Shown here: piece by piece, positions 1 to 35,048 of the stretch
Layout of the letters: every line of letters starts with the position of its first letter
How positions within the stretch are numbered: the stretch's first letter is position 1
Assembly: GCA_003221515.1 (NCBI GenBank)
Contig: QHSI01000126.1
Coordinates: 1-35,048 of the forward strand
Source: Candidatus Rokuibacteriota bacterium
GTDB lineage: Bacteria > Methylomirabilota > Methylomirabilia > Rokubacteriales > CSP1-6
Direction of reading: 5' to 3'
Length of the DNA: 35,048 nt
Notes under the pieces: model-generated
Databases searched by the model: none
What the model was told of the DNA's origin: nothing
The model's input: the letters and a program-made list of their open reading frames with translations, nothing else
Translations under genes and position numbers: made by a program

Positions 1-1
1 C

Positions 2-766
2 ACCGGCCCCATCCAGGTGAACCACCAGGGACTGTTCCCCTCGGTCACCGTGTTCTTCAACCTAGCGCCGAACGTGGCGCTCGGCGACGCCGTCAAGGCG
101 ATCGACGCCGCGGAGCGGACGATGGACTTCCCGACCACCATCAGCGGGAAGTTCACGGGCACGGCGCAGGCCTTCCAGGCCGCGCTCGCCAACCAGCCGT
201 TGCTCATCCTGGCGGCGCTGGTCACGGTCTACATCGTCCTGGGCATCCTCTACGAAAGTCTGATCCACCCGTTCACGATCCTCTCCACGCTGCCGTCGGC
301 CGGCGTCGGCGCGCTGCTCGCGCTGCTGATCTGCGGGATGGACCTCTCGGTCATCGCGATGATCGGAATCATCCTGCTCATCGGCCTCGTGAAGAAAAAC
401 GCGATCCTGGTGATCGACGTCGCGCTCGACCTCGAGCGCAACCACGGCCTCGGCGCCCGGGACGCCGTCCACCAGGCGTGTCTCCGGCGGTTCCGGCCCA
501 TTCTCATGACGACGATGGCCGCGCTCCTGGGCGCGCTGCCGCTGGCGCTCGGGACGGGCACGGGCTCCGAGCTTCGTCGCCCGCTCGGCATCACCGTCGT
601 CGGTGGCCTCCTGTTGAGCCAGCTGCTGACGCTCTACACGACGCCGGTCATCTATCTCTATATGGAGCGCTTCCGCGTGGCGATGGGACGGGCTACGGCA
701 CGAGCACGCTCGGCACTCGGCCTGCGCTCGCCCGGCCCCGTGCCTCAGGGCGGCGCGCGGCCCTAA
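2..766 (+). CDS. RND-family efflux transporter permease, C-terminal part (5' end outside window)
   Basis: This is the last 254 residues of an inner-membrane, proton-driven resistance-nodulation-division pump of the HAE1/MdtB-MdtC type. The reading frame is open from the window edge, so the true start lies upstream. The first residues (INHQG/VNHQG-like, then [13 protein letters not shown]) match the periplasmic porter-domain segment of MdtB/C-like pumps. They are followed by hydrophobic helices around residues 60-85, 90-110, 115-135, 165-190 and 195-220, with the typical [20 protein letters not shown] stretch (here [16 protein letters not shown]) and the [10 protein letters not shown] loop. 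The C-terminal tail of about 30 residues is basic and cytoplasmic. The pump would work with a membrane-fusion protein and an outer-membrane channel, presumably encoded upstream. The family call is secure; the substrate is unknown. Confidence 0.93.
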
Positions 767-852
767 AAGCCGGCCCGGCGCAACCAAGCGCCCGCGGCCG
801 CGGCGCCCTCCCGGCGCGCGAGGAGTGGCTTCCTGACGGGAGCTGGCGGCGC

Positions 853-858
853 TATGCT
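853..858 (+). promoter_or_regulatory. candidate -10 box (TATGCT) of the two-component operon
   Basis: TATGCT matches the TATAAT consensus at four of six positions and lies 14 nt before the GTG start at 873. No convincing -35 hexamer is visible. Listed because the same kind of box recurs before many first genes of transcription units in this window. Confidence 0.25.
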
Positions 859-872
859 CTCGTGCACGGGAG

Positions 873-2600
873 GTGCGTGTGGCCCGCCCCCAGCGGAGAC
901 CCGGTCGTGTCGCTCCGCCGTCCCGCTCCGTGTCGAGCACGGGCGCGCTCCTCAAGCTGAACCTCCTGGTCGCCTCGTCGCTCGACGTCGCGACCGTGCT
1001 CCGCGAGATCGCGCGAGCGGCGGCCACGCTCATGGAGGCCAAGCTCGTCGGGGTGTGGGTCGCGGACGAGCGGGCCCGCATGCTGGAGCTGCGCGCGCTC
1101 TCCGACGACCGTTTGCTCGACGAGCTTCCGAACCGCGTCATGCCGTTCGGCCACGGGGCGCTGGGGCGGGCGGCGCTCGAGCGACGGCGCGTCGTCATCG
1201 ACGACGCGGAGCGGGATGAACGGGCCACGTCCGTCGAGTGGTTCAAGGCGCGAGGGATCACGGCAGCGATGGTGGTCCCGATCACCTTCCACGATTCCCT
1301 CCTCGGCGTGCTCGCGCTCGCTCGGGGAGCGCCCTTCCGGATCGACCAGGAGGCGGAGGAGCTACTCGACGGGTTCATCGCCCAGAGCGCGATCGCCCTC
1401 CGCCACGCCCAGCTCTACGAAGTCGCCGGACGCCGCCAGCGCGAGGCCGAGGTTCTCGCCGGGCTGGTACGCGGAATCAACGGCTCGCTGGACCTCGACA
1501 CCGTCCTCCAGCACGTCGCCGAGGGCGCACAGGAGCTCTGCCAGGCCGATACGGCGCGCATCGCCCTGCGCGATGCTGAATCGGACGTCTTCGTGTTCCG
1601 CTACTGGACGCGAGCCTGGCGGCGCGACCCGAAAGATCTCCGGATTGAGCCCGGGATTGGGCTCGGCGGTCTGGTGCTGAGCACGGGGCGCCCGATGCGC
1701 ACGGATGACTGGGCCAACGACGCGCGGATCCGGCAGGGGCAGTACAGAGAAGTTGTAGAGGCCGAAGGCACCGTGGCCATCCTGGTGGCGCCGGTTCGCC
1801 TGGGCGATCGCGTCGAGGGACTGCTGTATGCCACGAGTCACACCCCTCGGGTGTTCAGCGACCGCGACGAAGAGCTGCTCGTCGAGCTGGCCGACCACGC
1901 CGCGATCGCCATCGGCAACGCTCAGCTCTACGCGCGCACGGTCTCGCTCTCCCGCGGGCTCGTGGAGGCGCAGGAGACGGAGCGCCGTTCCATCGCGCAC
2001 GAGCTGCACGATCAGATCGGCCAGGATCTGACCGCGATCAAGCTCCTGCTGCGGCGCGCCGCGCGCGCCGACGGCGACGCCCGGCGAGTTCCCGAAGCCG
2101 ATGCGCTCAGCCTGGTGGACGATCTGATCGACCGCGTGCGGGGCCTCTCACTTGATCTCCGGCCGCCGATGCTCGACGATCTCGGGCTCGTGCCGACGCT
2201 CACGTGGTTCCTTCGGCGCTACGGCACGCGTACGGCCGTGCGCGTCGCCTTCGCGCACGAAGGTGCCGAGCGCCGGTTCGAGCGCGCCACCGAAACCGCA
2301 ATCTTCCGGATCGTGCAAGAGGCGCTGACGAACGTGGCGCGACACGCGACCGCGACCGAGGCGACGGTGCGTCTCCGGGCCGACGAGGCGGCGCTCTCGC
2401 TCGAAATCGAGGACAACGGATGCGGGTTCGACGTGGCCAGGGCCGGCGCGCGCCCGACCGCCGGCCTCGCCGGCATGCGCGACCGGGCGCGGTGGCTGAG
2501 GGGCCGGCTCGTGATCGACTCGGCGCCGGGCCGCGGGACTCGGGTGCGGGCCGACCTGCCCGCCCCCGCGGCCGAGCCGTGCCGCGCGGGTCGGGCGTGA
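873..2600 (+). CDS. GAF-domain sensor histidine kinase, NarL/HPK7 (HisKA_3) family
   Basis: A cytoplasmic sensor kinase of 575 residues with no membrane segments. Two GAF domains (about residues 30-185 and 200-350) should bind a small ligand or cofactor. A HisKA_3 dimerisation segment follows, with motif IAHELHDQIGQ and the phospho-acceptor His379. The HATPase_c domain has the N-box (EALTNVARHA, Asn487) and G1 box (DNGCGF, Asp514). This domain order is typical of NarX/DegS/LiaS-like kinases that phosphorylate NarL-type regulators, and such a regulator follows directly with a 4-base GTGA overlap. The GTG at 873 abuts a GGGAG ribosome-binding sequence. A second in-frame GTG at 879, about 6 nt after GGGAG, is better placed and may be the real start. 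The signal sensed cannot be deduced. Confidence 0.92.
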   Translation: MRVARPQRRPGRVAPPSRSVSSTGALLKLNLLVASSLDVATVLREIARAAATLMEAKLVGVWVADERARMLELRALSDDRLLDELPNRVMPFGHGALGRAALERRRVVIDDAERDERATSVEWFKARGITAAMVVPITFHDSLLGVLALARGAPFRIDQEAEELLDGFIAQSAIALRHAQLYEVAGRRQREAEVLAGLVRGINGSLDLDTVLQHVAEGAQELCQADTARIALRDAESDVFVFRYWTRAWRRDPKDLRIEPGIGLGGLVLSTGRPMRTDDWANDARIRQGQYREVVEAEGTVAILVAPVRLGDRVEGLLYATSHTPRVFSDRDEELLVELADHAAIAIGNAQLYARTVSLSRGLVEAQETERRSIAHELHDQIGQDLTAIKLLLRRAARADGDARRVPEADALSLVDDLIDRVRGLSLDLRPPMLDDLGLVPTLTWFLRRYGTRTAVRVAFAHEGAERRFERATETAIFRIVQEALTNVARHATATEATVRLRADEAALSLEIEDNGCGFDVARAGARPTAGLAGMRDRARWLRGRLVIDSAPGRGTRVRADLPAPAAEPCRAGRA

Positions 2601-3244
2601 CGACGGTCGTACTCGCCGACGACCACCCCGTGGTGCGCCAGGGCCTTCGCTCCCTGCTCGAAGCCGAGGGCGATTTCGAGGTCGTCGGCGTCGCGGAGAA
2701 CGGCCTCGAGGCGGTCCGCCAGGTCGACCGCCTCAAGCCCCACGTGCTCGTGGTCGATCTCATGATGCCCGGCATGAACGGGCTCGAGGTCGCCCGCCAA
2801 CTGACGGACGCGGGCTCGGCGACGAGAGTGATCGTGCTGACGATGCACGCCAGCGAAGACTACCTTCAGGAGGCCCTGCGCGGGGGAGCGGCCGGCTACG
2901 TGCTGAAGGACTCGAGCGACACCGAGCTGATCGACGCCATTCGCGCGGTCGCGGCCGGGCGTCGTTATCTGAGCCCGTCGCTGGCGGCGCGCGCCATCGA
3001 CGACTACGCCGAGCGCGCGAAACAGGGCGGCAGCGCCCAGCACGAGGCGCTGTCCGCGCGAGAACGAGAAATCCTGCAGCTCGTGGCCGAAGGTCACTCG
3101 AGCAGCGACATCGGCGAGCGTCTGCACGTGAGCCCGCGAACCGTCGAGACCCATCGGGCCAATCTGATGCGGAAGCTCGGGCTGCGAACTCGAACCGACC
3201 TTCTCCGTTACGCCTTCCGGCACGGAATTCTTCCGCTGGAATAG
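2597..3244 (+). CDS. NarL/FixJ-family response regulator
   Basis: A 215-residue DNA-binding response regulator. The N-terminal receiver has the acidic pair in VLADDHP, the phospho-acceptor Asp54 (VVDLMMPGMNG), the switch Thr in VLTMHAS and the Lys in YVLKDSS. A LuxR-type helix-turn-helix occupies about residues 150-210 (LSAREREILQLVAEG, then VSPRTVETHRANLMRKL). The start is the GTG at 2597, whose GTGA overlaps the kinase stop codon. This implies translational coupling and makes the kinase the cognate partner. The open frame extends far upstream inside the kinase gene, but no family similarity begins before residue 1 as given here. A direct repeat just downstream (3270-3304) is a possible binding site. 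Confidence 0.93.
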   Translation: MTTVVLADDHPVVRQGLRSLLEAEGDFEVVGVAENGLEAVRQVDRLKPHVLVVDLMMPGMNGLEVARQLTDAGSATRVIVLTMHASEDYLQEALRGGAAGYVLKDSSDTELIDAIRAVAAGRRYLSPSLAARAIDDYAERAKQGGSAQHEALSAREREILQLVAEGHSSSDIGERLHVSPRTVETHRANLMRKLGLRTRTDLLRYAFRHGILPLE

Positions 3245-3251
3245 TCTCGGC

Positions 3252-3271
3252 GATCCGCTGCCTCGCGGATC
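3252..3271. terminator. short stem-loop after the two-component operon
   Basis: Inverted repeat GATCCGC / GCGGATC (3252-3258 and 3265-3271) with a 6-nt loop, starting 8 nt after the regulator stop codon. A T4 run at 3290-3293 follows about 19 nt later, so this is not a classical terminator. It could be a weak terminator or an mRNA 3' end structure. Confidence 0.3.
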
Positions 3272-3304
3272 ACGTAGGTCTCCCCGCCGTTTTCACGTAG
3301 ATCT
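3270..3304 (+). repeat. direct repeat TCACGTAGRTCT, 23-nt period
   Basis: TCACGTAGGTCT (3270-3281) and TCACGTAGATCT (3293-3304) differ at one base. They are spaced 23 nt start to start, close to two helical turns, in the short gap before the receiver gene at 3347. Position and spacing suit a tandem binding site for a dimeric regulator, plausibly the NarL-type protein encoded just upstream. That role is inferred. Confidence 0.4.
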
Positions 3305-3346
3305 ACCGATGGTTGCCCGGAGCCTCCGAGCCGATGCTGGGAGGCG

Positions 3347-3760
3347 ATGGAAACACACAGCGACGAAACCACCGGGCCGGCAGCGGGGGCCGAGACCGTT
3401 CTGGTGGTGGAAGACGATGTCGACGTTCTGGACTTCGTGCGTGAAGTGCTCGAAGCCGCGGGTTATCGCGTGCTCACGGCCATGACGGCCGCGGATGCGA
3501 TCGCGCTCAGCGAGGCGGACCCGAGCCCGATCCATCTGTTGCTGACGGATCTGGTCCTCTCCGACCTCCGCGGCCAGGTGCTGGCCGCCCGTCTCCGGGC
3601 GGCCCGGCCCACGCTCCGCGTCCTCTACATCTCCGGGTACCCCTCGGAGGTGTTCGCGGCCGAGAGCGGGTCGGTGCTCGACGCGCCACTGCTCATGAAG
3701 CCGTTCCTCATCACCGAGCTCGAGCAGGCCGTGCGGGAGCTGCTGGGCCCGTCTCAGTAA
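3347..3760 (+). CDS. stand-alone receiver-domain (CheY-like) response regulator
   Basis: A 137-residue protein made only of a receiver domain, with no output domain. The acidic pocket (VVEDD, Glu22-Asp24), phospho-acceptor Asp68 (LLLTDLVLSD), switch Ser96 (YISGYP) and Lys118 (LLMKPF) are all present. The sequence style (LYISGYPSEVF, LLMKPFLITEL) is that of receivers found at the C-terminus of hybrid histidine kinases, so it may have come from one. The start ATG has a well-spaced GGGAGGCG ribosome-binding site and is preceded by a 12-nt direct repeat. Its 3' end overlaps the stop of the convergent SDR gene by 7 nt. Confidence 0.9.
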   Translation: METHSDETTGPAAGAETVLVVEDDVDVLDFVREVLEAAGYRVLTAMTAADAIALSEADPSPIHLLLTDLVLSDLRGQVLAARLRAARPTLRVLYISGYPSEVFAAESGSVLDAPLLMKPFLITELEQAVRELLGPSQ

Positions 3761-4503
3761 TACGCGACGCCCCCGTTCGCGTGGATGGTCTGCCCGGTGA
3801 TGAAGCCGCTGTCGTCGGTCACCAGGAACAGGCACGTCGCGGCGATCTCGTCCGCCGCACCCTGACGCCCAAGCGGGATGCCCTTGGCGTTCGGCGTCCG
3901 CCCCTGATACCACTCAGGGTTGGTGCGCGAGGTGTCGATGCTACCGGGGCAGACCACATTGACTCGGATGTTCTGCGCGGCGAACTCGGAAGCGAGGCTG
4001 CGCGCGAGCCCGACCAGGCCCATCTTCGCTGCCGAGACCCCCGCGCGGCCGGCGCCGCCCTGGAATGCGCCCTCGCCCGTGAAGAAGAGGATGCGTCCGT
4101 ACTTGTTGTTGACCATCGACTCGATGACCGCCCGCGTGCAGTAGATCGCGCCGTCCAGGACGACGCCCCTGACTTCTTCCCAGTCCTGCACCGTCAGCTC
4201 GGTGAAGGGCTTGTGTGGCCGGATCGCGGCGTTGTTGATCAGGATGTCGACGCGGCCGAACTCGGACATGGCCCGAGCGACCATCGCGTCGACCTGGTCC
4301 TTCCGCGCGACGTCGGCGACGATCGCCAGCGCCTTCACGCCGCGGGCCTGCGCCTCGCGCGCGACGGCTTCGGCCTCGGCCTGGTTCGTGCGCGAGTTGA
4401 CGACGACGTGCGCGCCTTCGGCCGCCAGCTTCAGCACGGTGGCCCGGCCGATGTTGCGGCCCGAGCCGGTCACCAGGGCGACTTTGCCTTCGAGCTTACC
4501 CAT
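3754..4503 (-). CDS. SDR-family oxidoreductase with altered catalytic site
   Basis: A 249-residue protein with the classical short-chain dehydrogenase fold: TGxxxNIG dinucleotide-binding loop (TGSGRNIG, residues 12-19), NNAA at 90-93, and the PGSIDT segment after the active site. FabG-like 3-oxoacyl reductases are the nearest common relatives. However, at the YxxxK motif it reads VSAAK: Val156 stands where the catalytic Tyr should be and only Lys160 is kept. The usual catalytic Ser is replaced by Thr142/Gly143 (FFTGEG). It is therefore either a subfamily with different chemistry or a non-reducing member. The AGGAGGA ribosome-binding site overlaps the stop codon of the upstream S9 peptidase gene, so the two are co-transcribed. 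Confidence 0.88.
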   Translation of the reverse strand: MGKLEGKVALVTGSGRNIGRATVLKLAAEGAHVVVNSRTNQAEAEAVAREAQARGVKALAIVADVARKDQVDAMVARAMSEFGRVDILINNAAIRPHKPFTELTVQDWEEVRGVVLDGAIYCTRAVIESMVNNKYGRILFFTGEGAFQGGAGRAGVSAAKMGLVGLARSLASEFAAQNIRVNVVCPGSIDTSRTNPEWYQGRTPNAKGIPLGRQGAADEIAATCLFLVTDDSGFITGQTIHANGGVAYY

Positions 4504-4515
4504 GAGCGTTCCTCC

Positions 4516-6492
4516 TCATGACGGAGTCTTCTCGAGATGAGCGTCGAACCACTCGAGGATGTGGCGGAATCGCTCGAGGCGGTGGCGCGGCTTGCCGGAG
4601 CGGGACATCTCGTGGTTCTCTCCGGGGAAGCGCACGAAGCGCACCTCGCGCCGGAGCTTCTTCAGCGCGACGAACAGCTGCTCGGCCTGCTCGATGGGGC
4701 AGCGCAGATCGTCCTCGGAGTGGATGATCAGCAGCGGCGTCACGATGTTCTTGGCGTACGTGAGGGGCGAGCGCTCGATGTAGCGCGCCAGGTCCTCCCA
4801 CGGCAGCGGACCGCCCATCTCCACCACGTTGAAGCTGTGCCCGATATCGCTGGTGCCGAACATCGTGTACTGGCAGTTCACCGCGCGCTCGGAGCAGGCG
4901 GCCTTGAAGCGGTCGGTGTGCCCGACGATCCAGCTCGTGAGGAACCCGCCGTAGCTCCCGCCGAGGACGCCGAGGCGGTCGGGGTCGATGAACGGATGGC
5001 GCCGCAGCGCCTCGTCGACAGCGGCCATCACGTCGGCGTAGTCGCCGCCGCCCCAGTCGCCGACCACCGCCTCGGCGAATGCTTCACCGTAGCCCTGGCC
5101 GCCGCGCGGGTTGGCGAAGATCACCGCGTAGCCCGCGCCCGCGTACACCTGGAACTCGTCGAAGAACACGTGGCCGTACTGGGCGTGGGGGCCGCCGTGG
5201 ATGCAGAGCAGCGTCGGGTAGCGCCGGCCGGGAACGAAGCCCGCCGGTCGCATCACCCAGCAATCGATCTCGAGTCCCGCGCGGGTGAAGCGGAATCGCT
5301 CGGGTGACGAGAGCGCGACCTCTTCCGTCCACGCTTTGTTCAGCTGCGTGAGCTGGCGCTCCTCGTGCCCGTCCGCTCGACAGACGAAGACTTCCGCCGG
5401 CGCCACCGGACTGCTCGCGGCGAAGCTCAGCAGGCGGCCGTCGGCTGACGCTGAGAACCCGTTCACCGCGCGCCCGCCTCCGACGACTCGCGCGGGCGCC
5501 CCGCCGCTCTGGGTCGGGAACTGCCAGAGGCCGCAGTCGCCACGGTCCTCCACCGCCACCAGCACCGAGCGGCTGTCCGCCGACCAGAGCGGGCGCACGT
5601 GAAGCGCGCCGCAGGAACGATCGAGCGCGGAGCTGATGCTTGCAGCGTCGCCCCCGTCCGACGGCACGGTGAAGACCTGGATATTGCGGCCGTACACGTT
5701 CAGCCCAGGACGCGTGAGGTAGGCGATCGTGCGGCCATCCGGCGAGAACGACGGGAGCAGCACGGGCCCCGCGGTCGCGGTGAGGCGCTGTGGCACTCCG
5801 CCCTTGGCGGCAACGCGCCAGAGGTCGCTCGCGTCATCGTCGTCGCGCTCGGCGTGACGGGCGGAGGCGAACACGATCGATTCACCGTCGGGCGCCCACA
5901 CGGGATCGGCGTCGGCGAAGTCGCCGTCGGTCAGCTGGACGGGCGCGCTCCCGTCGATGCCGACCACGAAGACGTGAGGCCGCCGATCGTAAATGAAGCC
6001 CTCGCCGTTGAAGCGGTACTTCACCGACGTGATCACCCGTGGCGGCCGCGACTTGCGCGTCTCCTCCTCGCTCTCGGGCGCGCGCTCACCGCCCACGGGC
6101 GACAGGAACGCGAGCCGCCGGCCGTCGGGTGACCACGCCACGCTCGTCACGCCGTTGTCGAGCGCGGTCAACTTCGCCGGCTCGCCGCCGTCGGTGGGCA
6201 TCACGTAGAGCTGGAGCTTGTCCTTGGGCGCGCGCTCGGACAGGAACGCGAGCCGCGTGCCGTCGGGCGACCATCGCGGCTCGAGGTCGCGCCGCGGCCC
6301 GGCGGTGAAACGGCGCGGCGCGCCGCCGGCGACGTCGACGACCCAGATGTTGGCGAGATACTCGTCGCGCTCCTCGGAGAGGGTCGTGATCACGAACGCC
6401 ACCCGCCGGCCGTCGGGCGAGAGCTGCGGATCGGTCACGAGCTGTACGCGCGTCAGGTCTGCGGGAATCATGCCCCGGCGTCCGGCAGTCAT
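4516..6492 (-). CDS. S9-family serine peptidase (acylaminoacyl-peptidase / prolyl oligopeptidase type)
   Basis: A 658-residue peptidase with an N-terminal beta-propeller of PD40-type repeats (SPDGRRVAF, SPDGTRLAF, SPDGRTIAY and similar; about residues 15-400). A C-terminal alpha/beta-hydrolase domain follows. The triad is Ser513 in GGSYGGF, Asp595 in the HSEDDLRCP segment and His627 in GENHEMS. No signal peptide is evident, so it is probably cytoplasmic and hydrolyses short or N-acylated peptides. The start chosen is the ATG at 6492, because TTGACT-17 nt-CAGCAT lies just upstream with the -10 only 9 nt before the ATG. The ATG at 6471 (MIPADLTR) is the alternative and fits the usual family N-terminus. 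The SDR gene follows in the same operon. Confidence 0.9.
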   Translation of the reverse strand: MTAGRRGMIPADLTRVQLVTDPQLSPDGRRVAFVITTLSEERDEYLANIWVVDVAGGAPRRFTAGPRRDLEPRWSPDGTRLAFLSERAPKDKLQLYVMPTDGGEPAKLTALDNGVTSVAWSPDGRRLAFLSPVGGERAPESEEETRKSRPPRVITSVKYRFNGEGFIYDRRPHVFVVGIDGSAPVQLTDGDFADADPVWAPDGESIVFASARHAERDDDDASDLWRVAAKGGVPQRLTATAGPVLLPSFSPDGRTIAYLTRPGLNVYGRNIQVFTVPSDGGDAASISSALDRSCGALHVRPLWSADSRSVLVAVEDRGDCGLWQFPTQSGGAPARVVGGGRAVNGFSASADGRLLSFAASSPVAPAEVFVCRADGHEERQLTQLNKAWTEEVALSSPERFRFTRAGLEIDCWVMRPAGFVPGRRYPTLLCIHGGPHAQYGHVFFDEFQVYAGAGYAVIFANPRGGQGYGEAFAEAVVGDWGGGDYADVMAAVDEALRRHPFIDPDRLGVLGGSYGGFLTSWIVGHTDRFKAACSERAVNCQYTMFGTSDIGHSFNVVEMGGPLPWEDLARYIERSPLTYAKNIVTPLLIIHSEDDLRCPIEQAEQLFVALKKLRREVRFVRFPGENHEMSRSGKPRHRLERFRHILEWFDAHLEKTPS

Positions 6493-6501
6493 GGTCTGCC
6501 G

Positions 6502-6530
6502 ATGCTGCCCTCGCGGGGCCCGGGAGTCAA
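6502..6530 (-). promoter_or_regulatory. candidate promoter of the S9 peptidase/SDR operon
   Basis: Reading on the minus strand, TTGACT (6530-6525) is followed after 17 nt by CAGCAT (6507-6502), and 9 nt later by the ATG at 6492. The -35 is five of six to consensus and the -10 is weak. No Shine-Dalgarno precedes the ATG, so the transcript may be nearly leaderless. Confidence 0.4.
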
Positions 6531-6537
6531 GGAATGA

Positions 6538-6543
6538 TAGGAT
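6538..6543 (+). promoter_or_regulatory. candidate -10 box (TAGGAT) of the fused CoA-transferase gene
   Basis: TAGGAT ends 10 nt before the ATG at 6554. The same hexamer stands 8 nt before the ATG of the CoA-transferase at 25698. No clear -35 is seen. If real, it excludes the in-frame ATG at 6542 as start, because that codon overlaps the box. Confidence 0.35.
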
Positions 6544-6553
6544 GCGGACTCGA

Positions 6554-8890
6554 ATGACGGACCACGGCGGCGCGCTCGAAGGAGTAGTCGTCATCGAGGT
6601 GGCGCAGACCCTGGCGGGTGAGCTCGCCGGCGGGCTGCTCGCCGACCTCGGCGCGACCGTCATCAAGATCGAGCCCCCCGAGGGATCGCCGCTACGCAAG
6701 CGCGGTCCCGCGATCGCCGGCGAAGACTCGCTGTACTTCCAGTCGGAGAACCGCGGCAAGCTCTCGGTGGTCGCCGAGCCTCGTGATTTCGCCCGCGAGC
6801 CGTGGCTCAAGCGTCTGCTCGCCACCGCCGACGCGCTCGTCGAAGACCACGGGCCCGGGCATCTCGAATCACTCGACCTCTCGCCCGATGCGCTCCACGC
6901 GAGCAATCCGAGTCTGGCGCTGCTGCGCATCTCGCCGTTCGGCCAGACCGGGCCGCTAGCGGGCGAGCGTGGCGACGACCGGATCGCCCAGGCGTTCTCC
7001 GGCATGCAGTTCACGACGGGCTTTCCCGATCGTCCGCCACTGCCGGTCACGGTGCCCCTGGCCGAGGCATGGTCGGCCGTGCTCAGCGCCGCGACGCTCT
7101 TGATGACGGTGTTTCACGCCCGGCGGAGCGGCCACGGCCAGGTCGTCGACATCGGCCTCTATCAGACCGCGCTCCGCATGCAGGAAGAAGTGATCATCCG
7201 CCATCACCGCACCGGCGCCGTCGCGACACGCCTCGGCACCGAGTCGCCCACCGTGGTCCCGGCCAACGTCTACCGGACGCGCGACGGCGGGTTCGTCGCC
7301 GTCTCCGGCGCCGGGGACCAGCCGTTCGCCCGACTCTGCGAGGCGATCGAGACGCCCGATGCGCCGAAGGATCCGCGGTTCGCGACCTCGGCCGCACGGC
7401 TACAACATCGCGCCGCGGCGGACGAGCTCGTCGCCACCTGGATCGCCGCGCACGACCTCGCCGACGTCGAAGCGCGCTTCGCCGCGGCCGGGGTGGCCGG
7501 CACCGCGGTGCGCTCGGTCGACGAGATCATCGCGGACCCCCACGTCCAGGCACGGAGGTCGCTCTTCCCGCTCCAGTCGGCGTCCGGACAGGAGTTCGTC
7601 GCGCCGGCCGCGGTCCCGAAGCTCACCCGCACTCCCGCCCGCGACCCACTGCGCGCGCCGCGGCTCGGCGAGCACACCGTCGACGTTCGCGCGGCGGTCG
7701 GGCTGCTCGCGGTTCGGAGACTGCTCACGGCGACCTCGAGAAACGACGTCGAGGCGACGGGTCCGCTCGACGGCATTCGCGTCCTCGATCTCTCGCAGTG
7801 GCTCGCGGGTCCGGCCGCCGCGGCGCTGCTCGGTGATTTCGGCGCCGACGTGATCATGGTCGAGCTACCCGCGAGCGGCGCGGCGCCGTCCGATGGCCCC
7901 GGTAGTCGTGGTCCAGGCTTCCCCGTGACCAACCGGAACAAGCGCAGCATCACGCTCGACGTGCGCGCCGCCGAGGGTCGCGAGACGTTCCTCGAGCTCG
8001 TGAAGCTGAGCGATGTGGTCGTGGAGAACTTCCGGCCGGGGACGCTCGAGCGCTGGAATCTCGGCCCCGAAACGCTTCATGCCGTCAATCCGCGGCTCGT
8101 GTTGCTGCGATCGTCGGGCTTCGGCCAGACCGGGCCGTATGCGTCGCGCGCGGCCTTCAACCCGGTCGGGCTCGCGTTCGGCGGGATGACGTACCTCAAC
8201 GGCTGGCCCGACCGGCCGCCGCTGCGCGACGGCGTGACGGCCGGCGATTACACGAACGCGCTCTTCAACGTGCTCGGAGTCGTCGCCGCCCTGCTGCGCC
8301 GCGATCTCGACGACCTGGGACAGGTCGTCGACACCGCCATGTTCGAGTGCGCGCTGCGGCTGACGGGCGATGCGCTGGCGGTCCGCAGCGCGCTGGGTCT
8401 TCGGCGCGAGCGCGCCGGCGGGGACTCGCCACTCTATCCCGCGAGCTTCACGGTCGAGGCGGTGGATGGGCGCTTCGTCGCCGCGTCGAGTGAGCGCTGG
8501 GAGGATTTCGGCGACGCGCTCGAGCGGCTGGGACGGTCGCGCGCGAGCGATCCGGCGCGCGTGCGCGAGGAAATCGCGAAGATCGCTGGGGCGCTGGACG
8601 CCGACGAGGCCGTGCGCGCCTTGCGCGGCGCCGGGCTCGCCGCGAGCGCGGTCAACTCGGTCGCCGACCTGGTGCGCGAGCCGCATCTGTGGAGCCGCGG
8701 CGACCTCGTGCGGTGCTCGTCGCCGGAGCTGGGCGAGATCGTGACGCAGGGGATCGTGCCCCGGCTCTCGCGCACGCCCGGGCAGCTGGCCGGCTGGTCG
8801 CCGCGACCGGGCTCCGACAACGAGGCCGTGCTCGGCACCCTGCTCGGCTACACGCCGGAGCGGATCCGCCGCGTCACTTCTTCAGCTTGA
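6554..8890 (+). CDS. fused two-domain CaiB/BaiF (class III) CoA-transferase
   Basis: A 778-residue protein built of two complete class III CoA-transferase modules in tandem. Each begins with the same signature: LEGVVVIEVAQTLAGELAG near residue 10 and LDGIRVLDLSQWLAGPAA near 405. Each continues with a GADVI/GATVIKIE-type strand and a GFGQTGP-type motif. In formyl-CoA transferase the catalytic Asp169 lies in the segment VAMQDAVL. The equivalent position here is Gln204 in module 1 (DIGLYQTAL) and Glu598 in module 2 (DTAMFECAL). Only the second half therefore has an acidic residue there, and the first may be a structural or binding partner. It would move CoA between acyl-CoA and a carboxylate. 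An ATG at 6542 with an AAGGA sequence is an alternative start. The 3' end overlaps the convergent solute-binding-protein gene by 17 nt. Confidence 0.9.
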   Translation: MTDHGGALEGVVVIEVAQTLAGELAGGLLADLGATVIKIEPPEGSPLRKRGPAIAGEDSLYFQSENRGKLSVVAEPRDFAREPWLKRLLATADALVEDHGPGHLESLDLSPDALHASNPSLALLRISPFGQTGPLAGERGDDRIAQAFSGMQFTTGFPDRPPLPVTVPLAEAWSAVLSAATLLMTVFHARRSGHGQVVDIGLYQTALRMQEEVIIRHHRTGAVATRLGTESPTVVPANVYRTRDGGFVAVSGAGDQPFARLCEAIETPDAPKDPRFATSAARLQHRAAADELVATWIAAHDLADVEARFAAAGVAGTAVRSVDEIIADPHVQARRSLFPLQSASGQEFVAPAAVPKLTRTPARDPLRAPRLGEHTVDVRAAVGLLAVRRLLTATSRNDVEATGPLDGIRVLDLSQWLAGPAAAALLGDFGADVIMVELPASGAAPSDGPGSRGPGFPVTNRNKRSITLDVRAAEGRETFLELVKLSDVVVENFRPGTLERWNLGPETLHAVNPRLVLLRSSGFGQTGPYASRAAFNPVGLAFGGMTYLNGWPDRPPLRDGVTAGDYTNALFNVLGVVAALLRRDLDDLGQVVDTAMFECALRLTGDALAVRSALGLRRERAGGDSPLYPASFTVEAVDGRFVAASSERWEDFGDALERLGRSRASDPARVREEIAKIAGALDADEAVRALRGAGLAASAVNSVADLVREPHLWSRGDLVRCSSPELGEIVTQGIVPRLSRTPGQLAGWSPRPGSDNEAVLGTLLGYTPERIRRVTSSA

Positions 8891-10415
8891 GGTCCTCGTA
8901 GGGCGACGAGTACGGGAACAGCGCGATCAGGCCGAGCCCCGACTCGTCCACGCGCGGCCCCATGGCGTTCAGGAAGCCCAGCTCCCAGAGCGGCGCGGAC
9001 ATGACGCGCTCGTGGGCCAGGCGCTGGATCTGGTGCAAGAGGGCCTCGCGGCGCTTGGGGTCGAGCTCGCGCGCCTGCTGCACGAACAGGTCGTCCATGT
9101 CGGGATAGCCGCCCCACGAATAGAGCCCGTCCTTCACGTAGTAGTTCTGGATCCTGGTGGCGGCGTTGCCCTGGCCGCCGGCGCCCGTGTACATGATCGA
9201 GGTGATCTTCTTCTCCCGCCAGTTGCCGAGGAATGCCGCGCGCTCCATCGGCCGCATCTTGGTGCGGATCCCCACCGCCGCCAGATAGTTGCCGATCGCC
9301 TCGGCGACGCTCGAGTACGACGCGTCGCACGCGAACTCCCCCCCGTCGAAGCCGTTGGGATAGCCGGCCTCGGCCAGCAGCTTCTTGGCCCGTGCCGGAT
9401 CGTAGGGATAGGCCGGGATCGCCAGCGCAAACTCGAACGCCGACGGAATGATGCTCCCCGACGGCTTGGAGAAGCCGAGCGTCTCCGCTTGATTGATCCC
9501 GTCCTTGTCGAAGGCGAGCGCGGCGGCCAAGCGCACGCGGCGGTCGTGCCAGGGCGACTTCGGATCCCACTGCGGCGCGCCGAAGTTGAGCCACTGGGTC
9601 GCGTTGCCGACCAGGCCCACGAGCTTGAGGCCGGGCGTCCGCTTCACCTCCTCGCCGAGCGGCCCACGCAACGAGTAGGCGATGTCGACCTCGCCGCGCT
9701 TGAGCATCGCCAGCCGCGTCAGATCCTCGGGCACGCTCTTCCACACCATCCGCTTGACCGTCGGGGGCTTGCGCCAGTAGCGATCGAACGCGTCGAGGAC
9801 CAGCTCGATGCCGGGATTGAACGACGTGAGCTTGTACGGTCCGGCGCCCACCGGTGCCTTCTTGAAGCCTTCGTCGCCGACCTTCTCGACGTACTTCTTG
9901 GGAACGATCCAGCCGGCCCCGCTGGCCGGCGTCGCGTAGAAGGTCATGAAGTCCGGCCATGGCTCCTTCAGCCGGAAGCGCACGCGGAACGGATCGACGA
10001 TCTCGACGGCGGCGACCTTGTCCTTCAGGAGCTTGGCGGCCGCGCCCTTGTAGCGCTCGAACGAGAACTTCACGTCCTCGGCGGTGAACGGATCCCCGTT
10101 GTGGAAGACGACACCCTTGCGCAGAACGAACTCGTAGCTGAGCCCGTCCTTGGACACGGTCCAGGACTCCGCGAGGGACGGCGCCATCGGATTGCCGGGC
10201 ATCGGCTTCACCAGCGCGTCGTGCACCGCGTAGAGCACCATCATCAGCGTGATGATGCCCGTGTGCTCCGCGGGGTCGAACCAGGTCGGCGCCAGCGACA
10301 CGTGCACGGCCCACGTCATCTGCCCCGCCGGCGCCTGCGCGACCGCGGGCCCTGGCGTCACGCTGGAGAGCACGATCACGGAGAGGATCAGAACCGCGAG
10401 CGAGCGGGCTGTCAT
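8874..10415 (-). CDS. ABC transporter substrate-binding protein, family 5 (DppA/OppA-like)
   Basis: A 513-residue exported solute-binding protein. Residues 1 to about 28 form a signal peptide (MTARSLAVLILSVIVLSS, then a cleavage region PAVAQA). The mature part carries family 5 landmarks: LAESWTVSKDGLSYEFVLRKGVVFHNGDPFTAEDVKFSFER early on, then GAGPYKL, and PYDPARAKKLLAEAGYPNG in the second lobe. It should deliver peptides or other organic solutes to an ABC importer, but no permease or ATPase gene is nearby. The start at 10415 has a GGAG ribosome-binding site about 9 nt upstream. The in-frame ATG at 10448 forms an ATGA overlap with the DinB gene stop and is an alternative that only lengthens the n-region. 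It is the last gene of an LLM-DinB-SBP operon. Confidence 0.92.
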   Translation of the reverse strand: MTARSLAVLILSVIVLSSVTPGPAVAQAPAGQMTWAVHVSLAPTWFDPAEHTGIITLMMVLYAVHDALVKPMPGNPMAPSLAESWTVSKDGLSYEFVLRKGVVFHNGDPFTAEDVKFSFERYKGAAAKLLKDKVAAVEIVDPFRVRFRLKEPWPDFMTFYATPASGAGWIVPKKYVEKVGDEGFKKAPVGAGPYKLTSFNPGIELVLDAFDRYWRKPPTVKRMVWKSVPEDLTRLAMLKRGEVDIAYSLRGPLGEEVKRTPGLKLVGLVGNATQWLNFGAPQWDPKSPWHDRRVRLAAALAFDKDGINQAETLGFSKPSGSIIPSAFEFALAIPAYPYDPARAKKLLAEAGYPNGFDGGEFACDASYSSVAEAIGNYLAAVGIRTKMRPMERAAFLGNWREKKITSIMYTGAGGQGNAATRIQNYYVKDGLYSWGGYPDMDDLFVQQARELDPKRREALLHQIQRLAHERVMSAPLWELGFLNAMGPRVDESGLGLIALFPYSSPYEDLKLKK

Positions 10416-10444
10416 GGACGATCTCCGGTGGGAGTGGGAAAGCG

Positions 10445-11212
10445 TCATCCGCCGACCGACGCGATTCGCTCGGCCAGCTGCGTCTCGAGCTGACGGGCAT
10501 CCTTGAGCGCGCCAAGCCCCTCGACTTCTCCGATCGCGGCGGCGACGTGCCGCGCGATCCGCCGCCCCTCGGTCGGGCGCCATCCGAGCGCCACCAGCGT
10601 CTTCTCGCACTGGACGGTGTGCTCCACGATGTGCGGCGCGAAGCGGTGAAGGCGAAACCGGACGTCGACGTCGTAGCCGACCCAGAGGGTCGGTCGGGTC
10701 ATCGTCTCCGGCGCAAGGTCGCCGAGCCAGCGGTTCGTCTCGGCGCGCGCCTCACCGATCCGCGCGAGGATGGTGTCGATCTCGCCGTCGACGGCGGTCG
10801 CGGCGACCGTGGGCTGCCGATCTTCGGGAATGCGGACGGGCTCGGCGTCGATGCGATCGACCGCGTAGCGCGTCTGCACCGCGTAGCGGCGCTCGACCGT
10901 GAGCATGTGCCGGAGGGTCTCGCGCAGGGGCCACTCATCCGCTCGTGGGGCGCGATCGAGCAGCTCCGCGGGGAGCCCGATCAGCAGCCCGCGCAGGTCA
11001 CCGAACGCGCGCTGGGCCAGGGCCAGGATGCGGCGCGATTCGGGATGCGGGCCGGCGGCGATGCGCGCGTGCGCCGCTTGCGCCTCCTCGAGCGTCCGGT
11101 AGAGCGCGTACCGGACGTCGAGCACCGCCTTCCCGCGCCAGGTCCAGGGACGCCCGAGCTCCTTCTCGTCGAGCCTCGCGGCGGCGCTCAGCGCCGCGTC
11201 GAACGAGGTCAC
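10445..11212 (-). CDS. DinB-like putative metal-dependent protein
   Basis: A 255-residue protein whose central and C-terminal part resembles the DinB/YfiT four-helix bundle. It has REWPLRETLRHML-like and HRFAPHIVEHTVQCEK helices that supply the expected three histidines (His102, His194, His198). Members bind a divalent metal; some are thiol-dependent S-transferases and most have no known reaction. The first 60-odd residues are not recognised. The start is a GTG whose GTGA overlaps the stop of the LLM monooxygenase gene, implying translational coupling. An open frame continues upstream to 11278 but lies inside that gene. A role alongside the LLM enzyme is inferred only from operon position. 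Confidence 0.75.
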   Translation of the reverse strand: MTSFDAALSAAARLDEKELGRPWTWRGKAVLDVRYALYRTLEEAQAAHARIAAGPHPESRRILALAQRAFGDLRGLLIGLPAELLDRAPRADEWPLRETLRHMLTVERRYAVQTRYAVDRIDAEPVRIPEDRQPTVAATAVDGEIDTILARIGEARAETNRWLGDLAPETMTRPTLWVGYDVDVRFRLHRFAPHIVEHTVQCEKTLVALGWRPTEGRRIARHVAAAIGEVEGLGALKDARQLETQLAERIASVGG

Positions 11213-12294
11213 TTCGGGACCAGGCTCTTGAACTTCGGCATGACCTCGCGCGCCAGCAGCTCGATCGAGTGACGCCACGCCGATGGATTATCCGCGTAGT
11301 CGAAGCAGAAGAGCAGCAGCGTGCCGAAGCCGCCGACTTCTTCGTAGATCGCGTGGAGCTTGTCGATGACGGTCGCCGGCGAGCCCACGAGCCAGTTGTG
11401 GCGGGCGCAGTATTCGGGCGTCACGTCGGAGTCGGGCACGTCGGGCTGGTGCTTGAGGTATTCGGTGAACTGGAACGACGCCAGCAGCGGCAGGAAGTAC
11501 TCGCGCATCATGCGGCCCATCATGCCGCCGGCCGAGAGCCGCATCGCCTCGGCGTCGGTGTCGGCGATGAAGACCTCGCGCACCAGGCGCCAGTCGGCGC
11601 GCTTGGGCGTGCGCCCGCTCCGCGCCGCCCCTTGCTCCACCGCCTCCCAGTGGCTGCCGACGTACGCCGGGCTCAGGTTCAGGCTCATCGGCCAGAAGCC
11701 GCGCTCGCCGGCGAGCTTGAGCGTGTCCGAGCCCTTGCTGACGCCGGCGACGCCGATGGGCGGGTGCGGCTTCTGGAACGGCTTGATGTGCGGCCGCAGC
11801 GTGTCGAGCATCGTGCCGGTCTTGGTGACGTGCCAGTACTTGCCCTTGAAGTCGAACTCGGCCTCGTCGCTCCAGAGCCGCAGGATGATCTCGAGCGACT
11901 CGCGGGTCATCTCGCGGTGCTGGCCCGTGGTGCCGTCGACGTTGAACATCGCCCAGTCGCTCGGGAGGCCGCTGGCCGCCACGCCGAAGTTGAGGCGCCC
12001 CTGGGCCAGGTGATCGAGCATGGCCACCCGGTTCGCGAGCTCGCCGGGATGGTGATAGGGCATGAGGAACCCGCCGGGGCCGATCCGCATGCGCGTGGTC
12101 TGCAGCAGCGCCTGGGCCACCAACAGATCGGGCGCCGGATGCGGCTCCCAGGGCGCGGTGTGGTGCTCGCCGATCCACGCCTCGCTGAAGCCGAGCTCGT
12201 CCGCCCAGCGCAGCTGCTGCAGATCCCACTGGTGGCCGTCGTTGAGACCACGCTCCGGTGGGTGCGAGGGCATCGTGAACAACCCGTAATCCAT
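11209..12294 (-). CDS. LLM-class flavin-dependent monooxygenase (bacterial luciferase-like)
   Basis: A 361-residue luciferase-like TIM-barrel oxidoreductase. Landmarks are an N-terminal MDYGLFTMP strand, GFSEAWIGEHH, RMRIGPGGFLMPYHHP, ANRVAMLDHLAQGRLNFGV and HPPIGVAGVS. The GEHH segment, the arrangement around residues 40-110 and the length are closest to FMNH2-dependent two-component monooxygenases of the limonene monooxygenase/luciferase type, rather than the shorter F420 enzymes elsewhere in this window. It would need a separate flavin reductase, which is not seen nearby. The ATG at 12294 has a strong CAGGAGGG ribosome-binding site. First gene of the minus-strand operon, divergent from the crotonase at 12363. 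Confidence 0.9.
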   Translation of the reverse strand: MDYGLFTMPSHPPERGLNDGHQWDLQQLRWADELGFSEAWIGEHHTAPWEPHPAPDLLVAQALLQTTRMRIGPGGFLMPYHHPGELANRVAMLDHLAQGRLNFGVAASGLPSDWAMFNVDGTTGQHREMTRESLEIILRLWSDEAEFDFKGKYWHVTKTGTMLDTLRPHIKPFQKPHPPIGVAGVSKGSDTLKLAGERGFWPMSLNLSPAYVGSHWEAVEQGAARSGRTPKRADWRLVREVFIADTDAEAMRLSAGGMMGRMMREYFLPLLASFQFTEYLKHQPDVPDSDVTPEYCARHNWLVGSPATVIDKLHAIYEEVGGFGTLLLFCFDYADNPSAWRHSIELLAREVMPKFKSLVPK

Positions 12295-12324
12295 AGAACC
12301 CTCCTGGTGGCGGCCCAGCCGGCG

Positions 12325-12330
12325 TATGCT
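12325..12330 (+). promoter_or_regulatory. candidate -10 box (TATGCT) of the crotonase-Rid operon
   Basis: TATGCT stands 32 nt before the ATG at 12363 in the 68-nt divergent gap. The leader it would produce contains the GGGGAGGAAA ribosome-binding site. No good -35 is visible. Confidence 0.25.
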
Positions 12331-12362
12331 ACACCGCACGTAGGCCCTGGGGGGAGGAAAGC

Positions 12363-13139
12363 ATGGCGGACCACATCCTGGTCGAGAAAACGGAAGGCGT
12401 GGCGATCATCACCATGAATCGGCCGGAGCAGCTCAACGCGATGAACCGGCGGCTGAACGCCGAGCTGCACGAGGCCGTCAAGCACATGAATGCCGACGAC
12501 GAGGTCGGCTGCATCGTGATCACCGGCGCCGGCAAGCGGGCGTTCTCGGCCGGTGGCGACATCCACGAGCAGCGCGAGGACGACCGGAAGTACACGCAGG
12601 CCGAGCTCGACGCGCGCACGGCGGTTCGCACGCGCGGCAGCTACGAGATCGGCGCCAGCCCCAAGCCCACCATCGGGATGATCAACGGGCTCGCGTACGG
12701 CGGCGCCGGGGTGCTCGCGTCGTCGCTCGACATGCGCGTGGGCTGCGAGCACGCGAGCTTCCGCTTCCTGGCCGCGGCCTACGGCCGCATCAACAGCACC
12801 TGGACCCTGCCGAACCAGGTGGGCTGGCCCATCGCCAAGGAGCTCCTCTTCTCCGCCCGCGTGGTGGAGGCCGAGGAGGCGCATCGCATCGGGCTCCTCA
12901 ATCACCTGGTGCCCTGCGATCAGCTCCGCGCGAAGACGATGTGGCTGGCGACGATGATCGCCAAGAACCGCCGCGAGGCGGTGATGGGCGTGAAGGCGCT
13001 GCTGCTGCTCGATATGGGCTGCGACCTGGAGCAGCAGTGGGCGAACGAGCGCGACTACACGACCAACGTCGTCCGAGGCGCCAAGGCCGAGTCGGCGTTT
13101 CCCGAGTTCATCGCCCGCCACGGCCGGCCGCTGAGTTGA
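12363..13139 (+). CDS. enoyl-CoA hydratase/isomerase (crotonase) family protein
   Basis: A 258-residue crotonase-fold protein. The N-terminal NRPEQLNAMN, the oxyanion-hole strand SAGGDI and the second oxyanion segment NGLAYGGAG are present, so acyl-CoA binding and enolate stabilisation are likely. The two acid-base glutamates of enoyl-CoA hydratase are absent: Val117 replaces the Glu of the GCELA motif and Ala137 replaces the Glu of the PEI motif. The usual GxxPGxGG stretch is replaced by YGRINSTWTLP. Simple hydration is therefore unlikely; isomerase, hydrolase, decarboxylase or ring chemistry are possible. The GGGGAGGAAA ribosome-binding site is well placed. It heads an operon with two Rid genes, 17 nt before the next start. 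Confidence 0.9.
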   Translation: MADHILVEKTEGVAIITMNRPEQLNAMNRRLNAELHEAVKHMNADDEVGCIVITGAGKRAFSAGGDIHEQREDDRKYTQAELDARTAVRTRGSYEIGASPKPTIGMINGLAYGGAGVLASSLDMRVGCEHASFRFLAAAYGRINSTWTLPNQVGWPIAKELLFSARVVEAEEAHRIGLLNHLVPCDQLRAKTMWLATMIAKNRREAVMGVKALLLLDMGCDLEQQWANERDYTTNVVRGAKAESAFPEFIARHGRPLS

Positions 13140-13156
13140 TTTGAGAGGAGGAGCCC

Positions 13157-13951
13157 ATGGACCGACGAGAAATCCTCGCTGACCGTCCCGTCGAGAAAGG
13201 TCGAGGCTTCATGCCGGGAGTGAGCGTCAACCCCTCCCGGATCCTGTTCACCGCCGGGCTGACTGGGAGAGGGCCCGACGGCAATCTGGTCGGCGGCGGC
13301 ATGGCGGCACAGGCGCGCCGCACGTTCGAGCGGTTGCAGTCCATCCTGGGCCAGGCCGGCGCGAAGTTCGACGATACGGTCAAGCAGCTGGTCTACGTCA
13401 CCGACATCGACGCCTACAACGCCACCGGCCGCCCCGAGCGCGCCAAGTTCTTCGGAAGCACCCGCGCGGCGTCGACGGGCCTGGTGGTTCGCCGCCTCGC
13501 CGACCCGGCTATGCTCATCGAGGTCGAGCTGGTGGTCGATCTGCCCGGGACCGCGACAGGGAAACCGCTGCTCGAAAAATTCAATGTCGAGCAGCACGGT
13601 GGCGATTTCTATCAGGGCGTCATCGTCAATGGCGGCCGACTGCTCTATCTCGCCGGTCAGGTCGCGAACAACCCCGATGGCTCGGTGGCGGGCCCAGGTG
13701 ACTGGCGGCGCCAGGCCGAGAAGGTGTACGAGAACATCGGTCACGTGCTTCGCGCCGCCGGCGCCTCACCGGCCAGCGTGGTGAAGGAGACGACCTGGGT
13801 GCTGAGCATCGACTCCTGGCGCCAGCACGGCGCACCCGTCCGACGCTCCCTCTACAACCGTGACTTCCCGGCGTCGACGCTGGTTGAGATCCCGGGGCTC
13901 GCACGCCCGGAGTTTCTGGTGGAAATCGAAGTGATCGCGGCGGTCGCGTAG
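13157..13951 (+). CDS. double-domain Rid (YjgF/YER057c/UK114) family protein
   Basis: A 264-residue fusion of two Rid domains: about residues 15-130 (LFTAGLTGRGPDG, then LIEVELVVDLP) and about 145-264 (LLYLAGQVANNPDG, then FLVEIEVIAAVA). RidA deaminates reactive enamine/imine intermediates using an Arg near the end of the domain (Arg105 in E. coli). In both domains here that position is Ser (Ser106 in AASTGL, Ser240 in PASTLVEI), so RidA-type deamination is not expected. It belongs to one of the divergent Rid groups, several of which sit in catabolic operons. The start has a GAGAGGAGGAG ribosome-binding site 17 nt after the crotonase stop. Being two-domain, it could assemble the usual trimer from fewer chains. 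Confidence 0.88.
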   Translation: MDRREILADRPVEKGRGFMPGVSVNPSRILFTAGLTGRGPDGNLVGGGMAAQARRTFERLQSILGQAGAKFDDTVKQLVYVTDIDAYNATGRPERAKFFGSTRAASTGLVVRRLADPAMLIEVELVVDLPGTATGKPLLEKFNVEQHGGDFYQGVIVNGGRLLYLAGQVANNPDGSVAGPGDWRRQAEKVYENIGHVLRAAGASPASVVKETTWVLSIDSWRQHGAPVRRSLYNRDFPASTLVEIPGLARPEFLVEIEVIAAVA

Positions 13952-13967
13952 CGAGCGGAGGACCATC

Positions 13968-14354
13968 ATGCCCTACAGCACGATTGCGACACCTCAGGCC
14001 AAGCCCGTGGCCAACTACAAGATGGCGACACGGATGGACGGCGGCCGGCTGCTCTACATCTCCGGCCAGGTCGCGTGGGATCCGAGCGGCCACATCGTCG
14101 GCAAGGGAGACGTGCGTGCCCAGGCGCGGCAGACGTTCCAGAACTTGCGCGGGGTGCTCCAGGCCGCCGGCGGCGATCTGGACAGTCTCATGAAGCTCAC
14201 CACCTACATCACGAAGATCGAGGATTTTCCGGCTGTCGCGGAGGCGCGCCGCGAGACGTTCACCGGCGAGCTTCCCGCGAGCACCTTGATCGTGGTCAAG
14301 AGCCTGTTCCACCCCGATTTCCTGATCGAAGTCGAAGGCGTCGCGGCGGTTTGA
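13968..14354 (+). CDS. Rid (YjgF/UK114) family protein
   Basis: A 128-residue single-domain Rid protein. LLYISGQVAWDPSG near residue 30, AQARQTFQNLRGVLQAAGG in the helix and the C-terminal FLIEVEGVAAV are family landmarks. As in the fused protein encoded just upstream, the RidA catalytic Arg is replaced, here by Ser105 (PASTLIVV). The second domain of the upstream fusion and this protein share the PASTLIV/PASTLVE segment, suggesting local duplication. The GCGGAGGA ribosome-binding site lies 16 nt after the preceding stop. Last gene of the crotonase-Rid-Rid operon, followed by a G-rich hairpin. Confidence 0.88.
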   Translation: MPYSTIATPQAKPVANYKMATRMDGGRLLYISGQVAWDPSGHIVGKGDVRAQARQTFQNLRGVLQAAGGDLDSLMKLTTYITKIEDFPAVAEARRETFTGELPASTLIVVKSLFHPDFLIEVEGVAAV

Positions 14355-14357
14355 AGT

Positions 14358-14390
14358 AATGGGGGGCCGCGAAGGGCCCCCCATACCCCC
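14358..14390 (-). repeat. G-rich hairpin repeat, inverted copy
   Basis: On the minus strand this reads as a close copy of the repeats at 21459 and 21546: a GGGGGTAT lead-in, then arms GGGGGGCC / GGCCCCCC (plus-strand 14361-14368 and 14375-14382) around a 6-nt loop. It begins 4 nt after the Rid gene stop, so it may act as a transcript end on the plus strand, although no T-run follows. Confidence 0.55.
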
Positions 14391-14466
14391 GGCACTCGCA
14401 AGCGCCCCGGCGCAGCGGCTGGGTTAGCCACACGCCGCTCGCCGCGAGATACTGAAGATTAGAGCA

Positions 14467-15690
14467 ATGAGCGACGAGCGGGCGTACGAGACTCTCACGG
14501 TCGACGGCGGCGTGCCGATCAAGGCGTGGATCCGCGGGGTCAGCGTCGAAGACGTCGCGCTGAAGCAGCTCCAGAACGTCGCGCGCCTTCCGTGCGTGCG
14601 CGGCTGGGTGGCGGCGATGCCCGATGTCCACTGGGGCGTCGGCGCGACCGTCGGTAGCGTCATCCCAACCGTCGGCGCGATCATTCCCGCCGCGGTCGGC
14701 GTGGACATCGGCTGCGGGATGGCGGCGGCCCGGACGACGCTCACCGCCGGCGACCTTCCGGATAGCCTGAAGGGCGTGCGCGCGGCGATCGAGCGCGCCG
14801 TGCCCCACGGACGGACGCGCGGCCGCGACAAGGGCGCCTGGGAGAACCCGCCGGCGCCGGCGCTCGAGGCCTGGCAACGGCTCACACCCGGCTTCGACGC
14901 GATCACGGCGAGGCATCCCAAGATCGCGCGCTCCAATCACCTCACCCATCTGAGCACACTCGGGACCGGCAACCACTTCATCGAGGTGTGCCTGGACGAG
15001 ACCGAGCGCGTCTGGTTCATGCTCCACAGCGGCTCGCGCGGTGTGGGCAACCGGATCGGCACGTACTTCATCGAGCTGGCGAAGCAGGACATGCGCCAGC
15101 ATCTCGCGAACCTTCCGGACGAAGACCTCGCCTATCTCGAGGAGGGCGCGGCGCACTTCGACGACTACGTGCACGCGGTGGGCTGGGCGCAGGACTTCGC
15201 GCTGACGAACCGGCGTCTCATGATGGACGCGGTCATTCGCGCCGTGCAGGCCGTCCCCGGCATCCAGCCCTTCGAGGCCGGGTTGACCGCGGTGAACTGT
15301 CACCACAACTACGTGGCGCGCGAGCGTCACCGCGGCCGCGAGATGTTCGTGACGCGCAAGGGCGCGGTTCGGGCCGGCGCCGGCGATCTCGGCATCATTC
15401 CTGGCAGCATGGGCGCGCACTCCTACATCGTGCGCGGCCGCGGCAATCCGGAGAGCTACGAGAGCTGCAGCCACGGCGCCGGGCGCGCGATGTCGCGCAA
15501 CGAGGCCAAACGGCGCTTTACGCTCGCAGACCACGAGGCAGCGACCGCCGGCGTCGAGTGCCGGAAGGACGCGGAGGTCATCGACGAGACGCCGGGCGCC
15601 TACAAGCCGATCGACGCGGTGATGCGGGCGCAGGCGGATCTGGTGGAGGTCGTGCACACGCTCCGTCAGGTCGTGTGCGTCAAAGGCTGA
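14467..15690 (+). CDS. rtcB: RtcB-family RNA-splicing ligase
   Basis: A 407-residue RtcB-type 3'-phosphate RNA ligase, which joins 2',3'-cyclic phosphate or 3'-phosphate ends to 5'-OH ends using GTP and Mn2+. The metal-site motifs are intact: MPDVHWGVGATVGS, GVDIGCGM with Cys83, GTGNHF, HSGSRG and CHHNY. TRKGAVRAG and GSMG follow, and the guanylylated His336 lies in SCSHGAGR. The length matches bacterial RtcB proteins. No archease or RtcA gene is adjacent. The gene stands alone, with a possible -10 (GATACT, 14448-14453) 13 nt before the ATG and only a weak ribosome-binding site. All active-site residues I can place are conserved, so it should be active in RNA repair or tRNA processing. Confidence 0.94.
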   Translation: MSDERAYETLTVDGGVPIKAWIRGVSVEDVALKQLQNVARLPCVRGWVAAMPDVHWGVGATVGSVIPTVGAIIPAAVGVDIGCGMAAARTTLTAGDLPDSLKGVRAAIERAVPHGRTRGRDKGAWENPPAPALEAWQRLTPGFDAITARHPKIARSNHLTHLSTLGTGNHFIEVCLDETERVWFMLHSGSRGVGNRIGTYFIELAKQDMRQHLANLPDEDLAYLEEGAAHFDDYVHAVGWAQDFALTNRRLMMDAVIRAVQAVPGIQPFEAGLTAVNCHHNYVARERHRGREMFVTRKGAVRAGAGDLGIIPGSMGAHSYIVRGRGNPESYESCSHGAGRAMSRNEAKRRFTLADHEAATAGVECRKDAEVIDETPGAYKPIDAVMRAQADLVEVVHTLRQVVCVKG

Positions 15691-15705
15691 CCGCATTCGC
15701 GCACG

Positions 15706-15735
15706 TTGACCAACCGGCGGTCGAGTCGGTAAGCT
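15706..15735 (+). promoter_or_regulatory. candidate sigma70-like promoter before the Uma2 remnant
   Basis: TTGACC (15706-15711), 18-nt spacer, TAAGCT (15730-15735), then 8 nt to the ATG at 15744. This is one of the best promoter matches in the window. With so short a leader and no Shine-Dalgarno, the transcript would be nearly leaderless. Confidence 0.45.
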
Positions 15736-15743
15736 TCGGCGCA

Positions 15744-15989
15744 ATGGCCCTCACGGCCGCTCGCGAATCCTGGACGCGACGCTGGACCCGCGTCGAGTAT
15801 GAGCGTCCGAGCGAGCTCGGCATCTTCCAGCCCGGCGAGCGCCTGGAGCTCCTGGACGGGCTCTTGATCGTTCGCGGGCCGCAGAGCAGCTGGCAGTATG
15901 GTCGTCGCGAGATCGTCCGCGCGCCCGACGTCGTGGCGCCGCTCATCGCGCCCGACAGCCCGATCCCGGTCGCCGACTTACTTCCCTGA
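15744..15989 (+). pseudogene. internally deleted Uma2-family (DUF820) endonuclease remnant
   Basis: An 81-codon frame whose first half (MALTAARESWTRRWTRVEYE, then FQPGERLELLDGLLIVR) looks like the N-terminus of Uma2/DUF820 PD-(D/E)XK proteins. Its last part (PLIAPDSPIPVADLLP) looks like their extreme C-terminus. Such proteins usually have about 180-200 residues, so roughly 100-120 central residues are missing, including the whole catalytic core. The two parts are joined in frame around residues 48-52 (RGPQSSWQYG). A good promoter is retained. I read it as a decayed gene, though a short expressed peptide cannot be excluded. The family call rests on recalled similarity, not on a search. Confidence 0.55.
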
Positions 15990-16005
15990 CCCGAGGAGAA
16001 CTCCC

Positions 16006-16845
16006 ATGCAATACGGCGTCGTGATGTTCCCCACCGAGTACGCGATCGCTCCCGACGAGTTGGCCCGCGCGCTCGAGGAGCGCGGCTTCGAGTCGGTGTG
16101 GTTCCCCGAGCACACGCATATCCCCGCGAGCCGGCGCAGTCCCTGGCCAGGCGGCGGCGATCTACCGCGCGACTACTGGTCGTCCTACGATCCGTTCGTC
16201 GCGCTCATGGCCGCGGCCGCGGTCACCCGCCGCCTCAGGCTCGGCACCGGCATCTGTCTGGTCATCGAGCGCGATCCGATCACCACGGCCAAGGAAGTCG
16301 CCACGCTCGATCGACTCTCGGGCGGCCGCGTGCTGTTCGGCATCGGCGGCGGCTGGAACGCCGAGGAGATGGCCAACCACGGCACGGAATGGAAGTCGCG
16401 CTGGCGGCTCCTGCGCGAGCGCGTGCTCGCGATGAAGGAGATCTGGACCAAGCGCGAGGCGGAGTTCAAGGGCGAGTACGTGCGCTTCGAGAAGATCTGG
16501 GCCGACCCCAAGCCGCTGCAGAAGCCGCACCCGCCCGTGATCATCGGCGGCGACGGGGCGACCACGTTCGATCGCGTCGTGGAGTTCGGCGACGGCTGGA
16601 TGCCCATCCTGCGCCCCAACAAGAACCCGGTCGACCGCATCCCCGAGCTCCACGAGCGGCTCAAGAAAGCGGGGCGCGATCCGAAGTCGGCTCCGGTCTC
16701 GATCTTCTTCGCGCCGCCCAGGAAGCCGGCGCTCGACGCGCTGGCGGCGGCCGGCGTCGAGCGCGCGATCTTCGGCCTGCCATCCGAGCCGCGCGACTCA
16801 GTCCTGCCGCGCCTCGACGCTTACGCGAAGCTACTGAAAGACTGA
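16006..16845 (+). CDS. LLM-class, probably F420-dependent oxidoreductase
   Basis: A 279-residue luciferase-like protein of the short TIGR03619 type. Landmarks are the N-terminal MQYGVVMFPTEYAI, ESVWFPEHTHIP, RLRLGTGICLVIERDP, KEVATLDRLSGGRVLFGIGGGWNAEEM and HPPVIIGGDG. The family is generally predicted to use coenzyme F420 rather than FMN; that cofactor assignment is from family knowledge and the substrate is unknown. The ATG at 16006 has a CGAGGAGAA ribosome-binding site. The open frame continues upstream to 15898 without similarity. It begins 17 nt after the Uma2 remnant stop, so the remnant's promoter may drive it. Confidence 0.9.
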   Translation: MQYGVVMFPTEYAIAPDELARALEERGFESVWFPEHTHIPASRRSPWPGGGDLPRDYWSSYDPFVALMAAAAVTRRLRLGTGICLVIERDPITTAKEVATLDRLSGGRVLFGIGGGWNAEEMANHGTEWKSRWRLLRERVLAMKEIWTKREAEFKGEYVRFEKIWADPKPLQKPHPPVIIGGDGATTFDRVVEFGDGWMPILRPNKNPVDRIPELHERLKKAGRDPKSAPVSIFFAPPRKPALDALAAAGVERAIFGLPSEPRDSVLPRLDAYAKLLKD

Positions 16846-16852
16846 AGCCGTC

Positions 16853-17353
16853 TCAGGCCTTTCCTTCCAGCGCGCGGCGTAGCTGGTCCAGATGGTTGTC
16901 GTCGTGCCACGCCAGCATCGTCACGAACGCGTCGATGGTGATCCGGCCGCTGATCGGATGCATACAGCCGCGCTGCCGTTGCTCCGGCGTGAGGCTACGG
17001 AGCAACGTCAGCGATTCCTCGCGCCGCCTGCGGAACGCGGCCAGCGCCTGAGCCGCGTCGCTTCTCTGGTATTGCCTGTCCTCGGCGAACCGGTCGGCGG
17101 CCCCCGAGGGGTCGGCGTAGATCTGCGGCTCATCATTCAACAAGATGGCATGGCAGCGCACGAAGTACACCTCTTCGATGTCGCGCAGGTGACAGATGAC
17201 CTCGTTGGCCGCCCAGTTCTTGGCGTCGGGCCGTCGCGCGAGGACGGCCTCACTCTGACCGCGGATCGCCGCGGCGAGATCGTCGGCGGTGCGGGACATA
17301 CGACCCAGGCGCTGCTCCCAGGGCTGCTTGGCGACTTCCTCCCGCGTCGGCAT
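16853..17353 (-). CDS. DinB-family protein
   Basis: A 166-residue DinB_2-type four-helix-bundle protein. The three expected metal-binding histidines are His55 (EVICHLRDIEE), His150 and His154 (LAWHDDNHLDQ). Such proteins bind a divalent metal, and some are bacillithiol- or mycothiol-dependent transferases. No partner gene points to a substrate. It converges with the LLM gene, the stops being 7 nt apart. The ATG is preceded by GCAGGAC, and the TAG of a short minus-strand remnant frame ends 6 nt upstream, suggesting that DinB was once second in an operon. Confidence 0.88.
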   Translation of the reverse strand: MPTREEVAKQPWEQRLGRMSRTADDLAAAIRGQSEAVLARRPDAKNWAANEVICHLRDIEEVYFVRCHAILLNDEPQIYADPSGAADRFAEDRQYQRSDAAQALAAFRRRREESLTLLRSLTPEQRQRGCMHPISGRITIDAFVTMLAWHDDNHLDQLRRALEGKA

Positions 17354-17359
17354 GTCCTG

Positions 17360-17464
17360 CTAGCTGTACTTGACGGTGCAGCCGTAGGCGCGGGTTTGCG
17401 TGAGGACAACGACGAGGCAAAGCCGGAGGCTGCGCATCCAACGGCCATTGTCCCACAGGCTCAT
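17360..17464 (-). pseudogene. possible remnant of a small exported redoxin-like gene
   Basis: A 34-codon minus-strand frame. From an internal Met at 17437 it reads a signal-peptide-like MRSLRLCLVVVL and then TRAYGCTVKYS before the stop. The ending TRAYGC-VKY resembles the C-terminus of exported AhpC/TSA-type redoxins, and its stop lies 6 nt before the downstream DinB start, as in an operon. The middle of such a protein is absent. This is a weak, recall-based call; the frame may be meaningless. Confidence 0.25.
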
Positions 17465-17496
17465 ACACGCCCGGGCCCGCCGTCAGACCGACACGA

Positions 17497-17502
17497 TAGA
17501 AT
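17497..17502 (+). promoter_or_regulatory. candidate -10 box (TAGAAT) of the HAD phosphatase gene
   Basis: TAGAAT (five of six to consensus) ends 10 nt before the ATG at 17513. There is no Shine-Dalgarno between them, which suggests a leaderless or near-leaderless transcript. No clear -35. The rest of the gap 17354-17512 holds only the redoxin-like remnant. Confidence 0.4.
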
Positions 17503-17512
17503 CGTCGGAACC

Positions 17513-18172
17513 ATGGACGCGAGCTCGCGAGCCGCGACCGACGCGATCGTATTCGATCTCGACGGCACTTTGTGGGACACGTGCGAGACGTGCGCCATCG
17601 GCTGGAACCTCGTGCTCGACCGCAACGCGATCCGCTTCCGGACGATCACCGCAGACGACGTTCGGGCCGTTGCCGGCAAACCGCACGCGCAATGCATCCG
17701 AGTGACGTTCGTTGGCGTCCCCGAGCGGGAAATCTTGACGCTCATCGCCGAGACCCAGCTGGAGGACAACCGGCTGGTCGCCGAGCAGGGCGGCGTCCTC
17801 TATCCGGACGTCGAGGACGGCATCCGGCGGCTCCGCGCGCGTTATCCGCTCTTCATCGTGAGCAACTGCCAGACCGGCTACGTCGAGACGTTCTACCGCT
17901 GGTCGGGGCTCGAGTCGTGCTTCCGCGATTTCGAATGCTGGGGCAACACCGGTCGCACCAAGGCCGAGAACCTCGGCCTGCTGATCGCGCGCAACGGTCT
18001 CCGCCAGGCGCTGCTCGTCGGCGACACGCCCGGGGATCAAGCGGCGGCCCGCGAGTGCGGCGTGCCGTTCGTGTACGTCGACTACGGATTCGGCGTCTGC
18101 CGCGGCGCGGCCCGGAGCTTCTCGTCGTTCGGCGACCTGACCCGCTGGCTGCTCGGGGATCTCCAGGCTTGA
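17513..18172 (+). CDS. HAD-superfamily hydrolase (phosphoglycolate-phosphatase-like)
   Basis: A 219-residue HAD phosphatase. Motif I is FDLDGTLWD with nucleophile Asp15 and Asp17, motif II IVSNCQ with Ser117, motif III Lys150 in NTGRTKAENLG, and motif IV VGDTPGDQ with Asp171 and Asp175. A helical cap is inserted between motifs I and II (residues about 20-95), as in phosphoglycolate phosphatase and beta-phosphoglucomutase. It should hydrolyse a small phosphate ester in the cytoplasm; the substrate is not predictable. The open frame continues upstream to 16892 through the opposite-strand DinB gene, but similarity begins only here, and a TAGAAT box sits 10 nt before the ATG. Confidence 0.9.
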   Translation: MDASSRAATDAIVFDLDGTLWDTCETCAIGWNLVLDRNAIRFRTITADDVRAVAGKPHAQCIRVTFVGVPEREILTLIAETQLEDNRLVAEQGGVLYPDVEDGIRRLRARYPLFIVSNCQTGYVETFYRWSGLESCFRDFECWGNTGRTKAENLGLLIARNGLRQALLVGDTPGDQAAARECGVPFVYVDYGFGVCRGAARSFSSFGDLTRWLLGDLQA

Positions 18173-18197
18173 CCCCGCATCCCGGAACGGCTATGCC
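18169..18197 (+). promoter_or_regulatory. candidate sigma70-like promoter of the CoA-transferase/crotonase operon
   Basis: TTGACC (18169-18174), exact 17-nt spacer, TATGCC (18192-18197), about 29 nt before the ATG at 18227, with a ribosome-binding site in the leader. The -35 overlaps the TGA stop of the HAD gene, so part of the match could come from that codon. Confidence 0.45.
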
Positions 18198-18226
18198 TTG
18201 GCAACTACCAGACAGAGGTGGAGCCC

Positions 18227-19414
18227 ATGAGACCGTTCGAGGGAATCAAGATCATCGACATCACGCACGTGCTGGCCGGGCCGTTCGCGGCCTATCAGCT
18301 CGCCCTGCTGGGCGCCGACGTCATCAAGGTCGAGCACCCGCGAGACTACGACCAGAGCCGCGACTCGGGCAGCGACCGCGCCCTCAACAAGCAGAAGATG
18401 GGCACCGGCTACCTCACCCAGGGCTCCAACAAGCGGGCGATCACGCTGAATCTGAAGACCGAAAAGGGGCGCGAGATCCTCAAGCAGCTCGTACGGGACG
18501 CCGACGTCCTGGTCGAGAACTGGCGCTCCGGCGCCTTCCCGGCGCTCGGGCTCGGCTACAAGGATCTGCGCCCGCTCAACCCGAAGCTGATCTATTGCTC
18601 GATGACGGCGTTCGGCCAGGACGGGCCGCGCGGCGAGCAGACCGCCTACGACCAGCTGATCCAGGCCACCTCCGGCATGATGGCCACGACCGGCACGCCC
18701 GAGGTGAATCCGATCAAGACCGGATCACCGGTGATCGACTACGCGACCGGCACGATGTGCGCGTTCGCGATCTCGGCGGCGCTGTTCCAGCGCGAGCGCA
18801 CCGGGCGCGGCCAGTACATCGACAGCGCGATGCTGGACGTGGCCTTCATGCTGATGGGCTCGCACATCACCTCGTACATGCGCACTGGCCACGAGCCCAA
18901 GCCCAAGGGCAACCGGATGGACCGCGCGAGCAGCCAGCTCTACCAGGCCAAGGACGCGCCGCTGATGATCGCCGCCAGCAACCGCGGCCAGCACGAGCGG
19001 CTGTTCAACGCCGTCGGCCGTCCCGACATCGCCGCACAGTCCGATGACGACGAGCGCGATCGGCTCTACGAGCAGCAGACCGCGGAGCTCCAGAAGATCA
19101 TCGCCCAGCGCACCGCCGACGACTGGGAGCAGCATCTGCAGTCCCGCCACGTCCCGGCCGGCCGCGTGCGCACGCTCGCGGAGGCGCTGACCGATCCCCA
19201 GCTCGAGGCGCGCCGCGTGCTGCACGAGCACCAGAAGGTCGAGGGCGTCGACGGGCCGGTGACGGTCCCGGTGAGCGCCTTCAAGTTCGCCGACGACGGC
19301 CCGAGCGTCGACTCGCCGCCGCCACGACTGGGCCAGCACACCGAGGAGGTGCTGCTCGCGCTCGGCTATACGACAACGCAGATCGCCGCGCTGCGCGAGG
19401 AGGACGTAATATGA
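18227..19414 (+). CDS. CaiB/BaiF-family CoA-transferase
   Basis: A 395-residue class III CoA-transferase. It shows FEGIKIIDITHVLAGPFA at the start, GADVIKVEHP, SNKRAITLNLK, DVLVENWRSG and TAFGQDGP. The catalytic Asp204 is in the segment DSAMLDVAF, so the aspartyl-CoA mechanism should be intact, unlike module 1 of the fused protein at 6554. It moves CoA from an acyl-CoA donor to a carboxylate. The ATG at 18227 has GGTGGAG at the right distance; the in-frame GTG at 18218 lies within that ribosome-binding site. Its stop codon overlaps the next ATG by 4 nt, so it is translationally coupled to a crotonase that may act on its CoA-ester product. Confidence 0.93.
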   Translation: MRPFEGIKIIDITHVLAGPFAAYQLALLGADVIKVEHPRDYDQSRDSGSDRALNKQKMGTGYLTQGSNKRAITLNLKTEKGREILKQLVRDADVLVENWRSGAFPALGLGYKDLRPLNPKLIYCSMTAFGQDGPRGEQTAYDQLIQATSGMMATTGTPEVNPIKTGSPVIDYATGTMCAFAISAALFQRERTGRGQYIDSAMLDVAFMLMGSHITSYMRTGHEPKPKGNRMDRASSQLYQAKDAPLMIAASNRGQHERLFNAVGRPDIAAQSDDDERDRLYEQQTAELQKIIAQRTADDWEQHLQSRHVPAGRVRTLAEALTDPQLEARRVLHEHQKVEGVDGPVTVPVSAFKFADDGPSVDSPPPRLGQHTEEVLLALGYTTTQIAALREEDVI

Positions 19415-20181
19415 CGGCCGACAGCCCCCTGGTCCTCATGGAACAGAAGGGTGCCGTTGCTCTCATTTCCCTCAATCGGCCCGAGCGGCTCAACGCCTGG
19501 AGCCCCGATCTCGGCAAGGCGCTGATCGCCCGGTTGCGCGAGGCGGAGGCCGACGCATCCGTGCGAGCCGTCGTCCTCACCGGAGCTGGACGCGCCTTCT
19601 CCGCGGGCGCCGATCTCAAGAATCCGAAGACGCACACCGTCGACTCTCCCGAGCAGCATCTCTCCGCGCTGCGGGGCAGTCCCGTGTTCGACGCGGTCGA
19701 GAGCTACTCCAAGCCCATCATCAGCGCCGTCAACGGCTACGCGGTCGGCATCGGCTGCCTGGTGCCGCTCTGCTGCGACTTCATCCTGGCCGGCCAGCAG
19801 GCGGTGTTCTGCTTGCCCCAGGTGAGCCTCGGCATTCTTCCCGCCTACGGTGGCACGCTGCGCCTGGCGCGGTTCGTCGGCCGCGGCAACGCGCTCAACA
19901 TCGCGCTCACCGGCCGCAAGGTCGGCGCCGACGAGGCGCTCCGGATGGGCATGGTGGTGGACGTGCTGCCCCAGGATCAGCTGATTCCGGAAGCGCTCCG
20001 GCAGATGCAGGCGATCGGCGACATGCCAGCGACGGCGGTGCGCCTGGCGCGCGAATCGTTGCGCCAGGGCTACGAGGGCGGTCTACCCGCGACGGCGCAC
20101 GGCGACCTCTACCGCTTCATGGCGCTCGCCCAGACGTCGGAGCGCGCCGAGCGCCACGAGGCGTGGCGCAAGCGCAAATAG
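19411..20181 (+). CDS. enoyl-CoA hydratase/isomerase (crotonase) family protein
   Basis: A 256-residue crotonase-fold protein with ISLNRPERLNAW, the oxyanion segments FSAGADLK and NGYAVGIGC, and GILPAYGGTLRL. The acyl-CoA site and oxyanion hole look intact. The two catalytic glutamates of enoyl-CoA hydratase are replaced by Leu117 (GCLVP instead of GCELA) and Gln137 (LPQVSLG instead of xPExxLG). Classical hydratase activity is therefore doubtful. It starts inside the preceding CoA-transferase stop codon (ATGA overlap), so it probably works on a CoA thioester made by that enzyme. It is distinct in detail from the crotonase at 12363. Confidence 0.9.
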   Translation: MTADSPLVLMEQKGAVALISLNRPERLNAWSPDLGKALIARLREAEADASVRAVVLTGAGRAFSAGADLKNPKTHTVDSPEQHLSALRGSPVFDAVESYSKPIISAVNGYAVGIGCLVPLCCDFILAGQQAVFCLPQVSLGILPAYGGTLRLARFVGRGNALNIALTGRKVGADEALRMGMVVDVLPQDQLIPEALRQMQAIGDMPATAVRLARESLRQGYEGGLPATAHGDLYRFMALAQTSERAERHEAWRKRK

Positions 20182-20194
20182 CGGAATCGCGTCC

Positions 20195-20223
20195 TTGACT
20201 CCGCCGCCGAGGAGCGCAATCCT
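20195..20223 (+). promoter_or_regulatory. weak candidate promoter of the amidohydrolase gene
   Basis: TTGACT (20195-20200) is five of six to consensus, but with a 17-nt spacer the downstream hexamer is only AATCCT (20218-20223). A transcript from here would start about 25 nt before the structured element at 20246 and include it whole. Confidence 0.25.
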
Positions 20224-20245
20224 CTTCTAACCGCTGGGACAGACA

Positions 20246-20317
20246 GTGTGCGCCGCAAGCCGTCGCGGGGCTGGGGCCCCGCCGGCTGAGGCGCAGCTAC
20301 CAATGAGGAGACAGACC
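20246..20317 (+). promoter_or_regulatory. structured 5' leader element, copy 1 (covarying hairpin plus ribosome-binding site)
   Basis: A long three-part stem: TGCGCC (20249-20254) pairs with GGCGCA (20290-20295); AGCCG (20258-20262) with CGGCT (20283-20287); GCGGGGC (20265-20271) with GCCCCGC (20276-20282). A TGGG loop closes it, and there are internal loops GCA/GA and a 2-nt bulge TC. A second copy at 31607-31653 has the same fold with compensatory changes. The ribosome-binding site (GAGGAG) follows the stem and the ATG lies 23 nt after its last base, the same distance in both copies. It looks like a cis-acting RNA structure in the leader; the ligand or regulator is unknown. Confidence 0.6.
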
Positions 20318-21436
20318 ATGGCGCGCGCGTACAACGTCATCGACGCCGACGGACACATCCTCGAGCCGGTCGACATCTGGGAGAAGTACATCGACCCCGC
20401 CTATCGCGAGCGCGCGCCTCGGATGATCGTCGACACCGACGGCAAGGAGCGGCTCCTCGTCGAAGGCAAGATCCTGGGCAGCCCGAAAGGGCTCGGTCTC
20501 ATCGGCGGGATCGGCGCCCGTCAGGGCACGGTCGACGACGTCACGATGAAGTACGTCGAAGGGCGTCCGGGCGGCTTCGACCCGCACGCGCGAATCCCGG
20601 ATATGGACCTCGACGGCATCGACGCCGCGTTCCTCTACCCGAGCCTCGGCCTGTTCAGCGGCGCGGTGCAGGATCCCGGCCTGGCCGCGGCGATGTGCCG
20701 GGCCTACAACCGCTGGCTCGCCGACTACTGCAAGCCCTACCCCGACCGGCTCTTCGGCGTCGCGATGCTGCCGATGCAATCGATCCCGCTCGCCATCGAC
20801 GAGATGCGCTTCGCGCGCAAAGAGCTCGGCATGCGCGGCGGCTTCCTGCGCCCCAACCCGTACAACAACCGCATGCTCCACCATCCGGACTACACGCCGT
20901 TCTGGAAGGAGGTCGAGGAGCTCGACTTCTCCATCGGCCTGCACGAGGGCGCCAGCGGCGGCATGCCCCAGGTGGGCGTCGATCGCTTCCAGAACCGCGG
21001 CGCGCGGCACATCATCTCCCACACGATGGAGATGATGCTGGCGGCGATGAGCGTGATCTGGGAGGGCGTGTGCGACCGCCATCCGAAGGTGCGCATCGGC
21101 TTCCTCGAGTCGGGCGGCGGATGGATCGCGCCGTGGCTCGACCGGATGGACCGCCACTTCGACGATCAGGGCTTCAACGATTCCGGGCTCACGATGCGGC
21201 CGAGCGAGCTGTTCCGGCGCAACTGCTGGATCTCGTTCGAGCCGGTCGAGGGCAGCCTCTCGGTCCTCGCCGACTACATCGGCCCGCACAAGATCCTGTG
21301 GGCCACCGACTATCCGCACCCGGACGGCTTCTTCCCGGGCGCGCCGAAGCTCATCGCCGACCGGCCCGAGCTGTCGGCCGAGACGAAGCGCCAGATCCTG
21401 GCCGGCGGCGCCAAAGGCTTCTACGGCCTGAGCTAG
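20318..21436 (+). CDS. amidohydrolase family 2 (metal-dependent TIM-barrel hydrolase/decarboxylase)
   Basis: A 372-residue amidohydrolase-2 protein (the ACMSD/gamma-resorcylate decarboxylase superfamily branch). Metal-site landmarks are IDADGHILEP (Asp9, Asp11, His13), LHEG with a His in the middle strand, RHIISHTMEM, and the late ATDYPHPDGF with its Asp. Such enzymes hydrolyse or decarboxylate aromatic or cyclic carboxylates; the exact substrate is open. The start chosen is the ATG at 20318, preceded by GAGGAG. The frame stays open 24 codons further upstream, but that stretch is the hairpin element, which is better explained as RNA. It is followed by two G-rich repeats and an AhpD-like gene. 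Confidence 0.92.
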   Translation: MARAYNVIDADGHILEPVDIWEKYIDPAYRERAPRMIVDTDGKERLLVEGKILGSPKGLGLIGGIGARQGTVDDVTMKYVEGRPGGFDPHARIPDMDLDGIDAAFLYPSLGLFSGAVQDPGLAAAMCRAYNRWLADYCKPYPDRLFGVAMLPMQSIPLAIDEMRFARKELGMRGGFLRPNPYNNRMLHHPDYTPFWKEVEELDFSIGLHEGASGGMPQVGVDRFQNRGARHIISHTMEMMLAAMSVIWEGVCDRHPKVRIGFLESGGGWIAPWLDRMDRHFDDQGFNDSGLTMRPSELFRRNCWISFEPVEGSLSVLADYIGPHKILWATDYPHPDGFFPGAPKLIADRPELSAETKRQILAGGAKGFYGLS

Positions 21437-21458
21437 GCGCGGAGAGCGTCGGGGCGCC

Positions 21459-21500
21459 TCCGAGCGTTGGGGGGTATGGGGGGCCCTTCGAGGCCCCCCA
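21459..21500 (+). repeat. 42-bp direct repeat with G-rich hairpin, copy A
   Basis: A perfect 42-bp repeat of 21546-21587, 87 nt apart start to start. The core is a hairpin GGGGGGCC (21478-21485) / GGCCCCCC (21492-21499) with loop CTTCGA, preceded by GGGGGGTAT. Some similarity also extends into the bases just before the repeat. No T-run follows. Confidence 0.75.
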
Positions 21501-21545
21501 GGACGCCGAGCAACATCGAGGAGCGCCACGGCTACGCCGGGGCGA

Positions 21546-21587
21546 TCCGAGCGTTGGGGGGTATGGGGGGCCCTTCGAGGCCCCCCA
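21546..21587 (+). repeat. 42-bp direct repeat with G-rich hairpin, copy B
   Basis: Identical to 21459-21500. The hairpin arms are 21565-21572 and 21579-21586. It ends 19 nt before the ATG at 21607, just upstream of that gene's GAAGGAGG ribosome-binding site. The stem could influence either termination of the amidohydrolase transcript or translation of the next gene. Confidence 0.75.
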
Positions 21588-21606
21588 TTATCTGAAGGAG
21601 GCTTGG

Positions 21607-21936
21607 ATGGACTTTCACGGCGTCGACGTCCGCACGCAGTTCAAGAAAATGCGCGAGCTGGCCCCGGAGGTGTATCGCGCGTTCCTCGAGTTCGATCAGA
21701 AGGCCTTCAAGGATGGCGCGATTTCGGCCAAGACCAAGGAGCTGATCGCGCTCGGCATCGCCCACATCACGCAGTGCCCGTGGTGCATCGACGCGCACAC
21801 GAAGAAAGCGGCCGCCGCCGGCGCGGCCGACGCCGAGATCGCGGAAACGACGTTCGTCGCGATGGCCATGGCCGCCGGTGCCGCGTGGAGCCACGGCGGA
21901 TTAGCCCTCCAGTGCTTACAAGAGCACAAGGGTTGA
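21607..21936 (+). CDS. carboxymuconolactone decarboxylase family (AhpD-like) protein
   Basis: A 109-residue all-helical CMD-family protein with the AhpD-type redox motif: Cys57-Pro-Trp-Cys60 and His64 in QCPWCIDAHTKKA. ELIALGIAHIT precedes it, as in the peroxidase-like members. These proteins reduce peroxides or act as thiol-disulfide partners, whereas true carboxymuconolactone decarboxylases lack the CxxC. The short length fits a single-domain AhpD-like protein that assembles into a trimer or hexamer. The start has a GAAGGAGG ribosome-binding site. The open frame extends upstream through the repeats and the amidohydrolase gene, but that part is not coding. Confidence 0.92.
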   Translation: MDFHGVDVRTQFKKMRELAPEVYRAFLEFDQKAFKDGAISAKTKELIALGIAHITQCPWCIDAHTKKAAAAGAADAEIAETTFVAMAMAAGAAWSHGGLALQCLQEHKG

Positions 21937-22007
21937 CCCGACGATCGGAGCCACAAGTGTCTATCACGCGCCACCATCGGTCCGAGCCGGCCTCGAGTAA
22001 CCGATAA

Positions 22008-22880
22008 ATGAAGTTCGGACTGCGGTACGCGAATCTCGGCCGATACGCGAACGGCCCGGCCGCCGTGGAGCTCGCCCAGGCGGCGGAGGCGGCCGGGTTC
22101 GACTCGATCTGGACGGTCGAGCACGTCGTGGTGCCTCACGGCTACCAGTCCCGCTACCCGTACTCCGACACGGGTCGCATGGGCTCAGGGCTCGAGGACT
22201 TCCCGATCCCGGATCCGCTGATCTGGCTCACCTACATCGCGTCGGCCACGCGGACGCTCAAGCTGGGCACGGCGATCCTGATCCTGCCGCAGCGCAATCC
22301 GGTGATCACCGCGAAGGCGGTCGCCTCGCTCGACCATCTGGCCGGCGGCGGGCGCGTGCTGCTGGGGATCGGCGTGGGCTGGCTCGCCGAGGAGTTCGCC
22401 ACGCTGGGTGTGCCGTTCGAGGATCGCGGCGCGCGCACCGACGAGTACGTCGCGGCGATGCGCGCGCTGTGGAGCCAGGAGCGCGCGAGCTTCAGCGGGC
22501 GCTTCGTGTCGTTCCGCAACGTGTTCTGTCGGCCGCTTCCACCCAATCGCCGCATCCCGATCATCGTGGGCGGCGACACGAAGGCCGCCGCCCGTCGAGC
22601 CGGGCGGATCGGCGACGGCTACTTCCCGGCTCGCGGCGCCCCGGCCGAGCTCTACGACGAGATGCGGCGCGCCGCCGTCGAAGCGGGCCGGAACCCCGAC
22701 GACATCGAGATCACCGCGGCGGCGCCCGCCGAGATCTCCGAGATCGAGGCGCTCGCGAAGCGGGGCGTGTCGCGGGTGGCCGTCCCCGTCAGCGGCGCGG
22801 CAGGGCTGCCGGCCCAGGTCAGGACGCCCGACGACGTGCTGCGTTACGGAAAAGACGTGATCGCGCGTCTGCGCGACTGA
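22008..22880 (+). CDS. LLM-class F420-dependent oxidoreductase (TIGR03619 type)
   Basis: A 290-residue luciferase-like oxidoreductase with hallmarks of the TIGR03619 group: MKFGLRYANLGRYA, IWTVEHVVVPHGYQSRYPYS, DTGRMG, RTLKLGTAILILPQRNP, VASLDHLAGGGRVLLGIGVGW and RRIPIIVGGDT. The family is generally predicted to bind F420; the substrate is unknown. No Shine-Dalgarno is visible before the ATG (it follows a CGATAA sequence), and the gap 21937-22007 holds only a TTGACC at 21933 without a well-spaced -10. It forms a probable operon with the SnoaL-like gene, which starts 8 nt after its stop. It is a paralogue of the gene at 16006, more typical of the family. Confidence 0.92.
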   Translation: MKFGLRYANLGRYANGPAAVELAQAAEAAGFDSIWTVEHVVVPHGYQSRYPYSDTGRMGSGLEDFPIPDPLIWLTYIASATRTLKLGTAILILPQRNPVITAKAVASLDHLAGGGRVLLGIGVGWLAEEFATLGVPFEDRGARTDEYVAAMRALWSQERASFSGRFVSFRNVFCRPLPPNRRIPIIVGGDTKAAARRAGRIGDGYFPARGAPAELYDEMRRAAVEAGRNPDDIEITAAAPAEISEIEALAKRGVSRVAVPVSGAAGLPAQVRTPDDVLRYGKDVIARLRD

Positions 22881-22888
22881 GGAGAGAC

Positions 22889-23260
22889 ATGACGACGACC
22901 GCGCTCAAATCGGACCTCGACACCCTGATCGACCTCAACCGTGACTACATCCGGTCCGTGCAAACCTCCGATGTTCGCCGGTTCGATGAGATCCTGGCCG
23001 ACGACTTCCGCTGTTCCAACCCCGACGGGTCGCTCGTCGATCGCGCCGCCTTCTTGCAGCAGACCGCGCGGCCGGTCGCGATCTCGGCGCTCGAGGCTCT
23101 TGATGTCGACGTGCGCATCATGGGCGACTTCGCGATCATCCATGCGCGCACCGAGTACACCCGTCCAGACGGCCAGCGTGGCGGTGGACGCTACACAGAC
23201 GTGTGGGCGCGTCGCGGCGGCCGCTGGCTCGCTGTCTCTGCTCACGTTACTCGCTGTTAA
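22889..23260 (+). CDS. SnoaL/NTF2-like (DUF4440-type) protein
   Basis: A 123-residue cone-shaped NTF2-fold protein. The N-terminal helix with DLNRDYIRSVQTSDVRRFDEILADDFRCSNPDGSLVDRAAFL, and the strands IMGDFAIIHARTEYTRPDG and YTDVWARRGGRWLAVSAHVTR, are typical of DUF4440/SnoaL-like proteins. Some members are cyclases, isomerases or dehydratases acting on small hydrophobic substrates, and many have no assigned reaction. The ATG lies 8 nt after the LLM gene stop with a GAGGAGAG ribosome-binding site, so the two are co-expressed. The gene ends 32 nt before the end of a convergent gene. Confidence 0.85.
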   Translation: MTTTALKSDLDTLIDLNRDYIRSVQTSDVRRFDEILADDFRCSNPDGSLVDRAAFLQQTARPVAISALEALDVDVRIMGDFAIIHARTEYTRPDGQRGGGRYTDVWARRGGRWLAVSAHVTRC

Positions 23261-23292
23261 CTCTGCGCTCAGCCCACGGCTTCCTTCTCGGC

Positions 23293-24249
23293 TCAAGAGA
23301 GCACGCGGCGCCGGAGCCGGGGCAGGAGCCGAGACGCCGCTTCGTCCACCTGAGCGAGCTGGTCGCCGCCCGCGAAGCGCAGGGCGAGATGACGGGCGCC
23401 GGCGTCGATCCAGCGCTGCAGCCACTCCACGCATCCCTCGACCGGCCCGGCATAGGTCGCCTGGCGAGCCAAAATCGTCTTCGCCGGCGCGGCATAATAC
23501 GTCTCGAGGAAGCTGTTCAGCCGCTGCTCGGCGGCGGCACCGTTCGGATCGAGCGCGAGCGTGACATACGCGGCGCCTGTCACCGCGTCGGGCGCCCGGC
23601 CCGCGGCGCGCGCGGCCGCCTGCACGCGCGGAAACTGCTCGGCGAAGAACTCGACGTGGGGGCCGGTGGGGAACCACGCGTCGAAGCGCGCCGCCTCGCG
23701 CAGGGCTGTCGGCCCGCTGCCGCCGATCCAGATGGGCGGGCCTCCGAGCTGCTGAGGCTTCGGCTCCATCGTGACGTCCTCGAGCGTGAAGTGCTTGCCG
23801 CTGAAGCTGACGTGATCGCGGCGCCACAGCGCCCGGCAGATCTCGAGCGTCTCCAGGAACCGGCCGACGCGGCGCTCGAACGGAACGCCCGCCGCCGCGA
23901 ACTCTTTGCGGATGGACGGATTGTCGGCGGCGAAGCCCACCCCGAGGATGATCCGGCCTTCGGCCGCGCGATCGAGCGTGCCCACGACGTGGGCGAGCAC
24001 GACCGGGCTGCGCAGCGCCGGCAGGAGCACGCCGGTGCCCAGGCGCACTCGCCGCGTGCGTCCGGCCACGGCGGCCATCAGCGTGAGCGGCTCGTGGCGT
24101 GGCCGCGCGATCAGCGAGTCGCCGATCCAGACCGAATCGAAGCCCGCCGCCTCGGCGCGCTCGGCCATCGTCAGGAGCGGCGCCGTCTCCGGGCGGCCCG
24201 ACATGACCGCCTCGCGCGTGGGTATCAGCACGCCGAACTCCACCGCCAT
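23293..24249 (-). CDS. LLM-class flavin/F420-dependent oxidoreductase
   Basis: A 318-residue luciferase-like TIM-barrel protein with MAVEFGVLIPTRE, GFDSVWIGDSLIARPRHEPLTLMAAVAG, RRVRLGTGVLLPALRSP, VGTLDRAAEGRIILGVGFA and PPIWIGGSGPTALREAARF. It may use FMN or F420; the sequence alone does not decide. It is about 30-40 residues longer than the two TIGR03619-type enzymes in this window and only distantly similar to them. The ATG has a GGGAGGC ribosome-binding site. It is the second gene after the PIG-L deacetylase (41-nt gap), probably one transcript. Confidence 0.9.
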   Translation of the reverse strand: MAVEFGVLIPTREAVMSGRPETAPLLTMAERAEAAGFDSVWIGDSLIARPRHEPLTLMAAVAGRTRRVRLGTGVLLPALRSPVVLAHVVGTLDRAAEGRIILGVGFAADNPSIRKEFAAAGVPFERRVGRFLETLEICRALWRRDHVSFSGKHFTLEDVTMEPKPQQLGGPPIWIGGSGPTALREAARFDAWFPTGPHVEFFAEQFPRVQAAARAAGRAPDAVTGAAYVTLALDPNGAAAEQRLNSFLETYYAAPAKTILARQATYAGPVEGCVEWLQRWIDAGARHLALRFAGGDQLAQVDEAASRLLPRLRRRVLS

Positions 24250-24290
24250 GTCAGCGCCTCCCTGGATCTAGGCCGCCGTGTTACGTTGCG

Positions 24291-25040
24291 CTACCGCCGA
24301 GCGAGCAGCCGTCGGAACACCGCGCCGTACTGGAAGCCGTAGCCCTCGGCGTGCTCGGCGGCGTTCTTCTTGACGCGGTCGCCGATCGTCGAGCCCGCCG
24401 GCACGTTGAAGCCCGGAATCTGGCTCTCGTGACGGACCAGCGCGGCGATCTGCCGATCGATCGACTCGGTGACGTCGACGATGACGTCGGACTCGTCGGC
24501 GCCCCAGTACCAGAGCTCGCGCACCTTGTGCGGCTCGAGGCCGTCCCGCGTGATGTGCTCCGGGAAATGCAGATGGTCGCGGGCGTAGGGATACACGGCG
24601 TCCGTCGCGGTGATTCCCGCCTTGCGGTGATCGCGGTGCTGGAACCCTTTGATCCGATATGGGTCGTGGACGAACACCGTGTGCGGCCGGTACCGGCGGA
24701 TCGCACCCACGACGTCGCCCAGGAACCCGCGGGTGTCCTCGAGCCCGCCGTCGGGGTAGCCGAGCATGACGACGTGCCGCACGCCCATGAAGTCGGCGGC
24801 GGCGCGCTGCTCGGCCGCCCGTTTCTTGGCCAGCGCAGCTGGCGCCAGCGCGCGGTCGGCGGTGCCCGCCGCGCCGTTCGTGCAGAGGACGTAGGTCACC
24901 TCGCAGCCCGCCGCCGCCCACTTGGCCACCACGCCACCCGAGCCGATCTCGGCGTCGTCGGGATGGGCGAAGATCACCATCGCTTTGTCCGGCATTTGGG
25001 TCACGATCTCGAGCTTGCTGGCGGTGGCGTCTCTGGGCAT
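24291..25040 (-). CDS. PIG-L family (LmbE-like) zinc-dependent deacetylase
   Basis: A 249-residue LmbE/PIG-L fold protein. The zinc site and base are the AHPDDAE motif (His26, Asp28, Asp29) and QHRDHRKAG with His138. Related enzymes remove N-acetyl groups from sugar conjugates (MshB, BshB, PIG-L), and some bacterial members act on chitobiose or antibiotics. A link to a mycothiol- or bacillithiol-like thiol would fit the DinB proteins in the window, but this is speculative. The start at 25040 has a TAGAAT box 6 nt upstream and no Shine-Dalgarno. An in-frame ATG at 24995 is the alternative, since similarity begins near MVIFAHPDD. Confidence 0.9.
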   Translation of the reverse strand: MPRDATASKLEIVTQMPDKAMVIFAHPDDAEIGSGGVVAKWAAAGCEVTYVLCTNGAAGTADRALAPAALAKKRAAEQRAAADFMGVRHVVMLGYPDGGLEDTRGFLGDVVGAIRRYRPHTVFVHDPYRIKGFQHRDHRKAGITATDAVYPYARDHLHFPEHITRDGLEPHKVRELWYWGADESDVIVDVTESIDRQIAALVRHESQIPGFNVPAGSTIGDRVKKNAAEHAEGYGFQYGAVFRRLLARR

Positions 25041-25046
25041 GCAGCG

Positions 25047-25078
25047 ATTCTACAGGACGGGCCAAGGTGCAGTAGCAT
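25047..25078. promoter_or_regulatory. divergent pair of candidate -10 boxes
   Basis: On the minus strand TAGAAT (25052-25047) ends 6 nt before the ATG at 25040. On the plus strand TAGCAT (25073-25078) ends 6 nt before the GTG at 25085. Neither gene has a Shine-Dalgarno. Transcription would begin at or next to the start codons, giving leaderless mRNAs in both directions. Confidence 0.45.
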
Positions 25079-25084
25079 GCTGGC

Positions 25085-25633
25085 GTGCCGCGTCTCTATC
25101 TCGTACGTCACGGACGGCCGACCGCGACCTACTCGGATGCGCGGGATGTCGGTCTCGACCCTATAGGGGTTGCCCAGGCGGAGGCCGTCGCGGCCGGGCT
25201 CGCTCCTTTGGGACCCCTGGTCGTCCTGATGAGCCCGCTTCGGCGGGCGCGCGAGACCGCCGCGCCGCTCGAGCGCACGTGGGGGCGGCCGGGTACCGTC
25301 GAGCCCGCCATCGGCGAGATCCCTTCTTCAGTCGCCGACCCGACCGCGCGGGGCGCCTGGCTCCGTCGAATCCTCCAGGCGCGCTGGGGTGACGTGGAGC
25401 CCGAGCTCCACGCATGGCGGCGCGGCGTCGTCGATGCGCTCCTGGGGCTGCGCGAGTCGAGCGTGATCTTCACCCACTACATCGCGATCAACGTCGCCGC
25501 CGGCACGGCCACCGGCGACGATCGCGTGACCTCGTTCTCGCCCGCCCATTGCTCGGTGACCGTCGTGGATACCGACGGAGGCGCGCTGCGCCTGCTGGAG
25601 CGCGGCGGGGAGGCCACCACCCCCTTCCTCTGA
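25085..25633 (+). CDS. histidine phosphatase superfamily protein (phosphoglycerate-mutase-like)
   Basis: A 182-residue histidine phosphatase. The phospho-acceptor His9 lies in LYLVRHGRP, the conserved Arg in SPLRRARETA (about residues 53-56), and the second His131 in VIFTHYIAIN. A candidate proton donor is Glu78 in IGEIPS. The second motif is FTHY rather than the usual VSHG, which may alter specificity. It should dephosphorylate a small metabolite or a phosphoprotein. The start is a GTG without Shine-Dalgarno, 6 nt after a TAGCAT box. It is divergent from the PIG-L gene and followed after 64 nt by a CoA-transferase with its own putative promoter. Confidence 0.87.
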   Translation: MPRLYLVRHGRPTATYSDARDVGLDPIGVAQAEAVAAGLAPLGPLVVLMSPLRRARETAAPLERTWGRPGTVEPAIGEIPSSVADPTARGAWLRRILQARWGDVEPELHAWRRGVVDALLGLRESSVIFTHYIAINVAAGTATGDDRVTSFSPAHCSVTVVDTDGGALRLLERGGEATTPFL

Positions 25634-25683
25634 CCCCGGTCGCGGTCCTCCGCGACCCACTGGCGCGGCGCGCCCGCTCGTTC

Positions 25684-25689
25684 TAGGAT
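25684..25689 (+). promoter_or_regulatory. candidate -10 box (TAGGAT) of the CoA-transferase gene
   Basis: TAGGAT ends 8 nt before the ATG at 25698, almost the same arrangement as at 6538-6554. The contained AGGA could alternatively serve as a weak Shine-Dalgarno. No clear -35. Confidence 0.35.
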
Positions 25690-25697
25690 ACCGGCCC

Positions 25698-26882
25698 ATG
25701 ACGACCCACGCATTGCCGCTGTCCCGCTACAAAGTCCTCGACCTCACGCGCGCCCGGGCCGGCCCCACCTGCGTCCGCCAGCTGGTCGACTGGGGTGCGG
25801 AGGCCATCAAGATCGAGATGCCCGGCGGGCGTACGGGCGACGGGATGGGTGGCAATCGTCACGGCTTCGATTTCCAGAATTTGCACCGCAACAAGCGCAG
25901 CATGACGCTGAACCTGAGAGATCCCGAGGGCGTGGCGATCTTCAAGCGCCTGGCGCAGACCGCGGACATCGTGGTCGAGAACTATCGTCCGGGCGTGAAA
26001 GAGCGCCTGGGCATCGACTACAAGACCCTCAGTGTTCTCAACCCACGCATCATCTACGGCAGCATCTCGGGTTTCGGCCAGTCCGGCCCGTACCGCGATC
26101 GCCCGGGCGTCGACCAGATCGCCCAGGGCATGGGCGGCCTGATGTCGATCACCGGCATTCCGGGCCAGGGCCCGGTGCGAGTCGGGATTCCGATCGCGGA
26201 TCTGTGCTCGGGAATCTTCCTGGCTCAGGGCATTCTGGTCGCGCTGATCGAGCGCGAGACCACGGGCGAGGGCAAGTGGGTGCACACCTCGCTGCTGGAA
26301 GCGATGCTGTCGATGCTCGACTTCCAGGCCTCACGCTGGTTGATGAGCAAGGAAGTCCCGCCGCAAGCCGGCAACAATCATCCGACCGGCATTCCCACCG
26401 GTGTCTTCGAGACGAAGGACGGACACATCAACATCGCCGCCGCCGGCGACGACATCTACGGGCGGTTCTGTCGGGCCATCGAGCGCACGGACCTGCTCAC
26501 CGACCCCCGCTTCGCGACGTCCAAGGCGCGCTCCACGAACCGCGACACCATCATGGAAGTCATCATGCCGGTGACCCGACAGAAGACGAGCGCCGAGTGG
26601 ATCAAGATCATGAACGACGCCGGCGTACCCTGCGGCCCGATCTACAAGATCAACGAGTCGTTCGCCGATCCCCAGGTGCAGCACCTGGCCATGGCGCAGC
26701 CGGTTCACTCGCCAGTGCTGGGCGATCTCACGATTCTCGGTCACCCGGTCTCGCACGGTGAGAAGCGCAATCCGCTGCGCAGCGCGGCGCCGGAGCTGGG
26801 CGAGGCCAACGAGGAAACCCTGACGTCGCTCGGCTACACGAAGGAGCAGATCGCGGATCTTTCCAAGCGCGGAGTGATTTGA
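25698..26882 (+). CDS. CaiB/BaiF-family CoA-transferase
   Basis: A 394-residue class III CoA-transferase: YKVLDLTRARAGPTCVRQL, GAEAIKIEMPGG, HRNKRSMTLNLRDPEG, DIVVENYRPGVKERLG, GFGQSGPYRDR and the C-terminal LGYTKEQIADLSKRGVI. At the position of formyl-CoA transferase Asp169 it has Glu201 (TSLLEAML). This is common in the CaiB branch and still acidic. It should transfer CoA between an acyl-CoA and a carboxylate. A strong inverted repeat follows its stop codon, so it is probably transcribed separately from the hydrolase-dioxygenase-dehydrogenase genes downstream, although those may share its pathway. Confidence 0.93.
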   Translation: MTTHALPLSRYKVLDLTRARAGPTCVRQLVDWGAEAIKIEMPGGRTGDGMGGNRHGFDFQNLHRNKRSMTLNLRDPEGVAIFKRLAQTADIVVENYRPGVKERLGIDYKTLSVLNPRIIYGSISGFGQSGPYRDRPGVDQIAQGMGGLMSITGIPGQGPVRVGIPIADLCSGIFLAQGILVALIERETTGEGKWVHTSLLEAMLSMLDFQASRWLMSKEVPPQAGNNHPTGIPTGVFETKDGHINIAAAGDDIYGRFCRAIERTDLLTDPRFATSKARSTNRDTIMEVIMPVTRQKTSAEWIKIMNDAGVPCGPIYKINESFADPQVQHLAMAQPVHSPVLGDLTILGHPVSHGEKRNPLRSAAPELGEANEETLTSLGYTKEQIADLSKRGVI

Positions 26883-26888
26883 TTGGCT

Positions 26889-26921
26889 GGCGCGGAGGGC
26901 CGTCGAAGAACCCTCCGCGCC
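26889..26921. terminator. strong stem-loop after the CoA-transferase gene
   Basis: A perfect 11-bp inverted repeat GGCGCGGAGGG (26889-26899) / CCCTCCGCGCC (26911-26921) with an 11-nt loop, starting 6 nt after the stop codon. No T-run follows, as is common for very GC-rich genomes, so it is a terminator or an mRNA-stabilising 3' structure. Confidence 0.5.
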
Positions 26922-26942
26922 ATGAACGTCCTCGCTGAGTAA

Positions 26943-27749
26943 ATGCCGACCGCACGTCTTCGCGGCGATTTGCTCATGCATTACGACGACGACCAATTCA
27001 CCGATCCGTGGTCATCGCCCGAGACTGTCATCCTGCATCACGGCAACGCCAAGAGCGGAAAGCTCTGGTACCGGTGGGTCCCGCTGCTGGCCCGCGACTA
27101 TCGCGTCATCCGCGTCGATGCGCGCGGCTTCGGGAGATCCTCGGTTCCAGCACCCGGTTATCCGTGGTCGCTGGAGGGCTTCGCGACGGACCTGCTTCAT
27201 CTCATGGAGCACCTCGGTATCGACAAGGCACACCTGATCGGCGAGACCATCGGGGGCACGATCGCCCTCGAGTTCGCCCATCGATATCCCGACCGCCTGC
27301 GCACCGTGACCACGTGCACCTCGCCCTACAAGTTCCGCGGCGTCCAGGCCTACCTGGACTACCACAAGATCGTGAAGGAACAGGGCGTCGAGGCGTGGGT
27401 GCGCCAGACCGCCGGCCGTCGGCTCGAGCCCGGCGCGTCGGATCCCGGGCACCAGGAGTGGTACGCACAGGAGATGAGCCGCACGGCACAGCACGTGGTG
27501 CTCGAGACACTCGCGTATCTGGCGACGGTCGACCTGACGCCGATCCTCCCGAAGATCACGACGCCGGCGCTGATTCTAGTCGGCGAGCGCAGCACCATGA
27601 ACACCCCGGATCGGGCGCAAGGCATGGCCGCGCTCCTGCCGCGCGGAACGCTGGTGGAGGTGCCCGGGGCGAGCGGTTACGTGCAGCATTCCGCGCCGGA
27701 CCAATGCGTTGCGATCTGGCGAGAGTTCGTGCGATCCTCCCGCGCGTGA
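26943..27749 (+). CDS. alpha/beta-hydrolase fold protein with altered catalytic triad
   Basis: A 268-residue alpha/beta-hydrolase-1 protein. The oxyanion HGN segment (HHGNAKSGKLW), DARGFGRSS and the nucleophile elbow are recognisable. The elbow reads GETIGG, however, with Thr102 in place of the usual Ser. The usual acid position has ERSTMNTP instead of a G-x-x-D pattern, and the late His (GAGH) is replaced by GASG, with a His four residues on (VQHSAP). It may be a non-hydrolytic member or a specialised lyase, as some ring-fission-pathway members are. It heads a likely operon with a LigB-like dioxygenase (24-nt gap) and an alcohol dehydrogenase. The ATG has only a weak ribosome-binding site. 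Confidence 0.88.
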   Translation: MPTARLRGDLLMHYDDDQFTDPWSSPETVILHHGNAKSGKLWYRWVPLLARDYRVIRVDARGFGRSSVPAPGYPWSLEGFATDLLHLMEHLGIDKAHLIGETIGGTIALEFAHRYPDRLRTVTTCTSPYKFRGVQAYLDYHKIVKEQGVEAWVRQTAGRRLEPGASDPGHQEWYAQEMSRTAQHVVLETLAYLATVDLTPILPKITTPALILVGERSTMNTPDRAQGMAALLPRGTLVEVPGASGYVQHSAPDQCVAIWREFVRSSRA

Positions 27750-27773
27750 GAACCAATTCCAGGAGGGCCTGAC

Positions 27774-28814
27774 ATGGGAGACATCCTCGGGATCGGCACG
27801 ACTCACTATCCGCCGGGGCTGGTGCCCGACGAGCTGAAGCCGTGGCCGCTGGCGCGCATGCTCCAGAGTGACCCACGGATTCCGGCGCACCTGAAAGACC
27901 CCGCCAGCTGGCCCGAGCCCATGCGCGCCGAATGGGGGAACGACGAGGGCATCTCGGCGTTCAAGGCGCACCGCGAGCGCGTCTTCAGGGCGTTCCGCGC
28001 CCAGCGCGAGGAGATCGACGCGTTCCGGCCCGACTTCATCTTGATGTGGGGCGACGATCAGTACGAGAACTTCCAGGACGATGTCATCCCGCCGTTCTGC
28101 GTGCTCGCCTACGACACGCTGTCGTTCCAGCCGTTCAAGCGGCTCGGCAAGCGCCCGAACATCTGGGGCGAGCCCGGCGACAAGACGTTCACGTGGCGCG
28201 GCCAGCCGCGCGCCGGACGCTACCTCGCCAGTAAGCTGCTCGAGGCCGGCATCGACATGGCGTACGCGTACAAGCCCTTGCACGGCGACGGCGTGGCCCA
28301 CGCGTTCGCGAACACGCTCCTGTACCTCGACCGCGAGCGCACAGGCTTCGACTATCCGATCCTGCCGGTGACGGTGAACTGCTACGGACGCGACGTCGTG
28401 CGCTACCAGGGCGGTGGGAGCCAGCACAGCGAGGAGGCCGATCCCCCCGCGCCGTCGCCGCGCCGCTGCTTCGAGCTGGGGCGCGCCACCGCGCGCATCC
28501 TGCGCGAGAGCCCCTGGCGCGTGGTCGTCATGGCGTCGTCGAGCTGGTCGCACGCGTTCCTGACCGAGAAGAATCACTTCCTCTATCCCGATCTCGAAGC
28601 CGATCGCGCGCTGCTGGCGCAGCTGCGCGCCGGGGACTACGACGCCTGGCGCGACACTCCCCTGCAGCAGCTCGAAGCCTCCGGCCAGCACGAGATCCTC
28701 AACTGGATGTGCCTCGCCGGCGCCGCGGCCGAGCTCGGCCACAAGATGGAGCTGGTGGACTGGGCGGAGACCTGGATGTTCAACGCGCCCAAGTGCATGG
28801 CGGTCTTCCGATGA
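27774..28814 (+). CDS. LigB-superfamily (class III extradiol dioxygenase-like) protein
   Basis: A 346-residue protein resembling the catalytic subunit of class III extradiol ring-cleavage dioxygenases (protocatechuate 4,5-dioxygenase LigB type). His11 in GIGTTHYPP fits the first Fe(II) ligand, His260 in SSSWSH the catalytic base, and Glu307 in HEILNW the carboxylate ligand. The second iron ligand His61 of LigB, in its NDH segment, aligns with Gln96 in WGDDQYENF, so the metal site differs from LigB. No LigA-type small subunit is adjacent. The ribosome-binding site is CCAGGAGGG. It shares about its whole length with the protein encoded at 30494, so the two are paralogues. The family call is good; the reaction is uncertain. 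Confidence 0.87.
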   Translation: MGDILGIGTTHYPPGLVPDELKPWPLARMLQSDPRIPAHLKDPASWPEPMRAEWGNDEGISAFKAHRERVFRAFRAQREEIDAFRPDFILMWGDDQYENFQDDVIPPFCVLAYDTLSFQPFKRLGKRPNIWGEPGDKTFTWRGQPRAGRYLASKLLEAGIDMAYAYKPLHGDGVAHAFANTLLYLDRERTGFDYPILPVTVNCYGRDVVRYQGGGSQHSEEADPPAPSPRRCFELGRATARILRESPWRVVVMASSSWSHAFLTEKNHFLYPDLEADRALLAQLRAGDYDAWRDTPLQQLEASGQHEILNWMCLAGAAAELGHKMELVDWAETWMFNAPKCMAVFR

Positions 28815-29842
28815 AAGCCGTCTACATCGCCGAGCCAGGCGGCCCCGAGAAGCTCACCTTCGGCGATCGTCCCGATCCCGACGCGGGGCCGGGCGAAGTC
28901 CTCATTCGCGTCCGGGGCTCCGCCGTCAACCACGCGGACCTGGCGATCCGCGCCGGACGCTCGGCGACGGGTGGGCTGCCGCGCATCCTCGGGCTCGACA
29001 TCGCCGGCGAGATCGCGCGCCTCGGTCCGGGGGTGACGGGGTGGAAAGAGGGCGAACGCGTCGTCGTCGAGAACCGGGTTAAGTGCGGTACCTGCACGCC
29101 GTGCGTGCAGGGGCGCGACGAGTACTGCGAGCGTCAGAAGCGGCTCGGTGGCGAGCTCGACGGAGGCCACGCGCAGTATTGCAAGGTCCCGGCGGCCAAT
29201 CTGCAGCGCATCCCGGAGTGGATGGGTTTCGAGGAGGCGGCGACGCTTCCACTCGCGGGCCATACGGCGTGGCACTGCCTCGTCGAGCGCGTGAAGCTAC
29301 AGCCGTGGGAAGACGTGCTCATCAACGCGGTCGGCAGTGGCGTGGGGAGCTTCGGGCTCCTGATGGCCAAGGGCATCGGCGCCCGCGCCATCGTCACGGC
29401 CGGCAGCGACTGGAAACTCGAGAAGGCCAAGGAGCTCGGCGCCAACGAGGTCATCAACTACACGACCACGCCGAAGTTCAGCCAGCGCGTCAAAGAGCTC
29501 ACCGACGGCCGCGGTGTCGACGTGGTGTTCGACTGCGTCGGCGCAACGGTGTGGGACGAGAGCTGCGCGAGCCTCAAGCCCGGCGGCCGGCTGGTCATTA
29601 CCGGGACGACCGCGGGCAGCCAGCTGCCGTTCAATCTCTCGGTGCTGCAGAGCCGGCCGCTGACGCTGATGGGCAGCGGCGCCCGGAGCCGGCGCAGCTT
29701 CGCGGCGATGATGCACATGGTGCACTACGGCGGTCTGCGCGGCGTCGTCGGCAAGACGTTCGATCTCGCCGACACCGCGAAGGCGCACGAGGTCATGGCC
29801 GGGCGCGACTTCTTCGGCAAGCTCGTCCTGCGCGTGCCGTAG
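28811..29842 (+). CDS. zinc-type alcohol dehydrogenase / quinone-oxidoreductase-like MDR protein
   Basis: A 343-residue medium-chain dehydrogenase/reductase. The structural zinc cysteines are all present (Cys92, Cys95, Cys98, Cys106 in KCGTCTPC and EYC). The catalytic-zinc Cys of alcohol dehydrogenases is not found in the N-terminal segment, which reads SAVNHADLAIR (Asn40, His41), as in zinc-less quinone oxidoreductases. It thus combines a structural zinc lobe with a reductase-like active site. The NAD(P)-binding loop is VGSGVGSFG, and TDGRGVDVVFDCVG follows. It starts inside the stop codon of the dioxygenase-like gene (ATGA overlap), so the two are translated together. It could reduce or oxidise a product of that pathway. 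Confidence 0.92.
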   Translation: MKAVYIAEPGGPEKLTFGDRPDPDAGPGEVLIRVRGSAVNHADLAIRAGRSATGGLPRILGLDIAGEIARLGPGVTGWKEGERVVVENRVKCGTCTPCVQGRDEYCERQKRLGGELDGGHAQYCKVPAANLQRIPEWMGFEEAATLPLAGHTAWHCLVERVKLQPWEDVLINAVGSGVGSFGLLMAKGIGARAIVTAGSDWKLEKAKELGANEVINYTTTPKFSQRVKELTDGRGVDVVFDCVGATVWDESCASLKPGGRLVITGTTAGSQLPFNLSVLQSRPLTLMGSGARSRRSFAAMMHMVHYGGLRGVVGKTFDLADTAKAHEVMAGRDFFGKLVLRVP

Positions 29843-30018
29843 TAGCGCTCGCTTTCCCACCAGCCGCTTCGATGATCGACCCGGCAGGCATCAAGCGGCG
29901 CTTCACCGTCTCACCTCTCGTTCGCCTACGGCACTTCGGCGGGGAGACTAGCCGAACACCGGTATGGGCACCAGCGCCCTGGCCGGGACCCTCAGGTCAG
30001 GAACAGGAAGGTGACCCC

Positions 30019-30039
30019 GAGGCCCTTCGAGGCCCCCAT
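30019..30039 (+). repeat. degenerate copy of the G-rich hairpin repeat
   Basis: GAGGCCCTTCGAGGCCCCC shares the CCCTTCGAGGCCCCC core of the repeats at 21459 and 21546 but has lost most of the left arm. It lies in the 278-nt gap between the dehydrogenase and cupin genes. I see nothing else convincing there except a possible -10 at 30057. Confidence 0.45.
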
Positions 30040-30056
30040 CGCAAACGGAAGCGGCG

Positions 30057-30062
30057 TATTAT
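30057..30062 (+). promoter_or_regulatory. candidate -10 box (TATTAT) of the cupin-dioxygenase operon
   Basis: TATTAT is five of six to consensus and is AT-rich in an otherwise GC-rich gap. It lies 58 nt before the cupin ATG at 30121. No clear -35. Confidence 0.35.
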
Positions 30063-30120
30063 ATGGCCGCCGCGGACCCGCCCACGCTCTGACGGGGCGA
30101 GCCGGCTCGGGAGGTCCGAG

Positions 30121-30462
30121 ATGAGCCATATCATTCGCCTGTACACCGGCAAGGACGGCCAGACCCATATCGAGGAGCTGGACCTCGCCACCCATCCGGA
30201 GCTCACGACGCTTCAAGGCACCAAGGGCATCGTGTTCCGGACGACCAAGCCCGGCCACTTCTCGGACTGGCACAACGCCCCGCGCCGGCAGTTCGTGATC
30301 ACGCTGGCGGGCGAAGTCGAGATCGGGCTCGCGGACGGCACCAAGCATCGCTACGGGCCGGGGCACGTGACCCTGGCGGAAGACTTGACGGGCAAGGGGC
30401 ACACGACGCGCGTCGTCGGCGACCAGCCCCGCCTCTCGGTCACGATCCCTCTGGCGGACTGA
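30121..30462 (+). CDS. small cupin-domain protein
   Basis: A 113-residue single cupin barrel. The region FSDWHNAPRRQFVITLAGEVEIGLADGTKHRYGPGHVTLAEDLTGKGHTTR contains the two cupin motifs. A His in DWHNAP and one in KGHTT are candidate metal ligands, but the first motif lacks the usual HxH, so metal binding is uncertain. Such proteins may be dioxygenases, isomerases or sensors. The GGGAGGT ribosome-binding site precedes the ATG. The gene lies 31 nt before the second LigB-like gene and is probably co-transcribed with it. The frame is open far upstream through the dehydrogenase gene, but similarity starts here. Confidence 0.85.
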   Translation: MSHIIRLYTGKDGQTHIEELDLATHPELTTLQGTKGIVFRTTKPGHFSDWHNAPRRQFVITLAGEVEIGLADGTKHRYGPGHVTLAEDLTGKGHTTRVVGDQPRLSVTIPLAD

Positions 30463-30493
30463 CGACACGGACTAGCGACGAGGAGGACGACCC

Positions 30494-31549
30494 ATGGGAC
30501 AGATCCTTGGGCTGGGTATCACCCACTATCCCCCGATGTCGTACAAGGGCAACATGTCGGGCCGGATCAAAATGTTGCTGGCGGACCCGATGCTGCCCGA
30601 GAAGCTGCGGTCGCCGGAGGGCTGGCATCCGACGATGCGCGAGCAGTGGAGCACCGACGAAGGCCTGGCCCACTCCGAGCGGCACCGCAGCGACCTGATC
30701 CATCACTTCCGGAAGATTCGCGCCGAGCTCGACGCCTTCGAGCCCGACTTCGTGCTGCTGTGGGGCGACGACCAGTACGAGAACTACCGTGAGGACTGCG
30801 TGCCGCCGTTCTCGGTGCTGGCCTACGACTCGGTCGACGTCCAGCCGTGGAAGGGGCATCGCGGCGAGAACTGGTGGGACGAGGCCAAGGACAAGACGTT
30901 CACGATCACGGGCCATCGCGCCGGCGCCAAGTATCTCGCCTCGGCCCTGCTCGACGACGGGATCGACCTCGCGTACGCCTACAAGCCCCTGCACCACCCG
31001 CTCGGCCACGCGTTCGTGAACTCGGTCCTGTACCTGGATATGGATCGCAAGGGGTTCGCCTACCCGGTGGTGCCATTCACCGTGAACTCGTACGGGCGCT
31101 GGCTGGTCGGCGCCCACGGCGCGCCGATGACGCCCTCGCAGGCCGCGAAGCTCGCGGGCCAGACCGAGCTCGATCCGCCCGGGCCGCAGCCGTGGCGCTG
31201 CTTCCAGGTCGGCGCGGCGGTGGCGCGCGCGCTCACCCGCAGTCCGTGGCGCGTGGCGGTGATCGCGTCGTCGAGCTGGAGCCACTCGTTCCTGGTCGGC
31301 AAGCACGCGCTGATGTTCCCGGACGTCGAGTCGGACAAGCGCTACTATGAGGCGCTGCGCGACGGCGACTGGGAGACGTGGCGCAACACGAAGATCGAGG
31401 AGGCCGAGGACCGCGGCCACCACGAGCTGCTGAACTGGTTCTGCCTCGCCGGCGCGATGGCGGAACTCCGGCGCAAGCCTGACGAGTCCGTGTTCCTGGA
31501 GTCGTGGATCACGAACTCCGACAAGGTCTTTGCCGTGTTCAGACCCTAG
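30494..31549 (+). CDS. LigB-superfamily (class III extradiol dioxygenase-like) protein, second paralogue
   Basis: A 351-residue paralogue of the protein encoded at 27774, colinear along its whole length. It keeps His11 (GLGITHYPP), His264 (SSSWSH) and Glu311 (HELLNW), and again has Gln94 within WGDDQYENY where LigB has its second iron-binding His. The identical replacement in both copies argues that it is a fixed feature of this subfamily. The paralogues differ in the loop around residues 200-235, where substrate specificity might lie. An AGGAGGA ribosome-binding site precedes the ATG, 31 nt after the cupin stop. Expected role: oxidative cleavage or a related oxygen-dependent step on an aromatic acid; not proven. 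Confidence 0.87.
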   Translation: MGQILGLGITHYPPMSYKGNMSGRIKMLLADPMLPEKLRSPEGWHPTMREQWSTDEGLAHSERHRSDLIHHFRKIRAELDAFEPDFVLLWGDDQYENYREDCVPPFSVLAYDSVDVQPWKGHRGENWWDEAKDKTFTITGHRAGAKYLASALLDDGIDLAYAYKPLHHPLGHAFVNSVLYLDMDRKGFAYPVVPFTVNSYGRWLVGAHGAPMTPSQAAKLAGQTELDPPGPQPWRCFQVGAAVARALTRSPWRVAVIASSSWSHSFLVGKHALMFPDVESDKRYYEALRDGDWETWRNTKIEEAEDRGHHELLNWFCLAGAMAELRRKPDESVFLESWITNSDKVFAVFRP

Positions 31550-31570
31550 CCGCGGCGTTCAGACCGTAGG
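31537..31570 (+). repeat. short tandem repeat at the 3' end of the dioxygenase-like gene
   Basis: GTTCAGACCCTAGC (31537-31550) and GTTCAGACCGTAGG (31557-31570) repeat with a 20-nt period and two mismatches. The first copy contains the gene's stop codon. It is probably a small local duplication. Confidence 0.45.
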
Positions 31571-31603
31571 CGCCGTCTCGAGGGCGGTAGCCATAACAAA
31601 GTA

Positions 31604-31675
31604 GTGCGCGCCGCAGGCCGTCGTGGGGCTGGGGCCCCGCCGGCCGAGGCGCGGCTACAAAATGAGGAGGCGCTC
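31604..31675 (+). promoter_or_regulatory. structured 5' leader element, copy 2 (covarying hairpin plus ribosome-binding site)
   Basis: The same fold as 20246-20317: CGCGCC (31607-31612) / GGCGCG (31648-31653), GGCCG (31616-31620) / CGGCC (31641-31645), GTGGGGC (31623-31629) / GCCCCGC (31634-31640) and loop TGGG. Compared with copy 1, a T-A pair has become C-G and an A-T pair has become G-C, each by changes on both sides, and one C-G pair has become a T-G wobble. Here too the stem is followed by GAGGAG and the ATG 23 nt after its last base. Confidence 0.6.
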
Positions 31676-32302
31676 ATGATCTACGAGGTTCGCACCTACT
31701 CACTGCGCACCGGGGCCGTGGCCGAGTTCGAGGACCGCTTCGCCAAGCGCAAGGCGCTGCGCGAGAAGCACTCCAAGCTCGGCGCCTTCTGGCACACCGA
31801 TTTCGGCCCGCTCAACCAGGTGATTCACGTGTGGCCCTACGAAGACCTGGCGCAGCGCACCAAGGTGCGCGACGCCATGGCCAAGGACGCCGAGCTCAAC
31901 GCGCTGCCGGGCGGGCGCGATCTGATCGTCGAGCAGCAGTCCGACATCATGATCCCCGCGCCGTTCATGCAGCCGCTGGGCAGCCGCAACTTCGGCGCCG
32001 GCAACTTCTACGAGATGCGGATCTACACCTACTCGCCGGGCGATCTCCCGAAGGTGCTCGAGGCGTGGGGCAAGGCCGTGCCGGGGCGCGAGAAGCTCTC
32101 CCCGCTGGCCGCCTGCTTCACCAGCGAGATCGGCGGCCTCAACAAGTTCGTGCACGTGTGGGTCTACAAGGACTCCAACGAGCGGAATCGCATCCGCGAG
32201 GAATCCCGCAAGGGTGGCCAGTGGCCGCCGCAGTCCGGCGTGCGACCGGTCCGCCAGGAAAACAAGCTGCTCATCCCGGCGTCGTTCTCGCCCCTGCAGT
32301 AG
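31676..32302 (+). CDS. NIPSNAP family protein (two ferredoxin-like domains)
   Basis: A 208-residue protein with two NIPSNAP-type dimeric alpha/beta-barrel repeats. The first begins MIYEVRTYSLRTGAVAEFEDRF with LNQVIHVWPYEDLAQR. The second begins FYEMRIYTYSPGDLPKVLEAW with LNKFVHVWVYKDSNERNRIR. The biochemical role of bacterial NIPSNAP proteins is not established; many lie beside catabolic or monooxygenase genes. The start is the ATG at 31676, which has AGGAGG upstream. The frame remains open 24 codons further into the hairpin element, as for the amidohydrolase gene, but that is best seen as a leader RNA. A long inverted repeat follows at 32320. Confidence 0.9.
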   Translation: MIYEVRTYSLRTGAVAEFEDRFAKRKALREKHSKLGAFWHTDFGPLNQVIHVWPYEDLAQRTKVRDAMAKDAELNALPGGRDLIVEQQSDIMIPAPFMQPLGSRNFGAGNFYEMRIYTYSPGDLPKVLEAWGKAVPGREKLSPLAACFTSEIGGLNKFVHVWVYKDSNERNRIREESRKGGQWPPQSGVRPVRQENKLLIPASFSPLQ

Positions 32303-32319
32303 TCAGCCGCGTCGGTCGT

Positions 32320-32360
32320 CGCCCGGGCGGGCTGGCCACCGAGCCCGACCCGCCCGGGCG
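32320..32360. terminator. long stem-loop after the NIPSNAP gene
   Basis: A perfect 12-bp inverted repeat CGCCCGGGCGGG (32320-32331) / CCCGCCCGGGCG (32349-32360) with a 17-nt loop, 17 nt after the stop codon. An alternative inner pairing GGGCT / AGCCC competes with it. There is no T-run. It probably separates the NIPSNAP transcript from the dehydrogenase operon. Confidence 0.5.
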
Positions 32361-32387
32361 CGATCGTTGCCGTCCCCAGAGGAGGGT

Positions 32388-32438
32388 ATGCGCTCCATGA
32401 CGCGATTCGCGCAAGAAGTGATGCCGCACTGCCGCTAG
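32388..32438 (+). pseudogene. possible C-terminal remnant of an LLM-type oxidoreductase gene
   Basis: A 16-codon frame with a full GAGGAGGG ribosome-binding sequence just before its ATG, reading MRSMTRFAQEVMPHCR. The ending resembles the C-terminal helix of luciferase-like oxidoreductases; compare LLAREVMPKF at the end of the protein encoded at 11209. This looks like the start signals and the last codons of a gene joined by an internal deletion. It is a weak call: a short expressed peptide or chance similarity are alternatives. Confidence 0.3.
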
Positions 32439-32457
32439 GGGCGCGGGAGGGACGAGC

Positions 32458-33432
32458 GTGTCACTGACCAAGTCCGAGCTGGTCGAGATCTTTCGCAAGC
32501 TGGTCCTGATCCGCGAGTTCGACCTGCTCGCCATCGAGCTTCGGAAGGCCAAGCGGATCTACGGCGCGGTGCATCCGTACGTCGGCGAAGAGGCCGTGGC
32601 CGTCGGCGTGTGCGCCGCGCTCCGCCCGACCGATCGCATCACCAGCACCCACCGGGGCCACGGACACTGCATCGCGAAGGGCGCCGACATCAACCGGATG
32701 ATGGCCGAGCTGTTCGGCCGGGTCGACGGCTACTGCAAGGGCAAGGGCGGCTCGATGCACATCGCCGACTTCGCCATCGGGATGCTCGGCGCCAACGGCA
32801 TCGTGGCCGGCGGCATGCCGATCGCGTGCGGCGCCGCGCTGGCGGCGCAGCTCGAGGACGCCGGGAAGGTCACCGCGTGCTTCTTCGGCGACGGCGCCAC
32901 CGGCGAGGGTGAGTTCCACGAGACCCTCAACATCGCCTCGCTGTGGAAGCTGCCGCTGCTCTTCGTCTGCGAGAACAACCGCTACGGCGCCGGCAACGCG
33001 GTGGAATCGGTGCGGGCACAGGCCGACATCACGCTGCACGCGCCGGCCTACGGGATGCCCGGCATCGCCGTCGACGGCAACGACGTGCTGGCGGTCCGCG
33101 ACACCGCCGCCGAGGCCGCCGAGCGGGCGCGGCGCGGCGACGGACCGACGCTGATCCATTGCAAGACGTTTCGCTCGCTCTTTCACGCGATGCGCGACGT
33201 GCCGCCGCCGGAGACGAGGCCGGACGACCTGCTCGCCGCGTGGCGCGGCCGTGATCGTGATCCGATCACCCGCCTCGAGGACCATCTGATCGGCGGCGGG
33301 ACCGTCACGACCGCCGAGCTGCAGCAGATCCGCGACGCGGTCAAACGCGACCTCGACGCGGCGGTGGCCTTCGCCGAGGCAAGCCCGTATCCCGATCCCA
33401 ACGACCTGCTGGTCGACATGTTCGCCGAGTAA
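32458..33432 (+). CDS. thiamine-diphosphate-dependent 2-oxoacid dehydrogenase E1 component, alpha subunit
   Basis: A 324-residue E1 alpha subunit of the pyruvate/acetoin/branched-chain dehydrogenase type. YVGEEAVAVGV, STHRGHGHCIAKG, the ThDP/Mg motif from GDGATGEG (residues 144-151) to CENNRYG (Asn173, Asn174) and KGGSMHIAD with His101 are present. It forms an alpha2beta2 enzyme with the beta subunit encoded next and decarboxylates a 2-oxoacid onto lipoyl-E2 or another acceptor. The acetoin dehydrogenase AcoA type is the nearest by style, but the substrate is not certain. The start is a GTG with GGGAGGGA about 8 nt upstream. No E2 or E3 gene is found before the window ends. Confidence 0.93.
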   Translation: MSLTKSELVEIFRKLVLIREFDLLAIELRKAKRIYGAVHPYVGEEAVAVGVCAALRPTDRITSTHRGHGHCIAKGADINRMMAELFGRVDGYCKGKGGSMHIADFAIGMLGANGIVAGGMPIACGAALAAQLEDAGKVTACFFGDGATGEGEFHETLNIASLWKLPLLFVCENNRYGAGNAVESVRAQADITLHAPAYGMPGIAVDGNDVLAVRDTAAEAAERARRGDGPTLIHCKTFRSLFHAMRDVPPPETRPDDLLAAWRGRDRDPITRLEDHLIGGGTVTTAELQQIRDAVKRDLDAAVAFAEASPYPDPNDLLVDMFAE

Positions 33433-33444
33433 GGAGTGCCTACC

Positions 33445-34398
33445 GTGCGAGAGATCACGTTCGCCCAGGCTCTCGAGGAAGCGCTGATCGAGGAAATGGA
33501 ACGCGACGAGCGTGTGATCACCCTCGCCACCACGCGGGCGCCGGGGCTCGAGAACAAGTTCGGCGACAAGCGCGTGCGGTTCACGCCGATCTCCGAAGCA
33601 GCGTTCACCGGCATCGGGCTCGGGGCGGCCGGGAGCGGGTTCCGTCCGGTCGTCCACTGGGGCATGGTCACGTTCTCGTTCGTGGCCATGGACCAGATCG
33701 TCAACCAGGCGAGCAAGATCCGCTACATGTTCGGCGGCCAGGCCGACTTCCCCGTGACCTATCGGTGCACCACCGGCGGCGGCATGCAGGTGGCGGCCCA
33801 GCATTCGCAGAGCCCGTACTCCATGTTCATGCACCTGGCCGGGCTGAAGATCATCCTCCCGTCGACCCCCGCGGACGCCAAAGGCCTGTTGAAGAGCTCG
33901 ATCCGGGACAATAACCCGGTCGTCTTCTTCGAGTGCAGTCGGCTGGCCTCGACCACCGGGCCCGTGCCGGACGGCGAGCACGTGGTCCCGATCGGCGTCG
34001 CCGACGTGAAGCGCGCCGGCCGCGACGTGACGGTCGTCGGGCTCGCCTACTACGTGCGCGAGGCGCTCGCGGTGGCGGACACGCTGGCCGCCGAGGGCAT
34101 TTCCCTCGAAGTGGTCGATCCGCGCACGCTCGTGCCGATGGACGCCGACGCGATCCGCGCCTCGGTGCGCAAGACCGGGCGGCTCGTGGTGGTCGACGAG
34201 GCGCCGGCCACCTGCTCGGCGGCCTCCGAGATCGTCGCGCTCGTCACCGAAGACGCGCAGACGTTCCGGGCGCTCCGGGCACCGGTGCAGCGCGTGTGCG
34301 CCGCGCCGGTGCCGGTGCCGTTCAGCCCGCCGCTCGAGCAGGCGGCGCTGCCGGACCGGGTGCGCATCACGACAGCCATTCGCCGGGTGCTGGCATGA
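33445..34398 (+). CDS. thiamine-diphosphate-dependent 2-oxoacid dehydrogenase E1 component, beta subunit
   Basis: A 317-residue E1 beta subunit with the transketolase pyrimidine-binding domain (REITFAQALEEALIEEMERDERV, then FTPISEAAFTGIGLGAAGSGFRPVV and AAQHSQSP) and the C-terminal transketolase domain (DVTVVGLAYYVREALAVADTLAAEGISLEVVDPRTLVPMD). It completes the heterotetramer with the alpha subunit, whose stop is 12 nt upstream. Of two in-frame GTG codons, the one at 33445 has AAGGAG about 8 nt before it. The one at 33436 overlaps that ribosome-binding site and is less likely. An ATGA overlap at its end starts a 17-codon frame of no recognised family. Confidence 0.93.
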   Translation: MREITFAQALEEALIEEMERDERVITLATTRAPGLENKFGDKRVRFTPISEAAFTGIGLGAAGSGFRPVVHWGMVTFSFVAMDQIVNQASKIRYMFGGQADFPVTYRCTTGGGMQVAAQHSQSPYSMFMHLAGLKIILPSTPADAKGLLKSSIRDNNPVVFFECSRLASTTGPVPDGEHVVPIGVADVKRAGRDVTVVGLAYYVREALAVADTLAAEGISLEVVDPRTLVPMDADAIRASVRKTGRLVVVDEAPATCSAASEIVALVTEDAQTFRALRAPVQRVCAAPVPVPFSPPLEQAALPDRVRITTAIRRVLA

Positions 34399-34462
34399 GA
34401 ACGACGAAGACGCCGTTCCAGCTCCGTCCCGACCCCCTCGCCCGGTGAAAGGCGGAAGAGCC

Positions 34463-35048
34463 ATGAACACGCTGCTGTGCGCGCTCTCGATCGGCTGCGC
34501 GCTGATCCTGATCGGCGCGGTCCGGGACGTGCAGGCGCAGACCCCCGCGCCGGCGCCACCGCCCGTCATCGAAGGCAACATCTACACGGCGATCTACATC
34601 GAGATCATGCCGACCTCTCGGGCGGACGGCGTGACGGCGCTGAAGCGCTACCGCGACGCCACCCGCGCCGACGACGGCAACGTGCGGTGCGAGCTCGTGA
34701 GTCGCATCGGCCAGCCGCACCAGTTCGCGATCCTGGAGGTGTGGAAGGACCAGAAGGCGTTCGAGGCCCACGGCAAAGGGGCCTCGGCCGCGCAGCTCCG
34801 CGAGCAAGTCCACGCGATCCACAGCGCGCCGCTGGACGAGCGCGTGCACGTCGGCGTCTCCGTCGGTCCGCTCCAGCCCGGGCCGGCCGGCGACGCGGTC
34901 TACGTCGTCACCCACGTCGACGTCATCCCACCGCGCAAGGAAGACGGCCTCGCCGCCGTCAAGCAGCTCGGCGCCGACAGCCGCGGCGCCGCCGGCAACG
35001 TGCGCTTCGAGGTGGTGCAGCAGACCAACCGCCCCAATCACTTCACGG
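34463..35048 (+). CDS. exported tandem antibiotic-biosynthesis-monooxygenase (ABM) domain protein, 3' end outside window
   Basis: At least 195 residues, open at the window edge. An N-terminal signal peptide (MNTLLCALSIGCALILIGAV, then QAQTPAPAP) is followed by two ABM-type ferredoxin-like repeats. The first includes YTAIYIEIMPTSRADGVTALKRYRDATRADDGNVRCELVSRIGQPHQFAILEVWKD. The second starts at about residue 153 with VYVVTHVDVIPPRKEDGLAAVKQL. ABM proteins act as cofactor-free monooxygenases or heme-degrading enzymes, or have unknown roles. Export of such a protein is less usual. GGCGGAAGAG precedes the ATG, 64 nt after the E1 beta gene. Confidence 0.85.
   Translation, partial: MNTLLCALSIGCALILIGAVRDVQAQTPAPAPPPVIEGNIYTAIYIEIMPTSRADGVTALKRYRDATRADDGNVRCELVSRIGQPHQFAILEVWKDQKAFEAHGKGASAAQLREQVHAIHSAPLDERVHVGVSVGPLQPGPAGDAVYVVTHVDVIPPRKEDGLAAVKQLGADSRGAAGNVRFEVVQQTNRPNHFT

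Follow-up and report, generated by a model that had tools for sequence, protein, structure and literature searches.

The window, which is the whole 35,048-nt stretch of Candidatus Rokuibacteriota DNA that was analysed, holds two copies of a hairpin, each closely followed by a gene, and the question raised by this locus is whether the hairpins regulate these genes or have merely come to lie in front of them. The first-pass annotation favoured a cis-regulatory RNA leader, with a dispersed REP-like repeat as its main alternative. Its description of the letters was reproduced in full when the sequence was re-read. Both stem-loops are 47 nt long (Table 1), and three pairs differ from copy 1 to copy 2 (T20249-A20295 to C-G, A20258-T20287 to G-C, and C20266-G20281 to a T-G wobble), while both have the loop TGGG, the internal loop GCA/GA, a downstream GAGGAG, and 23 nt between the hairpin end and the ATG. 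That description was made from two copies; the large dispersed family to which they belong is visible only genome-wide. With the family in view, we consider it likely that the hairpin belongs to the short interspersed palindromic repeats, and that this repeat of Rokubacteria is probably a mobile element of the non-autonomous kind, tolerated at gene junctions and in leaders. The observed basis is the copy number, the structure, presence or absence between close relatives, and the placement bias.

Table 1. Coordinates of the two repeat copies and adjoining features in the window
Feature	Positions	Strand	Basis or remark
Likely promoter of the amidohydrolase gene, 5' of the repeat	20195..20223	+	TTGACT, 17-nt spacer, AATCCT; consensus-like
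Repeat copy 1: G-Y-N, 54-nt core (20246-20299) and 3' extension (YRAA in the family)	20243..20303	+	84.7 bits, covariance model
Covarying hairpin, copy 1: lower stem, GCA/GA internal loop, middle stem, UC bulge, upper stem, UGGG loop	20249..20295	+	Covariation
Ribosome-binding site (GAGGAG) of the amidohydrolase gene; belongs to the host, outside the repeat	20305..20310	+	
Downstream gene of copy 1: amidohydrolase (PF04909)	20318..21436	+	
Upstream gene of copy 2 (LigB domain, PF02900)	30494..31549	+	Tight junction with the NIPSNAP gene in repeat-free relatives
Repeat copy 2 (54-nt core 31604-31657)	31601..31661	+	89 bits; empty at the orthologous junction in G002, L272 and L273
Covarying hairpin, copy 2	31607..31653	+	Covariation
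GAGGAG, ribosome-binding site of the NIPSNAP gene	31664..31669	+	
Downstream gene of copy 2: NIPSNAP-family protein (PF07978)	31676..32302	+	

The amidohydrolase is 97% identical in several Candidatus Rokubacteria metagenome-assembled genomes, and the source genome is one of this kind. Judged from its sequence, the TTGACT/AATCCT element is likely the promoter of this gene, and it is kept in the orthologs L070, L071, and L072, the last two of which are without the repeat. A native GGAG-type ribosome-binding site is likewise kept at sites both with and without the repeat; the repeat-free NIPSNAP ortholog in the related genome G002 has AAGGAGGAG where the window has GAGGAG. Positions 20246-20317 and 31604-31675 are open and in frame from a GTG into the respective gene, and automatic annotation could wrongly add 24 residues to the proteins.

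In the source genome (G000, 5.1 Mb), blastn listed 50 copies, and a covariance model built from 55 copies (R1) found 133 at an E value of 1e-3 or below, a recurrence that greatly exceeds chance. The repeat is about 54-66 nt long and is met as single copies or as arrays whose unit measures about 63 nt. To place the copies relative to genes, 1.24 Mb of this genome was read as 101 stretches chosen around copies, with genes called by a codon-usage caller; this portion contained 115 sites, 11 of which were tandem arrays. The repeat is present in 44 of 59 sampled members of the order and in all nine members of the genus, which carry 28-86 copies each even with strict filters. It is patchy elsewhere in the family, and G025, from one other family of the order, also carries it; non-carriers in the order include G010, G016, G017, G055, G068, and G072. 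Outside the order, blastn found no copy in the 13 genomes sampled from the class. Neither viral contigs, searched for exact matches to the source-genome consensus stretch, nor plasmids, searched with copy 1 by blastn, gave a match. A literature search returned nothing relevant on Rokubacteria repeats. Rfam 15 gave no gathering match, and at E values up to 10 only one chance match of 5.6 bits.

The structure proved to be real, as had been claimed from the two copies, and the covariation holds in larger sets. Among 55 copies from the source genome, 24 double-changed cells were counted compared to 4.1 after shuffling and no more than 5 in slid controls, and five pairs had both sides changed. Among 62 copies from several Rokubacteria genera, the count rose to 57, compared to 8.6 after shuffling and no more than 4 in slid controls; in the upper helix, 98.1% of cells are paired, and compensatory changes were observed in 7 of its 12 pairs. 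Columns 15-40 take the states A-U, C-G, G-C, G-U, and U-A, and columns 21-36 take C-G, G-C, U-A, U-G, and A-U. Beyond the genus, the lower stem is less strictly kept, with GCGAGCC/GGCGAGC in place of two pairs. Because pairing is kept by compensatory changes across genera, the folded single strand is deduced to be constrained in the propagating lineage, be it as RNA or as DNA, which covariation does not separate.

The variation among copies bears on where this constraint may act. Of the states found in one copy only among 98 gapless copies, pairing was kept by 5 (3 single and 2 double changes) and broken by the others (26 single-sided and 1 double), whereas the departures over all copies included 37 compensatory doubles. 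This suggests that the structure is important in spreading, and not at the individual sites where copies have settled. It falls short of proof, since rare states are biased towards broken ones and since, over all copies, single-sided changes kept pairing in 60 of 135 cases compared to 28% expected at random, mostly through recurrent G-U variants.

The placement of the copies is far from random. Gaps between co-directional genes hold 46 of the 115 sites in sense and 17 in antisense; a further 31 sites are flanked by divergent genes and 9 by convergent ones, and 12 fall within called genes. Of the 103 intergenic copies, 77 point at a downstream gene. The 3' end falls 14-23 nt before a same-strand start at 42 sites, compared to 8.0 expected when position and orientation are randomised within those gaps (maximum of 19 in 2,000 trials) and 7 in the mirror orientation. 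Where a junction holds the element in sense, the stop codon of the gene before it often lies no more than 20 nt away. The leader position reported in the first-pass annotation is a real statistical preference. The distance to the ATG, equal in the two window copies, varies by a few nucleotides across copies. It is the spacing of the native ribosome-binding site of the host gene, which the element abuts at a preferred insertion point. Most repeats of such a kind avoid the front of genes, unlike this one, which prefers it.

The sense leader bias and the 14-23-nt spacing, together with the strong RNA-compatible covariation and the location of copy 1 between the putative promoter and the ribosome-binding site, are what would be expected of a cis-regulatory RNA, i.e., a leader hairpin governing the translation or stability of a downstream regulon as a riboswitch or protein-binding site. 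The likeness to such leaders extends to a structured 5' leader near the ribosome-binding site, but the Rokubacteria repeat is dispersed, turns over rapidly, and has neither a regulon nor an Rfam 15 match. The search by covariance model with downstream genes recorded, which had been suggested as a check, did return a large family, but the genes behind it are unrelated: twenty downstream proteins are for the most part of different kinds, among them dehydrogenases, transport proteins, RNase J, TsaD, and a Rieske oxygenase, and they form no functionally coherent, conserved set. The existence of antisense, convergent, and intragenic copies also speaks against this explanation, as does the excess among one-copy states of single-sided breaks over the three single-sided changes that keep pairing.

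Comparison with close relatives shows rapid gain and loss of copies at orthologous genes. At 18 sites in G002 with an ortholog in the G000 stretches, 7 copies were shared and 11 sites were empty in G000, with flanks mostly 87-96% identical; the shared fraction is biased upward by the choice of G000 stretches around copies, and two or three of the 11 empty sites (L360, L375, and L387) are weaker as their flanks align poorly. Not every site allows a gain to be told from a loss. The NIPSNAP copy is missing from the 97%-identical ortholog in G002, which reads TAG, 27 nt, AAGGAGGAGACGCTC, ATG, and the corresponding junction in L272 and L273 is tight and without the element. Of the amidohydrolase orthologs read, G000 and G002 (L070) alone have the element in the leader. 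Two shared copies, one of them the core of copy 1, are identical at 54 of 54 positions between G000 and G002, where the flanks are 92-97% identical, and this could reflect retained function at some sites. Because copies come and go and the downstream genes are unrelated, the hairpin is concluded to be a genomic repeat, apparently mobile, and not a riboswitch-like element; with most sites testable in the sister genome empty, the cis-regulatory leader put forward at first is considered very unlikely.

A further alternative is a general-purpose mRNA hairpin of mobile origin that has been domesticated to insulate the ribosome-binding site or to protect the mRNA, without sensing. It is compatible with the mobile-repeat explanation, and would fit the 46:17 orientation bias between co-directional genes and the placement between stop codon and ribosome-binding site, with L395 and L034 among the clean junctions of this type. 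The predicted fold of copy 1, in which the hairpin forms a separate domain, is also consistent with it. In the same predicted fold, however, GAGGAG pairs with an upstream CUCUUC, and insulation is not evident. The high turnover and the pair-breaking nature of the rare one-copy changes are further points against it, and target choice together with purifying selection could explain the orientation bias. Domestication of this kind is regarded as possible but doubtful.

Outside the genus, the repeat is placed differently. The start codon is often supplied by the 3' end of the element (CTATGA or CGATGA): of 88 copies from other genera, 32 have an ATG there, and 38 have a stop codon shifted by one base from that position. 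In-frame starts are concentrated at -12 and -6, and the stops of upstream genes lie mainly at -1, 2, 5, and 8, which is one frame. Flanking direct repeats exceed chance (z of 6.0), partly owing to arrays, and duplications occur around ATGA. In the source genome, no convincing target-site duplication and no flanking direct repeat were observed, and a 9-nt target-site duplication, prompted by the 63-nt tandem period, was unsupported there. The NAD kinase gene overlaps its upstream gene at a GTGA, free of the element, in nearly all relatives shown, and this junction is filled in G019, G020, and G070, where the 3' end of the element bears GTGA or ATGA and, in G019 and G020, its 5' side keeps a GTGA as well. 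Members of two genera are thus filled at the same GTGA (L327-L329), through an old insertion that they have in common or through a hot spot.

These positions recall the MIRUs, short mycobacterial repeats located at start codons, overlapping start and stop, with an in-frame peptide ORF (PMC12548453). By this description the Rokubacteria repeat is similar in being short and apparently mobile and, in other Rokubacteria genera, in its location at ATGA or GTGA overlaps of stop and start. It differs in the window's genus, where it lies 5' of the ribosome-binding site and follows no frame rule. MIRUs are not known to have dyad symmetry, whereas the Rokubacteria repeat has a covarying hairpin. A coupled mini-ORF of the MIRU type, in which an in-frame peptide joins the upstream stop to the downstream start, would explain the frame-restricted starts and stops of the other genera, but copies in the window's genus show no frame preference and 26 of 127 are off in length by a non-multiple of 3. 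The internal frame is frequent but in many copies interrupted, and the excess at third positions is modest, with pairing as a confounder. In addition, G012 carries antisense copies at the start codons of opposite-strand genes, inside longer repeats ending in GTCAT; because these also sit at start codons, it seems to be site choice and not reading frame that matters. The mini-ORF is considered unlikely. A conserved N-terminal peptide, against which the first-pass annotation had rightly argued, was rejected on similar grounds: the source genome shows no frame preference, indels break the frame, and the variation is driven by structure.

Several composite forms were also observed. In G012 (L288, L303, L305, L306, and L172), a repeat of about 130 nt consists of the hairpin and a second conserved segment beginning GCGGGGTCCGCGAGGCCGGCG, often with TCAT, the ATGA of the other strand, at both ends. 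At L225 (reverse strand, about 8412-8520), L261, L264, L161, L153, and L397-L401, a second element is nested in the apical loop of another; since the inner and outer boundaries recur, the composite has probably been amplified itself. In G025 (L147, L159, L165, L407, L408, and L413) and in L173 and L409-L412, the hairpin lies within two larger mosaic repeats that carry further hairpins (CGTATGCCGCATACG and GGGGGGGTCTCGGAAGACCCCCCC). The possibility that half-elements flank a larger autonomous transposon was discarded, as the orphan halves examined were diverged copies, chance matches, or nested copies.

The REP-like repeat named as the alternative at the outset is the better class, but true REPs come with a RAYT and the targeting here is unusual. 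The similarity to REP/BIME elements includes the short imperfect hairpin with conserved asymmetric bulges, GYN-G...CTA ends, about 100 copies per genome, intergenic location, and tandem, mosaic, and nested forms. When a GTAG/GGAG tetranucleotide was sought in the 5' flank, a G was found at -3 in 93%, followed by mostly Y, any base, and GTG. Enterobacterial REPs are mostly 3' of genes, whereas the Rokubacteria repeat is strongly biased 5' of start codons and in sense. Moreover, the Y1 transposase (Y1_Tnp, RAYT) that would move a classical REP/BIME was found in none of the nine genus genomes, nor in the carriers G009, G011, G012, G013, G015, and G025. Loss of the RAYT in assembly gaps of all carrier genomes examined is unlikely, and a classical RAYT-moved element is held to be highly improbable. 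Since the genus has no RAYT and Rfam no match, the repeat is neither a REP sensu stricto nor a known RNA family; it is a new family, with unusual targeting, within the known class of short interspersed palindromic repeats.

For this mobile repeat, we propose that the propagating form would be held to its specific asymmetric hairpin by compensatory changes and that new copies would arise by transposition-like insertion, the folded single strand (DNA or RNA) being recognised by a host or trans-acting enzyme. A trans-acting mobiliser probably exists. In its own genus, the element settles preferentially just 5' of the downstream ribosome-binding site and, in related genera, often at stop/start overlaps (ATGA or GTGA). 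The upstream stop and the downstream start would be left intact, such that a transcribed hairpin could be tolerated. Effects of a transcribed hairpin on host genes are possible and would be mostly neutral or incidental. We tentatively extend this to a minimal mobile element that moves without a RAYT, is recognised in its folded form, is targeted to translation-initiation junctions, and spreads without gene inactivation, a reading that we regard as possible though not probable.

These results indicate that covariation and a fixed ATG distance are not proof of a riboswitch, since selection on a repeat for propagation can yield both. The family, absent from Rfam, numbers up to about 150 copies in a single genome and belongs to a soil phylum that is uncultured and little known. 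If the targeting of start junctions stems from the insertion mechanism, it would point to an unknown mobilising system. The RAYT-free reading, if true, would describe a class of minimal mobile element not described before, and one that would shuffle a standard 5' hairpin onto many mRNAs through operons and leaders.
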